Source: Flavobacteriales bacterium (GTDB lineage: Bacteria > Bacteroidota > Bacteroidia > Flavobacteriales_F > PHOS-HE28). From it: 64,000 bases of DNA. Where the stretch lies: NCBI GenBank assembly GCA_030584065.1, contig CP129489.1, forward strand, positions 1 through 64,000, in the 5' to 3' direction. The translations under genes were made by a program, and so were the position numbers. Numbering within the stretch: the first letter of the stretch is position 1; every line of letters starts with the position of its first letter. This document shows, one piece after another, positions 1 to 64,000 of this stretch. The notes under the pieces were generated by a model, which made no database searches, was not told the origin of the DNA, and saw only the letters and a program-made list of their open reading frames with translations.

Positions 1-184
1 GAGTGAGTGGAAGGATCGCGCGCCATGCACGGATGGCGGGCCTTCGCAGGGCCTACCTGTGCATTTGCCGCCTGTCCCCCTCCGGGGCCAGGGCCATTGT
101 GAACAGGATCGTGAAAAACGTAGATCACGTGCTGCATCACACACCGGATGGGCCGATCCTATTTTTCGGGATGCACATGGCCCC

Positions 185-481
185 ATGCGAAAACCGAAGC
201 GAACGCGCGAAGCTGTCCGCCGGCCGCGCCCGGCACCTGTGATCACCGACCGCGAGCTGCAGGTGTGCCGCCTGCTCTGCGCCCCCGACGAGCCCGCCGT
301 GAAGGCCCTGCCCAGCGTGCTGGACCTCTCGGTGAAGACCGTGCAGACCCACCAGTACAAGCTGTACCGCAAGCTGGGGGTGCATACCCGCACGGGCATG
401 CTGCTCAAGGCCATCGGCCTGGGCCTCATCCAGTGCCCGTGCCGCGGCAGGGCCGGTGGACAAGGGGCCGATGGGCCTTAG
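185..481 (+). CDS. Small LuxR/GerE-type helix-turn-helix protein
   Basis: A 98-residue protein that is almost entirely a LuxR-family DNA-binding domain. After about 18 basic residues it reads ITDRELQVCRLL, then LDLSVKTVQTHQYKLYRKLG, then a hydrophobic end. This is the four-helix GerE fold, and SVKTVQTHQYKLYRKL is the recognition-helix region. There is no receiver or sensor domain, so it is either a stand-alone regulator or the DNA-binding half of a split system. The frame is open further upstream to 59, but the residues there are not protein-like and the ATG at 185 gives a sensible N-terminus. The C-terminal tail (CPCRGRAGG and on) is low complexity and may be poorly conserved. The target is unknown. 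The nearest downstream gene on the same strand is hsdR, about 880 bp away. Confidence 0.6.
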   Translation: MRKPKRTREAVRRPRPAPVITDRELQVCRLLCAPDEPAVKALPSVLDLSVKTVQTHQYKLYRKLGVHTRTGMLLKAIGLGLIQCPCRGRAGGQGADGP

Positions 482-850
482 GCCGCTGGCTGGCTTCTGG
501 TCATTGGCTTAGCGGCTTCCAGGCTTGTTGGCCGCCAGGCCACTGGCTGCGCCACCCGATCACCTTGCAACAGGGACCCTCAGCCCTGCAGGTTGGCCCT
601 TGCCCCAAGGCCTCAGGCTTTCAGGCCACTGGTTGAGCGGCCGCTGGGCCTTGAGCTTTCAGGCCAATGGCTAACAGGCCGCCCGGCCACTTGGCTGCGC
701 CACCTTCTGCCGTTAAGCCTTGGGTCTTGATCCTTGAAGCTTGCTCCATGGGCCTTGTACTGGCCGCCAGCGGCGGGGGGCTTGGGGGCTGATGGGCTCA
801 CAGGCCTATAGGCTGTCAGGCCATTGGCTTATTGGCCCATGGGCTTTTCA
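481..850. repeat. Degenerate palindromic GGCCAnTGGC repeat zone
   Basis: This non-coding stretch consists of many imperfect copies of a short GC-rich palindromic word of the form (C)AGGCCAnTGGCTTA followed by GGCCGCTGGGCCTT. Clear copies begin near 498, 536, 620, 639, 660, 683 and 817. A longer word ending TTGGCTGCGCCACC occurs near 542, 691 and again near 1254. The copies vary in sequence and spacing, so this is not a simple tandem repeat. It lies between the LuxR-type gene and the convergent Xre-type gene, and I see no convincing open reading frame in it. Confidence 0.55.
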
Positions 851-1076
851 CCCGCGGCGGCGGATAGGTGCTCAGGGCCTGCAGGTCCACGCCGTAGAAC
901 AGCGTCAACCGCATCGCCTCATCCATCAGCAGCACCGCACGGCCGTTCTCAAGGCGGCTCAGCCGGCTCACCGTCAGGCCGCATTCCGCGGCCACCACCG
1001 CCTGCGGGTACCCCCGCGCCTTGCGCAGGGCTGCCAGCCGTGTACCAATCTGCTTGTGGAGGCTTATATCCGGCAT
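816..1076 (-). CDS. Xre-family helix-turn-helix transcriptional regulator
   Basis: An 86-residue protein that is mostly one Xre/Cro-type HTH domain: IGTRLAALRKARGYPQAVVA, AECGLTVSRLSRLENGRAVL, and then a helix containing LFYGVDLQAL. The SRLSRLENG segment is the recognition helix with the hallmark LENG. It is the length of a single-domain regulator. It is transcribed away from the hsdR gene, whose start lies 288 bp away. That arrangement resembles the controller (C) proteins that set the timing of restriction-modification expression, but this role is inferred from position only. The ATG is chosen because it directly precedes the HTH, with no room for further domains. Confidence 0.8.
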   Translation of the reverse strand: MPDISLHKQIGTRLAALRKARGYPQAVVAAECGLTVSRLSRLENGRAVLLMDEAMRLTLFYGVDLQALSTYPPPRVKSPWANKPMA

Positions 1077-1169
1077 CGGGAATGATCGGTCCGTTGGCCG
1101 AAAATAGGCATGGCTCCCCGCTTACGCACCCAGGCGATAGTGGTTGCCCTGGGCTTGTCGAAAGGTGTA

Positions 1170-1275
1170 GAAGGGGCCGCTGGGCTTACAGGCAGCCGGA
1201 GGCGGAGCGGCATTGCGGTATGGAGGCCACTGGCTTCCTGGTCAACAGGTCTCTTGGCTGCGCCACCTATTAGCT
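1170..1275. repeat. Second patch of GGCC palindromic repeats
   Basis: The spacer between the Xre-type gene and hsdR holds further degenerate copies of the words seen at 481-850. GGCCGCTGGGCTTACAGGC begins near 1179, GGCCACTGGCTTCCTGGTC near 1224, and TTGGCTGCGCCACCTATT near 1254. Apart from this I see no gene in 1077-1364. Confidence 0.5.
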
Positions 1276-1364
1276 TCTGACCAAGGACCACGCACTCATG
1301 ATCCGTGCATTACCAAGTTACCGCGCCATGTTCTGACCAAGTGCGCGTGCTATTTTGAGCCCCC

Positions 1365-3899
1365 ATGTCGAAAGAGGCGCGTTCCCGCATCAAGATCAAC
1401 AAGCTGCTCGAGCAGGCTGGTTGGCGCTTCCTCGCCGATGAGAACGGTCCGGCGAACATCACGCTGGAGACCGGCGTGAGCATCACGCCCGAGTACATGG
1501 CCGAGCAGTTCGGCGACGACTTCGAGAAGACGAAGAAGGGGTTCATCGACTACCTGCTGGTGGATAGCGACGGCTATCCCGTGGCCCTCCTGGAAGCGAA
1601 GCGCGAAAGCATCCACCCGCTCAACGCCAAGGAACAGGCCCGGGAGTACGCAAATGCAGCCAAGGTCAAGTACGTCATTCTCAGCAACGGCAATCTGCAC
1701 TACCTGTGGGAGTTGGAGCGCGGCAACCCGCAGGTGATCAGCCGCTTTCCCACACCGGAGTCCCTGGGTGCCCTCAAGCAGTTCGCGCCGGACCGCGCAC
1801 AGCTGGTGCACGAGCCGGTGGACGTGGACTATATCGCCCTGAGCCAGCTGCCCGGCTATGCACGCCGCCCCGAGTGGTCCGACCCGGCGCTGAAGGGCGC
1901 TTTCATTGAGCAGAACAAGCTCCGCTTCCTACGGCCCTATCAACTGGAAGCGATCAAGGCCATTCAAAAGGCGGTGGGCGAAGGCAAGGACCGCTTCCTG
2001 TTCGAGATGGCCACCGGCACGGGCAAGACCCTCACCAGCGGTGCGCTCATCAAGCTCTTCCTGCGCACCGGCAACGCCCGGCGCGTGCTCTTCCTGGTGG
2101 ACCGGCTGGAGCTGGAGGACCAGGCCAAGCGCGCCTTCCTGCTGTACCTGAAGAACGACTACTCCGTGTGCGTATACAAGGAGGACCCTGGGAATTGGCG
2201 AACGGCGGAGGTGGTGGTGAGCACGGTGCAGACGCTCCTTGCCGGGAACAAGTACCGGGACCAGTTCGAGCCCACGGACTTCGACCTGCTCATCAGCGAC
2301 GAGGCCCACCGCAGCATCGGCGGCAACAGCCGGGCGGTCTTCGAGTATTTCCACGGGTACAAGCTCGGCCTCACCGCCACGCCGCGCGACTACTTGAAGG
2401 GTGTTGATGAAACGGACATCCAAGAGGACCCCCGGGCTTACGAGATGCGTCTGCTGAAGGACACCTACACCACCTTCGGCTGCGACGATGGCAGGCCTAC
2501 CTTCCGTTACTCTTTGCTCAATGGCGTTACCGATGGCTACCTGATCAACCCGGTCACCATCGATGCCCGCACGGAGATCACCACCAAGCTCCTGAGCGAG
2601 GAGGGGTATGCTGTGGTGAAGCGGGATAGTGAAGGCGGGGAGCATGAGGAGACCTTTGTGCACCGCGACTTCGAGAAGAAGTTCTTCAGCCCGGAGACGA
2701 ACGCCGAGTTCTGCAAGGCTTTCCTTGACCATGCCCTGACGGACCCCATCAATGGCGAACTGGGCAAGAGCATCGTGTTCTGCGTGAGCCAAAGCCACGC
2801 CCGCAAGGTCACCGAGATCCTCAACAAGATGGCCCACGCACGCTGGCCGGGCCGCTACCAGAGCGACTTCGCCGTGCAGGTGACCAGCCTGGTGCAGGCC
2901 GCGCAGCAGATGACGGTGAACTTCGCCAACAACGTGCTGCTCGGCAACAGTCCCGTGTTGACGGGCTACCGCACCAGCAAGGCCCGGGTGTGCGTCACCG
3001 TGGGCATGATGACCACCGGCTACGACTGCGAGGACCTGCTGAACGTGGTGCTTATGCGGCCCATCTTCAGCCCCAGCGATTTCGTGCAGATGAAGGGGCG
3101 CGGCACCCGCAAATGGACCTTCAGCCACAGCGAACGCGATGAACGGGGCAACACGGAGACCGTAAGCCGCCCCAAGGAGGCCTTCAAGCTCTTCGACTTC
3201 TTCGCCAACTGCGAGTACTTCGAGGAGAAGTTCAACTACGACGCCAAGCTCAGCGTGGTGGTTCCCAAAGATGAACCGGGCGCAGGCCGTGACTTCATCG
3301 GTGGCACGGGCAAGTATCACAAGCACCTCGCAGCCGACCCCATCACGTCCTTTGAATCGAAGGCCGTGGGCGCGCAAGGCATGAAGATCGATCGCGAGAT
3401 GTTCCGCGACCGTTTCGAGCAGCGCATCCACGCCGATGAGCAGGTGCGGCGCAACGTGCAGGCCGGCAACTGGGACCAAGTGCTGCACTACATCCAGACC
3501 GAGGTGCTGGACAAGCCCGAGGAGTTCTTCACGCTGGAGAAGCTGCGCAGGGCCTACACCGTGGACCGCAAGCTGAGCCTGCGCGAGGTGGTGGAGAAGA
3601 TCTTCGGCATCATCGCGCGCTTCAAGTTGAAGGATGAGCTACTGGAGGAGGAGTTCCAGAAGTTCGTAAGCATCCATCCTCCTGCCGAAGAGGAGAATAT
3701 CACCGCCCTCCGCCACTTCTTCAAGGCCTACGTGGTGGACCAGGACGTGCGCGAGATCGTGAAGCAGAAGACCTTCCAGCGGCTGGCCAATCACCCGGCC
3801 TTGACCATGGAGGAGTTCAAGGCCATTACACCGAACAGCCGCGCCTTGGTGCCGGACTACATTGATACCTACGTGCCGCTTGACCAGTTCGCGGCCTGA
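1365..3899 (+). CDS. hsdR: Type I restriction endonuclease subunit R (HsdR, EcoEI-like)
   Basis: This 844-residue protein is the motor and nuclease subunit of a type I restriction system. It would pump DNA past the complex after recognition of an unmethylated target and then cut it. The N-terminus holds the nuclease fold with D62 and the E77-x-K79 pair in LLEAKRE. A superfamily 2 helicase core follows, with Walker A MATGTGKT near residue 216, the DEAH box near 312 (LLISDEAHRS), the SAT-like segment GLTATP, and motif VI in QMKGRGTRK. The C-terminal third resembles the EcoEI R C-terminal domain that contacts the methylase. The length is normal for EcoEI-type HsdR. The methylase-specificity gene starts 14 bp after its stop, so they form one operon. 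It appears intact. The start is the ATG that directly precedes the nuclease domain. Confidence 0.9.
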   Translation: MSKEARSRIKINKLLEQAGWRFLADENGPANITLETGVSITPEYMAEQFGDDFEKTKKGFIDYLLVDSDGYPVALLEAKRESIHPLNAKEQAREYANAAKVKYVILSNGNLHYLWELERGNPQVISRFPTPESLGALKQFAPDRAQLVHEPVDVDYIALSQLPGYARRPEWSDPALKGAFIEQNKLRFLRPYQLEAIKAIQKAVGEGKDRFLFEMATGTGKTLTSGALIKLFLRTGNARRVLFLVDRLELEDQAKRAFLLYLKNDYSVCVYKEDPGNWRTAEVVVSTVQTLLAGNKYRDQFEPTDFDLLISDEAHRSIGGNSRAVFEYFHGYKLGLTATPRDYLKGVDETDIQEDPRAYEMRLLKDTYTTFGCDDGRPTFRYSLLNGVTDGYLINPVTIDARTEITTKLLSEEGYAVVKRDSEGGEHEETFVHRDFEKKFFSPETNAEFCKAFLDHALTDPINGELGKSIVFCVSQSHARKVTEILNKMAHARWPGRYQSDFAVQVTSLVQAAQQMTVNFANNVLLGNSPVLTGYRTSKARVCVTVGMMTTGYDCEDLLNVVLMRPIFSPSDFVQMKGRGTRKWTFSHSERDERGNTETVSRPKEAFKLFDFFANCEYFEEKFNYDAKLSVVVPKDEPGAGRDFIGGTGKYHKHLAADPITSFESKAVGAQGMKIDREMFRDRFEQRIHADEQVRRNVQAGNWDQVLHYIQTEVLDKPEEFFTLEKLRRAYTVDRKLSLREVVEKIFGIIARFKLKDELLEEEFQKFVSIHPPAEEENITALRHFFKAYVVDQDVREIVKQKTFQRLANHPALTMEEFKAITPNSRALVPDYIDTYVPLDQFAA

Positions 3900-3913
3900 C
3901 GACCTTCCTGTAA

Positions 3914-6900
3914 ATGCTCGACAGCATCACCAAACGCCGCATTGACGACTGCCGCGACATCCTCGTAGGCAAGGTGCCCGACCCCAAGAGCCAGATCGAC
4001 CAGATCACCGTGGCGCTGATCTACAAGTTCATGCACGACATGGACCAGGAGGCCGTGGAGCTGGGCGGCAGCCCCACCTTCTTCGCCGCGCACACCGTGG
4101 TGGTGAACGGCAAGAAGGAGGTGAAGGACTACACCCCATACGCCTGGCCCAACCTGATGGCCACGAACCTGGGCGGCGAGGACCGCGTGAAGCTCTACGC
4201 CGAAGCCTTGGAACGCATGCCCGAGAACCCCGGGCTGCCCCAGCTGTTCCGCGACATCTTCAAGAACACCTACCTGCCCTACCGCGACCCGGCCACCTTG
4301 CGGGAGTTCCTGAAGCGCATCAGTGAGTTCACCTACGACCACAGCGAGAAGCTGGGCGATGCCTTCGAGTACCTGCTCAGCATCATGGGCAGCCAGGGCG
4401 ATGCCGGGCAGTTCCGCACGCCGCGGCACCTGATCGACTTCATGACGGCGGTGATCGACCCGCAGAAGCACGAAACGATCATGGACCCCGCCTGCGGCAC
4501 GGCGGGTTTCCTCATCAGCGCCTACAAGCACATCCTGCGGCACAACAGCAGCAACCTCGCGGCCGATGACCCGCTGGCCTTCCAGCTGCACGGCGTGAAG
4601 CAGGAGGACCTCACCGTGAGCGCCAAGAAGTACGCCGGCGACAAGCTGAGCCCCGACGACCGCAAGCGGCTGGTGCGGAACATCGTGGGGTACGACATCG
4701 ACCCCGGCATGGTGAAGCTCGCGCTGGTGAACCTCTACCTGCACGGCTTCCCCGAGCCGCACATCTTCGAGTACGATACCCTCACCAGCACGGACCGCTG
4801 GGAGGAACGCTTTGATGTGGTGCTGGCCAACCCGCCCTTCATGAGCCCGAAGGGCGGCATCAAACCCCACGGCAAGTTCGGCATCCCCAGCACCCGCAGC
4901 GAGGTGCTCTTTGTGGACTACATCGCTGAGCACCTCAACCCCAACGGCCGCGCCCTGATCGTGGTGCCCGAGGGCATCATCTTCCAAAGTGGGAATGCCT
5001 ACAAGGCGCTACGCAAGAAGCTGGTGGATGAGCACTACCTGGTGGGCGTGTTGAGCGTGCCCGGCGGTGTGTTCAACCCCTACAGCGGGGTGAAGACCAG
5101 CTTGCTCTGGTTCGACCGCGCGCTGGCGCGCAAGACGGACAAGCTCCTCTTTGTGAAGGTGGAGAACGACGGCTTCGACCTGGGCGCGCAGCGCAGGCCC
5201 ATCGCGCAGAACGACCTACCGGAGGCCTTTGCGCTGATGACGGACTACAAGCGGGCGTTGGTGGAGGGGATGGAGTGGGAGGCGCCGAAGGGATGGGAGG
5301 CGAAGGCACTGCAGGTTGAGCGTGAACGAATCGGTGCGAATGCGGAATACAGCTTGAGCGGTGATCGATTCTTGCACGCTCCATCAATGGGGGCACATGA
5401 TGTTCGCATGGTGCCGCTTGGTGAACTTGCCGATCTTGAATACGGCTACACGGAATCTGCAAGTGATGCCGGCGATGTACGCTTCTTGCGTATCACCGAC
5501 ATCGATGAGCATGGGCGTCTTCGCGAAGACGGGGCGAAGTACATCACCTTGACGGATGCGTCGCGGGACTACTTGGTGAAGAAGGACGACCTTCTTGTTG
5601 CGCGAACAGGTGCGACCTATGGAAAGACATTGCTCATTGAGAAGGATGCTGATGCGGTGTTTGCGTCATACTTGATCCGCATCCGATTGAAAGCGAAGGA
5701 TGTTCTTCCGAAGTACTACTGGCTCTTTACACAAACGGACGAGTACAAGAGACAGGCTGCGCGACTTGCCACTGGCGGTGGACAGCCACAATTCAATGGC
5801 GGTGCCTTGAAACAGCTCCAGATCCCCCTCCCCCCGCTCGCCGAGCAGGAAGCCTTGGTGGCGGAGGTGGAGGCCTACCAGAAGGTGATCGACGGGGCGC
5901 GGCAGGTGGTCGCCCACTACAAGCCGCGCATCACCATCGATCCGAGCTGGGAGATGGTGGAGTTGGGGGAGGTCGTGCAGGAAGCGCAGTATGGCCTGTC
6001 TGAAAAGATGAACACCGATGGGAAAGGCTGGAAGTGTTTCCGCATGAGTGAGATCCAAGGTGGTCTGGCAGTCGATACTGGGGAAATGAAATGTGCGGAT
6101 ATCAGTGAACAGGACCTCCTGAAGTACAGGCTTTACCCTGGCGACATCCTGTTCAACAGGACGAACAGCTATGAGCACGTCGGCAAGACAGGCATCTTTG
6201 AGTTGCAAGGTGATTATGTATTCGCGTCCTATCTCGTTCGACTTAAGATGAAGGATGGCGTAAACCCTTGGTTCATCAACTACGTGGTCAACACCGATTC
6301 GTTCCAAGCGGATCTGAAGCGATTCGTGAGTAGAGCGATCGGCCAAGCGAACATCAACGTGAGGTCACTTCAGACTTGCTTGGTACCCCTTCCCCCCCTC
6401 GGCGAGCAGGAGCGCATCGTAGCGGCCTTGGAGGAGGAGCGGCGCATGGTAGAGGGCTGCCACGCGCTGATCAAGCGGATGGAGGCGAAGGTGCGGGAGC
6501 GGGTGGCGCGGGTGTGGTCGTCTTCGCCAACGGCCTCGGCAGCCGATGGGGATGGCGGATCGGATGATCAAAGGGTCCAGGGTTCAGAACATACAAAGCC
6601 GGGGCAGGGGCACAGTGGTACTGCGGTGCCTCCGATGAACTACAACGCGCCGGACATGCAGCTGAACGCTGCGGCCGAGCCACCGTCGGCGAACGGTACA
6701 GCACATCCCACAGAGCGCAGGAAGCCGGGCCGCCCGCCCAAGGGGGATGCCACCACCGCGCAGGCCCAGGAAGCCATTGCCACCTACCTCAGTACGCACC
6801 CGGGTTGGCATGGCAAAAGCGGGGTGCTGGAAGCCACCGGCGTGGATGCCGCCAACTGGAACGCGGCGATCAGTGCGCTGCTGGAGAGCGGGAAGGTGGA

Positions 6901-6943
6901 ACGGCAGGGGGAGAAGAGGGGGGCACGGTATAGGGGGAGGTGA
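3914..6943 (+). CDS. hsdM: Fused type I methyltransferase-specificity protein (HsdM-HsdS)
   Basis: One uninterrupted 1009-residue polypeptide carries both the modification and specificity functions. Residues 1 to about 460 are an HsdM-type N6-adenine methylase with SAM-binding motif I DPACGTAGFL near 190 and catalytic NPPF near 305. Residues about 495-665 and 675-845 are two target recognition domains, each followed by the conserved HsdS spacer (IPLPPLAEQEALV and VPLPPLGEQERIV). These define the two halves of a bipartite target. A tail of about 130 residues is unusual: a low-complexity linker, an AT-hook-like RRKPGRPPKG near 933-942, then a small segment (HPGWHGKSGVLEATGV and on) resembling a winged-helix module. 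In most type I systems M and S are separate genes. Base composition drops inside the recognition domains, suggesting that they were exchanged. The partner is HsdR immediately upstream. Confidence 0.88.
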   Translation: MLDSITKRRIDDCRDILVGKVPDPKSQIDQITVALIYKFMHDMDQEAVELGGSPTFFAAHTVVVNGKKEVKDYTPYAWPNLMATNLGGEDRVKLYAEALERMPENPGLPQLFRDIFKNTYLPYRDPATLREFLKRISEFTYDHSEKLGDAFEYLLSIMGSQGDAGQFRTPRHLIDFMTAVIDPQKHETIMDPACGTAGFLISAYKHILRHNSSNLAADDPLAFQLHGVKQEDLTVSAKKYAGDKLSPDDRKRLVRNIVGYDIDPGMVKLALVNLYLHGFPEPHIFEYDTLTSTDRWEERFDVVLANPPFMSPKGGIKPHGKFGIPSTRSEVLFVDYIAEHLNPNGRALIVVPEGIIFQSGNAYKALRKKLVDEHYLVGVLSVPGGVFNPYSGVKTSLLWFDRALARKTDKLLFVKVENDGFDLGAQRRPIAQNDLPEAFALMTDYKRALVEGMEWEAPKGWEAKALQVERERIGANAEYSLSGDRFLHAPSMGAHDVRMVPLGELADLEYGYTESASDAGDVRFLRITDIDEHGRLREDGAKYITLTDASRDYLVKKDDLLVARTGATYGKTLLIEKDADAVFASYLIRIRLKAKDVLPKYYWLFTQTDEYKRQAARLATGGGQPQFNGGALKQLQIPLPPLAEQEALVAEVEAYQKVIDGARQVVAHYKPRITIDPSWEMVELGEVVQEAQYGLSEKMNTDGKGWKCFRMSEIQGGLAVDTGEMKCADISEQDLLKYRLYPGDILFNRTNSYEHVGKTGIFELQGDYVFASYLVRLKMKDGVNPWFINYVVNTDSFQADLKRFVSRAIGQANINVRSLQTCLVPLPPLGEQERIVAALEEERRMVEGCHALIKRMEAKVRERVARVWSSSPTASAADGDGGSDDQRVQGSEHTKPGQGHSGTAVPPMNYNAPDMQLNAAAEPPSANGTAHPTERRKPGRPPKGDATTAQAQEAIATYLSTHPGWHGKSGVLEATGVDAANWNAAISALLESGKVERQGEKRGARYRGR

Positions 6944-6985
6944 GGGAATGATGCGGTTCTCTCGTTAACCACAAGGTTGTCAACC

Positions 6986-7777
6986 ATGCGCATTGCCTAC
7001 TATGATGAAGCTGGGGATGACGGGGTGCCGGGCTCCAGTCCTGTCTTCGTGCTGGGCAGCATGTACATGCATTACCTGCACTGGCAGGGCAACTATGAAC
7101 GGGTCCAGCGCTTTCGTGGGCATTTGAGGGAACGCTACAAGTTTCCCGTGAAGCTGGAGATCCACAGCAAGGAGTTGCTGCTCAACAAGAACCCGTACCG
7201 CCATTTCGGGATCTCGGACGACGATCGGGTGGCGATCATCGGTGAGTGCTGCGACCTGATCGCTTCGTTGGATGCACGGCTGATGAACGTGGCCATCGTA
7301 AAGGCCCATATCCGCAATGGGGATTACCCCGTGCTGGACAATGCGGTCACCTATTCGGTGCAGCGCATCGAGAATGACCTCCGCGTGAAGTTCAATCCGA
7401 ACGAGCGCTTTCTGATCATCACGGACAATGGCCGCGTAGGCAAGATGCGGGCGACCACAAGGCGGATCCAACGGATCAACTTCATTCCTTCCAAGTTCGC
7501 TCAGGGATCATACCGGCAGGAGATCAGGACGCTGATCGAGGATCCCCTGCCCAAGGACTCCAAGGAGTCGCACTTCATCCAATTGGTGGATGTGGTGAGC
7601 AACATCGTGTACCTCTATGTCCTCTCTTCCCAAGGCGTGGGTGCCTTCCCGAACCGGATGCCCAAGACGGTGACCGCCGAGAAGGTGCGGGAATGGATGG
7701 ATCGCTTGGCACCTGTACTGAACACCAAGGCCAGTACATCGGACGCATACGGCGTTGTGATGTACCCGAAGCCTTGA
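6986..7777 (+). CDS. DUF3800 domain-containing protein
   Basis: A 263-residue protein of the DUF3800 family. It has the family landmarks YYDEAGDDG at the N-terminus, EIHSKELL near residue 55, a central FLIITDNGR strand, and SHFIQLVDVVS near the C-terminus. The conserved acidic residues in these segments suggest an RNase H-like fold, but no activity has been settled for the family as far as I know. It starts 42 bp after the fused methylase-specificity gene on the same strand and is probably co-transcribed with it. That puts it in a defence context. An in-frame TTG at 6977 would add three residues. The ATG at 6986 is preferred because family members begin right before the YxDExG motif. Base composition is lower in GC than the housekeeping genes further on. 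Confidence 0.82.
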   Translation: MRIAYYDEAGDDGVPGSSPVFVLGSMYMHYLHWQGNYERVQRFRGHLRERYKFPVKLEIHSKELLLNKNPYRHFGISDDDRVAIIGECCDLIASLDARLMNVAIVKAHIRNGDYPVLDNAVTYSVQRIENDLRVKFNPNERFLIITDNGRVGKMRATTRRIQRINFIPSKFAQGSYRQEIRTLIEDPLPKDSKESHFIQLVDVVSNIVYLYVLSSQGVGAFPNRMPKTVTAEKVREWMDRLAPVLNTKASTSDAYGVVMYPKP

Positions 7778-7784
7778 AAAGAAA

Positions 7785-7805
7785 AGGTGGGCACAAGGCC
7801 CACCT
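7785..7805 (+). terminator. Hairpin after the DUF3800 gene
   Basis: A perfect 8-bp inverted repeat, AGGTGGGC and GCCCACCT, with a 5-base loop lies 8 bases after the DUF3800 stop codon. There is no run of T after it, so it is either a weak intrinsic terminator or a 3'-end stabilising hairpin for the restriction operon mRNA. Confidence 0.5.
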
Positions 7806-8115
7806 GGAACACCACCTACGGCGCATTCGCGCTTTCAGTGGTTCGAGGCAAAGTTAAGGCAAGCTGCTTGGCCGCGGCACAATTTTCGGGTCCTTCCAAT
7901 AGTGTTATGAACCTAGTTGCTCACCACGGCCCGGCTTGATGTTCACCTCAGACCACCGCAGGCTCCCCCGCAGGGGACCCTGCCCGAAGCCTGTCCTCGT
8001 GCCCTCATCCCCTCGCTGAACCTCCGGTAGCCGAACCTCAGCCCACCACCGCCTCCCGCTCCCTCTATACCATATATACTGTCCGCACTCACCCCGGTGC
8101 CGGCCCCAAGCCCCC
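7806..8115. other. Intergenic region with no recognised gene
   Basis: About 310 bases between the restriction operon and the repeat array. Frames are open on the minus strand, but their translations are low complexity and continue through the array, so I do not call a gene. The most notable feature is an AT-rich, partly palindromic word TATACCATATATAC near 8066-8079, which stands out against the GC-rich background and could be a promoter or a protein site. Confidence 0.35.
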
Positions 8116-8514
8116 GAGCTTGGACCCAAACGCGCCGGACTTGGACCCAAGTTCCGCGAACTTGGAAGCAAACGCGCCGGACTTGGACCCAAGTTCCGCG
8201 AACTTGGAAGCAAACGCGCCGGACTTGGACCCAAGTTCCGCGAACTTGGAAGCAAACGCGCCGGACTTGGACCCAAGTTTCCCGGACTTGGAAGCAAACG
8301 CGGCGAACTTGGACCCAAGTTCCGCGAACTTGCAAGCAAACGCGCCGGACTTGGACCCAAGTTCCGCGAACTTGGAAGCAGATGAGGCGAACTTGGACCC
8401 AAGTTTCCCGGACTTGGAAGCAAACGCGCCAGACTTGGACCCAAGTTCCGCGAACTTGGACCCAAACTCGGCGAACTTGGACCCGGTTTCGGGAAATCTG
8501 GACCCAAACTGAAC
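8116..8514. repeat. Array of nineteen 21-bp repeats (iteron-like)
   Basis: Nineteen contiguous units of exactly 21 bp run through this stretch without any insertion or deletion. Two unit types mostly alternate: one carries ACTTGGACCCAAGTTCC, the other ACTTGGAAGCAAACGCG. The first contains the near-perfect palindrome CTTGG-AC-CCAAG. Eight exact copies of this 12-mer start at 8140, 8182, 8224, 8266, 8308, 8350, 8392 and 8434, always 42 bp apart. The last three units are more diverged. Because 21 is a multiple of three and the unit contains no stop in any frame, the array is open in all six frames. On the plus strand one frame reads heptads such as LDPSSAN and LEANAPD. There are no unique spacers, so it is not a CRISPR array. 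Whether it is a coding repeat or a DNA-binding array is undecided. Confidence 0.85.
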
Positions 8515-8768
8515 GAGGAACGGTAAGGCAGTGCCACTGCCGGGCCTTGGCGGGCGGCCGATGAGGGCATTTCCGGGGGCTATTGAGGCGGCTTGAACGC
8601 GCTGGAAGGCCCGTGGCACGGGTGCCTGCAAAAGCGGGGTGTTGGTTGGGGCAAAGGCATCGGGAATTCGCCTGATGGTGGGCGGATGACAAAATGGGCC
8701 GTCCTCGCGAAAAAGGGGCAAAACCATTCACCCGGCCCCCCACAAGGGGCCACAAAAACCCAAGCCAC
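8515..8768. other. Intergenic region between the repeat array and the FN3 gene
   Basis: About 250 bases without a gene that I can support. It probably carries the promoter of the fibronectin-domain gene, but I see no clear box. Confidence 0.3.
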
Positions 8769-9389
8769 ATGGCACGAGTGAAACTTGGCCTGGAAGGCCT
8801 CCCCGCCACGGGACTCGTGGCAAAAGCGCAGGCGATGCACGACGCGGTCGTGGCCAACGCCACCATCTTCCCCAACCCCATACCGACGCCGCCCGAGTTC
8901 CAGGCGCTCATCGACGAGCTGGCTGCGGCCAACGCGGCGGTGGACGCCAACCGGGGGCGCAAGGAATACCTGGAGCGGGACAACGCCGATGCGGCCCTGC
9001 GCCTTGGCGTGAAGCAGTGGGCAGGGTATGTGCAAATGGTGAGCGGCGGCGACGCCACCACCATCAGGCTGTCCACCTTCGAGGTGGTGAAGCGGGGCAG
9101 CCCCGTGGGCGAGCTGCCTCCGCCGACCAACCTGGCCACCCGCCTCACCAGAACGACCGGCCGCGCGGCCCTGGTGTGGGACCGCGAGGAGGGCACCGAC
9201 ACGCACCATGTGTACATGAGCACGAGCAACGACCCCTTCAACTGGGAGTTGATCGGGGTAACGAGCAAGAGCCGCTACAACGTGGACAACTTGGAGCCCG
9301 GCAAGTTCTACTGGTTCGCGGTCACCGCCATCGGCGCCGCCGGTGAGAGCAGCATGAGCGAGCCCTGCCGCGTGATGGCCGCCGCCTAA
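8769..9389 (+). CDS. Fibronectin type III domain-containing protein
   Basis: A 206-residue protein in two parts. The first 110 residues are largely helical (for example EFQALIDELAAANAAVDANR), with no signal peptide or membrane segment. Residues from about 112 to the end form one fibronectin type III domain: PPPTNLATRLT, ALVWDREEGTDTHHVYMS, then YNVDNLEPGKFYWFAVTAIG and a final strand. The WxxxxG..Y.VY pattern and the L.PGKFYWFAVTA core are typical of FN3. Without an export signal it is either cytoplasmic or assembled by a non-Sec route. I do not recognise a specific function. The frame is open further 5', but the ATG at 8769 is the first start that gives a protein-like N-terminus. It stands alone between the repeat array and the minus-strand HD-domain gene. 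Confidence 0.75.
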   Translation: MARVKLGLEGLPATGLVAKAQAMHDAVVANATIFPNPIPTPPEFQALIDELAAANAAVDANRGRKEYLERDNADAALRLGVKQWAGYVQMVSGGDATTIRLSTFEVVKRGSPVGELPPPTNLATRLTRTTGRAALVWDREEGTDTHHVYMSTSNDPFNWELIGVTSKSRYNVDNLEPGKFYWFAVTAIGAAGESSMSEPCRVMAAA

Positions 9390-9472
9390 GCGCCACCGAC
9401 CTACCCAGGCTGAACGCCCTGGCCGAGCCCCCGATGACAAGGGGAGGAGGCCGGGGCGTTGGCGTTTGGGGG

Positions 9473-10711
9473 CTATCCCGCAAGCCACCGCGGCCACGCC
9501 AGGTACCACTTCGTCACCGGCCGCGCCAGCGCCTGGATGCCGAGGTTATCGCTCGCCTCCGCGATGTCGCGCAGGGTGCCGTCCTTGTAGAGGAGCTCGA
9601 TGCGGTCCTTGGCGGGGTCGTAGGCGTTGTTGACGATGCTGCCGGTGAGGACGAAGTGCGCGGCATCGGCGAATGGAATGCCGAGTTGGGTGGTCACCTG
9701 TTGGCGCAGCTCGGCCACCCGCGTGTCGTCCCACGGAATGTTCTGCAGCCGGATGCGGAGGTTGCGCCGCGTGACCAGGTCGGTGGCGAGCTGCGAAAGC
9801 ACCCTGTCCGGGTGGTCGCCCCACACCTTCACGGCGCCCATGATGTCGTGGTCGTCCAGCTTCAGGAAGTCGGCGAGCACGGCGGGGTCGTTGAAGCTGG
9901 CGCGGGTATGGCGGGCGCTGAGGAAGCGCAGCAGGGCGGGCGATGCGAAGAGCGGTGTGCCGCCGAGGGCCAAGGCCTTGGCGCGGCGCAGGGTCTCCAC
10001 CAGCATCATTTCGCAGGCCACCACGGTCTTGTGCAGGTACACCTGCCAGTACATGAGGCGCCGCGCCACCAGGAACTTCTCGATGCTGTAGATGGCCTTC
10101 TCCTCCACCACCAGCCTGCTTGCCCCGGCCTCCGAGCCGGGGTCCACCACCTGCAGCATCTTGATGATGCGCTCGCCGCCGATGACCCCCTCGCTGACGC
10201 CGGTGTAGAAGCTGTCGCGGTTCAGGTAATCGATGCGGTCCACATCCAGCTGGCTGCTGACGAGCTGGTGCAGGAAGCGCTTGGGGTATTGGTCGCGGAA
10301 GATGCGTATGCCGAGGTCCAGCGCGCCATCGAACTCGGTGTTGAGGGCGTCCATCACCAGCGCGCTCACATCCTCGTGGCCCACGCCCTCCACCAGGCTG
10401 TGCTCCAGCGCATGGCTGAAGGGGCCGTGCCCCACATCGTGCAGCAGGATGGCGATGCGCGCGCCCAGGGCCTCCTCCTCCGTGATCTCGTGGCCCTTGC
10501 CGCGCAGGGTGGCGATGGCCTCGCCCATGAGGTGCATGGCGCCCAGGGCATGATGGAAGCGGGTGTGCAGCGCCCCGGGATACACCAGGTGCCCCAGCCC
10601 CAGCTGCTTGATGTAGCGCAGGCGCTGGAACCATGGATGGTCGATCAGGCGCAGCAGCACCGGATGCGGCACGGTGATGAAGCCGTAGATGGGGTCGTTC
10701 AGGATCTTCAT
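9473..10711 (-). CDS. HD-domain phosphohydrolase (dNTPase/SAMHD1-like)
   Basis: A 412-residue cytoplasmic metal-dependent phosphohydrolase of the HD superfamily. The metal-binding set is visible: RFHHALGAMHLM (H53), ILLHDVGHGPFSH (H91-D92), and LDVDRIDYLNRD with the last metal ligand at D156 or D158. The YINRD/YLNRD region and overall length match the dGTPase- and SAMHD1-like branch that hydrolyses deoxynucleoside triphosphates, or related nucleotide substrates. Substrate cannot be told from sequence. It reads KILNDPIYGFI at the start, as in the many Bacteroidota homologues annotated only as HD-domain proteins. It is divergent from porX. The intergenic region holds a long hairpin and a minus-strand promoter box, so the hairpin would be in its 5' untranslated region. 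Confidence 0.88.
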   Translation of the reverse strand: MKILNDPIYGFITVPHPVLLRLIDHPWFQRLRYIKQLGLGHLVYPGALHTRFHHALGAMHLMGEAIATLRGKGHEITEEEALGARIAILLHDVGHGPFSHALEHSLVEGVGHEDVSALVMDALNTEFDGALDLGIRIFRDQYPKRFLHQLVSSQLDVDRIDYLNRDSFYTGVSEGVIGGERIIKMLQVVDPGSEAGASRLVVEEKAIYSIEKFLVARRLMYWQVYLHKTVVACEMMLVETLRRAKALALGGTPLFASPALLRFLSARHTRASFNDPAVLADFLKLDDHDIMGAVKVWGDHPDRVLSQLATDLVTRRNLRIRLQNIPWDDTRVAELRQQVTTQLGIPFADAAHFVLTGSIVNNAYDPAKDRIELLYKDGTLRDIAEASDNLGIQALARPVTKWYLAWPRWLAG

Positions 10712-10726
10712 TCTTCTCGATTGCGT

Positions 10727-10798
10727 ATTGCTGATTCCTGATCGCTGATACCAGCCTCAGGCCGGTCCCGCTGGAATCAGCGATCAGGAATCAGCAAT
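10727..10798. repeat. Long near-perfect hairpin between the HD gene and porX
   Basis: Two 23-base arms, 10727-10749 and 10776-10798, are exact reverse complements. After a single A/A mismatch the pairing continues inward for five more pairs (10751-10755 with 10770-10774), leaving a 14-base loop. The arms are built from the word CTGATTCCTGATCGCTGAT. It lies directly upstream of the HD-domain gene start and could act as RNA structure in that leader or as a mobile palindromic element. Confidence 0.85.
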
Positions 10799-10820
10799 GG
10801 CGCCCAATATCTTCACGCCC

Positions 10821-10828
10821 CGAAAGTA
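10821..10828 (-). promoter_or_regulatory. Putative -7 box TACTTTCG for the HD-domain gene
   Basis: Minus-strand TACTTTCG, matching the Bacteroidota TAnnTTTG box at all but one position. It lies about 110 bases before the HD-gene start, so the transcript leader would contain the hairpin at 10727-10798. No clear -33 element is seen. Confidence 0.35.
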
Positions 10829-10920
10829 CAGGGCAACACCGGTCGGCATCCTGCGTTGTCCCTGGGATGAGCACCTTCCATACCGCACCCCTTGCCCCGC
10901 CGGGCACCCCGCTGAACACC

Positions 10921-12474
10921 ATGAGCGCCACCATCCTCTGGGCCGATGACGAGATCGATCTGCTGCGACCGCACGTGCTCTTCCTGCAGCAGAAAGGCTA
11001 CGTGGTGGACACCGTGAACAACGGCCTCGATGCCGTGGAGAACGCCAAGGCCAAGGAGTACGACATCATCTTCCTCGATGAGAACATGCCGGGCCTCAGC
11101 GGGCTGGAGACGCTCACCCGCATCAAGTCGGTGCTGCCGCATGTGCCGGTGGTGATGATCACCAAGAGCGAGGAGGAGCGCATCATGGAGGAAGCCATCG
11201 GCGGCAAGATCAGCGACTACCTGATCAAGCCGGTGAACCCCAACCAGATCCTGCTGAGCCTGAAGAAGCACCTGGAGGGCCGCCGCTTGGTGAGCGAGAA
11301 GAGCACCAGCAACTACCAGCAGCAGTTCCGGCAGCTGGCCATGCAGATGGGCGGGCGCCTGGGCAGCGAGGAATGGAAGGCGCTCTACGGCGAACTGGTG
11401 CGCTGGGACCTGGAGCTCACCGGCAGCCAGGACCCCGGCATGGCCGACATCCTGCGCAGCCAGTGGCAGGAGGCCAACGAGCAGTTCAGCCGCTACGTGG
11501 CCGACCGCTACCTCGACTGGGTGAACGGCAAGGGCGACGACATCCCGCTCATGAGCCACCAGCTCTTCAAGGCCAAGGTGGCCCCGCTCATCGACGAGAA
11601 GCAGCCGCCGCTCTTCCTGGTGCTCATCGACAACCTGCGCCTCGATCAGTGGCGCGTGCTGGAGCCCATCGTGGGCGAGCACTTCCGCATGGAGGACCAG
11701 GGCCTCTTCTACAGCATCCTGCCCACCGCCACCCAATACGCGCGCAACGCCCTCTTCGCCGGCATGATGCCTGCCGAGATCGAGAAGCGCTTCCCCGGCA
11801 AGTGGGTGAGCGAGGAGGAGGAGGGCAGCAAGAACGCCCACGAGGGCGAGTTCATCGCCGCGCAGCTGCAGCGCCTGGGCAAGGGCGTGAAGCACAGCTA
11901 CCACAAGATCCTCACCCTCGCCGCCGGGCGCAAGCTGGCCGAGAGCCTCGACAACCTGATGGGCAACCCCATCAACGTCATCGTCTACAACTTCGTGGAC
12001 ATGCTGAGCCATGCCCGCACGGAGATGGAGGTGATCCGCGAGCTGGCCAGCGACGATGCCGCCTACCGCAGCCTCACGAAGAGCTGGTTCGAGCATTCGC
12101 CCCTCTACGACATCCTCAAGGGCATCGCCGAACGCGGCGGCCGGCTGGTGATCACCACCGACCACGGCACCATCCGCGTCACCGAGCCCAGCAAGGTGGT
12201 GGGCGACCGCAACACCAACAGCAACCTGCGCTACAAGCACGGCCGCAACCTCAGCTACGAGGAGCGCGACGTGCTGGCGGTGAAGGACCCCGCGAAGGCC
12301 CATCTGCCCAGGGCGAACGTGAGCACCGCCTACATCTTCGCCAAGGGTGCCCGCTTCTTCGTGTACCCCAACAACTACAACCACTTCGTCACCTACTACC
12401 GCGACACCTTCCAGCACGGCGGCATCAGCCTGGAGGAGATGATCGTGCCGTGGGCGGTGCTGAAGGCGAGGTGA
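10921..12474 (+). CDS. porX: PorX: response regulator with PglZ domain (T9SS regulator)
   Basis: A 517-residue cytoplasmic protein with an N-terminal receiver domain and a C-terminal PglZ (alkaline-phosphatase superfamily) domain, the architecture of PorX. The receiver has the acidic pair in ILWADDEIDLL, phospho-acceptor D53 in FLDENMPGLSG, T81 and K103 (YLIKP). The PglZ part shows FLVLIDNLRLDQWR, the TQYARNALFAGMMP segment with the nucleophilic threonine, and the metal site ITTDHGTIRV. In Porphyromonas and Flavobacterium, PorX with the PorY kinase controls type IX secretion and has phosphodiesterase activity on cyclic oligonucleotides; this is family knowledge. No PorY is in the window. The frame opens at 10867, but ATG 10921 gives the usual PorX N-terminus and length. 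Confidence 0.93.
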   Translation: MSATILWADDEIDLLRPHVLFLQQKGYVVDTVNNGLDAVENAKAKEYDIIFLDENMPGLSGLETLTRIKSVLPHVPVVMITKSEEERIMEEAIGGKISDYLIKPVNPNQILLSLKKHLEGRRLVSEKSTSNYQQQFRQLAMQMGGRLGSEEWKALYGELVRWDLELTGSQDPGMADILRSQWQEANEQFSRYVADRYLDWVNGKGDDIPLMSHQLFKAKVAPLIDEKQPPLFLVLIDNLRLDQWRVLEPIVGEHFRMEDQGLFYSILPTATQYARNALFAGMMPAEIEKRFPGKWVSEEEEGSKNAHEGEFIAAQLQRLGKGVKHSYHKILTLAAGRKLAESLDNLMGNPINVIVYNFVDMLSHARTEMEVIRELASDDAAYRSLTKSWFEHSPLYDILKGIAERGGRLVITTDHGTIRVTEPSKVVGDRNTNSNLRYKHGRNLSYEERDVLAVKDPAKAHLPRANVSTAYIFAKGARFFVYPNNYNHFVTYYRDTFQHGGISLEEMIVPWAVLKAR

Positions 12475-12479
12475 ATGCG

Positions 12480-12506
12480 GATCAGATGATCGGACGATCA
12501 GATAAT
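12480..12506. repeat. GATC-rich repeat, left copy
   Basis: Two 12-13-base words, GATCAGATGATCG and CGATCAGATAAT, sit just after the porX stop. Their reverse complements occur, in changed order, at 12875-12903, so the two repeats bracket the small membrane-protein gene. Confidence 0.6.
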
Positions 12507-12535
12507 GGGAATGCCTGCTCCCGAAGTAGCTGCTA

Positions 12536-12543
12536 TACCTTGT
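12536..12543 (+). promoter_or_regulatory. Putative -7 box TACCTTGT before the small membrane-protein gene
   Basis: TACCTTGT, close to the TAnnTTCG/TAnnTTTG box seen before other genes here, ends 25 bases before the ATG at 12569. Confidence 0.3.
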
Positions 12544-12568
12544 CGTTGACCGATCTGTCGGTCTTTCA

Positions 12569-12832
12569 ATGAGGTTGAAGGTCCGTTACCCTGCAGCAGC
12601 TCTTGCGCTCCTTTCCACAGGATCTTTCGTTGGTTGGGCCTTTGCGAAGTGGGCATTGGTGAATATTGGGCTTGATGCGAAATACCTAGGGTCCGGGCCG
12701 GAGGTCGATCTGGCTGAACAAGCGCTGTGGCTATCGATGCGGTCATGGATGGGCTGGGTATGCCTCGTTTCAACCATGCTGCTCCTCCTTCTCCTGGCCG
12801 ATCGCTGGTTATTGGTCCCAAGCAGGAGTTAG
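12569..12832 (+). CDS. Small two-pass membrane protein, unknown function
   Basis: An 87-residue predicted inner-membrane protein. The first hydrophobic stretch is about residues 8-33 (ALALLSTGSFVGWAFAKWAL), followed by a short acidic loop, then a strong second segment at about 60-82 (WVCLVSTMLLLLLLADRWLL). I do not recognise the family. Codon use is less GC-biased than the neighbouring genes porX and tsaE, and the gene is bracketed by GATC-rich repeats, so it may be a recent insertion into the porX-tsaE interval. The start codon is the first ATG after a plausible promoter box. It could be non-functional, but the hydrophobic pattern argues for a real gene. Confidence 0.5.
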   Translation: MRLKVRYPAAALALLSTGSFVGWAFAKWALVNIGLDAKYLGSGPEVDLAEQALWLSMRSWMGWVCLVSTMLLLLLLADRWLLVPSRS

Positions 12833-12874
12833 ATCAGCCTTGTGCGCTCTTTGATCACCTGCCGTTCCCGGGTC

Positions 12875-12907
12875 GATCATCTGATCGGCCGATTATCTGA
12901 TCATCTC
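12875..12907. repeat. GATC-rich repeat, right copy
   Basis: This stretch contains CGATCATCTGATCGG followed by CGATTATCTGATC, a 16-base tandem near-duplication. The two words are inverted relative to those at 12480-12506. It ends a few bases before the tsaE start. Confidence 0.6.
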
Positions 12908-12918
12908 ATCTTCGCCCA

Positions 12919-13347
12919 GTGCTTGCCACCCTCACCCTCCGCCAACCGTCTGACGCCCCAGGGATCGCCCGGCTCATCCTGCAGGGCCATCCCGGGTCAC
13001 GCGTCTTCGCCTTGCATGGCGAGCTCGGCGCGGGCAAGACCACCCTCATCAAGGGCTTCTGCACCGCCTTGGGCGTCACCGACCAGGCCAGCAGCCCCAG
13101 TTTCGCCATCGTGAACGAGTACCGCGCGGCCAGTGGCGAGCCCGTGTTCCATTTCGACCTGTACCGATTGAAGGATGCCGCCGAGCTGGAGGGCATCGGC
13201 TTCACGGAGTATGTGGACAGCGGCCACTACTGCTTCATCGAGTGGCCAGAACTGGCCGCGGACCTGCTGCCGCCGGGCACCTTGCACCTTTCGCTGGAGG
13301 CGGCGCTGAGCGGTGCGCGTACCATCGCCATTTCCACGGGCGGCTGA
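12919..13347 (+). CDS. tsaE: tRNA threonylcarbamoyladenosine biosynthesis ATPase TsaE
   Basis: A 142-residue P-loop ATPase of the TsaE (YjeE) family, which works with TsaB and TsaD to place t6A at position 37 of ANN-decoding tRNAs in the cytoplasm. Walker A is GELGAGKTTL at about residues 34-43. The family segments SPSFAIVNEY, HFDLYRLKDAAELEGIGF and CFIEWPE follow in the usual order. The length is normal. The start is GTG, because it gives the family's short N-terminus and no ATG fits. A CATCTTCG word resembling the local -7 box ends only four bases before it. It follows porX in Bacteroidota genomes commonly, here with a small membrane-protein gene inserted between. Confidence 0.93.
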   Translation: MLATLTLRQPSDAPGIARLILQGHPGSRVFALHGELGAGKTTLIKGFCTALGVTDQASSPSFAIVNEYRAASGEPVFHFDLYRLKDAAELEGIGFTEYVDSGHYCFIEWPELAADLLPPGTLHLSLEAALSGARTIAISTGG

Positions 13348-13361
13348 GCGCTCCGCGGCGA

Positions 13362-15242
13362 TCAGTGCTTCACGAAGCGGAGCACCTGCTGCCCTGCGCC
13401 GTCACCCACGCGCAACCAGTACACGCCGCCTGGCAGGGCCGTCGTGTCGATGTGCGCGTTGGGGCCCACGGCGTTCTGCGTGGACACCTTGCGGCCCATG
13501 GCATCCACGATGGCGATGCTTACCGTGGCGCTGGCGGGAAGGCCGCGTAGGAAGAGGGTGGCTCCAGTGGGATTCGGCCAGGCCTCAAGCGAAGTGGCCG
13601 TGGCGGTCGTTCCAGCAAGCCCGGTGGTGGTCACCACCAGTCCATCGGAGGTGGCCGTTCCCACGCAACCCTGCGTGTTGGTGTAGCTCACGCGGTAGCT
13701 CCCGTTCTCCGTGGGTTCGTAGCTCTGACCGTTGGCTCCCAGGATGGGTTCGCCGTTCAGCAGCCATTGAATGGTGCCAGCGAAGGCGGGCGAGGCAATG
13801 AGCGTGCTGCCCACCTGGCTGATCTGCGGATCGGGCACTTCTTCGGAGATGCCGGTGAACTCGGTGACGAAGAAGCCCCTGTTCGGGATGCGCTCCACGC
13901 AGCTCAGCTCCCATGGCGACAAGGTGTTCAGCTGGCCGCTCACCACATAACGGCCATCGCCCTGGCTCACCAGCGCATAGGCGAAGCTCTGCAGGGCATT
14001 GGGCGGTTGGGCCGGTACCCCGGTGTGGAAGCCGGTGAGGTAGTCGCCCGCTGCACTGATCTCCGCGATGAAGCCCTTGCCCGTAGCCGATGCGGTGATG
14101 ACAGCGGGGCCGAAGGTCGCGGTGGATCCTGTTTGCTGCCCGCAGAGATACAGGCTGTTGCCATCGTCCTTCAGGACTAGGCCGTAGGCATAGGTGGAGG
14201 CCGTGGAGTTGATGGGCCGCATCCACAGCGGCGTGCCGTCGGCGTCCATCTTCAACACCGCGTCGATACCGTTGCCCAAGGTGGTGTTGGTGATCACATC
14301 CGGTCCGAACGCAATGGGCGTGTTGAAGCCGAGGGTGGCGCAGGCGTAGATGTTGTCGGCAGGGTCCACCACCAGCGGAATGTTGTGTTCAAAGCGGTCC
14401 CGGAAGTTGCCGTGGGAACGGAACCAGCGGATGGAATCCAGGTCTGCACTGCAGCGCAGGAAGAAGTAGCGGTTCAATGCAGCTGCCGTGGCATCGCCTG
14501 GCTGGCTGGGGTCAGTGCCGAAAGCGAGTTCACCGCGGTGCTCGCCGGTGATGATCACATCCCCATTGCTCAGGCTCACCGAGTTCTTGAACCACAGGTT
14601 GGGCAAGGCGGTCTGGGGCACATAGGAGGTCGCTGCCAGGGAGGCCATCGGGGTGCCCGCCGTGTCGATGCTGGTCATCGAGAGGTTGCCACTTTGGAAG
14701 TACAGCAGTCCGTTGGCGTAGTGCAGCAGGGTGGTGCGGCTGAATCCACCGGTAAGCGGCATGCCCGTGTTGTGCGCCCACACCAGGTCACCGTCGGGCG
14801 AGAACTTCAGCAGGTAGTTGCGTGCGGCGGTCGCGTTCACCGTGGTGTCACCCACGATGATGGCGTTCTCCAAGGTGCGGCCCAGGAAATAGGCGTTTCC
14901 GGCCTCGTCGGCGCGGATGCTGAAGGGCTGGAACTGCGGCCCCACCGGGCGTATCCACTGCAGCTCGCCGGCGCTGTTGAACTTGTGCACGAAGGCGTTC
15001 GAGCTGCCGGCTCCGCCACTGGGGGAGACCGTATCGCCCTGGCACTGCTGCGCGCCGCTGCCATCGTTGAACAGGAACAGGTTGCCCTGGGGGTCGCGGG
15101 CCAGGTCCAGGGCGCCGGAGAAGGAGTTGGCGATACCGGCCACGCCGCCGCTGCTGGCCCAGGTGTAGCCTTGAGCAGGTGCCCGGTGGGCGTAGGATGC
15201 GGATAGGAGAAGGAGCAGGCTGGCGAGTCGTGATGGGGACAT
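13362..15242 (-). CDS. Secreted protein with T9SS C-terminal sorting domain
   Basis: A 626-residue exported protein. The N-terminus is a signal peptide (MSPSRLASLLLLLSASY, ending near APAQG). The body is a series of repeats of the type DPQGNLFLFND, DEAGNAYFLGR, DPADNIYACATLGF, KDDGNSLYLCG, typical of bacterial SBBP/beta-propeller repeat proteins. An Ig-like PKD-type segment with QWLLNGEPILGANGQSYEP follows. The last 80 residues form a type A T9SS sorting domain: LEAWPNPTGATLFLRG, VDAMGRKV, LPGGVYWLRV, QQVLRFVKH. It would cross the inner membrane by Sec and the outer membrane by type IX secretion and then be anchored on the surface or released. No enzymatic motif is seen. The frame extends to 15266, but the ATG at 15242 directly precedes the signal peptide. 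Confidence 0.85.
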   Translation of the reverse strand: MSPSRLASLLLLLSASYAHRAPAQGYTWASSGGVAGIANSFSGALDLARDPQGNLFLFNDGSGAQQCQGDTVSPSGGAGSSNAFVHKFNSAGELQWIRPVGPQFQPFSIRADEAGNAYFLGRTLENAIIVGDTTVNATAARNYLLKFSPDGDLVWAHNTGMPLTGGFSRTTLLHYANGLLYFQSGNLSMTSIDTAGTPMASLAATSYVPQTALPNLWFKNSVSLSNGDVIITGEHRGELAFGTDPSQPGDATAAALNRYFFLRCSADLDSIRWFRSHGNFRDRFEHNIPLVVDPADNIYACATLGFNTPIAFGPDVITNTTLGNGIDAVLKMDADGTPLWMRPINSTASTYAYGLVLKDDGNSLYLCGQQTGSTATFGPAVITASATGKGFIAEISAAGDYLTGFHTGVPAQPPNALQSFAYALVSQGDGRYVVSGQLNTLSPWELSCVERIPNRGFFVTEFTGISEEVPDPQISQVGSTLIASPAFAGTIQWLLNGEPILGANGQSYEPTENGSYRVSYTNTQGCVGTATSDGLVVTTTGLAGTTATATSLEAWPNPTGATLFLRGLPASATVSIAIVDAMGRKVSTQNAVGPNAHIDTTALPGGVYWLRVGDGAGQQVLRFVKH

Positions 15243-15350
15243 GGGGCGGGTCTGTCGGTGCCGCAAACATCCTTTGAGGCGGGCAGTGCGTCAATAGAAC
15301 CTTGGTTAGGGGTGCCGCGGCCGGTTTTCCGTCACTCGGTTGCTGCTCAG

Positions 15351-15358
15351 TACCTTCG
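15351..15358 (+). promoter_or_regulatory. Putative -7 box TACCTTCG before ald
   Basis: TACCTTCG lies 19 bases before the ald ATG. A TTTT run about 20 bases further upstream may be part of a -33 element. Confidence 0.45.
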
Positions 15359-15377
15359 CGTGCCTTCCAATACGCCG

Positions 15378-16598
15378 ATGTCCACCTCGTCCGACCTGCT
15401 GAAGCAACTGGCCCGCGAGACCGCCCTGCTGCCGCAGGAACAGGTGATGGAGGTGGGGCGGCGCAAGAAGAGCCTCTTCATCGGCATCCCCAAGGAAGTC
15501 ACCTTCCAGGAGCACCGCGTACCGCTGACGCCCGCCGCCGTGGCCACCTTGGTGCAACGCGACCACGAGGTGGTGATCGAACGCGGTGCCGGCCAGCCCG
15601 CCCAGTTCCAGGACAATGACTACAGCGAGGCGGGCGCCATGGTGGTGGACAGCCCGGAAGAGGTCTTCAAGGCCGACCTCATCCTGAAGGTGGCCCCGCC
15701 CACGCATGGCGAGATCGAGCTGCTGCGGCACAAGCAGACGCTCGTATCCGCCCTGCAGCTCACCGTGCAGCCCAAGGACACCCTGCGCCGCATGATGGAG
15801 AAGCGCATGACCGCCGTGGCCTGGGACTTCATCAAGGACCGCGAGGGCATCTACCCGATCATCCGCGCCATGGGCGAGATCGCCGGTACCACCAGCATCC
15901 AGATCGCCAGCGAGTACCTCACCGCCGACAAGGGCGGGCCGGGCACCATGCTGGGCGGCATCAGTGGCGTGGAGCCCGCCGAGGTGGTCATCATCGGTGC
16001 GGGCACCGTGGGCGAGTTCGCCACGCGCGCCGCGCTGGGCCTGGGTGCCAGCGTGAAGGTCTTCGACAAGAGCATCTACCGCCTGCGCCGCCTGCAGAAC
16101 GACGTGGGCCAGCGCATCTGGACCAGCGTGGTGCAGCCCGAGGAGCTGCGCAAGGCCCTGCGGCATGCCGACGTGGCCATCGGCGCCCTCCGCCCCGAGC
16201 ACGGCCGCACGCCCATGGTGGTGACCGAGGAGATGGTGAAGGACATGAAGAGCGGCAGCGTCATCGTCGATGTCAGCATCGACCGCGGCGGCTGCTTCGA
16301 GACCAGCGAGGTCACCACCCACACCGACCCTGTGTACAAGCGCTACGGCGTGCTCCACTACTGCGTGCCCAACATCGCCAGCCGGGTGCCCCGCACCGCC
16401 AGCACGGCCCTCAGCAACATCTTCGGGCCCATGCTGCTCAACATGGGCGAGGTGGGCGGCTTCGAGGACCTCATCAAGCGCGACCTCGGCGTGCGACACG
16501 GCGTGTACCTCTACAACGGCACCGTCACCAGCCGCATCCTCGGCGAGGCCTTCAAGCTGCCGCACAAGGACCTGGACATCCTGCTGGCGGCGTTCTGA
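15378..16598 (+). CDS. ald: Alanine dehydrogenase
   Basis: A 406-residue cytoplasmic NAD-dependent dehydrogenase catalysing L-alanine to pyruvate plus ammonia, or the reverse. The N-terminal substrate domain has IGIPKEVTFQEHRVPLTPAAV with the conserved arginine and the later K in LILKVAPPT. The Rossmann segment is VVIIGAGTVGEFATRAALGLGASVKVFD split over two strands, and the active-site region is IVDVSIDRGGCFETSEVTTH. It resembles the Bacteroidota form, which has about 30 extra N-terminal residues (SSDLLKQLARETALLPQEQV) before the core. A more upstream frame opening would add 40 residues that do not look like protein. A promoter box 19 bases upstream supports the chosen ATG. The next gene starts one base after its stop, suggesting co-transcription. 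Confidence 0.9.
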   Translation: MSTSSDLLKQLARETALLPQEQVMEVGRRKKSLFIGIPKEVTFQEHRVPLTPAAVATLVQRDHEVVIERGAGQPAQFQDNDYSEAGAMVVDSPEEVFKADLILKVAPPTHGEIELLRHKQTLVSALQLTVQPKDTLRRMMEKRMTAVAWDFIKDREGIYPIIRAMGEIAGTTSIQIASEYLTADKGGPGTMLGGISGVEPAEVVIIGAGTVGEFATRAALGLGASVKVFDKSIYRLRRLQNDVGQRIWTSVVQPEELRKALRHADVAIGALRPEHGRTPMVVTEEMVKDMKSGSVIVDVSIDRGGCFETSEVTTHTDPVYKRYGVLHYCVPNIASRVPRTASTALSNIFGPMLLNMGEVGGFEDLIKRDLGVRHGVYLYNGTVTSRILGEAFKLPHKDLDILLAAF

Positions 16599-16599
16599 T

Positions 16600-16977
16600 A
16601 TGGACCTCCAGCGCCGCCTAACGCTCTATCTCCTGGGCCTCATCATCGGTGGCGGGCTCGCCTATTGGTTCTACGGCGAGCGGCTCACCACCAGCGCCTG
16701 GCTTCCCGAGGCCAAGCTGAAGCAGCGCCTGCGCAGCACCCTGGTGAAGGCGACGCCGGCGGCGCAGCAGGCCATGGAGCAGCAGGGCCTTTCGATCGCC
16801 GACATCCGCGTGCGGATGGACAGCGCCCGCATCGACCTCGGCGCCTCGACGCGCAGCGCAGACAGCATCGTCTACAGCGTATCCGCGCCCTTCAACGGCC
16901 GGCAGCTGCGCCTGCGCATCGCCACGCTCCGCGACTTCGACCGCGACAGCACCGCCACGCTGGTGGAGCTGCGCTAG
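16600..16977 (+). CDS. Hypothetical single-pass membrane-anchored protein
   Basis: A 125-residue protein with one N-terminal membrane segment (LTLYLLGLIIGGGLAYWFYG), a basic cytoplasmic-side start and a mixed helix/strand soluble part with many charged residues. I do not recognise a family. It starts one base after the ald stop codon, so it is probably in the same transcript. Its stop overlaps the stop of the convergent gene on the minus strand in a shared CTAG. Confidence 0.65.
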   Translation: MDLQRRLTLYLLGLIIGGGLAYWFYGERLTTSAWLPEAKLKQRLRSTLVKATPAAQQAMEQQGLSIADIRVRMDSARIDLGASTRSADSIVYSVSAPFNGRQLRLRIATLRDFDRDSTATLVELR

Positions 16978-17369
16978 GCGCGCGGCGCTGCGGCATCGTA
17001 CTCCGCCCGCACCGCGGGGTCGAGCAGCGCCACGAAGGTGAAGACGCCCAAAGCCATGCCGAGCGGGAAGTTGAGGCAGCACAGGGCCGCGGCCACGAGT
17101 GAGCCCGTGCGGTTGGTGCGGCGCGCGATCCAGCGGCCGCTGAGGATCACCAGCACGCCAATGGCTTCGATGAGGGCGAAGAGGCCCCAGCCGAGCCCCT
17201 GCATCAGCTGGCCCACCCAGGCCGGGGGCGGATCGCCATCTGCGGGCAGGCTGCCGCTGTTGAGCAGCAGGCCCATGAAGACCAGCACCAGCACGGCCGC
17301 GCCGCCCAGGCAGGTGAGGGCGCCGTAGACGTAGTGCAGGATGGAGAGGGTGGGCAGGTGGCGGGTCAT
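16974..17369 (-). CDS. Small multi-pass membrane protein, unknown function
   Basis: A 131-residue predicted inner-membrane protein with four hydrophobic segments, at about residues 10-35, 52-75, 88-105 and 100-118. The segments include GGAAVLVLVFMGLLLN and GWGLFALIEAIGVLVIL. Segments two to four are close together, as in short DUF-type proteins common in Bacteroidota. No catalytic motif is seen. It is convergent with the preceding gene. Confidence 0.7.
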   Translation of the reverse strand: MTRHLPTLSILHYVYGALTCLGGAAVLVLVFMGLLLNSGSLPADGDPPPAWVGQLMQGLGWGLFALIEAIGVLVILSGRWIARRTNRTGSLVAAALCCLNFPLGMALGVFTFVALLDPAVRAEYDAAAPRA

Positions 17370-17476
17370 GGCAGCGGGCTTGGTGCCCCCAAGCTAGGGT
17401 GGCTTGGGCCCGGCGCAGTGGCCAACGGTGGCAGCGGTTGCCGGGCGTGACCAGCGGCCGCAGAAGCCGGCAGTCG

Positions 17477-18673
17477 CTACCTGGCGCGCCGCCTCCGCTC
17501 CTCCACGATGAGCCGCAGCTCGCGCCCCATCTGACCGGCCACGCTGGTGTTCTCCTCGGCGCGGCGGATGAGGTAGGGAAGCACGGCGCGCACCGGGCCA
17601 TAAGGCACGTATTTGGCCACGTTGTAGCCTGCGTCCGCCAGGTTGTAGCTGATGTGGTCGCTCATGCCCAGCAGCTGCGCGAACCAGATGCGCCGGTCGT
17701 TGCGCGCCAGCCCGCGCTCGTCCATGAGCCGTGCCAGCAGCAAGGCGCTCTGCTCGTTGTGCGTGCCGGCCATCACGGCCACCCGGTCGATGTGGTCGAT
17801 GCAGAAGCGCAGCGCATCGTCGTAATCGCGGTCCACCGCGGCCTTGTCCTCATGGATGGGCGAGGGGTAGCCCTGTTCGGCGGCGCGCTCGCGCTCCTTC
17901 TCCATGTAGGCGCCGCGCACCAGCTTCACCCCCAGGTGGTAGCCGTCGCGCTCGGCCGCGGCGAGGGAGGCCCGCAGGAAGTCCAGCCGGTCGTGCCGGT
18001 AAAGCTGGATGGTGTTGAAGACGATGGCCCGCTCTCCGTTGTGGCGCTCCATCATGCGCGTGGCCAGCGCGTCGATGGCGGGCTGGTACCAGCTGTCCTC
18101 GGCATCGATCAGCACGGGCACGGCGGCGGCGGCCGCGGCGGCGCAGATGCGTTCCACACGCCCCTGTGCCAGCGCCCATTCATGGGCCTCATCGGTGTCG
18201 AGGGGCTGGTCGTTGCTCACTTTCTCCAGGATGCGCACCGGCGCCAGGCCCGTGGGCTTGAAGACGGAGAAGGGCACATCGCGGCGCTCACCCGCCACGG
18301 CAATCGTGCGCAGGATCTCCGCCAGGGTATGGTCCAGCGCCTCTTCATCGTCCTGGCCCTCCACGCTGTAGTCGAGGATGGTGCCCAGGCCGCCGTCGCC
18401 GAGCTTCTGCACGGTGCGCAGGCTTTCGGTGATGGTCTCCCCCCCGCAGAAGTGCCGGAAGATGGTGGGCTTCACCGCCCAGCGTACGGGAATGTGCAGC
18501 ACCAGCGCCACCTGGGCCAGCCATTGCGAGGCGGCGTTGAGCCAGGGGATGCCGATGAGGCGGAAGAGCCAATAGGCGCGCTGCAGGCCGCGGTCGGTGT
18601 ACTGCCGGAAGGCGATGCGGGTATCGCGGAGGTCGGGTTGGCGGGTGCCTGGTGCGGTGGCCGTGGACGGCAT
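17477..18673 (-). CDS. Proline dehydrogenase (monofunctional, FAD-dependent)
   Basis: A 398-residue protein with the PutA/PRODH beta-alpha barrel, which oxidises proline to pyrroline-5-carboxylate and passes electrons via FAD to the quinone pool, usually at the inner-membrane surface. Landmarks are FCGGETITESL, DYSVEGQD, VFKPTGLAP, LIDAEDSWYQPAID, NTIQLYRHDRL, GVKLVRGAYMEKER, MAGTHNEQSA and the C-terminal substrate-binding YNVAKYVPYGPVRAVLPYLIRRAEEN. The last of these is split here by reading, but it is continuous in the protein. Length and order fit the stand-alone Bacteroidota enzymes. The same frame is open far into the complement of aroB, but the ATG at 18673 fits the family N-terminus and a TACTTTTG promoter box lies about 50 bases upstream. 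Confidence 0.9.
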   Translation of the reverse strand: MPSTATAPGTRQPDLRDTRIAFRQYTDRGLQRAYWLFRLIGIPWLNAASQWLAQVALVLHIPVRWAVKPTIFRHFCGGETITESLRTVQKLGDGGLGTILDYSVEGQDDEEALDHTLAEILRTIAVAGERRDVPFSVFKPTGLAPVRILEKVSNDQPLDTDEAHEWALAQGRVERICAAAAAAAVPVLIDAEDSWYQPAIDALATRMMERHNGERAIVFNTIQLYRHDRLDFLRASLAAAERDGYHLGVKLVRGAYMEKERERAAEQGYPSPIHEDKAAVDRDYDDALRFCIDHIDRVAVMAGTHNEQSALLLARLMDERGLARNDRRIWFAQLLGMSDHISYNLADAGYNVAKYVPYGPVRAVLPYLIRRAEENTSVAGQMGRELRLIVEERRRRAR

Positions 18674-18722
18674 GGGGGCTTCCTTCGTTCCTTTGGCGGG
18701 AGGCCTTCCGGCGGAGGGCGGC

Positions 18723-18730
18723 CAAAAGTA
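18723..18730 (-). promoter_or_regulatory. Exact Bacteroidota -7 box TACTTTTG before proline dehydrogenase
   Basis: Minus-strand TACTTTTG matches TAnnTTTG at every fixed position. It lies 49 bases before the proline dehydrogenase start and only three bases before the divergent aroB start. Confidence 0.5.
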
Positions 18731-18733
18731 GCC

Positions 18734-19831
18734 ATGGTCCCCAAGCGCACCGATAGCCGCCTCCTGGATGCCGGCGGCCACCCCGTTGCGTTGGGCGAAG
18801 GGGCGCTGCAGGCCCTGCAGGAGACGCTGGTGGCGGCCGAGCCCACCGCCCTCTTCGTGCTGGGCGATGAGAATACGCTCCGCCACGCGCTGCCCGAGCT
18901 GCTGGCCCGTGTGCCGGCGCTGCGCGACGCCGAGACCATCGGCGTGCCGCCCGGCGAGGCGTCCAAGTCCCTGGCCGTTTGCCATGACATCTGGGTGCAC
19001 CTCACGGACCGCGCGGCGGATCGCCAGGCGGTGCTCGTGTGCCTGGGCGGCGGCGTGGTCACCGACCTGGGCGGCTTCATCGCCGGCACCTACAAGCGCG
19101 GCATCCGCTGCGCCCATGTGCCCACCTCGCTCATGGGCATGGTGGATGCGGCCATCGGCGGCAAGGCGGGCATCGACCTGGGCGGGGTGAAGAACGTGGT
19201 GGGCGTGTTCCATGACCCGGTGGGCGTCTTCGTGCACGTGCCCTTCCTCAAGAGCCTGGGCAAGCGCGAGCTGCTCAACGGCGTGGCCGAGATGGTGAAG
19301 CACGGGCTGGTGCGCGATGCGGCGCACTACGCCGCCATCGCCGCTGCGCCGTTGCACGACCTGGATGCGCTTGCCCCGCTGGTGGAGCGCAGCGCGGCGA
19401 TCAAGGCCGAAGTGGTGCGCGAGGACCCGCGCGAAGCCGGCCCGCGCAAGCTGCTCAACTTCGGCCACACCATCGGCCACGGTATCGAGGCCTTCTCGTG
19501 GGAGGGCGGCCAGCGCGCCCTGCTGCACGGCGAGGCGGTGGCCCTGGGCATGGTGTGCGAGGCCTGGCTCAGCTGGCGCCTCGGCCTGCTGCCCCGCGAG
19601 GCCAGCGACCGCATCGCCGCCCAGCTGCTGGGGCTCTATCGCCACTTCGCGCTGCAAGGCGACGAGGACCACCGGATCATCGAGCTCATGCGCAACGACA
19701 AGAAGAACAGCGGCGGGCAGTTCCGCTTCACCTTGCTCACGGGCATCGGCTCAGCCCGGGTGGATGTTGCGGTGACCGCCGCCCAGGTGCAGGAGGCGCT
19801 GGAGTACTACCGCTTGCTGGTGAGGGGGTAA
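18734..19831 (+). CDS. aroB: 3-dehydroquinate synthase
   Basis: A 365-residue cytoplasmic enzyme for the second step of the shikimate pathway, converting DAHP to 3-dehydroquinate with NAD and a divalent metal. Visible motifs are the NAD-binding CLGGGVVTDLGGFIAGTYKRG region, PTSLMGMVDAAIGGKAGID, LGGVKNVVG, the metal ligand helix in LNGVAEMVKHGLV, and FGHTIGHGIEA with both metal-binding histidines. C-terminal RNDKKNSGGQFRFTLL is also diagnostic. The length matches the family. The ATG at 18734 is chosen because upstream extension runs into the complement of proline dehydrogenase. aroA follows 163 bases later on the same strand. Confidence 0.95.
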   Translation: MVPKRTDSRLLDAGGHPVALGEGALQALQETLVAAEPTALFVLGDENTLRHALPELLARVPALRDAETIGVPPGEASKSLAVCHDIWVHLTDRAADRQAVLVCLGGGVVTDLGGFIAGTYKRGIRCAHVPTSLMGMVDAAIGGKAGIDLGGVKNVVGVFHDPVGVFVHVPFLKSLGKRELLNGVAEMVKHGLVRDAAHYAAIAAAPLHDLDALAPLVERSAAIKAEVVREDPREAGPRKLLNFGHTIGHGIEAFSWEGGQRALLHGEAVALGMVCEAWLSWRLGLLPREASDRIAAQLLGLYRHFALQGDEDHRIIELMRNDKKNSGGQFRFTLLTGIGSARVDVAVTAAQVQEALEYYRLLVRG

Positions 19832-19994
19832 GGCGGGTGCAGGCGCAGCCGGTAGGCAGTATCATCAGCGCTGCGTGCATGAGGCCGCGCGTTCCCGCGG
19901 TCTTGCATTGCCTGGAGCATGCGTAAGCGGGCGCACGGTTGCCACGTCCATGGCCTCAGCGCAGCATGCCGCTCATGTTCTTCCTTTGCCGCCC

Positions 19995-21206
19995 ATGCCA
20001 TCCGTTACCGTATCGCGCCCCCAAGGGCCCATCAGTACCGCCATCGCCCTTCCCCGCAGCAAGAGCATCAGCAACCGCGCGCTGCTCATGGCCTCGCTCT
20101 GCGACGACTTCAATCTCGTCTCGCACCTGAGCGATGGCGATGATACCCGGGTGATGCAAGCGCTGCTCCGCGATTCCCCGCGTGTGATGGACTGCGGCGC
20201 GGGCGGTACCACCTTCCGCTTCCTGCTCGCATGGGCCAGCGTGCGCGCAGGCGAAGAGCACATCCTCACCGGCATCCCGCGCCTGCTCGAGCGTCCGCAC
20301 GATGACCTGGTGAACGCCCTAAGGCAATTGGGCGCGGACATCGAGCGGGTGCCGGAGGGCTACCGCGTGCGCGGCCGGGCCCTGAAGGGCGGCGAGGTGC
20401 ACTTCGATTCGCCCATCAGCAGCCAGTACCTCAGCGCGCTGCTCATGGTGGCGCCGCGGATGCGGGAAGGCCTCACCCTGCGCTGGACCGGCACGCGCCT
20501 CAGCGAGCCCTTTGTGCACATGACGCTGAAGATGCTCGCGCACTTCGGCGTGTACCCGCGCCTGGAGCTCGATGGCGTGCGCGTGGATCCCGGCGATTAC
20601 ATCCCATCGCCCATTGCCGTGCCGCCCGATTGGAGCAGCGCCGCGTTCTGGTACGAGATCGCCGCGCTCGCGCCTGGCAGCGCCATCCTGCTCACCGGCC
20701 TCACCGACGATACCATGCAGGGCGACCGTGAGGCGCAATACCTCTGGGCTCCCTGGGTGGAGACGCGATTCACCGATGAAGGCGCCCGGATCAGCCATCG
20801 CGCACCGCCCGGCAAATGGGAGGACCTGCCGCGAAGCCTGAAGCACGTGCCCGATCTCTTCCAGCCCCTGGCCTTCACCTTGGCCGCACTGGGCCAGCCT
20901 GCGGTACTCACAGGCCTCGACAACCTCCGCGTGAAGGAGACCGATCGCCTGCGCGCGGTGGCCGATGCCATCGCGCGGATGGGCGGCCAATCCGCCTTCG
21001 CCGATGGCGCCTTCGCCGTGAAGCAGGGCATCACCGCCGATTCGCCCATGAGCTTCCACCCCGACATCGACCACCGCATGGCGCTGTCGCTGGCGCCGCT
21101 CGCGCTGCGGCTCGGCAGCATCACCATCGAGGATCCGCAGGTGGTGAATAAGAGCTACCCGGGCTTCTGGCAGGACCTGAGGAAGGCCGGTTTCGGTGTG
21201 CAGTAG
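19995..21206 (+). CDS. aroA: 3-phosphoshikimate 1-carboxyvinyltransferase (EPSP synthase)
   Basis: A 403-residue cytoplasmic enzyme transferring the enolpyruvyl group of PEP to shikimate-3-phosphate. Markers are ALPRSKSISNRALLMAS (phosphate/substrate site), DCGAGGTTFRFLLAW, the IDSPISSQYLSALLM-type segment (here FDSPISSQYLSALLMVAPRM), LRVKETDRLRAV, and DHRMALSLAPLALR near the C-terminus. It is slightly short relative to the Escherichia coli enzyme, but this is usual for Bacteroidota. Upstream in-frame codons back to 19875 do not look like protein, so the ATG at 19995 is preferred. It follows aroB, so two shikimate-pathway genes sit together. Confidence 0.94.
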   Translation: MPSVTVSRPQGPISTAIALPRSKSISNRALLMASLCDDFNLVSHLSDGDDTRVMQALLRDSPRVMDCGAGGTTFRFLLAWASVRAGEEHILTGIPRLLERPHDDLVNALRQLGADIERVPEGYRVRGRALKGGEVHFDSPISSQYLSALLMVAPRMREGLTLRWTGTRLSEPFVHMTLKMLAHFGVYPRLELDGVRVDPGDYIPSPIAVPPDWSSAAFWYEIAALAPGSAILLTGLTDDTMQGDREAQYLWAPWVETRFTDEGARISHRAPPGKWEDLPRSLKHVPDLFQPLAFTLAALGQPAVLTGLDNLRVKETDRLRAVADAIARMGGQSAFADGAFAVKQGITADSPMSFHPDIDHRMALSLAPLALRLGSITIEDPQVVNKSYPGFWQDLRKAGFGVQ

Positions 21207-21236
21207 GCACAGCTCCGCGGGTCCGGCCGTCGCGCG

Positions 21237-21809
21237 CTATTCGATTGGCGCGAAGCGCACGCCGACCACGAAGCCTGCTGTGGGCATCTCCCCGTTCACA
21301 TGGCCCTCAAAGCCCGCGAAGAGGCCAAGGTCCAAGCGGACGAGAAAGTTGGCCATGAGCTGTATCGGGAAGTCGAGCATCGCGGCCTTGCGCGTTTCAT
21401 AAACGGGGTCGAGGAGCCAGTTGCTGCCGGGCGCCAAGGCGTGCTCTTCATACTGTCCATAGCCCACTCCCGCACCGACAGAGGCCATCACCCGCGTGCC
21501 CGGCGGAGTGAGGACGTAACTCGCCATGGCGTGCACCGTGCTCATGCGCTCCCATTCATTGGAGATGTTGAGGCCGCTCTTGCCGCTGACCTGCCCGACG
21601 CCGATGGAGAGGATGACCGGGCGCAGCATGAGGTGGGCCCCGCCCCGATAGACAAAGCCCTTCGAGGCGATACCGACGCCGGCATCCACCCATATGGCGG
21701 TCGCGGTCCCTTCCGGCTCCGCTTGGGGCATGGCGTCCGCCTGCGCATGCACCCGGATAACGGCGCCAGATAGGAGCAGGAGGCCTGCGAGGAACTGATA
21801 GCGGTTCAT
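21237..21809 (-). CDS. Outer-membrane beta-barrel-like protein
   Basis: A 190-residue protein with a Sec signal peptide (MNRYQFLAGLLLLSGAVIRVHA) and a body of alternating amphipathic strands: TAIWVDAGVGIASKGFVYRG, HLMLRPVILSIGVGQ, RVMASVGAGVGYGQYEE, LMANFLVRLDLGLFAGFEG, ending TAGFVVGVRF. Such a pattern fits an eight-stranded outer-membrane barrel or a related envelope protein. No family can be named. The frame is open through the whole complement of fhs, but that part is antisense shadow. The ATG at 21809 fits the signal peptide. Confidence 0.75.
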   Translation of the reverse strand: MNRYQFLAGLLLLSGAVIRVHAQADAMPQAEPEGTATAIWVDAGVGIASKGFVYRGGAHLMLRPVILSIGVGQVSGKSGLNISNEWERMSTVHAMASYVLTPPGTRVMASVGAGVGYGQYEEHALAPGSNWLLDPVYETRKAAMLDFPIQLMANFLVRLDLGLFAGFEGHVNGEMPTAGFVVGVRFAPIE

Positions 21810-21977
21810 GAGCGCTGGATGATCTCGTTGTTCTAAAGGAAGCGCCCGGCGAGGACCTCCAGGTTGATGGGCGTCAGGGTGTCGGGCGGGATGCCCGGGC
21901 ATCCCCAGGGTTCCGGCATGCCGGGGCTTTGCGCCTTCGCCCCTTTGCGGTTCCTTCGCGCACCAAGTCCTGCACGC

Positions 21978-23654
21978 ATGGCATTCCCCACCGACCTCGA
22001 GATCGCCCAGAAAGCCCAACTGAAGCCCATCGCGCGGATCGCGGAGCGGCTCGGCATCGACCCGGAGGTGATCGAGCCCTATGGCCGCACCAAGGCCAAG
22101 CTGCCGCTCACGCTCATCGATGATGCCAAGGCCGCGAAGAGCAAGCTCATCCTCGTCACCGCTGTGAGCCCCACGCCGGCCGGCGAAGGCAAGACCACCA
22201 CCAGCATCGGCCTGAACGAGGGCCTCAACAAGCTCGGGAAGAAGAGCACCGTGGTGCTGCGCGAGCCGAGCCTGGGTCCCGTGTTCGGCATGAAGGGCGG
22301 TGCGGCCGGCGGCGGCTACGCGCAGGTGGTGCCCATGGAGGACATCAACCTCCACTTCACCGGCGACTTCGCGGCCATCGAGAAGGCCAACAACCTCCTC
22401 GCCGCGCTCATCGACAACAACCTGCAGAACCGCAAGCGCTCGCTTGGCATCGATCCGCGCACCATCGCCTGGAAGCGCGTGATGGACATGAACGACCGCG
22501 CCCTGCGGAAGATCACCATCGGCCTGGGCGGCGTGAACGGCGGCGTGCCGCGCGAGGATGGCTTCAACATCACGCCCGCCAGCGAGGTGATGGCCATCCT
22601 CTGCCTCGCCACCAGCTTCGAGGACCTGAAGAAGCGCCTCGGTGACATCTACGTGGGCCAGCGCTGGGACCGCACGCCCGTCTACGCCCGCGACCTGAAG
22701 GCCGAGGCCGCCATGGCCATCCTGCTCAAGGACGCCATCAAGCCGAACCTGGTGCAGACGCTGGAGGGCAATCCCGCCATCCTGCACGGCGGTCCCTTCG
22801 CCAATATCGCGCAGGGCGTGAACAGCGTGCTCGCCACCAAGATGGGCCTCAGCCTCGGCGATTACGTGGTGACCGAGGCGGGCTTCGGAGCGGACCTGGG
22901 CGCCGAGAAGTTCTTCGACATCAAGTGCCGTGCAGCGGGGCTGAAGCCGAGCGCCGCGGTGATCGTGGCCACGGTGCGCGCGCTGCGCTACCACGGCGGT
23001 GTGGACGTGAAGGAAGTGAACAACGCCGCGCCCGACAAGCTGAAGGCCGGCCTCGCCAACCTGGGCCGCCACATCGAGAACATCAGCAAGTTCGGCGTGA
23101 AGGCCGTGGTGGCCATCAACCACTTCCCCACGGACACGCCCGAGGAGATCGACATGATCAAGGCCTACTGCACCGAGCGCGGTGCCGAGGCGGTGCTCGC
23201 TCAGGGCTTCGCGAAAGGCGGAGATGGCATGACGGACCTTGCCAGCGCCGTGCTCCGCGTGATCGAAGAGGGCAAGAGCGAGTTCAAACCGCTGTACGGC
23301 CTGTCGCTCTCCATCAAGCAGAAGATCGAGACCATCGCGAAGGAGATCTACCGCGCCGATGGCGTGGACTACAGCGGCGATGCCGAGACCGCCTTGCGCC
23401 GCATCGACAAGCTCGGCCTCAACGGCGTGCCGGTGTGCATGGCCAAGACGCAATACAGCTTCAGCGACAACAAGGACCTGCGCGCCGCGCCCACCGGCTT
23501 CCGCATCACCGTGCGCGACATCGAGATCAGCGCCGGCGCCGGCTTCGTGGTGCCCATCTGCGGCGAGATCATGCGCATGCCCGGCCTGCCCGAGGTGCCT
23601 GCCGCGGAAGGCATGGACATCGATGCCAACGGGGTGATCAGTGGGTTGAGCTGA
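21978..23654 (+). CDS. fhs: Formate-tetrahydrofolate ligase
   Basis: A 558-residue cytoplasmic enzyme that makes 10-formyltetrahydrofolate from formate, tetrahydrofolate and ATP, feeding one-carbon metabolism. The P-loop is TPAGEGKTTTSIGL near residue 66. Other family segments are LREPSLGPVFGMKGGAAGGG, NLHFTGDFAAIEKANNLL, TEAGFGADLGAEKFFDIKCR, VVAINHFPTDT and GDGMTDLA, with TGFRITVRDIEISAGAGF near the C-terminus. Length and order are complete. The frame extends upstream to 21864, but those residues are not conserved in type, and ATG 21978 gives the typical PTDLEIAQ start. It is divergent from the barrel-like protein. Confidence 0.96.
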   Translation: MAFPTDLEIAQKAQLKPIARIAERLGIDPEVIEPYGRTKAKLPLTLIDDAKAAKSKLILVTAVSPTPAGEGKTTTSIGLNEGLNKLGKKSTVVLREPSLGPVFGMKGGAAGGGYAQVVPMEDINLHFTGDFAAIEKANNLLAALIDNNLQNRKRSLGIDPRTIAWKRVMDMNDRALRKITIGLGGVNGGVPREDGFNITPASEVMAILCLATSFEDLKKRLGDIYVGQRWDRTPVYARDLKAEAAMAILLKDAIKPNLVQTLEGNPAILHGGPFANIAQGVNSVLATKMGLSLGDYVVTEAGFGADLGAEKFFDIKCRAAGLKPSAAVIVATVRALRYHGGVDVKEVNNAAPDKLKAGLANLGRHIENISKFGVKAVVAINHFPTDTPEEIDMIKAYCTERGAEAVLAQGFAKGGDGMTDLASAVLRVIEEGKSEFKPLYGLSLSIKQKIETIAKEIYRADGVDYSGDAETALRRIDKLGLNGVPVCMAKTQYSFSDNKDLRAAPTGFRITVRDIEISAGAGFVVPICGEIMRMPGLPEVPAAEGMDIDANGVISGLS

Positions 23655-23843
23655 GCGGCGCACAGCTGTTGCGCTTAAGCCTCACGGCTGAAGGCATTGC
23701 CCCGAGCCGTTGCCTGGTCATTGCGCTCCGCGATGGCCGTTCGCTCCTTGCGCTGCCGCTGGTGATGGAGCGTTGATCCTGGGACAGCCGATGCCGTGCG
23801 CCGCGTTACCCCAGCGCGGCGCACGCATTTCCCGGCAAACCCA

Positions 23844-24239
23844 ATGGTCATGAACACGGTCACGCTTCTCCTTGCTTCCGTTCTGCTGGCTTCACCGCTT
23901 GAACCGCGCGCCTTCGTTCCTGAGGGCGGCTCGCCACGCATCCTGCTCGGCGGCAAGTCCAGCGGCGACATCACCGCCGCGCAATGGAGCGGCCTCAAGG
24001 CGGTGGATGTGCAAGGCTGCGTCCCCGGCGCGCGCATCGTCTCGCTCACCTTCTGCATCAAGGACTGCAAGGGGAAGGACGCGTCCGCTGGCGGAGAGAA
24101 GGCCGAGATCACACCCTACCAGCGCCAGATGATCCAGAACCTGCCGCCCGGCACGCCCTTCCGCGTGCACGTGGTAGTGCGCGACGCAAAGGGCAGGGCC
24201 TGGGACATCCCCGATGCGTTCTTCGTATGGAAAGGATGA
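23844..24239 (+). CDS. Secreted stand-alone GldM C-terminal-like domain protein
   Basis: A 131-residue exported protein: a signal peptide (NTVTLLLASVLLASPLE) followed by one compact domain. The domain segments RILLGGKSSGDITAAQW, IVSLTFCIKDCKG and ITPYQRQMIQNLPPGTPFRV, followed by VVVRDAKGRAWDIPDAFF, strongly resemble the last domain of GldM/PorM. In GldM this domain follows three others and projects from the inner-membrane motor to the outer membrane. Here it occurs alone with about 20 residues of signal peptide and no transmembrane helix. It could be a decoy, an adaptor in the T9SS/gliding machinery, or a repurposed domain. Three cysteines (in GCVPG, TFCIKDC) may form a disulfide. ATG 23850 is an alternative start. 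It stands between fhs and a Spy-like gene, all on the plus strand. Confidence 0.6.
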   Translation: MVMNTVTLLLASVLLASPLEPRAFVPEGGSPRILLGGKSSGDITAAQWSGLKAVDVQGCVPGARIVSLTFCIKDCKGKDASAGGEKAEITPYQRQMIQNLPPGTPFRVHVVVRDAKGRAWDIPDAFFVWKG

Positions 24240-24320
24240 GGATGCGAAGAGATGTTAACGGTGCTTCATCCGGTTGAACCTGCACGCCACGGGCGGGTCA
24301 GAGCGGTAAACCCAAGCAAC

Positions 24321-24737
24321 ATGATCAAGCCCATCGTGATATCGGCGAGCCTTCTGGTCGCAGGCCTGGCCAGCGCGCAGGACAAGCCGCAGCGCAGTCC
24401 GGAGGAAACAGCCAAGGCACGCACCGAAAGGTTGACCACTGTGCTCGAGCTCACGCCGGAACAGGCCGCGAAGGTGCAGGCCCTGCACCTGCAGCACGCC
24501 CAGGAGGCCGAGGCCCGGCGCGCCCAGCTGAAGACCGAGCGCGAGGCCAAACGCGCCGAGATGGATAAGCGCCGCGCCGAGCACGAGGCGGAGATGAAGG
24601 CCATCCTCACCGCAGAGCAGTTCACGAAGTGGCAGGCCATGCGTGAGCAGCGGAAGGAGGGTATGGAGAAGCGCATGGAGCACCGCAAGGAGGGCGTGGA
24701 GCAGCGCGGGCGGATGAAGGAAGAGCGCAAGCGCTGA
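24321..24737 (+). CDS. Periplasmic Spy/CpxP-like helical protein
   Basis: A 138-residue exported protein with a signal peptide (KPIVISASLLVAGLASA) and a very charged helical body with LTPEQAAKVQALHLQHAQ, the LTxxQ signature of Spy/CpxP-like and DUF4890-like proteins. A second copy reads ILTAEQFTKWQAMREQR. The C-terminal third is nearly all K, R, E and M, consistent with a long helix. Such proteins act as periplasmic chaperones or metal/envelope stress sensors, but this one cannot be assigned. It follows the GldM-like gene by 81 bases, so it may be a separate unit or co-transcribed. Confidence 0.75.
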   Translation: MIKPIVISASLLVAGLASAQDKPQRSPEETAKARTERLTTVLELTPEQAAKVQALHLQHAQEAEARRAQLKTEREAKRAEMDKRRAEHEAEMKAILTAEQFTKWQAMREQRKEGMEKRMEHRKEGVEQRGRMKEERKR

Positions 24738-24862
24738 GGGGCAGGTCAGGTCACGGTCGGGGCACGATGATGATGCGCCGCTTGGGCCAAGCGGTACGCG
24801 GGGGCGCCCGGTTGGGGGGCTGCAGCCTGTTGTTGCCTTCCCGGTAATCAGCCAGAGCAGAG

Positions 24863-25297
24863 CTATGCGCCGCGGCGCCGCAATCCCGCGATGATGGTCA
24901 CGGCCGCCGCGAGCATCGCCAGCGTGAGCGAAGCCAAGCCGAAGTTCACGATGCCTTCGGCGAGCGGGCTGCCCGTGCGGCCTTCAGCCGCTACGGTGAG
25001 CTGTCCGCCGGCATTGAGCGCGGCCGCGATCAGCATGGTGGCCCAGTTGGCGAAGGTGCCGTAGATGGCGCAGGCGGCCGCGATGCGGCGCCACCGGTCG
25101 GTGAGCACCAGGCGGGGCCACAGCAGCCCCAGCAGCAGGAGCAGCATCCCGTTGAGCACTCCCTCGATGTGGCTGCTGAGCCCCATGCGCGGATTGGCCA
25201 AGGCCGGAACCAGCAGTCCGGTGAGCAGGCCCAGCAACAGGAGCCAGGCGCCGGAAAGGAGCAGGCGGTGGGCCTGGTGGTCGGGTGAGGAGGCCAT
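24863..25297 (-). CDS. Four-pass membrane protein resembling hydroxylaminobenzene mutase
   Basis: A 144-residue integral membrane protein with four hydrophobic helices. The pattern RLLLSGAWLLLLGLLTGLLV, then NPRMGLSSHIEGVLNGMLLL, YGTFANWATMLIAAAL and a final helix followed by RRRG closely recalls the small HabA/HabB hydroxylaminobenzene mutase family, which rearranges hydroxylaminobenzene to aminophenol in nitroarene degraders. Bacteroidota members have unknown substrates. I call this a family resemblance, not a function. A TACCTTGT box lies 18 bases before the ATG. Confidence 0.6.
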   Translation of the reverse strand: MASSPDHQAHRLLLSGAWLLLLGLLTGLLVPALANPRMGLSSHIEGVLNGMLLLLLGLLWPRLVLTDRWRRIAAACAIYGTFANWATMLIAAALNAGGQLTVAAEGRTGSPLAEGIVNFGLASLTLAMLAAAVTIIAGLRRRGA

Positions 25298-25315
25298 GGA
25301 TGCTCGCTTGATCGG

Positions 25316-25323
25316 ACAAGGTA
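25316..25323 (-). promoter_or_regulatory. Putative -7 box TACCTTGT before the HabB-like gene
   Basis: Minus-strand TACCTTGT ends 18 bases before the chosen ATG at 25297. Confidence 0.3.
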
Positions 25324-25432
25324 GGCGGCTCAGGCCAAGCGGCGCCATCTCATTCAGCGCATGCTGACAGCCGGCACGGGATCCCGTCGCCTATAGCGCC
25401 TCCGCTGCGCACTCGCCATGCACCCCTGCGGA

Positions 25433-28400
25433 TCATGCCCCCAGCGCCTTCAGCAGCTCCGCATTCGGCAACAGCCCCTGCGCATCGGCGCTGTAGCGGG
25501 GCTTCAGGCGCAGCGCGAAGTACATCTGGACCTCGCCCTTGCCCTTCACCTGGATGGGGCCGCGCGGCTGGGCCTCGATGTAGCCCATCACCTGGGCGTA
25601 GACGGGCCCGCTGATGTTCACGCGGCCGGCCTCGCCATTGGCCTCCATGCGACTGGCCAGGTTCACGGTATCGCCCCAGATGTCATAGGCGAACTTCTTC
25701 TCGCCCACCACGCCGGCCACCACGGGCCCGCTGTGCAGGCCGATGCGCACGGGCCATTCCTGAAGGCCTTTGGAGCGCCGCTCGGAATTGCTGCGTTCCA
25801 CGGCCTCGAGCATGCCCAGGGCCATCACCACGGCCTGCAGGGCGTGCTGGGGCGAGGGCTCGGGCAGACCCGCGGCGCACATATAGGCATCCCCGATGGT
25901 CTTGATCTTTTCCAGCCGGTGGCGGTCGCAAAGGGAATCGAAGAGTCGGAAGTAGTGGTCCAGCTCGGCCACCAGCGTATCGGTGTCCATGCGGCTGCTG
26001 AAGTGCGTGAAGCCCTTGAAGTCGCTGAAGAGCACGGTGGCACGCTCGTAGCGTCGGGCCTCGGCAGTGCCCTTGGTCTTGAGCTCCTCGGCGGTGGAAG
26101 CGGGCAGGATGTTGAGCAGGAGCCGCTCGCTGCGGTCCTTCTCGGTGGCCAACTCGCGTGTGCGGTGGGCCACGGTGGCTTCCAGTCGTTCGCGGTCGCG
26201 CCGCAGCTGCCGCTCGCGTACGCGCACGAAGCCGAAGAAGGCCAATAGTAAAGTGGCGCCCCCGCCGATGCGGAAGGTGGGCGTCTGCCAGAAGGGCGGA
26301 GCCACGGTGAAGGTGAAGGCGATGGGCTCGGCATTCCACACGCCGCTCGCGTTGCGGGCCATCACCTTGAAGGTGTAGCTGCCGGGAGGGATGTTGCTGT
26401 AGGTGACGCGCTGGGTGGCGGTGATGGGGCTCCAGTCGGGGTCGTACCCTTCCAGGATCCAGCGGTAGCGCACTTTCTCGGGGAAGGCCAGGGAGATGCC
26501 GGTGAAGGCGAAGGTGAGGTGGTTGCGGTCGTGTGGCAGCTCCAGCCCTTCGGGCAATCCATTCCCACCCATGCGCTCGCACCAGGGTGTCCAGTCCGGC
26601 TTCTCGTAGAAGAGCTGCAGCTCGGTGAGGTGCACCAATGGCTCGCGCGGATCGTCCACCACCAGGCGGGGGTCGTAACGGATGGCGCCGCGCACGGTGC
26701 CGAACCAGAGCGCGCTGTCGTTGTCGAGCAGTGCGGCCCCGCGCAGGCTCTCGATGCCGATGAAGCCGTCATCGGGCCCGTAGGCCCTGATGCCGAGCAC
26801 CTGCTCCTGCAGGGCATCGAGCTCCACCTGGTGGATGCCCTTGCGGGTTCCCAGCCACAGGTTCTCCTGAGCGTCGAGCGCCAAGGCTTCCACGGCCAGG
26901 TTCTGCAGGCCGTCGTCGTCGGTGTAATGCCCCATGCGGCTGCCCTGCACGCGGTAGAGCCCATCGCCAGCGGTGCCCACCCACAGGTTGCCCGGGGTGT
27001 CGCGCACCAGCGCGGTGATGCGCACCCGCGGCAGGCGCGGATGCCGAAGGGCACTTGGGGGGCCACCGGCGAGGGGCAGCGCCACGAGGCCGCTGTCCGT
27101 ACCGGCCCAGAGCGTGTCGGCATGCAGCAGCAGGGCGGTGACAGGCTGTGCAATGCCGCTGTACGCCACGAAGCGGCCGTCAAGGCCCTCGCGGTGGAGG
27201 CCGGTGGAGGCACCCACCCAGGCGCGGCCGTCAGGCCCTGTTCGGATGGCATGGATGCGGTCGTCGTCAAGGTGCCCTGATTGGAGAGCGGGCTGGAACC
27301 GATCGCCGTTCAGCCGATGCACCCCATGCATGGCGGTACCCACGAGCAGGTGCCCCCGGGCGTCCTCGCCGAGGCAGGTGACGAAGAGCGATGGAAGGCC
27401 TTCTTCGCGGCCGTAGGAGCGTAGGCGGGTGCCGTCCCAGCAGGCCACGCCACCGCCTTGGGTGCCCAGCCACAGCAACCCGTCGGGGGTTCGGTGGATG
27501 GCGCTCACGATGCGCGAGCGCAGCCCGTCGCGCTCGGTGAAGTACAGGAATGCGTCGCTGGTGAATTTGCTGATGCCGCCGAAGGCGGTGCCGGCCCAGA
27601 TGCCGCCGCTGCGGTCCTGATGAAGGCAGCGCACCAGATCGTGCCCCAGTCCATTGGCCTCGGTGATGGCTTTCAGCACGGGCAGGCCGCCTTGCCGGGT
27701 AAGGTGCACCAAGCCGCCAGGCGTGCCGAGCCAGAGGTCGCCGTTGGCGGCGCGCAGCGCGGTGAGCACCACGGGGTGGGGCAGGGCCAGCGGGTGGTGC
27801 CCGGCGAAGCGCTGCTCCACGGGCAGTGGACGCATGGCGGTATCGAGCTCCAGGTAGCCCTTGTCTGTCCCGGCCAGCACGCCCAGGCTGTCGGCGAAGA
27901 GGGCCAGCACGCGTGACGAAGGCAGGGCGGGCACGGGCATGGGCTGCCATCGCGCTCCCTTAAGCACCGCCAAGCCGCTGTCGGTGGCGGCCAGCAGCGG
28001 GCCACCGGGCTGCTGGGCGATGGCATTGATGCGGAGCGCGGGCAGCCCCTCGTTCAGGGGGCGGGCCTCCCGTTCGCCTGCGGCGATGCGCCAGATGCCT
28101 CCGCCCCGGCTGGCCAGCCACAGGCCTCCTGCGCCGTCGGGCAGCAGGGCGCGAACAGGGTGGCGGGGCAGCCCGGTACCGTCCCAAGGGGTGATGGCGC
28201 CGTTGCTCCACATGGCGAGCGTGCCATTGCGCAAGCCCAGCCACAGTGTGCCGTCCGATTGGGGAAGGAGGGCGGTCACCTCATCGCCCGGCAAGCCATG
28301 GGCGCGTCCATAAGCCTCGAACCGCAGTCCTTGGCCACGCGCCACGCCCTGGTCGGTGGCCACCCAGAGGAAGCCCTCGGCGTCCTCGCAGAGGTCGTTG

Positions 28401-28519
28401 ACCGCAGCGCTGGGCAGTCCCTGCTCGAGGGAGAAGGTGCGCAGGTCGTATTGTTGGGCGCCTACGGGGGGGGTGGAGAGCAGCAGGCCCAGCAGGACTG
28501 CACAACCGGAGGCACGCAT
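25433..28519 (-). CDS. Beta-propeller sensor with class III adenylate cyclase domain
   Basis: A 1028-residue membrane protein. After a signal sequence come about 14 two-component-regulator propeller repeats (for example GFLWVATDQGVAR, GTLWLGLRNG, GGIWAGTAFGG, NLWLGTRKG), then a Y_Y_Y domain at about 680-742 (RYRWILEGYDPDWSPI, YSNIPPGSYTFKVMA), one membrane helix near 755 and a coiled coil at about 765-805. The end is a class III cyclase domain from about 820, with metal-binding D in LFSDFKGFTHF and KTIGDAYM, then YDIWGDTVNLASRM. The lysine in EKIKTIGD and the aspartate in YDIWG are the pair that select ATP, so an adenylate cyclase is predicted. Usually such propellers precede a histidine kinase (hybrid two-component systems); none is present here. 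The HTH gene 28624 is divergent. A TACCTTCA box lies five bases upstream. Confidence 0.87.
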   Translation of the reverse strand: MRASGCAVLLGLLLSTPPVGAQQYDLRTFSLEQGLPSAAVNDLCEDAEGFLWVATDQGVARGQGLRFEAYGRAHGLPGDEVTALLPQSDGTLWLGLRNGTLAMWSNGAITPWDGTGLPRHPVRALLPDGAGGLWLASRGGGIWRIAAGEREARPLNEGLPALRINAIAQQPGGPLLAATDSGLAVLKGARWQPMPVPALPSSRVLALFADSLGVLAGTDKGYLELDTAMRPLPVEQRFAGHHPLALPHPVVLTALRAANGDLWLGTPGGLVHLTRQGGLPVLKAITEANGLGHDLVRCLHQDRSGGIWAGTAFGGISKFTSDAFLYFTERDGLRSRIVSAIHRTPDGLLWLGTQGGGVACWDGTRLRSYGREEGLPSLFVTCLGEDARGHLLVGTAMHGVHRLNGDRFQPALQSGHLDDDRIHAIRTGPDGRAWVGASTGLHREGLDGRFVAYSGIAQPVTALLLHADTLWAGTDSGLVALPLAGGPPSALRHPRLPRVRITALVRDTPGNLWVGTAGDGLYRVQGSRMGHYTDDDGLQNLAVEALALDAQENLWLGTRKGIHQVELDALQEQVLGIRAYGPDDGFIGIESLRGAALLDNDSALWFGTVRGAIRYDPRLVVDDPREPLVHLTELQLFYEKPDWTPWCERMGGNGLPEGLELPHDRNHLTFAFTGISLAFPEKVRYRWILEGYDPDWSPITATQRVTYSNIPPGSYTFKVMARNASGVWNAEPIAFTFTVAPPFWQTPTFRIGGGATLLLAFFGFVRVRERQLRRDRERLEATVAHRTRELATEKDRSERLLLNILPASTAEELKTKGTAEARRYERATVLFSDFKGFTHFSSRMDTDTLVAELDHYFRLFDSLCDRHRLEKIKTIGDAYMCAAGLPEPSPQHALQAVVMALGMLEAVERSNSERRSKGLQEWPVRIGLHSGPVVAGVVGEKKFAYDIWGDTVNLASRMEANGEAGRVNISGPVYAQVMGYIEAQPRGPIQVKGKGEVQMYFALRLKPRYSADAQGLLPNAELLKALGA

Positions 28520-28524
28520 GGTGG

Positions 28525-28532
28525 TGAAGGTA
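28525..28532 (-). promoter_or_regulatory. Putative -7 box TACCTTCA before the cyclase gene
   Basis: Minus-strand TACCTTCA ends five bases before the ATG at 28519, implying a very short or absent leader. Confidence 0.35.
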
Positions 28533-28588
28533 GCGCGCGCCACCCAAGACCGTGCCGCGGGGCGCTTGGAAACGGGGTTTCGCGCGCT

Positions 28589-28596
28589 TACCTTTC
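28589..28596 (+). promoter_or_regulatory. Putative -7 box TACCTTTC before the HTH gene
   Basis: TACCTTTC lies 27 bases before ATG 28624. A TTGG about 20 bases upstream could be a -33 element. Confidence 0.4.
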
Positions 28597-28623
28597 TGAC
28601 GCATCAACCAAACCCATCCCATC

Positions 28624-28878
28624 ATGAACATCACCTTCAATGAGCTGCGGCGGATCAAGGACAACCTGCCTGATGGGAGCATCCACCGCATCGCGCGCGA
28701 GCTGGATGTGACCGTGGAGAGCGTCTGGAACTACTTCGGCGGCTACACCCACCCCAACGGGCGGCCCATGGGCGTGCACTTGGAGCCGGGCCCGGATGGC
28801 GGCGTGGTGGCGCTTGATGACACGCGTATCCTGGACATCGCGCAGCGCATCCTGCAGGAGCAGCGAGTGCATGCGTGA
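28624..28878 (+). CDS. Small conserved helix-turn-helix DNA-binding protein
   Basis: An 84-residue protein of a family common in Bacteroidota and usually annotated only as DNA-binding protein. It starts with a helix FNELRRIKDNLPDGS, then an HTH IHRIARELDVTVESVWNYFG, then GGYTHPNGRPMGVHLEPGP and a final helix RILDIAQRILQEQ. The conserved NYFGG/HxxxP region is distinctive. It has no effector domain. The target is unknown. It is divergent from the cyclase gene, so a regulatory link is possible but unproven. Confidence 0.75.
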   Translation: MNITFNELRRIKDNLPDGSIHRIARELDVTVESVWNYFGGYTHPNGRPMGVHLEPGPDGGVVALDDTRILDIAQRILQEQRVHA

Positions 28879-28955
28879 GCGCAGGGTAAAGGAGCGACCC
28901 GCACGGGCGGGGAGTGAGCGGTCCTGGTGAAGGGCCGCTTTCTCTTTCCTGCCGA

Positions 28956-30809
28956 TCAGGCCTTGCCCTTCCTTGGGAACTTCGGCTTGGGCTCGTAGAA
29001 ACCCTCCTTCTTCTGGTAGCTGCCGCGCTGGGGAGGACCGCCCCGCTCCTCGCGGCCACGGTAGCTGCCTTGGTGGGAGCGGTTGCCTTGGGCTCCGCCC
29101 TTGTATCCGCCGCCTTTGTACCCGCCGCCTTGATAGCCGCCTTCACGCGGGGGGCGCGGCGCATCGTGGCGCGGTGCGCCGCCTTGTGGCCCCTGTGCCT
29201 CGTCGACGCGCACCTTCCGGCCCTTGTAGTTGGCGCCTTTGAAGGCATTGAACACCTGCTCGAAGTGCGCGGGCTCGATGTCGATGAAGGAGTACACGTC
29301 CTTGATGAGCATGCGCCCGATCACATCGCCCTGCACGCCGCTGATGCCGCAGACATAGCCGAGCATCTTCCCCTTGTCGAAGCCGTCGGCGCTGCCCAGG
29401 TTGATGAACATCTGCTTGCCCGTGCTGAAGCGCTCGCGCGAGGAGGGCCGCTCCACGCGGGCGGTGTGGTCCTTGCGGCTCATGTCCACGTTGAGGTCGG
29501 GCAGGTCGCGGAACTGCGTGATGAGGCGGTTGAAGGCCACGCTCATGAAGCGCTCGATGAGCTCCTCCTTGCTGAAGGCGCTGAGTTCCTGGTGGGCCGT
29601 GGGGAGGATGGAGGCGAGGGCGTCATGGTCCACCTCCACGCCCTTCAGCTTGTGCATGTAGGCCACCACCTGGGCCTTGCCGATGTCGCCGCCACCCGGC
29701 ACGCGCACGTAGGTGAAGTGGGTCTTGAGGGCCCGCTCGAGCTGTCGGATCTTGCCCACGTCGCGGAGGCCGATGATGCTCAGGGAGATGCCGGTTCGCC
29801 CGGCGCGTGCGGTGCGGCCGCTGCGGTGGGTGTAGCTCTCGGCCTCGCCGGGAAGGTCGAAGTGGATCACGTGCGTCACATCGCTCACATCGATGCCCCG
29901 GGCGGCCACATCGGTGGCGATCAGCAGCTGCAGGGTGCGGGCACGGTAGCGGCCCATCACATGGTCTCGCTGGGCCTGGCTCAGGTCGCCATGGATGGCA
30001 TCCGCCACGAAGCCGTCCTTGATGAGGGCAGTGGCGAGTTCCTGCGTTTCATGCTTGGTGCGGCAGAAGACGATGGCGAAGAGGTCGGGCTCGGCATCGA
30101 TGAAGCGCTTGAGCGCGGCGAAGCGGTCGCGTGCGTGCACCACGCAGTACTGGTGCTGGATCGATGCGGCTGACGCGTTGCGCTCGCCCACCTGCAGCTC
30201 CACGGTGTCGCGCATGTAGCGCTTGGCGATGGCGCGCACCTCCCCGCTCATGGTGGCGCTGAAGAGCCAGGTGCGCTTGTCGCCGGGCGTGGCCTGCAGG
30301 ATGTCGGTGAGGTCCTCCTGGAAGCCCATGTTGAGCATCTCGTCGGCCTCGTCGAGCACCACGGTGTGCACGGCGCTCAGGTCAACGGCCTCACGGCCGA
30401 GGAGATCGAGCAAGCGGCCGGGGGTGGCCACCACGATGTTGGCGCCACGCTGGATGGCCCGGATCTGGTCGCGGATGTTGGCGCCGCCGTACACGGCCAC
30501 GGGGCGCACACCGGGCAGGTGCTGGGCGAACCGCTCCAGGTCGCCGGTGATCTGCACGCAGAGCTCGCGCGTGGGGGCCAGGACCAAGGCCTGCACGCCG
30601 CGCTCCCCGGCATCGATGTCCATGAGCAGGGGCAGGCCGAAGGCGCCGGTCTTGCCGGTGCCGGTCTGGGCGAGCACCACCACGTCCTGGTCGGTGGAGA
30701 GCAGCTGCGGGATGGCGCGCTCCTGAACGGGTGTGGGCTGCTGCCAGCCGAGGTCGGTGAGCGAACGGAGCAGCTCCGCCCGGAGGCCGAGCGAATCGAA
30801 GGAGGACAT
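28956..30809 (-). CDS. deaD: DEAD-box ATP-dependent RNA helicase (DeaD/CsdA-like)
   Basis: A 617-residue cytoplasmic RNA helicase. The Q motif is GWQQPTPVQERAIPQLL, Walker A is AQTGTGKT (47-54), then APTRELCVQI, DEAD (153-156) and FSATM. The second RecA domain has FCRTKHETQ, GDLSQAQRD, LIATDVAARGIDV and HRSGRTARAGRTG. From about residue 490 a DbpA-type RNA-binding domain follows (QMFINLGSADGFDKGKMLGYV, IKDVYSFIDIEPAHFEQVF). The last 80 residues are a low-complexity tail with GGGYKGGGYKGG and RGREERGG, an RGG/KGG-type tail found in many Bacteroidota DEAD proteins. It unwinds RNA duplexes in ribosome assembly and cold stress. The frame is open further 5', but the ATG at 30809 fits the family. 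Confidence 0.92.
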   Translation of the reverse strand: MSSFDSLGLRAELLRSLTDLGWQQPTPVQERAIPQLLSTDQDVVVLAQTGTGKTGAFGLPLLMDIDAGERGVQALVLAPTRELCVQITGDLERFAQHLPGVRPVAVYGGANIRDQIRAIQRGANIVVATPGRLLDLLGREAVDLSAVHTVVLDEADEMLNMGFQEDLTDILQATPGDKRTWLFSATMSGEVRAIAKRYMRDTVELQVGERNASAASIQHQYCVVHARDRFAALKRFIDAEPDLFAIVFCRTKHETQELATALIKDGFVADAIHGDLSQAQRDHVMGRYRARTLQLLIATDVAARGIDVSDVTHVIHFDLPGEAESYTHRSGRTARAGRTGISLSIIGLRDVGKIRQLERALKTHFTYVRVPGGGDIGKAQVVAYMHKLKGVEVDHDALASILPTAHQELSAFSKEELIERFMSVAFNRLITQFRDLPDLNVDMSRKDHTARVERPSSRERFSTGKQMFINLGSADGFDKGKMLGYVCGISGVQGDVIGRMLIKDVYSFIDIEPAHFEQVFNAFKGANYKGRKVRVDEAQGPQGGAPRHDAPRPPREGGYQGGGYKGGGYKGGAQGNRSHQGSYRGREERGGPPQRGSYQKKEGFYEPKPKFPRKGKA

Positions 30810-30858
30810 CGCGAGCGGATTGAGGGGATGCGCGCGCCCGAGCGGCACGCGGAGGCCG

Positions 30859-30866
30859 CGAAGGTA
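30859..30866 (-). promoter_or_regulatory. Putative -7 box TACCTTCG for the helicase gene
   Basis: Minus-strand TACCTTCG, 49 bases before the helicase start. Confidence 0.4.
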
Positions 30867-30944
30867 CGGTTTGTGCGCCCAGCACCGGGCGGGCTTCGCC
30901 GGCAGGGCGATTCCGCCGCGGCTCCGACCAAGATCCGCCCCCAG

Positions 30945-30952
30945 TACCTTCG
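30945..30952 (+). promoter_or_regulatory. Putative -7 box TACCTTCG for the 30958 gene
   Basis: TACCTTCG ends five bases before ATG 30958, implying transcription starting at or near the start codon. Confidence 0.45.
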
Positions 30953-30957
30953 CCGCC

Positions 30958-31194
30958 ATGCCCATCGCCGAAGCCAGCTTCACCGGTACGATCCGCACCA
31001 TCGCGGTACTGCTGCTCATCCTTTGGCTCGTTCGGCTCATCATGCGCCGCAGCGCCGCGGCGCGGCCGGCCCCTGGGCCCGGACCGCACCGCCCGCCAGG
31101 GCACGTCCGCGTGGAGGAGGCGCCCCGCGCAGGCGATGGCTCCCCTGCGCCACGGGGCACCATCATCGATGCCGATTTCGAGGAGATCAAGTAA
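30958..31194 (+). CDS. Small DUF4834-like membrane-anchored protein
   Basis: A 78-residue protein with one N-terminal hydrophobic helix (IRTIAVLLLILWLVRLIM), a basic boundary, a proline-rich linker and an acidic C-terminus GTIIDADFEEIK. The layout matches DUF4834, a Bacteroidota family with a conserved IDADFEE end that often precedes a YfhO-type gene. Function is unknown. YfhO starts 15 bases after its stop. A promoter box immediately upstream supports the start. Confidence 0.6.
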   Translation: MPIAEASFTGTIRTIAVLLLILWLVRLIMRRSAAARPAPGPGPHRPPGHVRVEEAPRAGDGSPAPRGTIIDADFEEIK

Positions 31195-31209
31195 CCTGCC
31201 TCATCCCGC

Positions 31210-34086
31210 ATGAAGCCCATCCTGAAGAAGCTGCTGCCCGTGCTGGCGGCGCTCGCCGTGTTCTACGCGCTCAGCCTCGTCTATTTCAGTCCCGCCCTGG
31301 AGGGCAAGCGCCTGGTGCAGGGCGACCTGCGCAACTGGCAGGGCATGGCCCAGGAGATCCTCGAGCACCGCGAGGCCACCGACGAGGACCCGCTGTGGAC
31401 CGGAAGCATGTTCAGCGGCATGCCGGCCTACCAGATCACCGTGCTGTGGCCGGCCAACCTGCTGCGCTTCGCCGATCAGGCTTTCCATGGCTTCCTGCCC
31501 CGGCCCATGAGCTTCCTCTTCCTTTACCTGCTGGGCATGTACATCCTGCTGCGGTGCCTGCGGGTGGATCCCTGGCTGAGCATCGTGGGCGCCATCGCGT
31601 TCGGATTCAGCTCCTATTTCTTCGTCATCCTGGAGGCGGGCCACAACAGCAAGGCCAACGCCATCGGCTACGCCCCCATGGTGCTGGGCGCGGCGTGGGT
31701 GCTGCTGCGCGGGCGGGCGCTGCTCGGCGCGGCCCTGCTGGCGCTCTTCCTGGGCCTCGAGGTGATGATGAACCACGTGCAGATCACCTACTACCTGGGA
31801 TTCGTTCTGGTGCTGCTGGCCCTGGCGGAAGCCGCACGCGCCATCCGCGAGGGGCAGGCGGCCGACCTGGCGCGGCGCGCCGCGCTAGGGCTTGGCGGCG
31901 TGGCGCTGGCGCTCGCCTGCAACCTGGGCATGCTGTGGACCACCTACGAGTACGGCAGCTACACTACGCGCGGCCGAAGCGAGCTCACCATCACCCCGGA
32001 GGGCGCCGCAGCAGCGGCCAAGCAGACCAGCGGACTCGACCGCGACTATGTGACGCAGTGGAGCTACGGCAAGCAGGAGAGCCTTACGCTGCTGGTGCCC
32101 AACGCGAAGGGCGGCGCGTCGGCCTCCATCATCCAGAAGCAGGACGACTTCCGCCGCATCGAGGACCCCGCTTTCCGCAACGCGGTGGTGAAGGAGTACC
32201 AGGGCGGCGGCTACGTGAACGCTTATTGGGGCGATCAGGACTTCACCTCGGGCCCGGTTTACGTGGGTGCGATCGCCGTGCTGCTGCTGCTGGTGATGGC
32301 CGGTGCCGCCACCGGCCGTGCCGGCTGGTGGATGTTCAGCGCGCTCCTGCTGGCGCTGCTGCTCGTGTTCATCAACAACAGCATGGCGGTCGATGCGGCA
32401 ACGGGCGTCGCCACGCTCTGGGGGGTGAAGGCCTCGTGGCTCATGGGCGGCCTGGTGGTCGTCTACCTGCTTGCCGGCCTGTGGGCCATGCGCGATACGT
32501 TGGCCTATGCGCTCTTCGCTGCGCTGGTGCTCACCCTGCTGCTGAGCTGGGGGCGCAACCTGATGCCCCTCACCGACTTCTTCCTCGACCTCGTGCCGGG
32601 CTATAGCAAATTCCGCGCGGTCACCATCATCCTCGTGATCGTGGAGCTCGCGGTGCCCGTGCTCGGCATGGTGCACCTTGACCGCCTGCTGCGCGAGGGC
32701 GCGTGGGACAAGGCGAAGGAGCGCCGCTTCCTGGTGCCGGCCGGCGCCCTGCTCGCGCTGCTGCTGGCGCTGGCCATGGCGCCCGCCGCCTTCATCCAGC
32801 TGCTCAGCGATGCGGAGCGTGCCGCATTCAACGAGCGCATCGATTCCGGTGCTGCACCCGAGGCCGATGTGCGCCTCCTGGTCGATGGCATCAAGGCGTA
32901 CCGCGCGGATGTGGTCAGTGCCGATGCGTGGCGCAGCTTCGGTTTCGTGCTCGCCGCCGCGCTGGCCCTCTTCCTGTTCGGTCGCGGCAGGCTGCCCAAG
33001 CCCGCCTTCATCGCACTGCTCGGCATCCTGTTCATCGCCGACCTGTGGCCGGTGGACAAGCGCTACGTGAACAACGAGAAGGACAAGGGCCGCTACCTGG
33101 CATGGGAGGACGCCAAGGCCAGCCTCTTCCCGCACAAGCCGAACGCAGCCGATCAGGCCATCCTGCAGCAGGAGTGGACGCCCGCCGCAGATGCTTGGTA
33201 CAGGCAGGCACTCGAGCGCGCGAAGCAGAAGCGGGCCGCGGCGCGCGGCGCCGACCGCGTGATGAGCAAGGAGGAGGACCAGATGCTGCGCTACGCGGCG
33301 CTCCGGCGCGCCACCGACTATCGTGTGCTGTGGATGGGCAACCCCTTCAACGATTCGCGGGTGAGCTACTTCCACAAGAGCATCGGCGGCTACCACGGCG
33401 CCAAGCTGGAGCGCTACCAGGAGCTCATCGAGTTCCACCTGCGGCCCGCCATCGGGCGTGTCGCCGCCGGCTTCGGCGAAGGCGCCACAATAGCGCGCAT
33501 CGACAGCCTGCTGGCGCAGGAGCCGGTGCTGAACATGCTCAACGCGCGCTACCTCATCTACAGCAACGAGCGGCCGCCCATCCTCAACACCAATTCCCTG
33601 GGGAGCGCCTGGTTCGTGGAGGAGGCCCGGTGGGTGAAGAGCGCCGATGAGGAGATCACCGCATTGGGCGGCATCGATCCCGCGCGCACCGTGCTGCTCG
33701 ATGAGCGCCAGCGCGCGGCCATCGGTGATGCCCGGCCCGTGCCGGATCCCACGGCCACCGTGACGCTGGACCGCTATGCCACCGACCGGCAGGAGTACAC
33801 CGTGCGCTCGGAGAAGGGCGGCATCGTGGTGTTCAGCAGCATCTGGTACGGCCCCGACTGGCAGGCCAGCATCGATGGTGCGCCGGCCGCGCACGCCCGC
33901 GCCGACTATGTGCTGCGCGCCTTGGCGGTGCCCGCCGGCGAGCACAAGGTGGTGTTCGCCGTGCAGGGGAGGGCCTATGCGGCTGCGCAGCCCGTGATGC
34001 TCGGAGCCTCGTTGCTGGTGCTGCTGCTCGCGCTAGGTGTCCTCGGCCTGGAGGCGCGCAAGGCCCTCGCCAACGCCGGGGCATGA
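31210..34086 (+). CDS. YfhO family multi-pass membrane protein
   Basis: A 958-residue inner-membrane protein with a dozen or more hydrophobic helices and extracytoplasmic loops. The YfhO landmarks are near the N-terminus (LVQGDLRNWQGMAQEI, WTGSMFSGMPAYQI) and the GLEVMMNHVQITYYLG region near residue 185. The large C-terminal soluble part holds YFHKSIGGYHGAKLERYQEL and LNMLNARYLIYS, typical of the family. YfhO members modify or transfer glycosyl units on surface polymers such as lipoteichoic acid in Gram-positive bacteria. In Bacteroidota the substrate is unknown. The position at the head of the surface-glycan region agrees with a role there. Its stop overlaps the start of the next gene (ATGA). 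Confidence 0.88.
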   Translation: MKPILKKLLPVLAALAVFYALSLVYFSPALEGKRLVQGDLRNWQGMAQEILEHREATDEDPLWTGSMFSGMPAYQITVLWPANLLRFADQAFHGFLPRPMSFLFLYLLGMYILLRCLRVDPWLSIVGAIAFGFSSYFFVILEAGHNSKANAIGYAPMVLGAAWVLLRGRALLGAALLALFLGLEVMMNHVQITYYLGFVLVLLALAEAARAIREGQAADLARRAALGLGGVALALACNLGMLWTTYEYGSYTTRGRSELTITPEGAAAAAKQTSGLDRDYVTQWSYGKQESLTLLVPNAKGGASASIIQKQDDFRRIEDPAFRNAVVKEYQGGGYVNAYWGDQDFTSGPVYVGAIAVLLLLVMAGAATGRAGWWMFSALLLALLLVFINNSMAVDAATGVATLWGVKASWLMGGLVVVYLLAGLWAMRDTLAYALFAALVLTLLLSWGRNLMPLTDFFLDLVPGYSKFRAVTIILVIVELAVPVLGMVHLDRLLREGAWDKAKERRFLVPAGALLALLLALAMAPAAFIQLLSDAERAAFNERIDSGAAPEADVRLLVDGIKAYRADVVSADAWRSFGFVLAAALALFLFGRGRLPKPAFIALLGILFIADLWPVDKRYVNNEKDKGRYLAWEDAKASLFPHKPNAADQAILQQEWTPAADAWYRQALERAKQKRAAARGADRVMSKEEDQMLRYAALRRATDYRVLWMGNPFNDSRVSYFHKSIGGYHGAKLERYQELIEFHLRPAIGRVAAGFGEGATIARIDSLLAQEPVLNMLNARYLIYSNERPPILNTNSLGSAWFVEEARWVKSADEEITALGGIDPARTVLLDERQRAAIGDARPVPDPTATVTLDRYATDRQEYTVRSEKGGIVVFSSIWYGPDWQASIDGAPAAHARADYVLRALAVPAGEHKVVFAVQGRAYAAAQPVMLGASLLVLLLALGVLGLEARKALANAGA

Positions 34087-35372
34087 AGCGGGTGCTGGTG
34101 ATCACCTACTACTGGCCGCCCAACGCCGGGGTGGGCGGTCAGCGCTGGCTGAAGATGTGCCGGTACCTGCCTGAGCACGGCTGGAGCCCCGTGGTGTACA
34201 CGCCCTCGAACCCCGAGATGGCGGCGGTGGACGAAGGCCTGCTGCGCGATGTGGCGCCGGGCCTTGAGGTGATCAAGCGGCCCATTACCGAGCCCTTCGG
34301 CCTGTACAAGCGATTCACCGGCAGGGCGCAGGACGCGCGCATCCAGACCGCCTTCCTGAAGGAGGAGGGGAGCGGTGCGCCGGGCTGGAAGGAGCGACTG
34401 GCGCTGTGGGTGCGCAGCAACCTCTTCGTGCCCGATGCGCGCGTGTGGTGGGTGCGGCCGTCCATCCGGTACCTCCGCGAGTACCTGCGCGAGCATCCCG
34501 TCGATGCCGTGGTCACCACCGGTCCGCCGCACAGCATGCACCTGGTGGGCCTTGGGCTCAAGCGGGCCCTGGGCGTGCGCTGGGTGGCCGATTTCCGCGA
34601 TCCCTGGACGGGCATCGACTATTACCAGCAGCTGAGCCTCACGCGCTGGGCCGATGCGCGCCATCGCCGGATGGAGCGCACGGTGCTCGCTAGCGCCGAC
34701 CGTGTGGTCACCGTGAGCTGGCGCTGGGCAAAGGAACTGGAGGCGCTCGGCGCCAGGGACGTGGCAGTGGTCACCAATGGCTATGATCCCGCCGATCTCC
34801 CGCGCGCGCCGGTGCAGGTGGATGAGGAGTGCTCGCTGGTGCATGCCGGATCGATGAGCCCCACGCGCGACCAGCCCGGCCTGTGGAAGCTGCTTGCACG
34901 GCTCTGCGCAGATGATGAGGGCTTCGCCGCGCGCTTCAGGCTGCGGTTCGTGGGCCCGGTCGATGCCAGCGTGATCGCCAGCGTGAATGCCGCTGGCCTT
35001 GGCGCGCATGTGGAGCGCATGGGCCACCTGCCGCGGGCGGAGGCCATGCGTGAGATCGCGCGGGCGCGCGTGCTGCTGCTGCCCATCAACACCACCGCCA
35101 ATCAGCACGGGATCCTGCCCACCAAGCTCTATGAGTACCTGAGCACGGGCCGGCCCATCCTTGCTGTGGGCCCGCGCGACGGCGATGCGGCGCGCGTGCT
35201 CGGCGAGGCCCACCTGCTGCTGCCCCCAACGCCTTCCGCAACCGATGCCGCACGGGTGCGGGCGCTCTTCGATGCCCCGCCCGTGGATGCCGCCGCCTAT
35301 GCGCGCTACGACCGCCGCGCGCTGGCTGGCGGTATGGCCGGCGTGCTGGACGGCCTTGTCGCCAACCGCTGA
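34083..35372 (+). CDS. Glycosyltransferase family 4-like protein
   Basis: A 429-residue GT-B fold glycosyltransferase. The N-terminal domain opens with RVLVITYYWPPNAGVGGQRW (donor/acceptor cleft glycine-rich loop), followed by VVTTGPPHSMHLVG and WVADFRDPWTG. The C-terminal domain has VVTNGYDPADLP, LVHAGSMSPTRD and the sugar-nucleotide segment PTKLYEYLSTGRPILAVGP with the conserved glutamate. Family members add sugars to surface polysaccharides or O-antigen from NDP-sugars on the cytoplasmic side. The substrate is unknown. It overlaps YfhO by four bases, so the two are translated together. Confidence 0.88.
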   Translation: MKRVLVITYYWPPNAGVGGQRWLKMCRYLPEHGWSPVVYTPSNPEMAAVDEGLLRDVAPGLEVIKRPITEPFGLYKRFTGRAQDARIQTAFLKEEGSGAPGWKERLALWVRSNLFVPDARVWWVRPSIRYLREYLREHPVDAVVTTGPPHSMHLVGLGLKRALGVRWVADFRDPWTGIDYYQQLSLTRWADARHRRMERTVLASADRVVTVSWRWAKELEALGARDVAVVTNGYDPADLPRAPVQVDEECSLVHAGSMSPTRDQPGLWKLLARLCADDEGFAARFRLRFVGPVDASVIASVNAAGLGAHVERMGHLPRAEAMREIARARVLLLPINTTANQHGILPTKLYEYLSTGRPILAVGPRDGDAARVLGEAHLLLPPTPSATDAARVRALFDAPPVDAAAYARYDRRALAGGMAGVLDGLVANR

Positions 35373-35382
35373 CCGGCGCGCC

Positions 35383-35390
35383 TACTTTCG
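35383..35390 (+). promoter_or_regulatory. Putative -7 box TACTTTCG before the first flippase gene
   Basis: TACTTTCG ends nine bases before ATG 35400. A TTG about 25 bases upstream is a possible -33 element. Confidence 0.4.
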
Positions 35391-35399
35391 CCCGTCACC

Positions 35400-36899
35400 A
35401 TGGGGATCATCGCCCGCCAGGCCACCCTAAACACCCTGCTCGCCTACCTCGGCATCGGCCTTGGCTTCGTCAATGTGGTGCTGCTCTATCCGCGGGTGCT
35501 GGCTGCCGATGAGTTCGGGCTCACGCGCCTGCTGGTCTCCATCGCCACCATCGCCGCGCAGGTGGCGCAGCTGGGCGCGGAGAACACGGTGATCCGCTAC
35601 TTCCCCTACTTCCGCGATCCGGCGCGCGGGCACCGCGGGCTGCTGGGCATGCTGCTGCTCTTCGGCCTCGTGGTGTCGCTCATCGCCATCCTTGTGCTCT
35701 GGGGCTTCCACGGCGCCTTCACCCGGGTGTTCGCCGATCGCAACGCGCTCTACGGCACCTATGGGCTTCTGCTGCTGCCCATCGTCCTGGCGGAGGTGTA
35801 TTTCATCCTGTTGCGCAGCTACAGCCGTTCGCTCCGGCGCACCGTGCAGCCCACCTTCATCCGCGAGTTCGTGATGCGCGCGCTCCAGACCGCGCTCATC
35901 GCCTTGCAGGCCTGGCTCCACCTGCCCTTCAGCCTCTTCATGGCGCTCTACGCCGCCGTGTTCCTGGCCTGCACCCTGGCGCTCGTGGCCGACCTGTGGC
36001 GCGCAGGTGAGCTGCGCCTGGGCTGGGCGCACCGCTGGATGCCCGGCCGCCTGCGCCGCAGCCTAATCGCCTACACCGCCTTCACCTTCTCGGCCAGTGT
36101 GGCGGGCATCATCCTCGGCAACATGGACCAGCTCATGATCGGTGCCATGCTCGGCGAGCAGTCCCTCACCTATGTGGCGCACTACGCGGTTGCCTTCTAT
36201 TTCGGCAGCGTCATCGCCGCACCGGGTCGCGCGCTGCAACAGGCCGCTGCACCCCTGCTGGCCGAGGCCTGGAAGCGCAACGACCGGGGGCTGGTGGGCG
36301 ACCTCTACCGTCGGAGCGCCTTCGCCCAGCTGCTCTTCAGCGGCTTCCTCTTCGTGCTCATGTTCACCGGCATGGAGGACCTATTCGGGCTGCTGCCGCC
36401 GGCCTATTCGGGAGCGGCCATCGTGGCCTTCATCATCGGCCTGGCCTACCTGCTCAACAGCAGCATCGGCCTGAGCCCGGCCATCATCAGCATGTCGCGG
36501 AGCTACCGACTCGATGCCTTCAGCTCGCTGGCGATGGTGGCCATCAATCTGGTGGCCAACTTCTTCCTGATCCGCTCCATGGGGCTGGCGGGAGCGGCAT
36601 GGGCCACCTTCATCTCGCTGCTGGCGGTGAACGCCTACCGCACCTGGTTCCTGTGGTGGAAGTACGGGCTATGGCCCTTCGACCGTCGCTCCGCGCTGGT
36701 GATGGCGCTGATTGCGCTGCTGTCCTTGGCGCTGCCCTGGGTTCCGCTCACGATGAATCCCTGGGTCGACCTGCCGCTGCGCGCGCTGCTGGCGGCGGCC
36801 CTCTTCTGGCCGGCGGCCCACGTCCTGGGCCTCACGCGCGAACTGGTGGAGCTGCTGGCCCGGTTCCGCGACCGCTTTGCGGGCACCCCGCAATCATAG
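35400..36899 (+). CDS. Polysaccharide flippase (Wzx/MurJ-like, MOP superfamily)
   Basis: A 499-residue inner-membrane protein with about 14 helices of the polysaccharide-export/flippase type. It begins ARQATLNTLLAYLGIGLGFV, as in lipopolysaccharide biosynthesis flippases, with YPRVLAADEFGLTRLL. It would move lipid-linked oligosaccharides to the outer leaflet. It has no soluble domains. The gene stops 6 bases into the convergent methyltransferase gene. A second, different flippase occurs at 55465-56865. Confidence 0.85.
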   Translation: MGIIARQATLNTLLAYLGIGLGFVNVVLLYPRVLAADEFGLTRLLVSIATIAAQVAQLGAENTVIRYFPYFRDPARGHRGLLGMLLLFGLVVSLIAILVLWGFHGAFTRVFADRNALYGTYGLLLLPIVLAEVYFILLRSYSRSLRRTVQPTFIREFVMRALQTALIALQAWLHLPFSLFMALYAAVFLACTLALVADLWRAGELRLGWAHRWMPGRLRRSLIAYTAFTFSASVAGIILGNMDQLMIGAMLGEQSLTYVAHYAVAFYFGSVIAAPGRALQQAAAPLLAEAWKRNDRGLVGDLYRRSAFAQLLFSGFLFVLMFTGMEDLFGLLPPAYSGAAIVAFIIGLAYLLNSSIGLSPAIISMSRSYRLDAFSSLAMVAINLVANFFLIRSMGLAGAAWATFISLLAVNAYRTWFLWWKYGLWPFDRRSALVMALIALLSLALPWVPLTMNPWVDLPLRALLAAALFWPAAHVLGLTRELVELLARFRDRFAGTPQS

Positions 36900-37556
36900 G
36901 GCGCGTATCGCGAAGCTCAGGTGCCGGTCCGTCTCATGGGTGAGCAGGACCAGCTCCCAATCGTGCTTCACGCAGAACTCATGCACCGCTTCCACCACCC
37001 CGTAGCGCACACCGCCGTCCCAGTTGCCGGTGATGTAGTCGTGCCCGGCGATGATTCCGCCCGGCTTCACCTTGGTGCGTGCGATCTCCAGCTCGGCGGC
37101 CGTGACACGATAGCCGTGGTCGGTGTCGATGTAGATCCAGTCGAAGAGGCCGTCGGGATAGGACTTCAGCACCTCGGTGCTCAGCCCCAGGTCGATCCGC
37201 ACCTGCCCGGTGGCGATCTCCTTGGCGAAGCGGTCGCGCACATGCTGCTGCAGGCCGCCGTGGTAGCGCTTGCTGCCCCACATGTCGATGAGGTGCAGCC
37301 GCTGCGGGCGGCTGATGGCCAGGATGCGCGCCGAGAAATCGCCATGGTCCACGCCGGCCTCGGCCACCACCCCGCCCTTGGGCAGGGCCTCGAGGAAGGC
37401 ATCGCGGTCGGTCACTACGCGCAGGCGGGCGATGTGCCGCGGCTGCAGCTCCACCTTCGGGATGGCCCGGCTCTGTGCGGCCCGCACCCTGCCGAGCAGG
37501 GCGTTGAGCCCGCGATACACCGGTTTGCCGATGAGGTCCTTGATCAGTGCGGCCAT
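36894..37556 (-). CDS. Class I SAM-dependent methyltransferase
   Basis: A 220-residue protein with a Rossmann methyltransferase core. Motif I is GGVVAEAGVDHGDFSARILA, an acidic residue follows in LHLIDMWGS, and IYIDTDHGYRVTAAELE and KPGGIIAGHDYI are the next strands. This is the Methyltransf_24 type often found among surface-glycan genes, where it may methylate a sugar. The first 40 residues are basic and may anchor it. It lies on the opposite strand inside the glycan region, divergent from the glycosyltransferase at 37622. Confidence 0.78.
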   Translation of the reverse strand: MAALIKDLIGKPVYRGLNALLGRVRAAQSRAIPKVELQPRHIARLRVVTDRDAFLEALPKGGVVAEAGVDHGDFSARILAISRPQRLHLIDMWGSKRYHGGLQQHVRDRFAKEIATGQVRIDLGLSTEVLKSYPDGLFDWIYIDTDHGYRVTAAELEIARTKVKPGGIIAGHDYITGNWDGGVRYGVVEAVHEFCVKHDWELVLLTHETDRHLSFAIRAL

Positions 37557-37573
37557 GGGAGCGGGAGCGGCGC

Positions 37574-37581
37574 CGAAAATA
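37574..37581 (-). promoter_or_regulatory. Putative -7 box TATTTTCG before the methyltransferase gene
   Basis: Minus-strand TATTTTCG ends 17 bases before the ATG at 37556, back to back with the plus-strand box at 37603. Confidence 0.45.
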
Positions 37582-37602
37582 GCCGCATGGGGCTTGCCCG
37601 CC

Positions 37603-37610
37603 TAGCTTCG
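37603..37610 (+). promoter_or_regulatory. Putative -7 box TAGCTTCG before the 37622 glycosyltransferase gene
   Basis: TAGCTTCG ends 11 bases before ATG 37622. Confidence 0.4.
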
Positions 37611-37621
37611 CTGCGGACGAC

Positions 37622-38686
37622 ATGCCAGGGAAGCCGAAGCTGGTCTATTGCACGACGATCATGGCCTCGTTCGCGCGGAACGACATGGCGCTGCTTGCTG
37701 CGCGCTTCCGCGTGGTGCCCTTCGTGTTCGCCCCGCGCAGCAAGGCGCACACGCCCTGGGAGCTGCTGCGCCAGCTGGCCTTCCTGCTCAGGCATCTGCC
37801 CGGTGCCGCAGTGTCCGTCACCCAGTTCGGCGGATTCCATGCGGCGCTTCCGGTGCTGTTCGGGCGGCTGCTGCGCGTTCCGGCCGTGGTGGTGCTGGGC
37901 GGCTTCGATTGCGCATCCTTCCCCTCGTTCCGGTACGGGGCGCACCATCGGTTCCCCATGGGCGCCATCACCCGCTGGTCGCTGCGCCATGCGTCTCACC
38001 TGGTGCCCTGCAGCCAGAACCTCGTGCTTTCCGAGCAGCGGTATTCCCAGGCGCCGGGCGATCCGCTCCTGCAGGGCTACAAGGCCTTCGACCCCGGGAA
38101 TGCCGTGCCCTGCACGGTGATCCCCTACGGCTACGATGCGGATCGTTTCAAGCCGGCGGGGAGGCCTGCGCCGCGCAGCTTCCTCACGGTCGCGCAGATG
38201 AACGCATCCAACTTCGAGCGCAAGGGGATCGACCTGCTCTTCGCGCTCGCCGACCGCCTGCCCGACTGCCGCTTCACGGTGGTGGGCAACACCCCGGCCA
38301 TGCGCTATGCGCGTGTCCCGCCCAACGTGGAGCTGGTGGGCTTCGTGCCGTACGAGGAGCTCCCGGCCGTGTATGCGCGTCATGCCTTCTACCTGCAGCT
38401 GAGCATCTGGGAGGGCTTCCCCAGCGCGCCGTGCGAGGCCATGCTCTGCGGCTGCGTTCCCATCGTGAGCCGGGTGGCGGCGCTGCCCGACATCGCCGGC
38501 GATGCGGGATTCTACCTCGAGCGGCGCGATGCCGATGAGCTGGAGCGGACGGTGCGTGCGGCGCTGCAGGCCGATGGGGAGCGGCGGTCGCAGGCGGCGC
38601 GCGCACGGATCATGGAGCGCTATCCGCCCGCTGTGCGTCAGGCGCTCCTGCGCCTGGTGGAGCAGGTGGCCGGACTGGCGGATTGA
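37622..38686 (+). CDS. Glycosyltransferase family 4-like protein
   Basis: A 354-residue GT-B glycosyltransferase. The N-terminal half is less typical (LVYCTTIMASFARNDMALLA, VVVLGGFDCASFPSFRYG). The C-terminal domain has PYGYDADRFKPAG, FERKGIDLLFALADRLPDCR, VPPNVELVGFVPYEELPAVY and SIWEGFPSAPCEAMLCGCVP, with the E(x7)E motif of GT4. It probably transfers an NDP-sugar to a lipid-linked glycan in the cytoplasm. It stands alone between two minus-strand genes and has its own promoter box. Confidence 0.87.
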   Translation: MPGKPKLVYCTTIMASFARNDMALLAARFRVVPFVFAPRSKAHTPWELLRQLAFLLRHLPGAAVSVTQFGGFHAALPVLFGRLLRVPAVVVLGGFDCASFPSFRYGAHHRFPMGAITRWSLRHASHLVPCSQNLVLSEQRYSQAPGDPLLQGYKAFDPGNAVPCTVIPYGYDADRFKPAGRPAPRSFLTVAQMNASNFERKGIDLLFALADRLPDCRFTVVGNTPAMRYARVPPNVELVGFVPYEELPAVYARHAFYLQLSIWEGFPSAPCEAMLCGCVPIVSRVAALPDIAGDAGFYLERRDADELERTVRAALQADGERRSQAARARIMERYPPAVRQALLRLVEQVAGLAD

Positions 38687-38690
38687 GCGC

Positions 38691-41600
38691 TCAGAAGCTA
38701 CGGCCGATGGCCACGAGGTAGCGGAAGGCGAAGTGCTCTGCCTCACCGGCGGGAAGCGCGGAGAGGAAGAGCGGCAGGTCGAACCGGATGGTCAGCGGCT
38801 TGATGTCGTGCAGCGGTCCCCATCTGCGGATGGTGAGCGCCGCTCCCACGCCGGCGTCGGCGCGCGGCTCGGCGAAGGCGAGCAGGGTGCCGTCGGCATC
38901 GATGCGCCTGTAGGCCATCATGCCGGCATCGCCGAATAGGTAGGCATCGAGGTGGAGGTAGCGGGCCAGTTTGCCGGGCTTGAAGCGGACCAGGCCGTCG
39001 AGGTCGAGCTCGGCGCTGCCGCCGATGCCGGTGCTGCCGCTGTAGGTGAGCACCTGGTTGCCATGGGCGTCGGTCTCGGGCGCCAAGTAGCCTGCATAGC
39101 CGCGCAACCCTAGGCCGCCGCCGAAATGCAGCGGCTGCGTGGCGGCGCCATAGCCCGTCCAGTCATAGGGCACGAAGCCGGCGCTGCGCATGTACTTGCT
39201 CTCCATCATCTCCTCTGGCGAAGCGCCGGCCAGGTACAGGGCGCTCTCGCGTGGCGTGGCGCCAGAGCCGTATTGCGCCAGCAGGCGCGTCCGCAGCTCC
39301 AAGGGCCCGCGGCGATTGCTGTTGATGGCGGTGAGCCGCAGCCAGCCGTAGCCTTGAGCCGCGCCCACTGCGCTGTTGCGCGCCTCCAGGGTGATGCGGC
39401 CCTGGGTGCCGCCTTTCCGGTAGCGGTGGCTGAGGCTCAGGTTCACCGAGGCGTTCAGGGCGTTCAGCTCCCATTCCTGCGGATGCAGGAGGTAGGTGAG
39501 GTCCGTGCTGTCAGCGCGCCAGAAGTAGAGGGCTTCCGCCTGGGCCTCGGTGCGGCCATTGGGCAATGCCCAGCGGAAACCGCCGCCGAAGCGCTTGAGC
39601 CCATCGAGCGAGCGGGCATGCACGAAGACCGAGGAGCCGCGCAGCACGTGGTCGGTGCCGTTGGTGTAACGGAAGTTGAAGGAGAGCCTGTCGAACCCGG
39701 TGTCCGTGTTGCCGGGAATGCTGTCCACCGCCACGGCGCGATTGCTGGGCGGAAGGTGCTGGGCCATGCCGGTGTTCACCCATGCGCTGAGGTGGAAGCG
39801 ATGCTTGTGCCGCAGGTACCCGCCGTGCGCGTGGAAGCCGGCCTTCACGCCGTCGTAGCCGTTCCACCAGAGGTCGGGCCGCACGAAGGCCTCGTAGGTG
39901 CGACGGTCAGGGGCATTCCACAGGTGATGGTCGAAGGTGACCTCCACGGGAGGCACCAGATGGTCGTTGAGGGCGTAGCGGTCGGCCAGCCGATGCGAGG
40001 TGTCGATGCTCACCTGCGCGATCCCGGTGGGGATGTCCACCCGTGCCAGGTAGTCGCGATGCAGGGTCCCGAATCCGGTCCAGCGCGGCAGTACGTCAGC
40101 GGGCGTGCGCTTCACGAACCAGGTGTTGGGGATGTGGAAGTCGTAGGTGCGGCCGTCCTTGGCGGTCACGCGCAGGTCGATGGGCATCTGCATGCTGCCC
40201 TGGCGCCGGATGCGGATGGTCTGACCGCCGTCCTTGTGGCGCCCGGTGACGCGCTTCACGGCATAGTCGATGGTCCTGTCGGTCTCGATCCATTGGTCGA
40301 AGAACCAGTTGAGGTCGGCGCCGGAGTGGTCGATGAAGCTCTGGCGCATGTCCTCCGGATAGGGATGGCACAGCCTCCACTGGTCGAAATAGCCGCGCAG
40401 GGCGTGCTGGAAGAGCGAGTCGCCGAGCACATACTGCAGGTTATAGAGCATCACGGCGGTCTTTCCGTAGACATGCCCATAGCCCCCGTAGCCGCGCGCC
40501 TCCCACTCCTCGAAATCGTCGCTGTGCACATTGATGGGCGGCACGCGCAGGCGGACGGCATCGCGCATGTATCCCCCGTACACCTCGCTCTCGCGCGCGA
40601 GTTCGGGGAGCGTGTAGCGGCGCTCGTAGCGCGTGCGCGGCGTATCGGCCACCAGCGTGTCGCCGTCGATCAGCTCAAGGCCCCATGCGGTGAGGAACTG
40701 GGTGAAGCCCTCGTCGAGGAAGGCGCGGTAGGTCTCGTTGTTGCCCACCATGCCGTAGAACCAGTTGTGCCCGATCTCGTGCACGAAGAGGCTGCGGTAC
40801 CAGGGGTCGCGCCCGCCATCGAGCGTGAGCATGGGGTATTCCATGCCGTCGCGGGCGTCGGCCACGATCATCTTGGGATGGATGTAGGGGCCGATGGAGG
40901 CGCTGAGCGCCGCGATGGTGCTGGCACAGTATGCTGCGGCATTCTGCCACCCGCTGGCATGCGGCTCCTGGGCCAGTGCGATGCACCGCACGCCGTTCCA
41001 TTCGGCCTCGCCGATGCGGTAGGTGGGGTCGGCGGTGAAGGCGAAGTCGTGCGTATTCTCGCTGTGGAAGCGCCAGGTCTTGCGCTTGCCGGGTACCGGC
41101 TCGATGACCACCGAGGGCCGTTCGTTCCAGGGCTTGTCCTTGAAGTTGCGCAGGTCGAGCCGCTGGCGAAGCTCGGCGGGCATGCATTCCTGCGGGTTCT
41201 GCAGCACGCCCGTGGCGTCCACCACATAGTGATGCGGCAGGTCCAGCGTCACATCGAAGGTGCCATAGTCGCCATAGAACTCGTTGCCCAGGTGCTGCTG
41301 CGTGTCCCAGCCGAATCGGCGGTCGTAGACCGCGATACGCGGGTACCAGTGCACACCGTCGTAGTGCTTCCAGCCCCAAGCGTCGAAGAGCTTCATGCGC
41401 CGGTCCAGTCCCATGGCCCAGTGCGTGGTGAAGGCGATGCGGAAGGTGATGCGCTCGCCGGGCGGCAGGGGAGCGGGCAGCCAGGCCTTCAGCACGGTGT
41501 TGTCCTGTTCGGTGCGCAGGGTGTCGCCTTCGGCGGTGAAGGCGTCGACGCGCGTGCCGGTATAAGGCAGGTCCTTGTACCGTCGCATGTCCCAGCCCTC

Positions 41601-41924
41601 GGCGCCCATCTTCTCCTCCAGGTGCGAGCCCTTCACGTAGGCCTCCTGATAGAGGTGGAAGAACACATGACGCAGGGTGTCCGGCGAGTTGTTCCAATAG
41701 TGCAGCGTGAGCCTTCCGGTGAGGGCATCCTGCTGATCGTCGAGCTGCGCATCGATGATGTAGTGCACGTCCTGCTGCCAGTATCCCTCGTGCGGCGGGC
41801 GGTTCTTCCAGTAGTGGGGGTTGTCCGCGTTGCGGTAGGTGTTTGGCGGACGGCGGTCGTCGAAGCGCTGTGCCGCGGCCGCAGCGGCGATGAGGAGGGC
41901 CAGCAGGGTGAGGGTCCGGCGCAT
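38691..41924 (-). CDS. M1-family metallopeptidase fused to a C-terminal barrel-like region
   Basis: A 1077-residue exported protein. A signal peptide (RRTLTLLALLIAAAAAA) is followed by an M1 aminopeptidase N-terminal domain and the catalytic domain with zinc site HEIGHNWFYG near residue 380 and the third ligand in FLDEGFTQF about 20 residues later. From about residue 680 the sequence changes to alternating strands (VEVTFDHHLWNAPDRRTYEA, HRFHLSAWVNTG, RVTIRFDLPLF-type) and ends FAFRYLVAIGRSF with a terminal phenylalanine. This is like an outer-membrane barrel or surface-antigen domain. The likely role is degradation of peptides at the cell surface. The frame upstream of 41924 is open but not protein-like. 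It has a promoter box 23 bases upstream. Confidence 0.88.
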   Translation of the reverse strand: MRRTLTLLALLIAAAAAAQRFDDRRPPNTYRNADNPHYWKNRPPHEGYWQQDVHYIIDAQLDDQQDALTGRLTLHYWNNSPDTLRHVFFHLYQEAYVKGSHLEEKMGAEGWDMRRYKDLPYTGTRVDAFTAEGDTLRTEQDNTVLKAWLPAPLPPGERITFRIAFTTHWAMGLDRRMKLFDAWGWKHYDGVHWYPRIAVYDRRFGWDTQQHLGNEFYGDYGTFDVTLDLPHHYVVDATGVLQNPQECMPAELRQRLDLRNFKDKPWNERPSVVIEPVPGKRKTWRFHSENTHDFAFTADPTYRIGEAEWNGVRCIALAQEPHASGWQNAAAYCASTIAALSASIGPYIHPKMIVADARDGMEYPMLTLDGGRDPWYRSLFVHEIGHNWFYGMVGNNETYRAFLDEGFTQFLTAWGLELIDGDTLVADTPRTRYERRYTLPELARESEVYGGYMRDAVRLRVPPINVHSDDFEEWEARGYGGYGHVYGKTAVMLYNLQYVLGDSLFQHALRGYFDQWRLCHPYPEDMRQSFIDHSGADLNWFFDQWIETDRTIDYAVKRVTGRHKDGGQTIRIRRQGSMQMPIDLRVTAKDGRTYDFHIPNTWFVKRTPADVLPRWTGFGTLHRDYLARVDIPTGIAQVSIDTSHRLADRYALNDHLVPPVEVTFDHHLWNAPDRRTYEAFVRPDLWWNGYDGVKAGFHAHGGYLRHKHRFHLSAWVNTGMAQHLPPSNRAVAVDSIPGNTDTGFDRLSFNFRYTNGTDHVLRGSSVFVHARSLDGLKRFGGGFRWALPNGRTEAQAEALYFWRADSTDLTYLLHPQEWELNALNASVNLSLSHRYRKGGTQGRITLEARNSAVGAAQGYGWLRLTAINSNRRGPLELRTRLLAQYGSGATPRESALYLAGASPEEMMESKYMRSAGFVPYDWTGYGAATQPLHFGGGLGLRGYAGYLAPETDAHGNQVLTYSGSTGIGGSAELDLDGLVRFKPGKLARYLHLDAYLFGDAGMMAYRRIDADGTLLAFAEPRADAGVGAALTIRRWGPLHDIKPLTIRFDLPLFLSALPAGEAEHFAFRYLVAIGRSF

Positions 41925-41947
41925 GGTCAGGCAGGGGCGAGGCTCGC

Positions 41948-41955
41948 CGAAGGTA
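41948..41955 (-). promoter_or_regulatory. Putative -7 box TACCTTCG before the M1 peptidase gene
   Basis: Minus-strand TACCTTCG lies in the 40-base gap between the YihY and peptidase genes and ends 23 bases before the peptidase ATG. Confidence 0.45.
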
Positions 41956-41964
41956 TCCGTTCGC

Positions 41965-42924
41965 TCAGGAAGCAGCGTGCTCCCGCACCTCCAGCCGCTT
42001 GCTGTGCTGGTGGCGCGCACGCGTGATGCTGGTGTTGAGTTCGTATCCAACGAGCACCGCGATCATGTTGAAGTAGATCCACAGCTGCACGGCGAGGATC
42101 GCGCCGATTGACCCGTAGAGCGCGTTGTAGTTCGTGATGTTGCTGAACATGAAGGCCAGCGCCTGCGAGATGAGCAGGATGAGCGTGACGGCCAGGATGA
42201 CTCCCGGGGAGAGGAGCTTGAAGCGCTTAGCCGTGGGGTCGCCGGCATTGTAGAGCAGCGAAACGGAGGTGACCACCACCAGGATGGAGACCAGCCATTT
42301 GAGCCCGAAGAGCGCCCATACCTGCAGGGCGCTGGTGAAGAAGCCGATGGTGTTCAGCTGATCGGTGACGATGCCGCCGAAGGTGAGCACGGGGATGGCG
42401 ATGACGGTGAGCAGCGTGAGTGCCGCGAGCAGGCCCAGGCTGAGCAGCCGCTGCTTGATCGCGCTGTGCCACATGTGCAGGTTCCGGCTCTCGCTGAAGC
42501 CGGCGAGGATAGCATCGATGCTGTTGCTGGCCAGGTAGAGGCCCACCGCGAAGCTCACCGAGAGGAGGGTGCCGTGCTTGCGCACCACCAGGTCGTGCAG
42601 GGTGCCTTCGATGAAGCGGAAGACCTCGGCCGGCATCATGTCGCGGAAGATGCCGAGCAGGCGGTCCTGGAAGTCGGCGATGGGCACATAGGGAATCAGG
42701 GTGAGGAGCACGATCACGCCCGGGAAGAAAGCCGTGAAGAGCTTGAAGGCGATGGCTGAGGCACGGGTGACGATGTGCCCTTCGGCAAGGGCATTGAAGA
42801 AGAAGCGGCCGATCTGGTAGAGGTCGAAGCCCTCGAAGCCGGGCGGCTTGATGCGTCGGGCCCACGCGATGGCGCGGCGCACGGGCTGGGAGAAGAGGGT
42901 CTTCCGCAGCGTGCGCCGCACCAT
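41965..42924 (-). CDS. YihY/BrkB family inner-membrane protein
   Basis: A 319-residue protein with about six membrane helices. The diagnostic region is ALAEGHIVTRASAIAFKLFT near residue 45 followed by FFPGVIVLLTLIPYVP, and later YNAGDPTAKRFKLLSPGVIL and YGSIGAILAVQLWIYF. The family (YihY, formerly annotated as ribonuclease BN) is of unknown molecular function. The C-terminus is a basic cytoplasmic tail. nadC ends three bases before its start, so nadC, DUF4783 and YihY may be one operon on the minus strand. Confidence 0.88.
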   Translation of the reverse strand: MVRRTLRKTLFSQPVRRAIAWARRIKPPGFEGFDLYQIGRFFFNALAEGHIVTRASAIAFKLFTAFFPGVIVLLTLIPYVPIADFQDRLLGIFRDMMPAEVFRFIEGTLHDLVVRKHGTLLSVSFAVGLYLASNSIDAILAGFSESRNLHMWHSAIKQRLLSLGLLAALTLLTVIAIPVLTFGGIVTDQLNTIGFFTSALQVWALFGLKWLVSILVVVTSVSLLYNAGDPTAKRFKLLSPGVILAVTLILLISQALAFMFSNITNYNALYGSIGAILAVQLWIYFNMIAVLVGYELNTSITRARHQHSKRLEVREHAAS

Positions 42925-42927
42925 GGC

Positions 42928-43770
42928 TCAGAGGGCTTTCAGGCTCAGGTCGAGGCTGCGTGCGCTGTGTGTGAGCGCGCCCACGGAGATGAAATCGACC
43001 CCCGTGGCGGCATAGTCGCGCGCCGTCTCCAGCGTGATGCCGCCGGAGGCTTCCGTCTCGAATCGTCCGCTGATGAGCTGCACGGCCTTGCTGAGCAGGT
43101 AGGGCGTGAAGTTGTCGAGCATCACGCGGTGCACCCTATCGTGCACAAGCACCTGCTCCAGCTCGGCGAGGTCGCGCACCTCCACTTCCACGCGCAGGTC
43201 AAGGCCCTTGCGCTCCAGGTAGTCCTGCACGGCGTTGATCGCCTGCGGGATGCCGCCGCAGAAGTCGATGTGATTGTCCTTGATCAGCACCATGTCGTAG
43301 AGGCCATGGCGGTGGTTGTGGCCGCCGCCGATGCGCACGGCCCACTTCTCGATGGCGCGCAGCCCGGGCGTGGTCTTGCGGGTGTCGAGCACACGGCACC
43401 CCGTGCCGTCGATGGCCTCCACGTAGCGGCGGGTGAGCGTGGCGATGCCGCTCATCCGCTGCATGAAGTTGAGCAGTAGCCGTTCCGCCTGCAGGATGGA
43501 GCGTTCGGGCCCCAGCAGGTTGAACGCCACATCGCCAGGCGCGATGGCGGCGCCATCCATGAGGTAAGGGCGCAGGTGCAGCGCGGGGTCCACCTGCTTG
43601 GCCACCGCGGCGGCGATTTCCACGCCCGCCAGCACGCCAGCCTCCTTCACCAGCAGGCGGGCGCCGCCACTGGCCTCGGTCGGTATGGTGGCCAGGGTCG
43701 TATGGTCACCGTCGCCGAGGTCCTCCGCTAGGGCCTTGGCGATGAGGTCGTCCGTCCCGTGTGGCAGCAC
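42928..43770 (-). CDS. nadC: Nicotinate-nucleotide diphosphorylase (carboxylating)
   Basis: A 280-residue cytoplasmic enzyme of NAD synthesis, converting quinolinate and PRPP to nicotinate mononucleotide, CO2 and pyrophosphate. It reads DDLIAKALAEDLGDGDHTT at the start, then LLLNFMQRMSGIATLTRRYV, LDTRKTTPGLRAIEKWAVRI, GGGHNHRHGLYDMVLIKDNH, VEVEVRDLAELEQVL and MLDNFTPY, ASGGI at the end. All active-site segments are present. The start is GTG, chosen because it fits the family's short N-terminus and comes two bases after the stop of the DUF4783 gene. An in-frame extension upstream would read the other gene out of frame. Confidence 0.94.
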   Translation of the reverse strand: MLPHGTDDLIAKALAEDLGDGDHTTLATIPTEASGGARLLVKEAGVLAGVEIAAAVAKQVDPALHLRPYLMDGAAIAPGDVAFNLLGPERSILQAERLLLNFMQRMSGIATLTRRYVEAIDGTGCRVLDTRKTTPGLRAIEKWAVRIGGGHNHRHGLYDMVLIKDNHIDFCGGIPQAINAVQDYLERKGLDLRVEVEVRDLAELEQVLVHDRVHRVMLDNFTPYLLSKAVQLISGRFETEASGGITLETARDYAATGVDFISVGALTHSARSLDLSLKAL

Positions 43771-43772
43771 GC

Positions 43773-44171
43773 TCAGAAGTCGTTCTTGCTGTTCTCGATG
43801 CGCAGCTGCTTCACTTGGAATCCGGCCTCGCCCCGCTTGAGGAAGAAGGTGGTCCGGAAATAGCCGTTCCGGGTGCGCAGGATGCCGATGAAGTACTTGT
43901 CGCCCGATTTGCTCACCCCGCTGTGCTCGATCACCAGGTCGATCGGCGGATTCTCGTTGAAGAACCGTCTGAGGATCTGCTCGGCCTGAGCCTTGCTGTA
44001 AACGTCGGAGGTCTCCTTCACGGTGAGGTCCACATTGGCGATGAACAGCGCAGCGAGCTCCTTGGAGTCCCCCATCTTCATGGCGTCCACGACGCGGTCC
44101 TTCTCCGCATCCTGGGCTTGGGAGGCCAGGAACGGAAGGACGGCAAGCAGCGCGAACAGGAGATGTTTCAT
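43773..44171 (-). CDS. DUF4783 domain-containing exported protein
   Basis: A 132-residue protein with a signal peptide (KHLLFALLAVLPFLASQAQ) and one alpha+beta domain with KMGDSKELAALFIANVDLTV, FFNENPPIDLVIEHSG, KYFIGILRTRNGYFRTTFF and a C-terminal KQLRIENSKNDF. This is DUF4783 (SnoaL/NTF2-like fold), which in Bacteroidota is regularly found next to nadC and rlmH, as here. The function is unknown. The gene and nadC are two bases apart, so they are translationally coupled. Confidence 0.85.
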   Translation of the reverse strand: MKHLLFALLAVLPFLASQAQDAEKDRVVDAMKMGDSKELAALFIANVDLTVKETSDVYSKAQAEQILRRFFNENPPIDLVIEHSGVSKSGDKYFIGILRTRNGYFRTTFFLKRGEAGFQVKQLRIENSKNDF

Positions 44172-44260
44172 CGCAGTATGTGACTTGGTGCCGAAATTTG
44201 GCAAATACCGGGCCACCCCAGGAGCGATGGCCGCTGGAGTTACCAACATCTACCATCCGA

Positions 44261-44722
44261 GTGAGGATCAGGCTCTTGCTGGTTGGCCGCACCGAGCGCG
44301 GATACGTGGCCGAGGGGCTGCAGCACTACCTGGACCGCATTGCGCGCATGGCCGAAGTGGAGGTTGCGGTGATTGCGGAGACGGGCCAAGGGGAGGCGGC
44401 GCATCGGCAGCGCACGGAGGGGGAGCGCATCCTGGCGGCCCTGCGCCCCGGAGAGCGTCTGGTGGCGCTGGATGAGCGGGGCGCCTTGCTCACGAGCCCC
44501 GCCTTGGCGGCCCGCTTGGGCGCCATGCGCGACCAAGGCATCCGGCAGGTGGCCTTCGTGGTGGGCGGGGCCTACGGACTCTCGGAAGCGGTGCGCGGGC
44601 GTGCCGACCTCGTCCTATCGCTGTCGCCCCTGACCTTCCCGCACCAGCTGGTGCGGGTGCTTTTCGCCGAACAGCTCTACCGCGCCTTCACCATCCTCAA
44701 CCGACTGCCCTATCACCACTAG
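44261..44722 (+). CDS. rlmH: 23S rRNA pseudouridine-1915 N3-methyltransferase
   Basis: A 153-residue SPOUT-class methyltransferase acting on helix 69 of 23S rRNA in 70S ribosomes. The start reads VRIRLLLVGRTERGYVAEG. The knotted SAM-binding half has VAFVVGGAYGLSEAVRGRADL, LSLSPLTFPHQLVRVLFAEQ and LYRAFTILNRLPYHH, the invariant RlmH C-terminus. GTG 44261 is chosen since it gives the family length. An ATG-like upstream opening at 44180 would add 27 residues. It is divergent from DUF4783 and convergent with a methyltransferase gene, sharing a CTAG stop. Confidence 0.95.
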   Translation: MRIRLLLVGRTERGYVAEGLQHYLDRIARMAEVEVAVIAETGQGEAAHRQRTEGERILAALRPGERLVALDERGALLTSPALAARLGAMRDQGIRQVAFVVGGAYGLSEAVRGRADLVLSLSPLTFPHQLVRVLFAEQLYRAFTILNRLPYHH

Positions 44723-45597
44723 GGGCGCTTCACGAAGCCGGCCTTCATGTGGTCGCCGATGCCCAGCAGCGTGAGCAGGCCGTTCAGCATACGCTTGGCG
44801 GCATTGAGCGCGGGGCTCCCTTCGAGCCGCTCGCGGAACTCCTCCTGCCCGGCCCTCACCTGACTGCGTGCGGTTCGGTCCATGCCCGCCTTGGTGCGGA
44901 TGCGCGCAAGGTCCATGCCGGTGGTGCGCAGCCAAGCGGTGCGCAGCCCTTGGCGGCGGGCCAGGGCCTTGAAGGTGGCGGGGGTGAAGTAGTTGAGGTG
45001 CTCCGGGTAGTTCACCACCGACCAATCGGGGCCCGAAAGCCACCGCCCGGTGCACCGGAAATTGGGCGTAGTTAGGTACAGCAGGCCGCCGGGCCGCAGA
45101 ACGCTGACCATGCGCTCCAGCTCTTCGGCCGGATGCGGCACGTGCTCGATTACCTCGAAGGAACACACCACATCGAAGTGGCCCGTTGGGTAGTTCGACG
45201 GGTCCAGCGGCCCCTCGATCACCGCAATGCCCTTGGCCCGGCTCGCCGCCAGCGCCTGCCCCCCGTATTCCGTGCCGTGCGCCGTCCAGCCCCGGAGCGC
45301 GGCACGTTGCAGGAAGTGCCCGGCCCCGCATCCCACATCCAGGATGCGGCCCGTGGTGCGCCAGCCCTCGAAGCGGTCGAGCAGCTCATCGTAGCGCTTG
45401 AGGGTGATGGGCGACACCTCCGCGTGCACCGGATAGCCGCCGTAATAGGATTGCAGTTCATCCGTGGTGGGCACCAACGCCGTGTGCACCAGCCCGCAGC
45501 CCGTGCACCGGGCCAGGTGATGCCGTGCATAGGCGGCGATCGGTCGCTTCCTGAGGGAGCCGCAGAGCGGGCACGGGCGTGGACCAGGCTGGGGCAT
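44719..45597 (-). CDS. Class I SAM-dependent methyltransferase with N-terminal zinc ribbon
   Basis: A 292-residue protein. The first 40 residues carry a CPLCGSLRKRP and CTGCGLV pair of CxxC motifs, a zinc ribbon seen in sugar/cofactor methyltransferases. Then comes a Rossmann methyltransferase with RILDVGCGAGHFLQRAAL, FDVVCSFEVIEHVPHPAEEL and LRPGGLLYLTTPN, and NYPEHLNYFTPATFKAL. The C-terminal helices resemble the family clustered with glycan genes. The substrate is unknown. It converges on rlmH with four overlapping bases. Confidence 0.85.
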   Translation of the reverse strand: MPQPGPRPCPLCGSLRKRPIAAYARHHLARCTGCGLVHTALVPTTDELQSYYGGYPVHAEVSPITLKRYDELLDRFEGWRTTGRILDVGCGAGHFLQRAALRGWTAHGTEYGGQALAASRAKGIAVIEGPLDPSNYPTGHFDVVCSFEVIEHVPHPAEELERMVSVLRPGGLLYLTTPNFRCTGRWLSGPDWSVVNYPEHLNYFTPATFKALARRQGLRTAWLRTTGMDLARIRTKAGMDRTARSQVRAGQEEFRERLEGSPALNAAKRMLNGLLTLLGIGDHMKAGFVKRP

Positions 45598-45668
45598 GGG
45601 CGGTGAATCTAGCGCGCGCCCGCCGACCCCGGCGGTGGACCGCGGCGCGGAACGACGAACTTTGGCGC

Positions 45669-47111
45669 ATGACCCTCCTGTGGGTGTTCGGGCAAGGCGA
45701 GGTGGACATCGAGGCTTGGGAATGGGCCCTCGGCACGGTGTACGTCACCTTCCTGTACATCTATTTCGCCCGGCTCAAGAACGTCTCGATCAAGAAGCAT
45801 CCGGAGTACAAGCACATGATCTGGGGGCTCTCGGCCAAGATGGTCGGCGGGGTGGCCTTCAGCCTCATTTACTTCTACTACTACAAGGGCGGCGACACCA
45901 TCATGTACTTCTACTCGTCTGTTGCGCTGAGCAACATGGCGAAGTGGGACCTGCTCACCTACCTCGATGTGGTGACCGGCCCCAACTCCGAGGAGAACCT
46001 CATGCGGTTCAACGACCGCATCGGGTATCCCTTCGCCTACATGTACTTCGACAGCCGGTCGTATTTCGTGATTCGCCTCATCAGCCCGCTGGCGCTGGCC
46101 ACGTTCAACAGCTATCTCATCACCACGCTGGTGCTGTCCAGCCTCAGCTACTTCGGCATCTGGCGCTGCTACCGCACGTTCGTCTCCTATTATCCGGCCC
46201 TGCAGGACAAGCTGGCGATCGCCTTCCTCTACATGCCGTCGGTTGTGTTCTGGGGCTCAGGGATCATGAAGGACACCTTCACCATGTCGGCTACCTGCTG
46301 GTGGGTGCATTGCGTGGACGAGTTCTACTTCAAGCGGCGCAGCCCCATCGCCAACCTCTTCGGTGCAGCGGCGAGCGCGGTGGTGCTGGTGGTGATGAAG
46401 CCCTACATCTTCATGACCATCTTCCCGGTGACCGTGGCCTGGATCCTCTACTACCGTGTGGCGCGCATCCGCAGCGGCTTCATCAAGTTCCTGGCGCTCC
46501 CCGTGGTGGTCTCGATGATGCTCGGCGGCTCCTTCTATGCGCTCACCAAGCTGGGCGACCGGCTGGACAAGTTCTCACTCGACCGCGCGCTCACCACGGC
46601 CATGGTGATCCAAGGGGACATGAAGCGCGCCGATGTATACGGCGGCAATTACTTCGACATCGGTCCGCTTGATGGCACACTGCCCAATCTCCTGAGCAAG
46701 TTCCCTGTGGCCACCAATGCAGCCCTCTTCAGGCCCTACATCTGGGAGTCGCGGTCGGTGGTGGTGGCGCTCAGCGGTCTGGAGAACCTCTGGCTCCTGG
46801 GCTTCTTCCTGCTCATCCTGTGGAGGACGCACGTGCTCTTCTTCCTGCGGCTCATCTACCGGAATCCACTGGTGATGATGTGCTTCCTCTTCACCGTCCT
46901 CTTCGCCTTCAGCCTGGGTATCTCCACGCCGAACTTCGGTGCGCTGGTACGGTTCAAGATACCCTTGGTGCCCTTTATGGTTGCGGGCATGTACATCATC
47001 ACGTACCTCAACGCCAAGCGCGTGGCGGCGCGCCGGGCCAACCGGCGGTTCGACCTCGGGGATTTCGTGCGGGGGGATCCGAAGGCGATGGCCAAGCCGG
47101 CCCTGGCCTAG
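45669..47111 (+). CDS. Multi-pass membrane protein of the glycan region, unknown function
   Basis: A 480-residue inner-membrane protein with roughly 10-11 helices (VYVTFLYIYFARL, MVGGVAFSLIYFYYYKGG, AFLYMPSVVFWGSGIMKDT, VLVVMKPYIFMTIFPVTVAW, GLENLWLLGFFLLILWRTHV, LFTVLFAFSLGISTPNFGAL). The topology, the large extracytoplasmic loops and the final RFKIPLVPFMVAGMY helix recall O-antigen polymerases and ligases (Wzy/WaaL-like), but no family motif is certain. It lies between a methyltransferase and a glycosyltransferase gene. Upstream in-frame codons to 45579 lie over the start of the divergent gene and are less likely. Confidence 0.65.
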   Translation: MTLLWVFGQGEVDIEAWEWALGTVYVTFLYIYFARLKNVSIKKHPEYKHMIWGLSAKMVGGVAFSLIYFYYYKGGDTIMYFYSSVALSNMAKWDLLTYLDVVTGPNSEENLMRFNDRIGYPFAYMYFDSRSYFVIRLISPLALATFNSYLITTLVLSSLSYFGIWRCYRTFVSYYPALQDKLAIAFLYMPSVVFWGSGIMKDTFTMSATCWWVHCVDEFYFKRRSPIANLFGAAASAVVLVVMKPYIFMTIFPVTVAWILYYRVARIRSGFIKFLALPVVVSMMLGGSFYALTKLGDRLDKFSLDRALTTAMVIQGDMKRADVYGGNYFDIGPLDGTLPNLLSKFPVATNAALFRPYIWESRSVVVALSGLENLWLLGFFLLILWRTHVLFFLRLIYRNPLVMMCFLFTVLFAFSLGISTPNFGALVRFKIPLVPFMVAGMYIITYLNAKRVAARRANRRFDLGDFVRGDPKAMAKPALA

Positions 47112-48244
47112 CGCTGCGGCCTGGGCATTGCCCCGGTGATGCCGGCCTGCTGAAGGCGCGCCCTCAGGATTGCAGTGCTGGCCTGTTCGCCGTTCAGGCG
47201 CGCCCGTCCGCCGCGCTGGGCGGTCAACCTGGACACCACCGCCTCCGGGGCAAGATGCTCGGCGTAGTAGCGCAGCACGGCGCTGCGCATCCTGATCCGT
47301 TCCTCCTCCGTCAGGCTCCGGGCTCGCTCGAGCGCCGTGATGAGGCCTTCGGCATCGGCGAAGGCGATGCACTCCTCCCCGTCGCGGAGCGCCGGCTGCA
47401 GCAGGTGCGGATGCTGCAGGATCGGGATGCAGCCGGCGAACATCGCCTCGGTGAGGTTGTGGCAGAGCGGCATCACCACGCCGGATAGCCCAAGGAAGAA
47501 GTCGAACCGCCGCAGCACGTCGGGCAGGTCGGCCGGTGCGATGTAGCGCTTGGCGCGGTCCAGGAGCAGGATGTCGCGGCCATCGGTCACCTGCGCCTCA
47601 TCCAGGTCGCGGCAGTCGCGCACGCGCTCCGGCACGCGGGAACGGAGCAGGTCCAGCGCCGCCATCCGGCTCAGGCAGCCGAACACGGCCGAGGGCTCCG
47701 GGCGCCCGTAGGAGCCGCGATCCATATTGCCGAAGAAGAAGATGGCGTGCTCGCGCGGCAACCGCGCATCGGGGAGCGCACGCTTGTGCAGGCCCTGCAG
47801 GTATACGGTGTCCGCCATCGGCATGGGAACGGCGTAGCCATCCATGGCCCGTCCCGGCCAGCCGAAGTAGTCCGCATCGAGCACGGTCGCTCCGCCGGTC
47901 CGGTCGGGGTCGTCCGTGAGGAAGAGGTCTGCGGCCCCCGCATGGTCGGAGAGCGTGAGCTGAAGACCGCTGCCGCTGCGCCTGAACAGGTCGAACGAGC
48001 CCCAAGTGGCCAGGAAGCCCCATCGGTGCCGGATCCGGATCGCGTAGCCCTGCATCCGCAGGAAGATGATGAGGATGTGCAGGTAGCGGTGCCAGGGGTT
48101 GCGCCGCAGGTCGATGAAGGCTATGGGGTGGCCTCCCTGCTGCCGCCAGCCGCCGTTCCGCATCCACCACCCGGTATTCACGAGGTACCAGCGCAGGGCC
48201 GAGAGCGCAGTGATGGGCGTGCGGGGTCGATCGGGCGGTTGCAT
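47108..48244 (-). CDS. Putative exostosin-like glycosyltransferase
   Basis: A 378-residue protein. The N-terminal part has few landmarks (RWYLVNTGWWMRNGGWRQQG, AIFFFGNMDRGSYGRPEPS). The C-terminal half has RFDFFLGLSGVVMPLCHNLT followed by EAMFAGCIPILQHPHLL, the E...GCIP pattern of GT-B and exostosin-like enzymes. No hydrophobic anchor is obvious. I call it a probable glycosyltransferase from this segment and its context only. It is convergent with the membrane protein gene, sharing CTAG as both stops, and divergent from 48342. Confidence 0.55.
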   Translation of the reverse strand: MQPPDRPRTPITALSALRWYLVNTGWWMRNGGWRQQGGHPIAFIDLRRNPWHRYLHILIIFLRMQGYAIRIRHRWGFLATWGSFDLFRRSGSGLQLTLSDHAGAADLFLTDDPDRTGGATVLDADYFGWPGRAMDGYAVPMPMADTVYLQGLHKRALPDARLPREHAIFFFGNMDRGSYGRPEPSAVFGCLSRMAALDLLRSRVPERVRDCRDLDEAQVTDGRDILLLDRAKRYIAPADLPDVLRRFDFFLGLSGVVMPLCHNLTEAMFAGCIPILQHPHLLQPALRDGEECIAFADAEGLITALERARSLTEEERIRMRSAVLRYYAEHLAPEAVVSRLTAQRGGRARLNGEQASTAILRARLQQAGITGAMPRPQR

Positions 48245-48341
48245 GCGTGCGATGCGAAGGTGGCGAACGCGGGTGGTTCACGGGGCCGGGTACTCTTGCC
48301 ACCTTTGGACCGGCAGCGCCCAGGCGCAGGTCGCACCATGC

Positions 48342-49604
48342 ATGAGCGGAGCCGAGCAGCAACATGATTCCCACGGGCGGTCCCGGGTCCCCTCGGCCCC
48401 TGGGCTGGTGGTGTTCTGCACTCATGGGCTGGGCGATCCGCTGGTGGCGCCGCTCATGCTGGAGTATCTCCTCCGGCTCCAGCATGAGGGCGCCTTCGGC
48501 CGTGTGCTCCTGTTCACCGAGGAACCGCCCGGGGCGGCAGTGCCCGCATGGGCCGAATCCGCCCTCGCTGGCGCACGCATCGATTGGGTGCCGTTGCGCT
48601 ACGATGTGCGGGGCAGGCAATGGAGCCAGCGTGCGGGGAACCTGCTGCGCATGATCGCCGGAGCTGCGGGCTTCGTGCGCCGGCACGGCCGCAGCTGGAT
48701 GGTGGGCTACCTTTCCTTCGGCGGCGCGTATGCGATGGCGGCCTCGCTGCTGGGGCTGGGGCGCTGCATGGTGGTCTGCTTCGAGCCGCACAGCCGGTAC
48801 ATGCGCGACCTCGGTATCTGGGGCCTGCGTTCCATGAAGGCGCTGCTCGTCGGCTGGACCGAGCGCCAGTTGATGCGCTGGAGCGATGCGCTGGTGGTGC
48901 CGACAACGGCCGTGCGCGATCTGGTGCTGCGTCATCGTCCGCGCGGCGAGGTTCGGCTCCAAGGCATCTCCATCGATACCGCCAAGGCTGCGTTCGATGC
49001 CGATGCCCGTGCGTCCATACGCGCCGATCTGGGTTTCGCCGACCGCCAGGTGCTGCTCTACGTGGGGAAGTTCGGCGGCATCTACCATGGCACGGATGCC
49101 TTCATGCGCTTCATCGCGGCCTTGGCTGACCGCGATCAGCGGCTCGCTTTCCGCATCATCACGCACCCCGCCGATGCGGATGCCATCCGGCGACACCCGC
49201 TCCATGCCGCGCTCGCCGACCGGATGGCCTTGTCAGGACCGGTGCCCGCCGAGGAACTCCATCGTCACCTCTCCGCTGCCGATGCGGGCATCGTGGCCAT
49301 TCCGCCCACGCCCTCGCAGGTGTTCCGCACACCGGTGAAGACGGCGCATTATTGGGCGGCCGGGCTGCCCATCATCATCCCGCGCGGCGTGTCGGACGAC
49401 CACCATATCGCAGAGCAGGAGGATGTGGGCGTGGCGGTTGAGGATCTGGTGCCATCGGAGGCCGGTCCCGTGCTGGCCGCACTGCAGCGCTGGCGCGAAG
49501 AGGACCCTCACGCCGTGCGCGAGCGCTGTATGCAGGCCGCGAAGAGCCACCGCGATGCGGCTGCCATGACCGCCGTCCTTCGCGGGCTGCTCATCAGCGC
49601 CTGA
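48342..49604 (+). CDS. GT-B type glycosyltransferase
   Basis: A 420-residue protein with the double-Rossmann GT-B layout. The N-terminal domain has VVFCTHGLGDPLVAPLMLEY and HGRSWMVGYLSFGGAYAMAA. The C-terminal domain has VLLYVGKFGGIYHGTDAFMR, LSGPVPAEELHRHLSAADAG and PSQVFRTPVKTAHYWAAGLP, the last being the nucleotide-sugar region. It lacks a membrane anchor. The ATG at 48342 is chosen because upstream residues in the same frame overlap the divergent gene and are not protein-like. Its end overlaps the convergent gene by 11 bases. Confidence 0.75.
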   Translation: MSGAEQQHDSHGRSRVPSAPGLVVFCTHGLGDPLVAPLMLEYLLRLQHEGAFGRVLLFTEEPPGAAVPAWAESALAGARIDWVPLRYDVRGRQWSQRAGNLLRMIAGAAGFVRRHGRSWMVGYLSFGGAYAMAASLLGLGRCMVVCFEPHSRYMRDLGIWGLRSMKALLVGWTERQLMRWSDALVVPTTAVRDLVLRHRPRGEVRLQGISIDTAKAAFDADARASIRADLGFADRQVLLYVGKFGGIYHGTDAFMRFIAALADRDQRLAFRIITHPADADAIRRHPLHAALADRMALSGPVPAEELHRHLSAADAGIVAIPPTPSQVFRTPVKTAHYWAAGLPIIIPRGVSDDHHIAEQEDVGVAVEDLVPSEAGPVLAALQRWREEDPHAVRERCMQAAKSHRDAAAMTAVLRGLLISA

Positions 49605-51273
49605 CGTAAGCGCGCTGCAGCGTGTCGCTGTAGACCTCCCGATAGGCCGGGTCATCCACCGGATGCGCCGCGCGCACCAGGAGCACCGTGGGCGCATCAC
49701 CGCGGATCACCGCCGCCCGATCGCTGCCGTCGGCATTCATGCGGATCGAATGCTCCACACCGCGGGTGCGCAGTTCGAATACGAGGTGGTCGCCCATCAC
49801 CACGTATTCGCAGTAGATGCGCAATGGCGCGGTGCCTTTCACGGCCTCATGCATGGCCCTTGCGCTGTAGGCCATGTACTCATGGGAAGGGATGGACCGC
49901 ACCGACCGCGCTGTGGTCCAGGCGAACAGCGCCACAGCAATCGGAAGAGCCCATGGCGACCGGCCCCAGCGGCCTTGGAGCAGGCGGTCCAGCGAAAGGG
50001 CCAGTGCCAGGCTGAGCGGCACCAGCAGGTAGGTCCATGTGCGCTCGAAGGGGATGACGCCATGCACGAAGGGGATGAGCAGGGAACCCAGCACCATGAA
50101 GGGGATGGCTTGTGCGGCGATGCGGTCCGTCGCGCGGAGGAGCAAGGGAGCGAGCGCCAGGGCCATGCCTAGCGCGGTGCCTGCCGGAGAGCCCGTCAGC
50201 CATTCGAAGGTTGATTGCACATGCGGCCACCAGCGCTGCATCACATCGGCAATGCCCGTCGGCCTCACCCATGGATTGCTCGTGAAGGCCGCAGCACCGC
50301 TCATGGCCAATGCCGGAGCGTGGAGCAGCCCCGTAAGGGCGGCCGCCACCACAGCCGAACGTACCACCGCCCACCGGTGACCTGGATCGTTGCATGAGCG
50401 ACGGGCCAGGATCGCGTAGGCGTAGAAGAGCGCCGTAGGGTAGAGGAACGAAGGCATGGTGAAGAGCCCGGCGGCGCAGGCGAGGGCCAAGGCCCGCAAG
50501 GCGGCGCGGTCGCCGGTGCGGGTGGCGGAGAGGAGGGCTCCCATGGCCACCGTCGCCGCCAGCACGGTGAGCATGTAGCCGCGTGATTGGTAGCCGTAGT
50601 ACACCATCGGGAACAGGCCCATCAGCAAGGCTCCGGCGATCAGGGCCGCAGCCGGTCCGGCATGGCGGCGGAGCAGCAGGTGCATGCTCGCCTGTGCGGC
50701 CAATGCAACGAGCACGGTGGGCAGGCGCATGGCGAGCAGCGGTGCCACGGGCACCCAGGCTGTGGCATTCGTGAGCAGGGAGTGGAGGATGTGGTTGTTC
50801 GGTGCAGCGTAGTAGCTGAGTGACACCAGCGGCCCGCGCGAGGTGAAGAGCAGCCACGTCATGGCTTCGTCCACGTGCGCCGGCTCGGTGGCGGCCAGCC
50901 ATAGCCGCAGGGCCGTGGCCGACACGGCGATAACGAGCAGTGCAGCGCACTCCCAGGCGGCCATCCCGCGCCAGGCCTCGCTCACCATGCGCAGGCCGCG
51001 CGCCACAGCCGACCTCAGATAGGCCAGCGGTGCCATGGCGACGCCTGGCCTCCAGGCCACCAATAGCGACAGCGCCAGCGCACCCAAGGGTGCTGCGCGA
51101 AGCAGGGCGATGCGAGAGGGGCCGAGGAGTCCGGCCACCTTGTCCACCTGGCCGTAGCCCGCCATCTGCGCCACCAGTGCGATGATGGAGCGGTCATCGA
51201 GCAGAGCGATGGCGATGGCGCCCGCTGCGCAGAGCGCAGCCGAGATCAGGGCCAGGATGCGGAGCAGGCGCAC
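49594..51273 (-). CDS. GT39/ArnT-like membrane glycosyltransferase
   Basis: A 559-residue integral membrane protein with about 12 helices. After the second helix group, ATEPAHVDEAMTWLLFTSRG carries an acidic pair in the first large extracytoplasmic loop, as in GT-C enzymes (ArnT, PMT, GT39). It is followed by LSYYAAPNNHILHSLLTNAT, which has the N-H pair typical of the family. The C-terminal third is a soluble extracytoplasmic domain of about 130 residues. Such proteins transfer sugars from polyprenyl-phosphate donors on the periplasmic side. The start is GTG, four bases after a TACCTTGC box. Confidence 0.7.
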   Translation of the reverse strand: MRLLRILALISAALCAAGAIAIALLDDRSIIALVAQMAGYGQVDKVAGLLGPSRIALLRAAPLGALALSLLVAWRPGVAMAPLAYLRSAVARGLRMVSEAWRGMAAWECAALLVIAVSATALRLWLAATEPAHVDEAMTWLLFTSRGPLVSLSYYAAPNNHILHSLLTNATAWVPVAPLLAMRLPTVLVALAAQASMHLLLRRHAGPAAALIAGALLMGLFPMVYYGYQSRGYMLTVLAATVAMGALLSATRTGDRAALRALALACAAGLFTMPSFLYPTALFYAYAILARRSCNDPGHRWAVVRSAVVAAALTGLLHAPALAMSGAAAFTSNPWVRPTGIADVMQRWWPHVQSTFEWLTGSPAGTALGMALALAPLLLRATDRIAAQAIPFMVLGSLLIPFVHGVIPFERTWTYLLVPLSLALALSLDRLLQGRWGRSPWALPIAVALFAWTTARSVRSIPSHEYMAYSARAMHEAVKGTAPLRIYCEYVVMGDHLVFELRTRGVEHSIRMNADGSDRAAVIRGDAPTVLLVRAAHPVDDPAYREVYSDTLQRAYVRR

Positions 51274-51277
51274 CGCC

Positions 51278-51285
51278 GCAAGGTA
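51278..51285 (-). promoter_or_regulatory. Putative -7 box TACCTTGC before the GT39-like gene
   Basis: Minus-strand TACCTTGC ends four bases before the GTG start at 51273. Confidence 0.3.
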
Positions 51286-51322
51286 AACCGGCGCTTCTTC
51301 CGCTGCGTCGGCCGCCCGGCCT

Positions 51323-51330
51323 TACTATTG
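51323..51330 (+). promoter_or_regulatory. Putative -7 box TACTATTG before the epimerase gene
   Basis: TACTATTG, one mismatch from TAnnTTTG, lies 34 bases before ATG 51365. Confidence 0.35.
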
Positions 51331-51364
51331 CCCGCGCCGGCTCCCATGGGCCGGTCGATGAGCG

Positions 51365-52351
51365 ATGGACAGCGCAGCCCTTGGTCCCCCCGGCATGGCG
51401 CCCCCTGACAGCGCGCTGACCGTGGCAGTGACGGGAGCCAGCGGCTTCATCGGTGGGGCGCTCGTGGCGCGCCTATGGGCGCAGGGCGCCGATGGAAGGC
51501 CGGTGCGGGTGCGCCCGATGGCCTCAAGCCCTGAATCCGTGGCACGGGTCCAGTCCCGATTCGCCGGATTGCCGGTCACGATGCTGCAGGGGCTTGATGC
51601 CGAGGGGCTGCGATCCCTGTTCGAGGGCGTGCATGTCTTCGTGCATGCCGGGTGGTCTTCTGTGCCATCAACTGCGGAGCGAGACCCCTTGGGCGATCTG
51701 CGCACCAATGTGGAGGGCAGCCTCCGCCTTTTCCAGGCGGCGCTTCTGGCGGGCGTGCGGCGTATCGTCTTCCTTTCCTCGGGCGGCACCGTGTACGGCG
51801 AGCCGCGATGGAGCCCGATCACCGAGGACCATCCCACGGAGCCTGTTGGGGTGTACGGTGCCTCCAAGCTCTGTGCGGAGCGCTACCTGGTTGCCCTTGC
51901 GCGCACCCATGGCGCGGAATCCGTGGTGCTGCGCCCGGCGAATGTCTATGGTCGCAGCATGGCCCACGATAAGCCGCAGGGCGTGGTGGAGAACTGGATG
52001 GCCCGCTTGCGGCAGGGCGCCGACCTGGAGTGCTGGAACGACCCCCGCATGGTGCGCGACTACATCCATGTCGACGATCTCGTGGATGCGCTCGTCGCAG
52101 CGCTCCATCGCCCCGTGAAGGAGACCGTGCTGAATGTGGGCACCGGGCACGGCACCGACCTGCGGCAGCTCGCCGGATTGCTCGAGCGCATCACCGGCCA
52201 CACGGCACGGCTGCGGACGATGGACACGGTTTACCCTGCCCTGTCGATCAATGTCCTGGACAACGCAAAGCTTCGCCAGGTCCTGGGCACCGCCCCGCAA
52301 ATCGCCTTGGAGGAGGGCCTGGCCCGCACCTGGGCCACCCTGGGGGCCTGA
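51365..52351 (+). CDS. NAD-dependent epimerase/dehydratase (SDR family)
   Basis: A 328-residue cytoplasmic enzyme of the extended short-chain dehydrogenase family that modifies NDP-sugars. The NAD site is VAVTGASGFIGGALVARL, the catalytic pair is in VFLSSGGTVYGEPRW and VYGASKLCAERYLV (YxxxK), and VVLRPANVYGRSM and VRDYIHVDDLVDALV are the substrate-side segments. The reaction (epimerase, dehydratase or reductase) cannot be read. It supplies precursors for the glycan cluster. The first 16 residues are a short Pro/Ala extension, and a second ATG at residue 11 is possible. Confidence 0.88.
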   Translation: MDSAALGPPGMAPPDSALTVAVTGASGFIGGALVARLWAQGADGRPVRVRPMASSPESVARVQSRFAGLPVTMLQGLDAEGLRSLFEGVHVFVHAGWSSVPSTAERDPLGDLRTNVEGSLRLFQAALLAGVRRIVFLSSGGTVYGEPRWSPITEDHPTEPVGVYGASKLCAERYLVALARTHGAESVVLRPANVYGRSMAHDKPQGVVENWMARLRQGADLECWNDPRMVRDYIHVDDLVDALVAALHRPVKETVLNVGTGHGTDLRQLAGLLERITGHTARLRTMDTVYPALSINVLDNAKLRQVLGTAPQIALEEGLARTWATLGA

Positions 52352-52357
52352 CCGCGT

Positions 52358-53164
52358 TCAGCGCAGCAGCGAGCGCAGCGCTGCCCAGGGCTTCCTGGCC
52401 TTGAGCCAGGTCCTGAACATGATGGAGCGCCATTTCCGGTTGAACTGCCGGGCCTGCTCGGGCGTGGCGAGGCCGCGGTCGTGGGAGAGCTTGGCGGCGA
52501 TGACGCGGTACGACCGTTCGAGCCCATCAAGGCGGGACATGGCCGAGAATCCGGTGACCCGGTAGATGAGCACGGCGTCATCGATGGATACGTAGCGTTT
52601 GCCCTTGCCGTACTGAAGGTAGAAGAGGAGGTCCTCCGCATGCGTCACCTCGGTGCTGAACCGCAGGGTGGTCGTGGGATCCCAGCGCAGCATCCATGAG
52701 GGCCCGAAGAAACAGGTGGATCGCAGCGCCACCAGCTCGGGGTGCGGGTCTCCGGTGAACGATGGCCGGAAAATGCGGAGCACTTTCGTGAGCCTGCGGT
52801 CCATCACCATCACCATCCCGTCCACGATGTCGACGCCGGGCTCGCGCAGCATCACATCCACGCGCAGGCCGAGGCTCTCCGGAGGAAGCACGTCGTCGGA
52901 ATCCAGGGTGCACAGCAGCGTCCCTTGCGCGTGGTCGAGCGCCAGGTTGCGCGCGCCGCCGATGCCGGTGTTGGCCTGGTGGAAGACCCGGATGCGCGGG
53001 TGCCGGTATCGCTCGATGATGGCTGCGGTTCCATCGGTGCTGCCATCGTTCACGATGAGCAGTTCCCAGTTGGGATAGGTCTGCGCCAGCACGGAGTTGA
53101 TCGCGTCGGCGATGAACAGCTCCGCATTATAGGTGGGCATCACGATGGAGACGAGCGGTCCCAT
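52358..53164 (-). CDS. Glycosyltransferase family 2
   Basis: A 268-residue GT-A enzyme. It begins LVSIVMPTYNAELFIADAIN, then WELLIVNDGSTDGTAAIIER, NTGIGGARNLALDHAQG and CTLDSDDVLPPES with the metal-binding DxD-like D-S-D-D. The C-terminal part (THAEDLLFYLQYGKGKRYVS) contains the ED motif for catalysis. It transfers an NDP-sugar to a growing glycan in the cytoplasm. It precedes no gene closely on its 3' side, and its start lies four bases after the stop of the next minus-strand gene, so the four genes from 56865 down to 52358 are probably one operon. Confidence 0.92.
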   Translation of the reverse strand: MGPLVSIVMPTYNAELFIADAINSVLAQTYPNWELLIVNDGSTDGTAAIIERYRHPRIRVFHQANTGIGGARNLALDHAQGTLLCTLDSDDVLPPESLGLRVDVMLREPGVDIVDGMVMVMDRRLTKVLRIFRPSFTGDPHPELVALRSTCFFGPSWMLRWDPTTTLRFSTEVTHAEDLLFYLQYGKGKRYVSIDDAVLIYRVTGFSAMSRLDGLERSYRVIAAKLSHDRGLATPEQARQFNRKWRSIMFRTWLKARKPWAALRSLLR

Positions 53165-53167
53165 GGC

Positions 53168-54253
53168 TCAGCGCGGCAGCTCGTTCTCGATGCGGGCGAT
53201 CAGCGCGGGCATCGTGCGCGCCAGCGCGAACGCGATGCGGCGCCTGCGCTGGGCAGGGGCATCCAGCTCCGCGAAGCCTTCCAGCGCGCGGTCGAATGCG
53301 GCGTTGAGGTCGCCGCCCTCCGGGGCCATCACCATCAGGTCATCGCGGCCCGCGTACTCCATGGTGTACGAGCCCACGACCACATTGCCGGTGCTCAGGT
53401 ATTCGAGGACCTTATGCGGATTGGCCCGCTCCTTGGCCCGTGTGGCCGACCTGAACCCGAAGAACAGGAGGTCGGCGTCGCGCACCAAGGGCACCAGCTC
53501 ATCCTTGGCTTTGAGCCCGGTGAACTCGGCGTTCGGCAGGGCGAGCAGCTGATGGAAGGCCGGGTCGGGAAACGCCGGATCGTAGGGCCCGATGAAGGTG
53601 AAGCGGATGCCCGGATGGCGCGAGACCACCTTCACGAAGCCCTCCCAGTCGTTGTAGGAGATCGCCAGCTGTCCCATGAACAGGGCATGACGGACAGCGG
53701 GCCGCGTGCGCTCGGCAAGGCGTTCCACGTCCTTGGTCCAACGCGCATCGAGCGCATGGCCGATGTTCACCACGCGGCAGCGGGCACGGTCGCGCACGGC
53801 ATCGGCGACCACCTGGCCCGTGGTGAGGATCAGGTCGGCCGTGGGGATGAGGCCTTTCCCCGTGTAGAGGATGTCGTAGTCGGCCAGGTGCAGCAGCTTA
53901 AGCCCCAAGCCCTCCGGGAAGGCCTGAAGCCGGCTGGTGTCGAAGCACCAGAGGATGTCGAAAGGGCCGCCGGTGCGGGTGGCGATCGCCTGGATGAGCC
54001 GGCCGTAGTACCACGTGTTGATCCCCAGCGGCAGCCGGTTCACCCCGCGCAGCCAATGGAAGTAGCGCACCACCGTGACATCGCCCTGGCGCTCGGTGGT
54101 GATGGCGTGCTGGCCGGGCCGGGGAGGGTCGAGGAAGTACACCGCGTTGTCGCGTGCGGCCAGGGCCTGCGCGAGGTGGTGCTTGCTCATGTGGAGCCCG
54201 TGCCAGGGCTCGGGGCTGATGAGCAGGATGCGTTTGCCGCGGAGTTCCATCAT
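53168..54253 (-). CDS. GT-B type glycosyltransferase
   Basis: A 361-residue glycosyltransferase. It begins RGKRILLISPEPWHGLHMSK, then PFDILWCFDTSRLQAFPEG, HLADYDILYTGKGLIPTAD, ALFMGQLAISYNDWEGFVKV and FTFIGPYDPAFPDPAFHQL. The C-terminal cleft has ANPHKVLEYLSTGNVVVGS with the conserved K-x-x-E-Y. The family is typically annotated glycosyltransferase family 1/4. Two adjacent ATG codons (54253, 54250) are equally possible starts, and an ATG at 54286 would add 11 residues. It lies between two other glycosyltransferase genes of the same strand. Confidence 0.85.
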   Translation of the reverse strand: MMELRGKRILLISPEPWHGLHMSKHHLAQALAARDNAVYFLDPPRPGQHAITTERQGDVTVVRYFHWLRGVNRLPLGINTWYYGRLIQAIATRTGGPFDILWCFDTSRLQAFPEGLGLKLLHLADYDILYTGKGLIPTADLILTTGQVVADAVRDRARCRVVNIGHALDARWTKDVERLAERTRPAVRHALFMGQLAISYNDWEGFVKVVSRHPGIRFTFIGPYDPAFPDPAFHQLLALPNAEFTGLKAKDELVPLVRDADLLFFGFRSATRAKERANPHKVLEYLSTGNVVVGSYTMEYAGRDDLMVMAPEGGDLNAAFDRALEGFAELDAPAQRRRRIAFALARTMPALIARIENELPR

Positions 54254-54293
54254 CGGCGTGGCCGGCAAATATGGCGACCGTTCCATGGCCGGC

Positions 54294-55430
54294 TCATGCA
54301 TGCGGCGCCGTGGCGATGACCTGTTCCAGGATCGCGGCATAGCGCACGCCAACCGCCGGCATGCCCGCCCGCGCGCTCATATGCTGCGCAATGGCGTGGC
54401 GGTCCATGGACAGGAGCCTCGACCAGGAGCCTTCCCAGGCAGCGGCCCATGCCTCGGTCGTCGCCTCCCGGACGGATGCTCCCAGGCCGTCATCGAGGTA
54501 CTCCGCGATCCCGCCCACCCACGATGCGATGACCGGTGTGCCGCAGCAGAGTGCCTCCGCGCACACGGCGGAATAGGTCTCGTAGTCCGCGGCGTGCACC
54601 AGCGCATGCGCGGCACGCATCTCCTCGGCAACTGCGGTCGGCTCCAGCGGTCCGAGGAACACCACGCTCGGCCCTAGGCCCAGTTCGTCCGCCAGCTTGC
54701 GCAAGGAGGCATCCATGGGCCCGCTGCCGGCGATGCGCAGCCGTGCGTCACGGCCGCTCCTCCGCAGCCGCTCCAGGGCGCGCAGCAGCAGGTCGGGGCG
54801 CTTGGGGCTACGCCAGCCCGCGATGGCGAAGAAGCGGCCGGGCTCGGGGCGCGGCTCGGTATCCGGGCGGAAGACCGCGGTGTCCACGGCGTTGTCCAGC
54901 ACATGCATGACCGGTGCAGGGGGGCCTGCGAAGCGGGTGATGTCGGCGGCCAGCGCACGGGAGACCGCGATCACGGGCGCACCGGCGTGGAAGATGGCCT
55001 TGATGCGGGCCACGCCCCTCCCGGTTGCGTTGAACCCGATCCGGTAGGCGCTGTAGTGCTCGGTGATCACCATCGGCCGTTGCATGATGCGCCTCAGCAA
55101 CCGGATGCGCGCGCAATTGGGATAGGCGATGTGGAAGTTCACCGCATCGATGGGCCGGCTCCGGTCGCGCGTGAGCCAGGCCCAGAGGATGAGGGCCGTG
55201 GCGATCCATTCGATGATGAGCCAGCGGTGGAGCGGCAGGTGAAGGAGGAGGGTGCGGTCGGCTCGAAGGCCGCGTCGCGTGAGCTTCCATCCCGGAGAGG
55301 GGCGCACATCGATGTGCCATACCTCCGCTTCGGCGTGGCCGCTGAGGCTGCGCACGTGGCGCTCCACGAAGAGCGCCTCGCCGGGCACCTGCGGATGGGG
55401 GTACCAGCCGGCGATGTGAAGGATGCGCAT
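54294..55430 (-). CDS. Glycosyltransferase family 4
   Basis: A 378-residue GT-B glycosyltransferase. N-terminal RILHIAGWYPHPQVPGEALF and VNFHIAYPNCARI, then ITEHYSAYRIGFNATG. The C-terminal domain shows VMHVLDNAVDTAVFRPDTE, FFAIAGWRSPKRPDLLLRAL and the donor site YETYSAVCAEALCCGTPVIA with E(x7)E. It is the clearest GT4 in the cluster. A promoter box TATTTTCG is 14 bases upstream, although the gene also lies only 34 bases after the flippase gene. Confidence 0.9.
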   Translation of the reverse strand: MRILHIAGWYPHPQVPGEALFVERHVRSLSGHAEAEVWHIDVRPSPGWKLTRRGLRADRTLLLHLPLHRWLIIEWIATALILWAWLTRDRSRPIDAVNFHIAYPNCARIRLLRRIMQRPMVITEHYSAYRIGFNATGRGVARIKAIFHAGAPVIAVSRALAADITRFAGPPAPVMHVLDNAVDTAVFRPDTEPRPEPGRFFAIAGWRSPKRPDLLLRALERLRRSGRDARLRIAGSGPMDASLRKLADELGLGPSVVFLGPLEPTAVAEEMRAAHALVHAADYETYSAVCAEALCCGTPVIASWVGGIAEYLDDGLGASVREATTEAWAAAWEGSWSRLLSMDRHAIAQHMSARAGMPAVGVRYAAILEQVIATAPHA

Positions 55431-55444
55431 GGGTGGGCCGCCTG

Positions 55445-55452
55445 CGAAAATA
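55445..55452 (-). promoter_or_regulatory. Putative -7 box TATTTTCG before the 54294-55430 glycosyltransferase gene
   Basis: Minus-strand TATTTTCG ends 14 bases before the ATG at 55430. Confidence 0.45.
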
Positions 55453-55464
55453 GACCGCCACCCC

Positions 55465-56865
55465 TCACAGGCTGGGGAACCAGGAGCCGAGCACGGCCAT
55501 GCGCAGGGCGGCCAGGGCCCCACAGGCTGCCGTGGTGATGGCCAGGGTGCGGAGCGTGAGGCGCAGCGCCGGCTGCCCTACGCCATGCAGGATGAGGTGG
55601 CCGAGCACCAGGTAGCCGATGGCGCTCACGAGCGAGAAGCCGAGGATGGCGCTGGCTGCATCGATCCGCATGAGCGCCACCAGCGCGATGAGCCGCGCTG
55701 CGGTGAGCACGGACTGGAACACCAGCAGCAGGTGCTCGCGCCGCTGCGCATAGAAGAGCGTCACCATCGGCTCGGACAGCAGGCGGAAGTAGAAGAACAG
55801 CCCCATGTATGCCGTGATCACGCCCGCATCATGCCACTCCTCGCCAAGGATGAGCCGGAAGGCCTCGTCGCTGAAGAATACCAGCAGGGTGAAGGGGATC
55901 AGTCCGAACCAGAACAGGCGTTGGTACAGGCCTTTGGTGATGCGGCCCAGCAGCTCGGGGTCGGACTCCACTGTTTCCGCGGCCTTCTGCACATAGACCG
56001 TGGAGAAGGAATAGCCGAAGACGCGCAAGGGGATCAGCAGCAGGGCACCGGACAGCGCGAAGTGCCCCACCACCGCCGGGTCGCCGATCAGGAGGAAGAC
56101 AGGCAGCTGCATGCCGAGCTGCGAGACCCATCGCTCGGGGAAGGTGAGGAGCGGGAACCGCCGGTACTCGATGGCGAGCCGCTTGATCCCCGCCAGCGAC
56201 CACCCCGTGAGCACGTGGCGCCAGCCATGGCGCGAGAGGGCCACGCGGTAGGCGATGAGCGAAGCCCAGCCGCTCACCAGCTCGCCCAGCACCAGTCCGT
56301 GCAGCGCACCTTTGGTGATCAGGCCATAGACCAGGTTGAAGGCGCGCAGCCCGATCTGCGAAGCGCTGCCGATCATCACGCTGCGGCGGAAGGCACGCTC
56401 TCGCGTCAGCCACATGGTGGCGAACTGTACCGATCCATAGGCGACGAGGATGAGGGGCACGAGCAGGAAGAGGTCGCCCATGGCCGACCAAGAGGGCAAC
56501 GCCTGATAGATGCCTTCACGCGCCAGGGCGGCCACGAGCGCCGCCAGAGCCACCGCCATCAGCAGGGCCAGGTTGAGCCGCAGCAGGTGGAAGAAGTCCC
56601 CAGGTTCCTTGGGCAGCACGTACGCATTGGAGTAGCCCAGGTCGGCGAAGGCGTACAGGTTCATCACCAGTGCCATCACCAGGCCATAGATCCCATAGGC
56701 TTCGGGGCCGTAGATGCGGGCGATCAGCGGCGTGAGGATCAGCTGGCTCAGCAGCATCACCGAGTTGCCGCTGAAGACCGTGAACGCATTGCGCGAGAAG
56801 GAGTCCTTCTCGCGGATGCGGCGCACATCGTGCCGCAGATGCTCGATGGCTTTGCGTAGGGGCAA
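55465..56865 (-). CDS. Second polysaccharide flippase (MOP superfamily, Wzx-like)
   Basis: A 466-residue inner-membrane protein with about 12-14 helices. The N-terminus has NAFTVFSGNSVMLLSQLILT and PLIARIYGPEAYGIYGLVMA, the characteristic loop of polysaccharide-export flippases. The sequence differs clearly from the flippase at 35400, so it is not a recent duplicate. The start is TTG at 56865, because the frame closes with TAA a few codons upstream and no ATG fits. A GTG about 13 codons downstream is an alternative. Genes from here to 52358 run in one direction. Confidence 0.85.
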   Translation of the reverse strand: MPLRKAIEHLRHDVRRIREKDSFSRNAFTVFSGNSVMLLSQLILTPLIARIYGPEAYGIYGLVMALVMNLYAFADLGYSNAYVLPKEPGDFFHLLRLNLALLMAVALAALVAALAREGIYQALPSWSAMGDLFLLVPLILVAYGSVQFATMWLTRERAFRRSVMIGSASQIGLRAFNLVYGLITKGALHGLVLGELVSGWASLIAYRVALSRHGWRHVLTGWSLAGIKRLAIEYRRFPLLTFPERWVSQLGMQLPVFLLIGDPAVVGHFALSGALLLIPLRVFGYSFSTVYVQKAAETVESDPELLGRITKGLYQRLFWFGLIPFTLLVFFSDEAFRLILGEEWHDAGVITAYMGLFFYFRLLSEPMVTLFYAQRREHLLLVFQSVLTAARLIALVALMRIDAASAILGFSLVSAIGYLVLGHLILHGVGQPALRLTLRTLAITTAACGALAALRMAVLGSWFPSL

Positions 56866-56970
56866 AGGCGGGGCTTAGCGGCCGGCAATGTATCAAGCGT
56901 CACCCGGCGGACTCCGTGTTGCATCTTCGCCGCGCCCCGGATCACTGCCGTTGCGGCACCCGTCCTTCCG

Positions 56971-57558
56971 ATGCGCATCCTCCTCTGCACCGGCAATGCC
57001 GGAAAGGTCGACGAGCTGGGGGCCATGCTCCCCGAACGCTTCGAAGTGGTCTCGCTCGCCGATGCGGGGCTTCCCTCCGAACTGCCGGAGACCGGTGAGA
57101 CCCTTGCGGAGAATGCGCTCCAGAAGGCGCGCTATGCCCATGCCCGAACCGGGCTGCCGTGCCTTGCGGATGACACGGGACTGGAGGTTGACGCGCTTGG
57201 CGGCGCGCCGGGGGTGCGCTCCGCGCGCTATGCGGGCGAGGCCAGGGATCCGGTGGCGAACATGCGGCGACTGCTGATGGAGCTGGATGGCGCAACCGAA
57301 CGGCAGGCCCGCTTCCGCACGGTGCTCGCTTTCGTATCCGCCGACGAGGAGCGCACGTTCGAGGGCATCGTGGAGGGCGTCATCACAGGAGCGCCACAAG
57401 GCAAGGGCGGTTTCGGCTACGACCCGGTGTTCAAGCCCTTGGGGAGCACGCGCACATTCGCGGAGATGAGCCGGGAGGAGAAGAATGCGATGAGCCACCG
57501 CGGCCGGGCCATGGCCGAAGCGGTGCGCTACATGGCGGCCCTTCAGCGCCGCGGCTGA
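56971..57558 (+). CDS. rdgB: Non-canonical purine NTP pyrophosphatase (RdgB/HAM1)
   Basis: A 195-residue cytoplasmic house-cleaning enzyme hydrolysing ITP, dITP and XTP. The start MRILLCTGNAGKVDEL is the family signature, followed by ADDTGLEVDALGGAPGVRSA with RYAG, and GKGGFGYDPVFKPLG, then MSREEKNAMSHRGRAM at the end. The length is normal. It overlaps the ddl gene by 16 bases at their 3' ends. Confidence 0.95.
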   Translation: MRILLCTGNAGKVDELGAMLPERFEVVSLADAGLPSELPETGETLAENALQKARYAHARTGLPCLADDTGLEVDALGGAPGVRSARYAGEARDPVANMRRLLMELDGATERQARFRTVLAFVSADEERTFEGIVEGVITGAPQGKGGFGYDPVFKPLGSTRTFAEMSREEKNAMSHRGRAMAEAVRYMAALQRRG

Positions 57559-58529
57559 AGCATGCGCCGCACCAGGCCGTTCACCGCCGTTTCCACGCCG
57601 AGGCCCGAGACCTCGAGCATCTTCGGGAAGATGCTGGCCCCGCTGAAGCCCGGTGTGGTGTTCACCTCGATGGTCACCAGCCGGTCACCGGTCCAGATGT
57701 GGTCCACGCGCGCCATGCCACGGCATTCGAGCGTTCGGTAGATGGCCACGGAGCGCTGCTGAACCAGGCGCGTCGCATCATCGGGCAGCGGCGCGGGGAT
57801 GAGCTCCTGCGTGTCGGCGCTGTGGTACTTGGCCTCGTAGTCGAAGAACTCGCGCGCCGTGCGGATCTCGCAGACCGGCATGGGCAGGGGGCCCTGACCC
57901 AGGTCGATCACCCCGCAGGTGAGCTCGCGCCCGGCCACGGCGCCCTCCACCATCACCGTGGTGCATTCCGCGAACGCCCTGTCGAGGGCGGCAGGGAGCT
58001 CATGGGCCTGCTTCACCTTGCTGATGCCGAGGCTGCTCCCGCTGCGGTCGGGCTTCACGAAGCAAGGGTAGCCCAGCGCATCCACCCGGGCCTGCGCATC
58101 CGGATCGGCTTGGAAGAGGAGTACCGAGGGGGCGACATCGATGCCCGCCTGGCGCAGCAGGGCGGTGGTGCTGTGCTTGCTGAAGGTGAGTGCCATGGAG
58201 AGCACGCCGCCGGTCTGATAGGGTACCCCGAGCATGTCCAGGTAGCCCTGCAGCAGCCCGTCCTCGCCCGGTGTGCCATGGATGGCGATGAGCGCGCCTG
58301 AGAATGGCTCAAGGCCCGCTCCGCGGTCGATGGAGAAGGTGCCGCGATCGAAAGCCATTGGCTGCTCATCGGCCGTGGAGCAGGTCCACGCATCGCGCGT
58401 GATGGTGACATAGAGCGGTGCGTACAGGCTGCGGTCGATGGCCGCCATCATGCGCGCAGCGCTCTGCATGCTGATGACGGATTCACCGGAGTAGCCGCCA
58501 CGTACGATGGCGATGAGCGGTAGGGGCAT
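57543..58529 (-). CDS. ddl: D-alanine-D-alanine ligase
   Basis: A 328-residue ATP-grasp enzyme that makes the D-Ala-D-Ala dipeptide for peptidoglycan. N-terminal IAIVRGGYSGESVISMQSA (with the conserved glutamate), ALIAIHGTPGEDGLLQGYL, FVKPDRSGSSLGISKV, the EVNTTPGFSGASIFPKML C-terminal metal site and the ATP-grasp loop around TVMVEGAVAGRELTCGV are present. The length is slightly below typical, but complete. It is divergent from the PASTA gene, a neighbourhood seen in many Bacteroidota genomes. Confidence 0.94.
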   Translation of the reverse strand: MPLPLIAIVRGGYSGESVISMQSAARMMAAIDRSLYAPLYVTITRDAWTCSTADEQPMAFDRGTFSIDRGAGLEPFSGALIAIHGTPGEDGLLQGYLDMLGVPYQTGGVLSMALTFSKHSTTALLRQAGIDVAPSVLLFQADPDAQARVDALGYPCFVKPDRSGSSLGISKVKQAHELPAALDRAFAECTTVMVEGAVAGRELTCGVIDLGQGPLPMPVCEIRTAREFFDYEAKYHSADTQELIPAPLPDDATRLVQQRSVAIYRTLECRGMARVDHIWTGDRLVTIEVNTTPGFSGASIFPKMLEVSGLGVETAVNGLVRRMLQPRR

Positions 58530-58635
58530 GGCACGCGATTCTGGGGGCGAAGTTGGCGTAGCCCCTGCAAGGGAGCGAGCGCCGCCCCGGCCATGAACGC
58601 ACCATGGCCTGTGGATGGTGCGGGCCGCCCCCGGC

Positions 58636-58643
58636 TATCTTCG
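58636..58643 (+). promoter_or_regulatory. Putative -7 box TATCTTCG before the PASTA gene
   Basis: TATCTTCG ends 10 bases before ATG 58654. Confidence 0.45.
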
Positions 58644-58653
58644 CCCGCCTCCC

Positions 58654-59472
58654 ATGAAGCGCCTGCTCCCTATTCTGGCCCCAATCGCGGTGGCGGCGCT
58701 GCTGCTCGGTGCCGGCTGGGCCTGGCTCAGAGCATACACACGGCACAGCGATGGCATGCGGGTGCCCGACGTGGGCGGCGTCAGCTTCGAGGAGGCCCAG
58801 GCCATGCTCGCCAAGCGCGATCTGACGGCGGTGGTCATAGACTCGGTCTTCACCGACGACCGGCCGAAGGGCAGCGTGGTGGACCAGGACCCCGAGGCCG
58901 GCCGGGAGGTTAAGCCGGGCCGCAAGGTCTACCTCGTGCTCAACGCCAACCAGCCCAAGATGATCGACATGCCCAAGCTGGTTGACCTCAGCAAGCGGCA
59001 GGCGCTCTCGGTCGTCGAGATCCTCGGCCTGAAGGTGAAGGAGCTGCAGTACAAGCCCGACCCCTGTGTGGATTGCGTGATCGCCCAGCTCTACAAGGGC
59101 CAGCCCATCGCACCGGACGAGCGTATCCGTCGCGGCGAGGCCATCACCTTGGTGCTGGGTAGCGGCGAGAACGGGGAGCGTGTACCGGTGCCCGACCTCA
59201 CCGGGCTATCCCTGGCCGACGTGCAACTCGTCCTCAACATGGCCTCGCTGAACCTGGGGGTGCTGGTTGAATGCGTGTCCTGCAATACGAAGGCCGATTC
59301 ATCGTTTGCACGGGTGCGCCGCCAATCGCCCTCCTCAGGCTCCAATAACCGCATTGCCCTGGGCAGCACCATCGACCTCTGGCTTACCGCCGATACCGCC
59401 GGCTTGCGCCCCGCCACCGGCTGGAACGATCCCGCTCGGTATGCCCAACCCGACAGCATCGATGAACCCTGA
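58654..59472 (+). CDS. PASTA domain-containing membrane protein
   Basis: A 272-residue protein with one N-terminal membrane helix (LPILAPIAVAALLLGAGWAWL) and three extracytoplasmic PASTA domains, starting with RVPDVGGVSFEEAQAMLAKR, MIDMPKLVDLSKRQALSVVE and RVPVPDLTGLSLADVQLVLN. PASTA domains bind peptidoglycan fragments. Here no kinase or penicillin-binding domain is attached. The Cys pairs in PDPCVDCVI and ECVSCNTK may form disulfides. The last codons overlap the start of the T9SS gene by 11 bases, so translation is coupled. It is close to ddl, agreeing with a cell-wall role. Confidence 0.9.
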   Translation: MKRLLPILAPIAVAALLLGAGWAWLRAYTRHSDGMRVPDVGGVSFEEAQAMLAKRDLTAVVIDSVFTDDRPKGSVVDQDPEAGREVKPGRKVYLVLNANQPKMIDMPKLVDLSKRQALSVVEILGLKVKELQYKPDPCVDCVIAQLYKGQPIAPDERIRRGEAITLVLGSGENGERVPVPDLTGLSLADVQLVLNMASLNLGVLVECVSCNTKADSSFARVRRQSPSSGSNNRIALGSTIDLWLTADTAGLRPATGWNDPARYAQPDSIDEP

Positions 59473-61717
59473 CCGTCTCCTGCTCGCCATTGCCCTGGCT
59501 GGCTTTACCGGGCACCTCCTCGCCCAAGGGGAGGTGCTGGTGCCCCTCGACGCAAGGCCCGTCCCCGAGGCCCTCGATTCCCAGCGCAAGTCGGACGGGC
59601 TCAACACGCATTTCATCTATCAGAATGCCCCGCAGACGGTGCTGCCGATCATCGATGACTTCTCCGTCAACCGGACCCGCCGGCGGTGGGCGCAGCCTGG
59701 TGATGTCGGCGTGTCGCTCACGGAGACCAGCTATCGGCTCGAGGTGGCCGGCGTGTCCACGCCGGACATGGTCTTCAGCGATGACACCACCTTCCTCTAC
59801 ACCACGGACACGGCGCTGGATACGACCGTTCGGAGCGCCCTGCCCTCGGTGTCGCTCACGGTCCGCGACGTAACGGCCTACCCCGTGACCGGGCAGACGG
59901 TGACCGCCTGGCCGGCCTACAGCGTCTTCGACACCGTTCAGTCGCCCTCGCCCGATACGCTCGACCTGCTCTCTCCGGAGTACATCCAGGACTCGCTGCT
60001 CGTCTATACCGTCACGGCCGATGCGGCCACCTACACCAATGCCGACGGCAGCGTGGTGCCCTTGGTGCTGTGGGAGGACGATGACGTCTACATCAACGGG
60101 AATTACCCCATCGAACCGCCCAGCATCGGCGTGGCCACCTTCGACGGCCTTTCGCGCACGGGCTATCCCTACAACTACCCGCAGTACTCCTCCTATGGCA
60201 TCGCCGACCGGCTCACCTCCGTGCCGATCGACCTCGCCGGGTACGACCCTTCCGATTCGCTCTACCTCAGCTTCTTCTTTCAGCCCCAAGGCCTCAGCGG
60301 CGATGGCAACGTGCAGCCGCAGGACAGCCTGGTCCTGGAGTTCTACGCCCCCGATGAGCAGTTCTGGTACCGTGTATGGAGCACGCCGTACCGCCCGCTC
60401 CAGCTCTTTGAGCAGGTGCTGGTGCCCATCAAGCTCACCAAGTTCCTCAAGTCCGATTTCCAGTTCCGCTTCCTGAACTACGCCACGCTCAGCGGCTCCT
60501 TCGACCACTGGCACCTCGACTATGTGCGATTGGGCGCGCAGCGCACCTTCGACGATACGCGCCTGATCGACGTGGCCTACATGTATCCGGAGACGAGCCT
60601 CCTGGAGACCTACACCAGCGTCACCTTCAGCAAGTTCGCCCAAGCGCCCCAGTCCTATATGGCGCAATCCATCCAGGCCCAGCAGCGCAACCTCGACAGC
60701 CAGGACCGCTTCATCACCTACGGCATGCTGGCCCGCGAGGAGAACGCCGGGCCCTTGAGCGCTTTCACCAATGGGCTCAATCCGAGCAACAATGCCGGCC
60801 AGATCTTCAGCAGCAATCATCCTGTGGCCGGTGCGCCCAACAACTTCACCTACGACCCCGCGCTGAGCACCGATGCGGCCTTCTGGCGCGTGAAGCTCTG
60901 GACCAACGCCACGCCCGACATCAACCGCTACAACGACACGGTCACCTTCGTGCAGGAGATCAGCAACTACATGGCCTACGATGATGGCAGCGCGGAGATG
61001 GGCTATGGACTGAACGCCTCGGGCGCCCGCCTGGCCTACCGCTTCGACCTTGTGGGGGGCGATTCGCTGCGCGCCGTCCGCATGTACTTCAATCCGCAGG
61101 CCAATCCGCCGCCGCAGCAGAATCCGCTCAATGGCTCCTTCCTCATCACCGTGTGGAGCAGCCTCACGCCGCCCACCGTCCTGCACCAGAATTTCACCTT
61201 CAGCACGCCGGAGTACCGGCTCGACGGAATCGACAGGTTCGTGGAGTATCCGCTGGACAGCACCATCTGGGTGGAGAACACCTTCTACATCGGCTGGACG
61301 CAGACCAATGCGGTGCCCATGAACATCGGGTTCGACCGCAACCGCAACAACAGGAACAAGATCTTCTACAGCACCTCGGGGAGCTTCGCCAACACCTCCT
61401 TCGAAGGCTCGTTGATGATGCGTCCGGTCTTCGTCGCCGGCTATGACCCCTTCGCCGGCCTGGAGGAGCACAGCCCACGCGCGGTCACCATCTATCCGAA
61501 CCCGGCCGGGGAGGCCTTCACCGTGGAATGCCCGTCTGCCGATGGCACGGCCGAGTTGCGCGTCTTTGACGCAATGGGCCGGTCGGTGCTCCAGGAGCCT
61601 TACCGCGCCGGGGGGGCGCTGAGTGCCACGGCGCTGACCCCGGGCATCTACATCGTGCGCGTCGAAGGCGGCGATGGCGCCCTCATCGCCCAGGAGCGGC
61701 TGCTGATCCAACGCTGA
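59462..61717 (+). CDS. Secreted protein with T9SS C-terminal sorting domain
   Basis: A 751-residue exported protein: a signal peptide (NPDRLLLAIALAGFTGHLLA), a long strand-rich body with no catalytic motif, and a type A T9SS sorting domain in the last 80 residues (VTIYPNPAGEAFTVECP, LRVFDAMGRSVLQ, LTPGIYIVRVEGG). Repeated DSLYLSFFFQPQG, FDHWHLDYVRLGA and VRMYFNPQANP segments suggest jelly-roll-like domains. It is encoded with a 5' overlap of the PASTA gene and a 1-base overlap of the rluD gene, which is unusual for a surface protein. Homologues with this arrangement occur in Bacteroidota. Its role is unknown. Confidence 0.88.
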   Translation: MNPDRLLLAIALAGFTGHLLAQGEVLVPLDARPVPEALDSQRKSDGLNTHFIYQNAPQTVLPIIDDFSVNRTRRRWAQPGDVGVSLTETSYRLEVAGVSTPDMVFSDDTTFLYTTDTALDTTVRSALPSVSLTVRDVTAYPVTGQTVTAWPAYSVFDTVQSPSPDTLDLLSPEYIQDSLLVYTVTADAATYTNADGSVVPLVLWEDDDVYINGNYPIEPPSIGVATFDGLSRTGYPYNYPQYSSYGIADRLTSVPIDLAGYDPSDSLYLSFFFQPQGLSGDGNVQPQDSLVLEFYAPDEQFWYRVWSTPYRPLQLFEQVLVPIKLTKFLKSDFQFRFLNYATLSGSFDHWHLDYVRLGAQRTFDDTRLIDVAYMYPETSLLETYTSVTFSKFAQAPQSYMAQSIQAQQRNLDSQDRFITYGMLAREENAGPLSAFTNGLNPSNNAGQIFSSNHPVAGAPNNFTYDPALSTDAAFWRVKLWTNATPDINRYNDTVTFVQEISNYMAYDDGSAEMGYGLNASGARLAYRFDLVGGDSLRAVRMYFNPQANPPPQQNPLNGSFLITVWSSLTPPTVLHQNFTFSTPEYRLDGIDRFVEYPLDSTIWVENTFYIGWTQTNAVPMNIGFDRNRNNRNKIFYSTSGSFANTSFEGSLMMRPVFVAGYDPFAGLEEHSPRAVTIYPNPAGEAFTVECPSADGTAELRVFDAMGRSVLQEPYRAGGALSATALTPGIYIVRVEGGDGALIAQERLLIQR

Positions 61718-62805
61718 TGGCCCAGGATACCGATGAGCTCCGCGAGGAGCAGGAGCTGTACGAGCATCACCGCATCGTCTGTGACCCGAAGCAGACGCTG
61801 ATCCGTCTGGACCGATTCCTCTTCGACCGGCTGGCCAACACTTCGCGCAACCGCATACAGGTGGCCGCCAGGGCGGGCAACGTGCTGGTGAACGACAAGC
61901 CGGCCAAGCCGAGCCAGAAGGTGAAGCCGGGCGATGTCATCAGCATCGTGCTGCCTTACCCGCAGCGCGAGGTGGAGCTGCTGCCCGAGGACATCCCGCT
62001 GCGGATCCTGTTCGAGGATGAGCATGTGGTGGTGATCGACAAGCCCGCGGGCCTGGTGGTCCATCCCGGCCACGGCAACTGGACGGGCACGCTGGTGAAC
62101 GCGTTGCTGTTCCACTTCGGCAAGCTCCCTGCCGTGCCCGGCGCAGAGATCCCCCGTCCCGGCCTGGTGCACCGCCTGGACAAGGATACCAGCGGCGTGA
62201 TGGTGGTGGGCAAGACCGAAGAGGCGCTCACCCACCTGGCCCGCCAGTTCTTCGACCGGACGAGCGACCGGCGGTACAACGCCCTGGTGTGGGGCGATTT
62301 CGCCGAGGACGAGGGCGTCGTGGAGGGCCACATCGGGCGCAGTCTCAGGGACCGGACGGTGATGCAGGTCTTCCCGGACGGCGAGCAGGGCAAGCCGGCG
62401 GTGACCCGCTGGCGCGTGGTGGAGCGATTCCGATACGTGACGCTGGTGGAATGCAAGCTCGAGACCGGCCGCACCCACCAGATCCGCGTCCACATGCAGT
62501 GGACGGGCCATCCGCTCTTCAACGACGCCGCCTATGGAGGCGACCGCATCCTGAAGGGGACCACCTTCACCAAGTACCGGCAGTTCGTGGAGAACTGCTT
62601 CGAGCTGCTGCCGCGGCAGGCGCTCCATGCCCGCACGCTCGACTTCGATCATCCTGCCACGGGCCGCCGCATGCGCTTCGAGAGCCCCTTGCCGGCCGAC
62701 ATGGAAGCCGTGCTGGCCAAGTGGCGCACCTACACCGGGGTCAGGCCGCTCGATGATGACGATGAGGAGCCCTTGGACAAGGAGGCCGTGAACAACATGC
62801 GCTGA
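61717..62805 (+). CDS. rluD: Pseudouridine synthase, RluA/RluD family
   Basis: A 362-residue cytoplasmic enzyme. An S4 RNA-binding domain lies at about residues 28-85 (IRLDRFLFDRLANTSRNRIQ, GNVLVNDKPAKPSQKVKPGD). The catalytic domain has FEDEHVVVIDKPAGLVVHPG, GLVHRLDKDTSGVMVVGKTE with the catalytic aspartate, YNALVWGDF and LETGRTHQIRVHM. It fits the RluD group, which modifies 23S rRNA helix 69 (positions 1911, 1915, 1917); RlmH in this window methylates the pseudouridine at 1915. The assignment to RluD rather than RluC is from the domain set and length. It starts with an ATG overlapping the T9SS gene stop (TGATG). Confidence 0.88.
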   Translation: MAQDTDELREEQELYEHHRIVCDPKQTLIRLDRFLFDRLANTSRNRIQVAARAGNVLVNDKPAKPSQKVKPGDVISIVLPYPQREVELLPEDIPLRILFEDEHVVVIDKPAGLVVHPGHGNWTGTLVNALLFHFGKLPAVPGAEIPRPGLVHRLDKDTSGVMVVGKTEEALTHLARQFFDRTSDRRYNALVWGDFAEDEGVVEGHIGRSLRDRTVMQVFPDGEQGKPAVTRWRVVERFRYVTLVECKLETGRTHQIRVHMQWTGHPLFNDAAYGGDRILKGTTFTKYRQFVENCFELLPRQALHARTLDFDHPATGRRMRFESPLPADMEAVLAKWRTYTGVRPLDDDDEEPLDKEAVNNMR

Positions 62806-62814
62806 GGCGCCTGC

Positions 62815-63906
62815 TCAACCCCGGATCATCTTGCCGCTGGGGGTCCGGCTGATGCGGCGCAGCGCCTGCACGCGCCGGGGCCATTCGTGCGGATGCAGCA
62901 CGGCCGTGAGCTTCTCCATCACCTCGGGCAGCACCTGCTCCCGCGGCAGCTCGGTCTCCAGGACCAGCATCACCGCCTGGCCCAGCACCGGGTCTGGCAC
63001 GCGGGTGAAGTAGTGCGGATAGGGGATTGCCCCGGCGGTCCTTGCCTCGAGCTGCTCGGGGAAGATCTTCTTGCCGCCGCTGAGGATCACATTGTCGATA
63101 CGGCCGAGCCAGCGGAACCGTGTGTCGTCGACCAGTTCCACGAGGTCGTTGGTCACGTGCTGCTTCGTGCCGAGGTGCGGCGTGTATGCCACCAGGCATC
63201 CGCGCGGGTCGCGGGCGAAGTGGCATGCGCCGATCGCGGTGAAATGGTCCTCGGGCGCTGGGCCATTGATGCGGCGGAGGGCCACATGCGTCACGGTCTC
63301 CGTGCTGCCGTAGCTCTGGAGGACATTCGTCCCGAGGGTGCTGAGGACCTCCATCAGCGCATCGCTCACCGGGCCGCCGCCGAGCAGTATCGTGTCGAAC
63401 TGCCGCTCCACGCGGCCGCGGTCCTCCTGGATGGCGCGGTGCAGCTGCAGCGGCACCATGGCGGTGAAGCGGAAGCGTTCTTGCGCCTGCAGGTTGTCCA
63501 GCACGCTCCCGCGCGGGTTGATCAGGTGGATATCCAGCCCCAGGGCGAAGGCGCGCATGAGCATCATCTTGCCGGCGATGAACTGCGCGGGAAGGCAGTG
63601 CAGCACGCGGTCCCCTGGCATCAGTTGGAAGGCGGCGCCCGTCAGGCGCGCGCTCATCACGAGATCGCGCTTGGGGATGGTGAAGCGCTTGGGCGGACCG
63701 GTGGTGCCGCTGGTGATCGCCGGCAGATGGCCATGGGCGATCAGTTGGGACATGGTCATGCGCAGCTCGCGGATCCAATCCTCATCGCGTTTGCGGCCTC
63801 GATCCTCCAGCCGCTGGAGGAACGCGAACGCGGAAAGCGATTCACCATCAAGGGTGATGCGCTCGAAGGCCTTGGCGATGGACGGATAGGGCGATCGCTC
63901 GGCCAT
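62815..63906 (-). CDS. menE: o-Succinylbenzoate-CoA ligase (MenE-like AMP-binding protein)
   Basis: A 363-residue AMP-forming acyl-CoA ligase of the short Bacteroidota MenE type. Core motifs are ITSGTTGPPKRFTIPK (ATP site), LHCLPAQFIAGKMMLMRAF, ILLGGGPVSDALMEVL, QSYGSTETVTHVALR and the C-terminal RWLGRIDNVILSGGKKIFPE. The final catalytic lysine is in RTPSGKMIRG. It makes o-succinylbenzoyl-CoA in menaquinone synthesis in the cytoplasm. The start ATG overlaps the menC stop by one base (TGATG). The short form lacks part of the N-terminal domain of long acyl-CoA synthetases. Confidence 0.85.
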   Translation of the reverse strand: MAERSPYPSIAKAFERITLDGESLSAFAFLQRLEDRGRKRDEDWIRELRMTMSQLIAHGHLPAITSGTTGPPKRFTIPKRDLVMSARLTGAAFQLMPGDRVLHCLPAQFIAGKMMLMRAFALGLDIHLINPRGSVLDNLQAQERFRFTAMVPLQLHRAIQEDRGRVERQFDTILLGGGPVSDALMEVLSTLGTNVLQSYGSTETVTHVALRRINGPAPEDHFTAIGACHFARDPRGCLVAYTPHLGTKQHVTNDLVELVDDTRFRWLGRIDNVILSGGKKIFPEQLEARTAGAIPYPHYFTRVPDPVLGQAVMLVLETELPREQVLPEVMEKLTAVLHPHEWPRRVQALRRISRTPSGKMIRG

Positions 63907-64000
63907 CAGTCGAGCAGCGAGAGGTCCCACTCCGCCTCGGGGCGGTAGCGCAGGTAGCCGCGCTCAGCCAGCAGGGGCGATGGGATGTTGTTCGCGTAGA
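63906..64000 (-). CDS. menC: o-Succinylbenzoate synthase (MenC), 3' end only
   Basis: The last 30 codons of a gene continuing past the window edge. They read YANNIPSPLLAERGYLRY and then RPEAEWDLSLLD. The NNIPSPL...GYL..W pattern matches the C-terminus of Bacteroidota o-succinylbenzoate synthase (enolase superfamily), which precedes MenE in menaquinone synthesis. The direct coupling to menE supports it. Confidence 0.65.
   Translation of the reverse strand, partial: YANNIPSPLLAERGYLRYRPEAEWDLSLLD

Follow-up and report, generated by a model that had tools for sequence, protein, structure and literature searches.

The window, that is the whole stretch of 64,000 nucleotides that was analysed, shows a row of short direct repeats between a restriction-modification (R-M) block and a gene of the FN3 family, and raises the question of whether such a row is a protein-binding array or a neutral minisatellite and, if it is bound, by which protein and to what effect. 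Comparison with related loci indicates that it belongs to a type of gene cassette, apparently undescribed, of which related bacteria have dozens of copies; searches of the open-access literature found no account of FN3 genes accompanied by arrays of 21- or 22-bp units. Each cassette has an FN3 gene, its own upstream array of 21- or 22-bp units and, often, an adjacent gene for a DNA-binding regulator, and from this association the array is probably a long row of binding sites for the regulator.

The window array, a proposed operator array on the forward strand (8115-8508), was delimited with TRF and a periodicity test. It contains about 19 units, with a period of 21 bp, 18.8 copies and 0% indels, as in the original prediction of nineteen units without length change. 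Two unit types, A and B, alternate and give a 42-bp higher-order repeat (8.8 copies, 8115-8484, 88% match). Eight exact copies of CTTGGACCCAAG (span 8140-8445, no strand) start at 8140, 8182, 8224, 8266, 8308, 8350, 8392 and 8434, with a constant step of 42 bp; when up to one mismatch was allowed, 10 matches were found, whereas 100 shuffles gave 0.15 on average and never more than 2. The number and spacing of these copies agree with the first reading of the locus, but the description of the 12-mer as an exact palindrome does not hold: its reverse complement is CTTGGGTCCAAG, so that 5-bp arms (CTTGG/CCAAG) flank a central AC. Five copies of a longer inverted repeat, CCAAGTTC-CGC-GAACTTGG, whose arms are perfect, are present at 8147, 8189, 8231, 8357 and 8441 (span 8147-8459, no strand), and the alternate units show only a degenerate dyad (CTTGGAAGCAAA).

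The paired motif has no other site in the 3.9-Mb genome of the organism, and the window array gave no blastn match among 38 related genomes. Array DNA searched in related genomes, phages and plasmids also had no match, because unit sequences are private to each cassette. The expectation that the 12-mer would recur in the lineage thus failed, since it was absent from the rest of the genome and from the 38 relatives. The same cassette is present in a metagenome-assembled genome that is about 96% identical over a stretch of 8 kb; there the contig breaks inside the array and the units are changed. A promoter scan with the sigma-70 consensus, which is not of the Bacteroidota type, found none, and no convincing conserved k-mers shared by array and gene were detected.

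Downstream of the array is the FN3-family gene (8769-9389, forward strand, 206 aa), assigned by Pfam (PF00041), the family alignment and the substitution pattern. Its product has a helical N-terminal domain and a C-terminal FN3 domain. The start at 8769 agrees with relatives, and an in-frame start at 8694 is also possible. Between the window gene and that of a 96% identical relative (L040) there are four synonymous and no non-synonymous differences. The gene belongs to a multi-copy family with up to 19 matches per genome within the genus, and the genome of the window contains three further FN3 cassettes, each with its own 21- or 22-bp array of unrelated sequence. Of 395 genomes of the class, 54 gave a match to the family in a domain search, a sporadic distribution; family loci with the 21- or 22-bp period come mostly from the genus, with some in other families of the class and outside the class. 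In two pairs of loci (L078 with L079, and the window with L040) the FN3 gene exceeds the flanking DNA in nucleotide conservation, synonymous sites included, and the array is the least conserved part, a pattern that suggests a possible recent exchange of the FN3 gene.

The feature shared by the arrays is their period. In an unbiased scan of periods from 15 to 33, the best upstream period was 21 in 63 and 22 in 15 of 82 FN3 loci (78 together), and most degenerate arrays below the shuffle threshold still choose 21 or 22. Most upstream regions of paralogues and homologues carry their own array according to TRF, while 79 of 82 regions downstream of the same FN3 genes, taken as control, contain no array. 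The 21-bp periodicity is also present upstream of all six distant homologues of full length (TRF or profile); these come from other families, and two lie outside the class. In 464 kb of the genome of the window, where the background was 400 kb of spaced stretches, a search for further arrays with such a period and a length of 120 bp or more found none. Arrays range between 10 and 26 units, and one (L109) has a 66-bp repeat made of three 22-bp units. Mapped on the FN3 protein tree, the period shows a single change, with all 22-bp arrays in one clade (98% SH-aLRT support). Furthermore, one contig that does not carry an FN3 gene (L157, G041:C113) shows two arrays in 21-bp register with 42- and 63-bp higher order, at 1-306 and 512-852, the first of which is similar to that of L087.

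Most cassettes, among them the four of the window genome, have unit sequences unrelated to one another, but those of close homologues are similar: motif similarity rises with FN3 identity both in 21-bp arrays (Mantel r 0.32, p 0.001) and in 22-bp arrays (r 0.35, p 0.002). Conserved columns of the 21-bp units form one contiguous core, and the rest is a variable spacer of fixed length (Fisher 4e-11); in the 22-bp set, with 14 arrays, the contiguous core is only suggestive (0.052). Dyad symmetry is enriched in relation to column-permuted units (mean z 1.54, Fisher 3e-23). It is significant in 27 of 67 arrays (40%), with the window array, at p 0.12, not significant when taken alone, and the significant dyads centre on the core (p 0.001).

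These data bear on the explanation that the arrays are neutral or selfish minisatellites which lie upstream of FN3 genes by chance. Bacterial intergenic VNTRs and minisatellites are head-to-tail repeats with fast unit turnover, and the arrays resemble them in both respects: where two FN3 genes are 99.2% identical in nucleotide sequence, nearly every array unit differs, with the period of 21 and a TTGATCAAGT-like core kept in both. However, the unit length is fixed at 21 or 22 across the protein family and locked to the protein clade, the place is exclusively upstream of one gene family, and variation spares one core in each 21-bp unit. A drifting unit length, which had been named as the outcome that would speak against a binding array, was looked for across cassettes and not seen. 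Since a minisatellite does not adequately account for a fixed period, a fixed place and a core-spacer structure, chance seems an improbable origin of the arrays. A helically phased protein-binding array is thus supported at the level of the class, by fixed period, core plus spacer and dyads, as the original prediction had proposed, although the 12-mer on which that prediction was built is not the feature conserved in the lineage.

The length of 21 bp also corresponds to seven codons, so the array could encode a heptad repeat. Several frames are open through the window array, and of the 20 changes in its 42-bp register, 14 share a codon phase. Over 53 21-bp arrays, however, substitutions show no codon periodicity (Fisher 0.94), seven of these 53 have no open frame on either strand, and 22- and 44-bp arrays break the reading frame. 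The one-phase changes of the window were treated as chance because the result for the class is negative. A coding array was consequently rejected for the class and can hardly be credited for the window: no frame is under selection, and arrays of 22 bp cannot code in register. A selected coding frame was the second outcome named beforehand as contrary to a binding array.

An array that is transcribed, or exposed as single-stranded DNA, might instead act as a scaffold that folds or self-associates through its dyads. Self-pairing would permit any sequence, 22 nt make two turns of A-form RNA, and compared with column-permuted versions the arrays have a somewhat more stable fold (mean z -1.4 and -1.5). 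This stability, however, shows no strand preference, the dyad arms do not covary within units (4424 observed and 4432 expected), and G-T mismatches are not in excess over A-C. These results make RNA hairpins unlikely, and we regard a nucleic acid scaffold of this kind as an unlikely role for the array.

A DNA-binding protein from the cassette itself is the preferred candidate for recognition of the units. An HTH gene, LuxR or Xre, was found near the array in 40 of 82 loci. LuxR/GerE genes, some confirmed by Pfam, are near 24 of the 21-bp loci, the window included, usually on the same strand and either immediately in front of the array or close behind the FN3 gene, with a few other arrangements. 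Xre genes are near 11 of the 15 22-bp loci, nearly all on the same strand and directly upstream of the array; the locus with the 66-bp repeat is a further Xre case. No LuxR gene was found at any 22-bp locus, and one 21-bp array (L156) has a weak Xre match. As the split between 21 and 22 bp coincides with one clade, the link between period and HTH type rests on a single evolutionary event. Directly downstream of the FN3 gene, LuxR-type cassettes often encode a conserved protein (about 165 aa) that has an FDPT-type motif, and some encode a GNAT acetyltransferase (L072, L077, L084, L087, L099, L100, L107, L111, L135, L234, L236 and L237).

At the other 42 of the 82 loci (38 with 21-bp and four with 22-bp arrays) neither a LuxR nor an Xre gene was found in the sequence examined, some of these stretches being short, and a universal partner gene for these cassettes was sought and not found. 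One subclade of this kind (L085, L108, L127, L128 and L248) has a divergent gene of about 200 aa upstream of the array, with no Pfam match. That about half of the loci have no detected HTH gene would fit a different binder, either the FN3-family protein itself, through its helical N-terminal domain, or a host factor, with the HTH neighbour incidental. The FN3 protein is the sole constant partner of the arrays, and both period and motif track its phylogeny. Profile matches of the FN3 protein in PDB are nevertheless to FN3 domains only, with no DNA-binding signature and no PDB match for the helical N-terminal domain, and an AlphaFold2 model built with no alignment (mean pLDDT 39) is too poor to judge; in addition, a common host factor cannot account for four unrelated arrays in one genome. 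Binding by the FN3 protein or by a host factor therefore seems rather unlikely, though less so than the minisatellite, coding or RNA explanations.

For recognition by an HTH regulator, the window provides a candidate in a short GerE/LuxR-type protein of 98 aa (185-481, forward strand), proposed as the cognate regulator. Its best match is the short GerE protein located directly upstream of the array in a sister cassette (L073/L235/L244; 39% identity, 1e-13), it is also matched by the family HMM, and phmmer against PDB found the DNA-binding domains of EsrB, GerE and SsrB with E-values of 1.5e-4 to 1e-3. The ORF alone has no Pfam match at E 0.01. Fold matches of a weak AlphaFold2 model, made without an alignment (pLDDT 52), are all GerE domains. 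Among the binders suggested earlier for this array, a LuxR-type protein is the best candidate; PorX has no support, and the Xre-type HTH gene of the window (819-1121, reverse strand), which is part of the R-M block, is not the type of partner expected for a 21-bp array.

The candidate regulator sits 7.6 kb from the array. Between them lies a block with genes on both strands (819-7777) which contains, besides the Xre-type gene, an untyped ORF of 844 aa (1365-3899), a fusion of HsdM and HsdS (3914-6943) and a DUF3800 protein (6977-7777), these three on the forward strand. The array thus lies between a type I R-M/DUF3800 block and the FN3 gene, as had been noted before. The block is most simply a later insertion, and the GerE ORF, judged from sequence, is the likely partner of the array, displaced from it by the R-M and DUF3800 genes. 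On the other side, a gene for an HD-domain protein (9473-10711, reverse strand), convergent with the FN3 gene, forms a conserved flank of the site. An insertion of the cassette flanked by a duplicated 3' end of the HD gene was not found in the window. In another locus (L042, G003:C66, 2600-3500) the HD gene is followed downstream by two small genes that resemble a toxin-antitoxin pair; after these, some 80 bp of the HD 3' end recur in degraded form, which would fit an insertion site at the end of this gene. In addition, the window shows, between the HD gene and the PorX-like gene divergent from it, a near-perfect inverted repeat (10727-10798; 74 bp with 84% self-complementarity).

The R-M neighbourhood is not restricted to the window. 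In the FN3 loci of 13 congeneric genomes (G000, G003, G005, G007, G010, G012, G016, G021, G022 and others), an N6-methyltransferase gene is found at a distance of 10 kb or less from 13 of 69 cassettes, against 1.2 expected (p 7e-10), an excess of about ten times; the 13 include three of the four cassettes in the genome of the window. HNH_2 and MmeI genes are also found near cassettes. Such numbers could mean that the arrays are a feature of defence islands linked to R-M function, for example as sets of methylation-sensitive recognition sites. The majority of cassettes, however, have no N6-methyltransferase or R-M neighbour, their other typed neighbours are housekeeping or surface genes, and shared insertion hotspots would account for the excess. 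A functional link to R-M is accordingly very improbable, and the excess likely reflects shared insertion hotspots or defence islands.

The explanation that we prefer, to which we give a probability of about one half, is that the array is a helically phased operator for the HTH regulator of its own cassette and controls the FN3 gene. Its observed parts are the array, the fixed period, the exclusive place upstream of FN3-family genes, the cores, the dyads and the HTH neighbours. The window array would offer about 19 binding sites, two turns of B-DNA apart, to a dimeric regulator from the same cassette, here the product of 185-481. With one dimer per unit, all dimers would lie on one face of the DNA, which would favour cooperative assembly, and a nucleoprotein filament of bound regulators may form and switch the FN3-family gene downstream. 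In this way, the HTH protein may bind the array cooperatively and control the FN3 gene. We propose that each cassette is a private regulator-site pair in which the site sequence would drift together with the regulator and the spacing would be under selection, so that sites diverge between cassettes and the step stays fixed.

Autoregulated operators of LuxR/NarL (GerE) and Xre proteins are dyad sites bound by HTH dimers, with the regulator gene adjacent, and have few sites. The cassettes are alike in their dyads and in the HTH gene next to the operator, but show 10-26 sites at an exact two-turn spacing. Arrays of this length exceed the needs of simple repression or activation, which counts against an ordinary operator. 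The array might rather be a scaffold or counting device for a nucleoprotein filament, within an undescribed and widespread class of chromosomal cassettes that combine an FN3 protein, a private, fast-evolving and strictly two-turn-phased array and a switchable LuxR- or Xre-type partner, and of which genomes collect many mutually orthogonal copies; we put this forward as a tentative idea that is less probable than the operator.

In theta-replicating plasmids, iteron arrays combine direct repeats of about 17-22 bp in tandem, element-specific units and helical phasing with an adjacent gene for the cognate binding protein. The cassettes resemble them in the repeats, the private units and the phasing, and often in having a gene for a putative cognate protein close by. 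An iteron- or centromere-like array would serve DNA segregation or replication of a resident element and not transcription of the FN3 gene, and an arrangement of contiguous sites with the cognate DNA-binding protein next to them is typical of partition sites. The parS of pSM19035 is such a contiguous array of short sites, bound by dimers of the ribbon-helix-helix protein omega/ParB with a need for at least four contiguous repeats (PMC9499535); binding at the window array, in turn, is inferred, its units are of 21 bp, or 22 bp in other cassettes, instead of 7 bp, and the neighbours are LuxR- or Xre-type HTH proteins. Partition centromeres (parS/parC) also come with a ParA-type motor gene, whereas no ParA or Rep gene was found among the neighbours typed, and in particular no Rep gene among the window genes scanned or 40 typed neighbour proteins of other cassettes. 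Furthermore, the cassettes are chromosomal (in the genome of the window, a chromosome of 3.9 Mb in one contig), with many paralogous copies per genome, up to 19 family matches in one of them, and with the FN3 protein as constant partner. No full-length family member was found in the phage, plasmid and IMG/VR collections searched, where one plasmid search gave only partial FN3-domain matches on two Delftia plasmids. A role in segregation or replication is for these reasons improbable, to the same degree as a neutral minisatellite; by analogy the cassette may work in the manner of an iteron array or a centromere, without belonging to either class.

The combination of a fixed period with a free sequence makes these loci a natural experiment on helical phasing, in which about 80 arrays share only the 21- or 22-bp step and the gene partner. 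Arrays that are usually dismissed as VNTRs can be parts of gene cassettes, recognisable only through comparison of paralogues. If the pairing of regulator and array is true, the cassettes would supply regulator-operator pairs by the dozen, orthogonal to one another and with 10-26 cooperative sites each, and a multi-copy family of FN3 proteins that is currently unannotated would gain a function.
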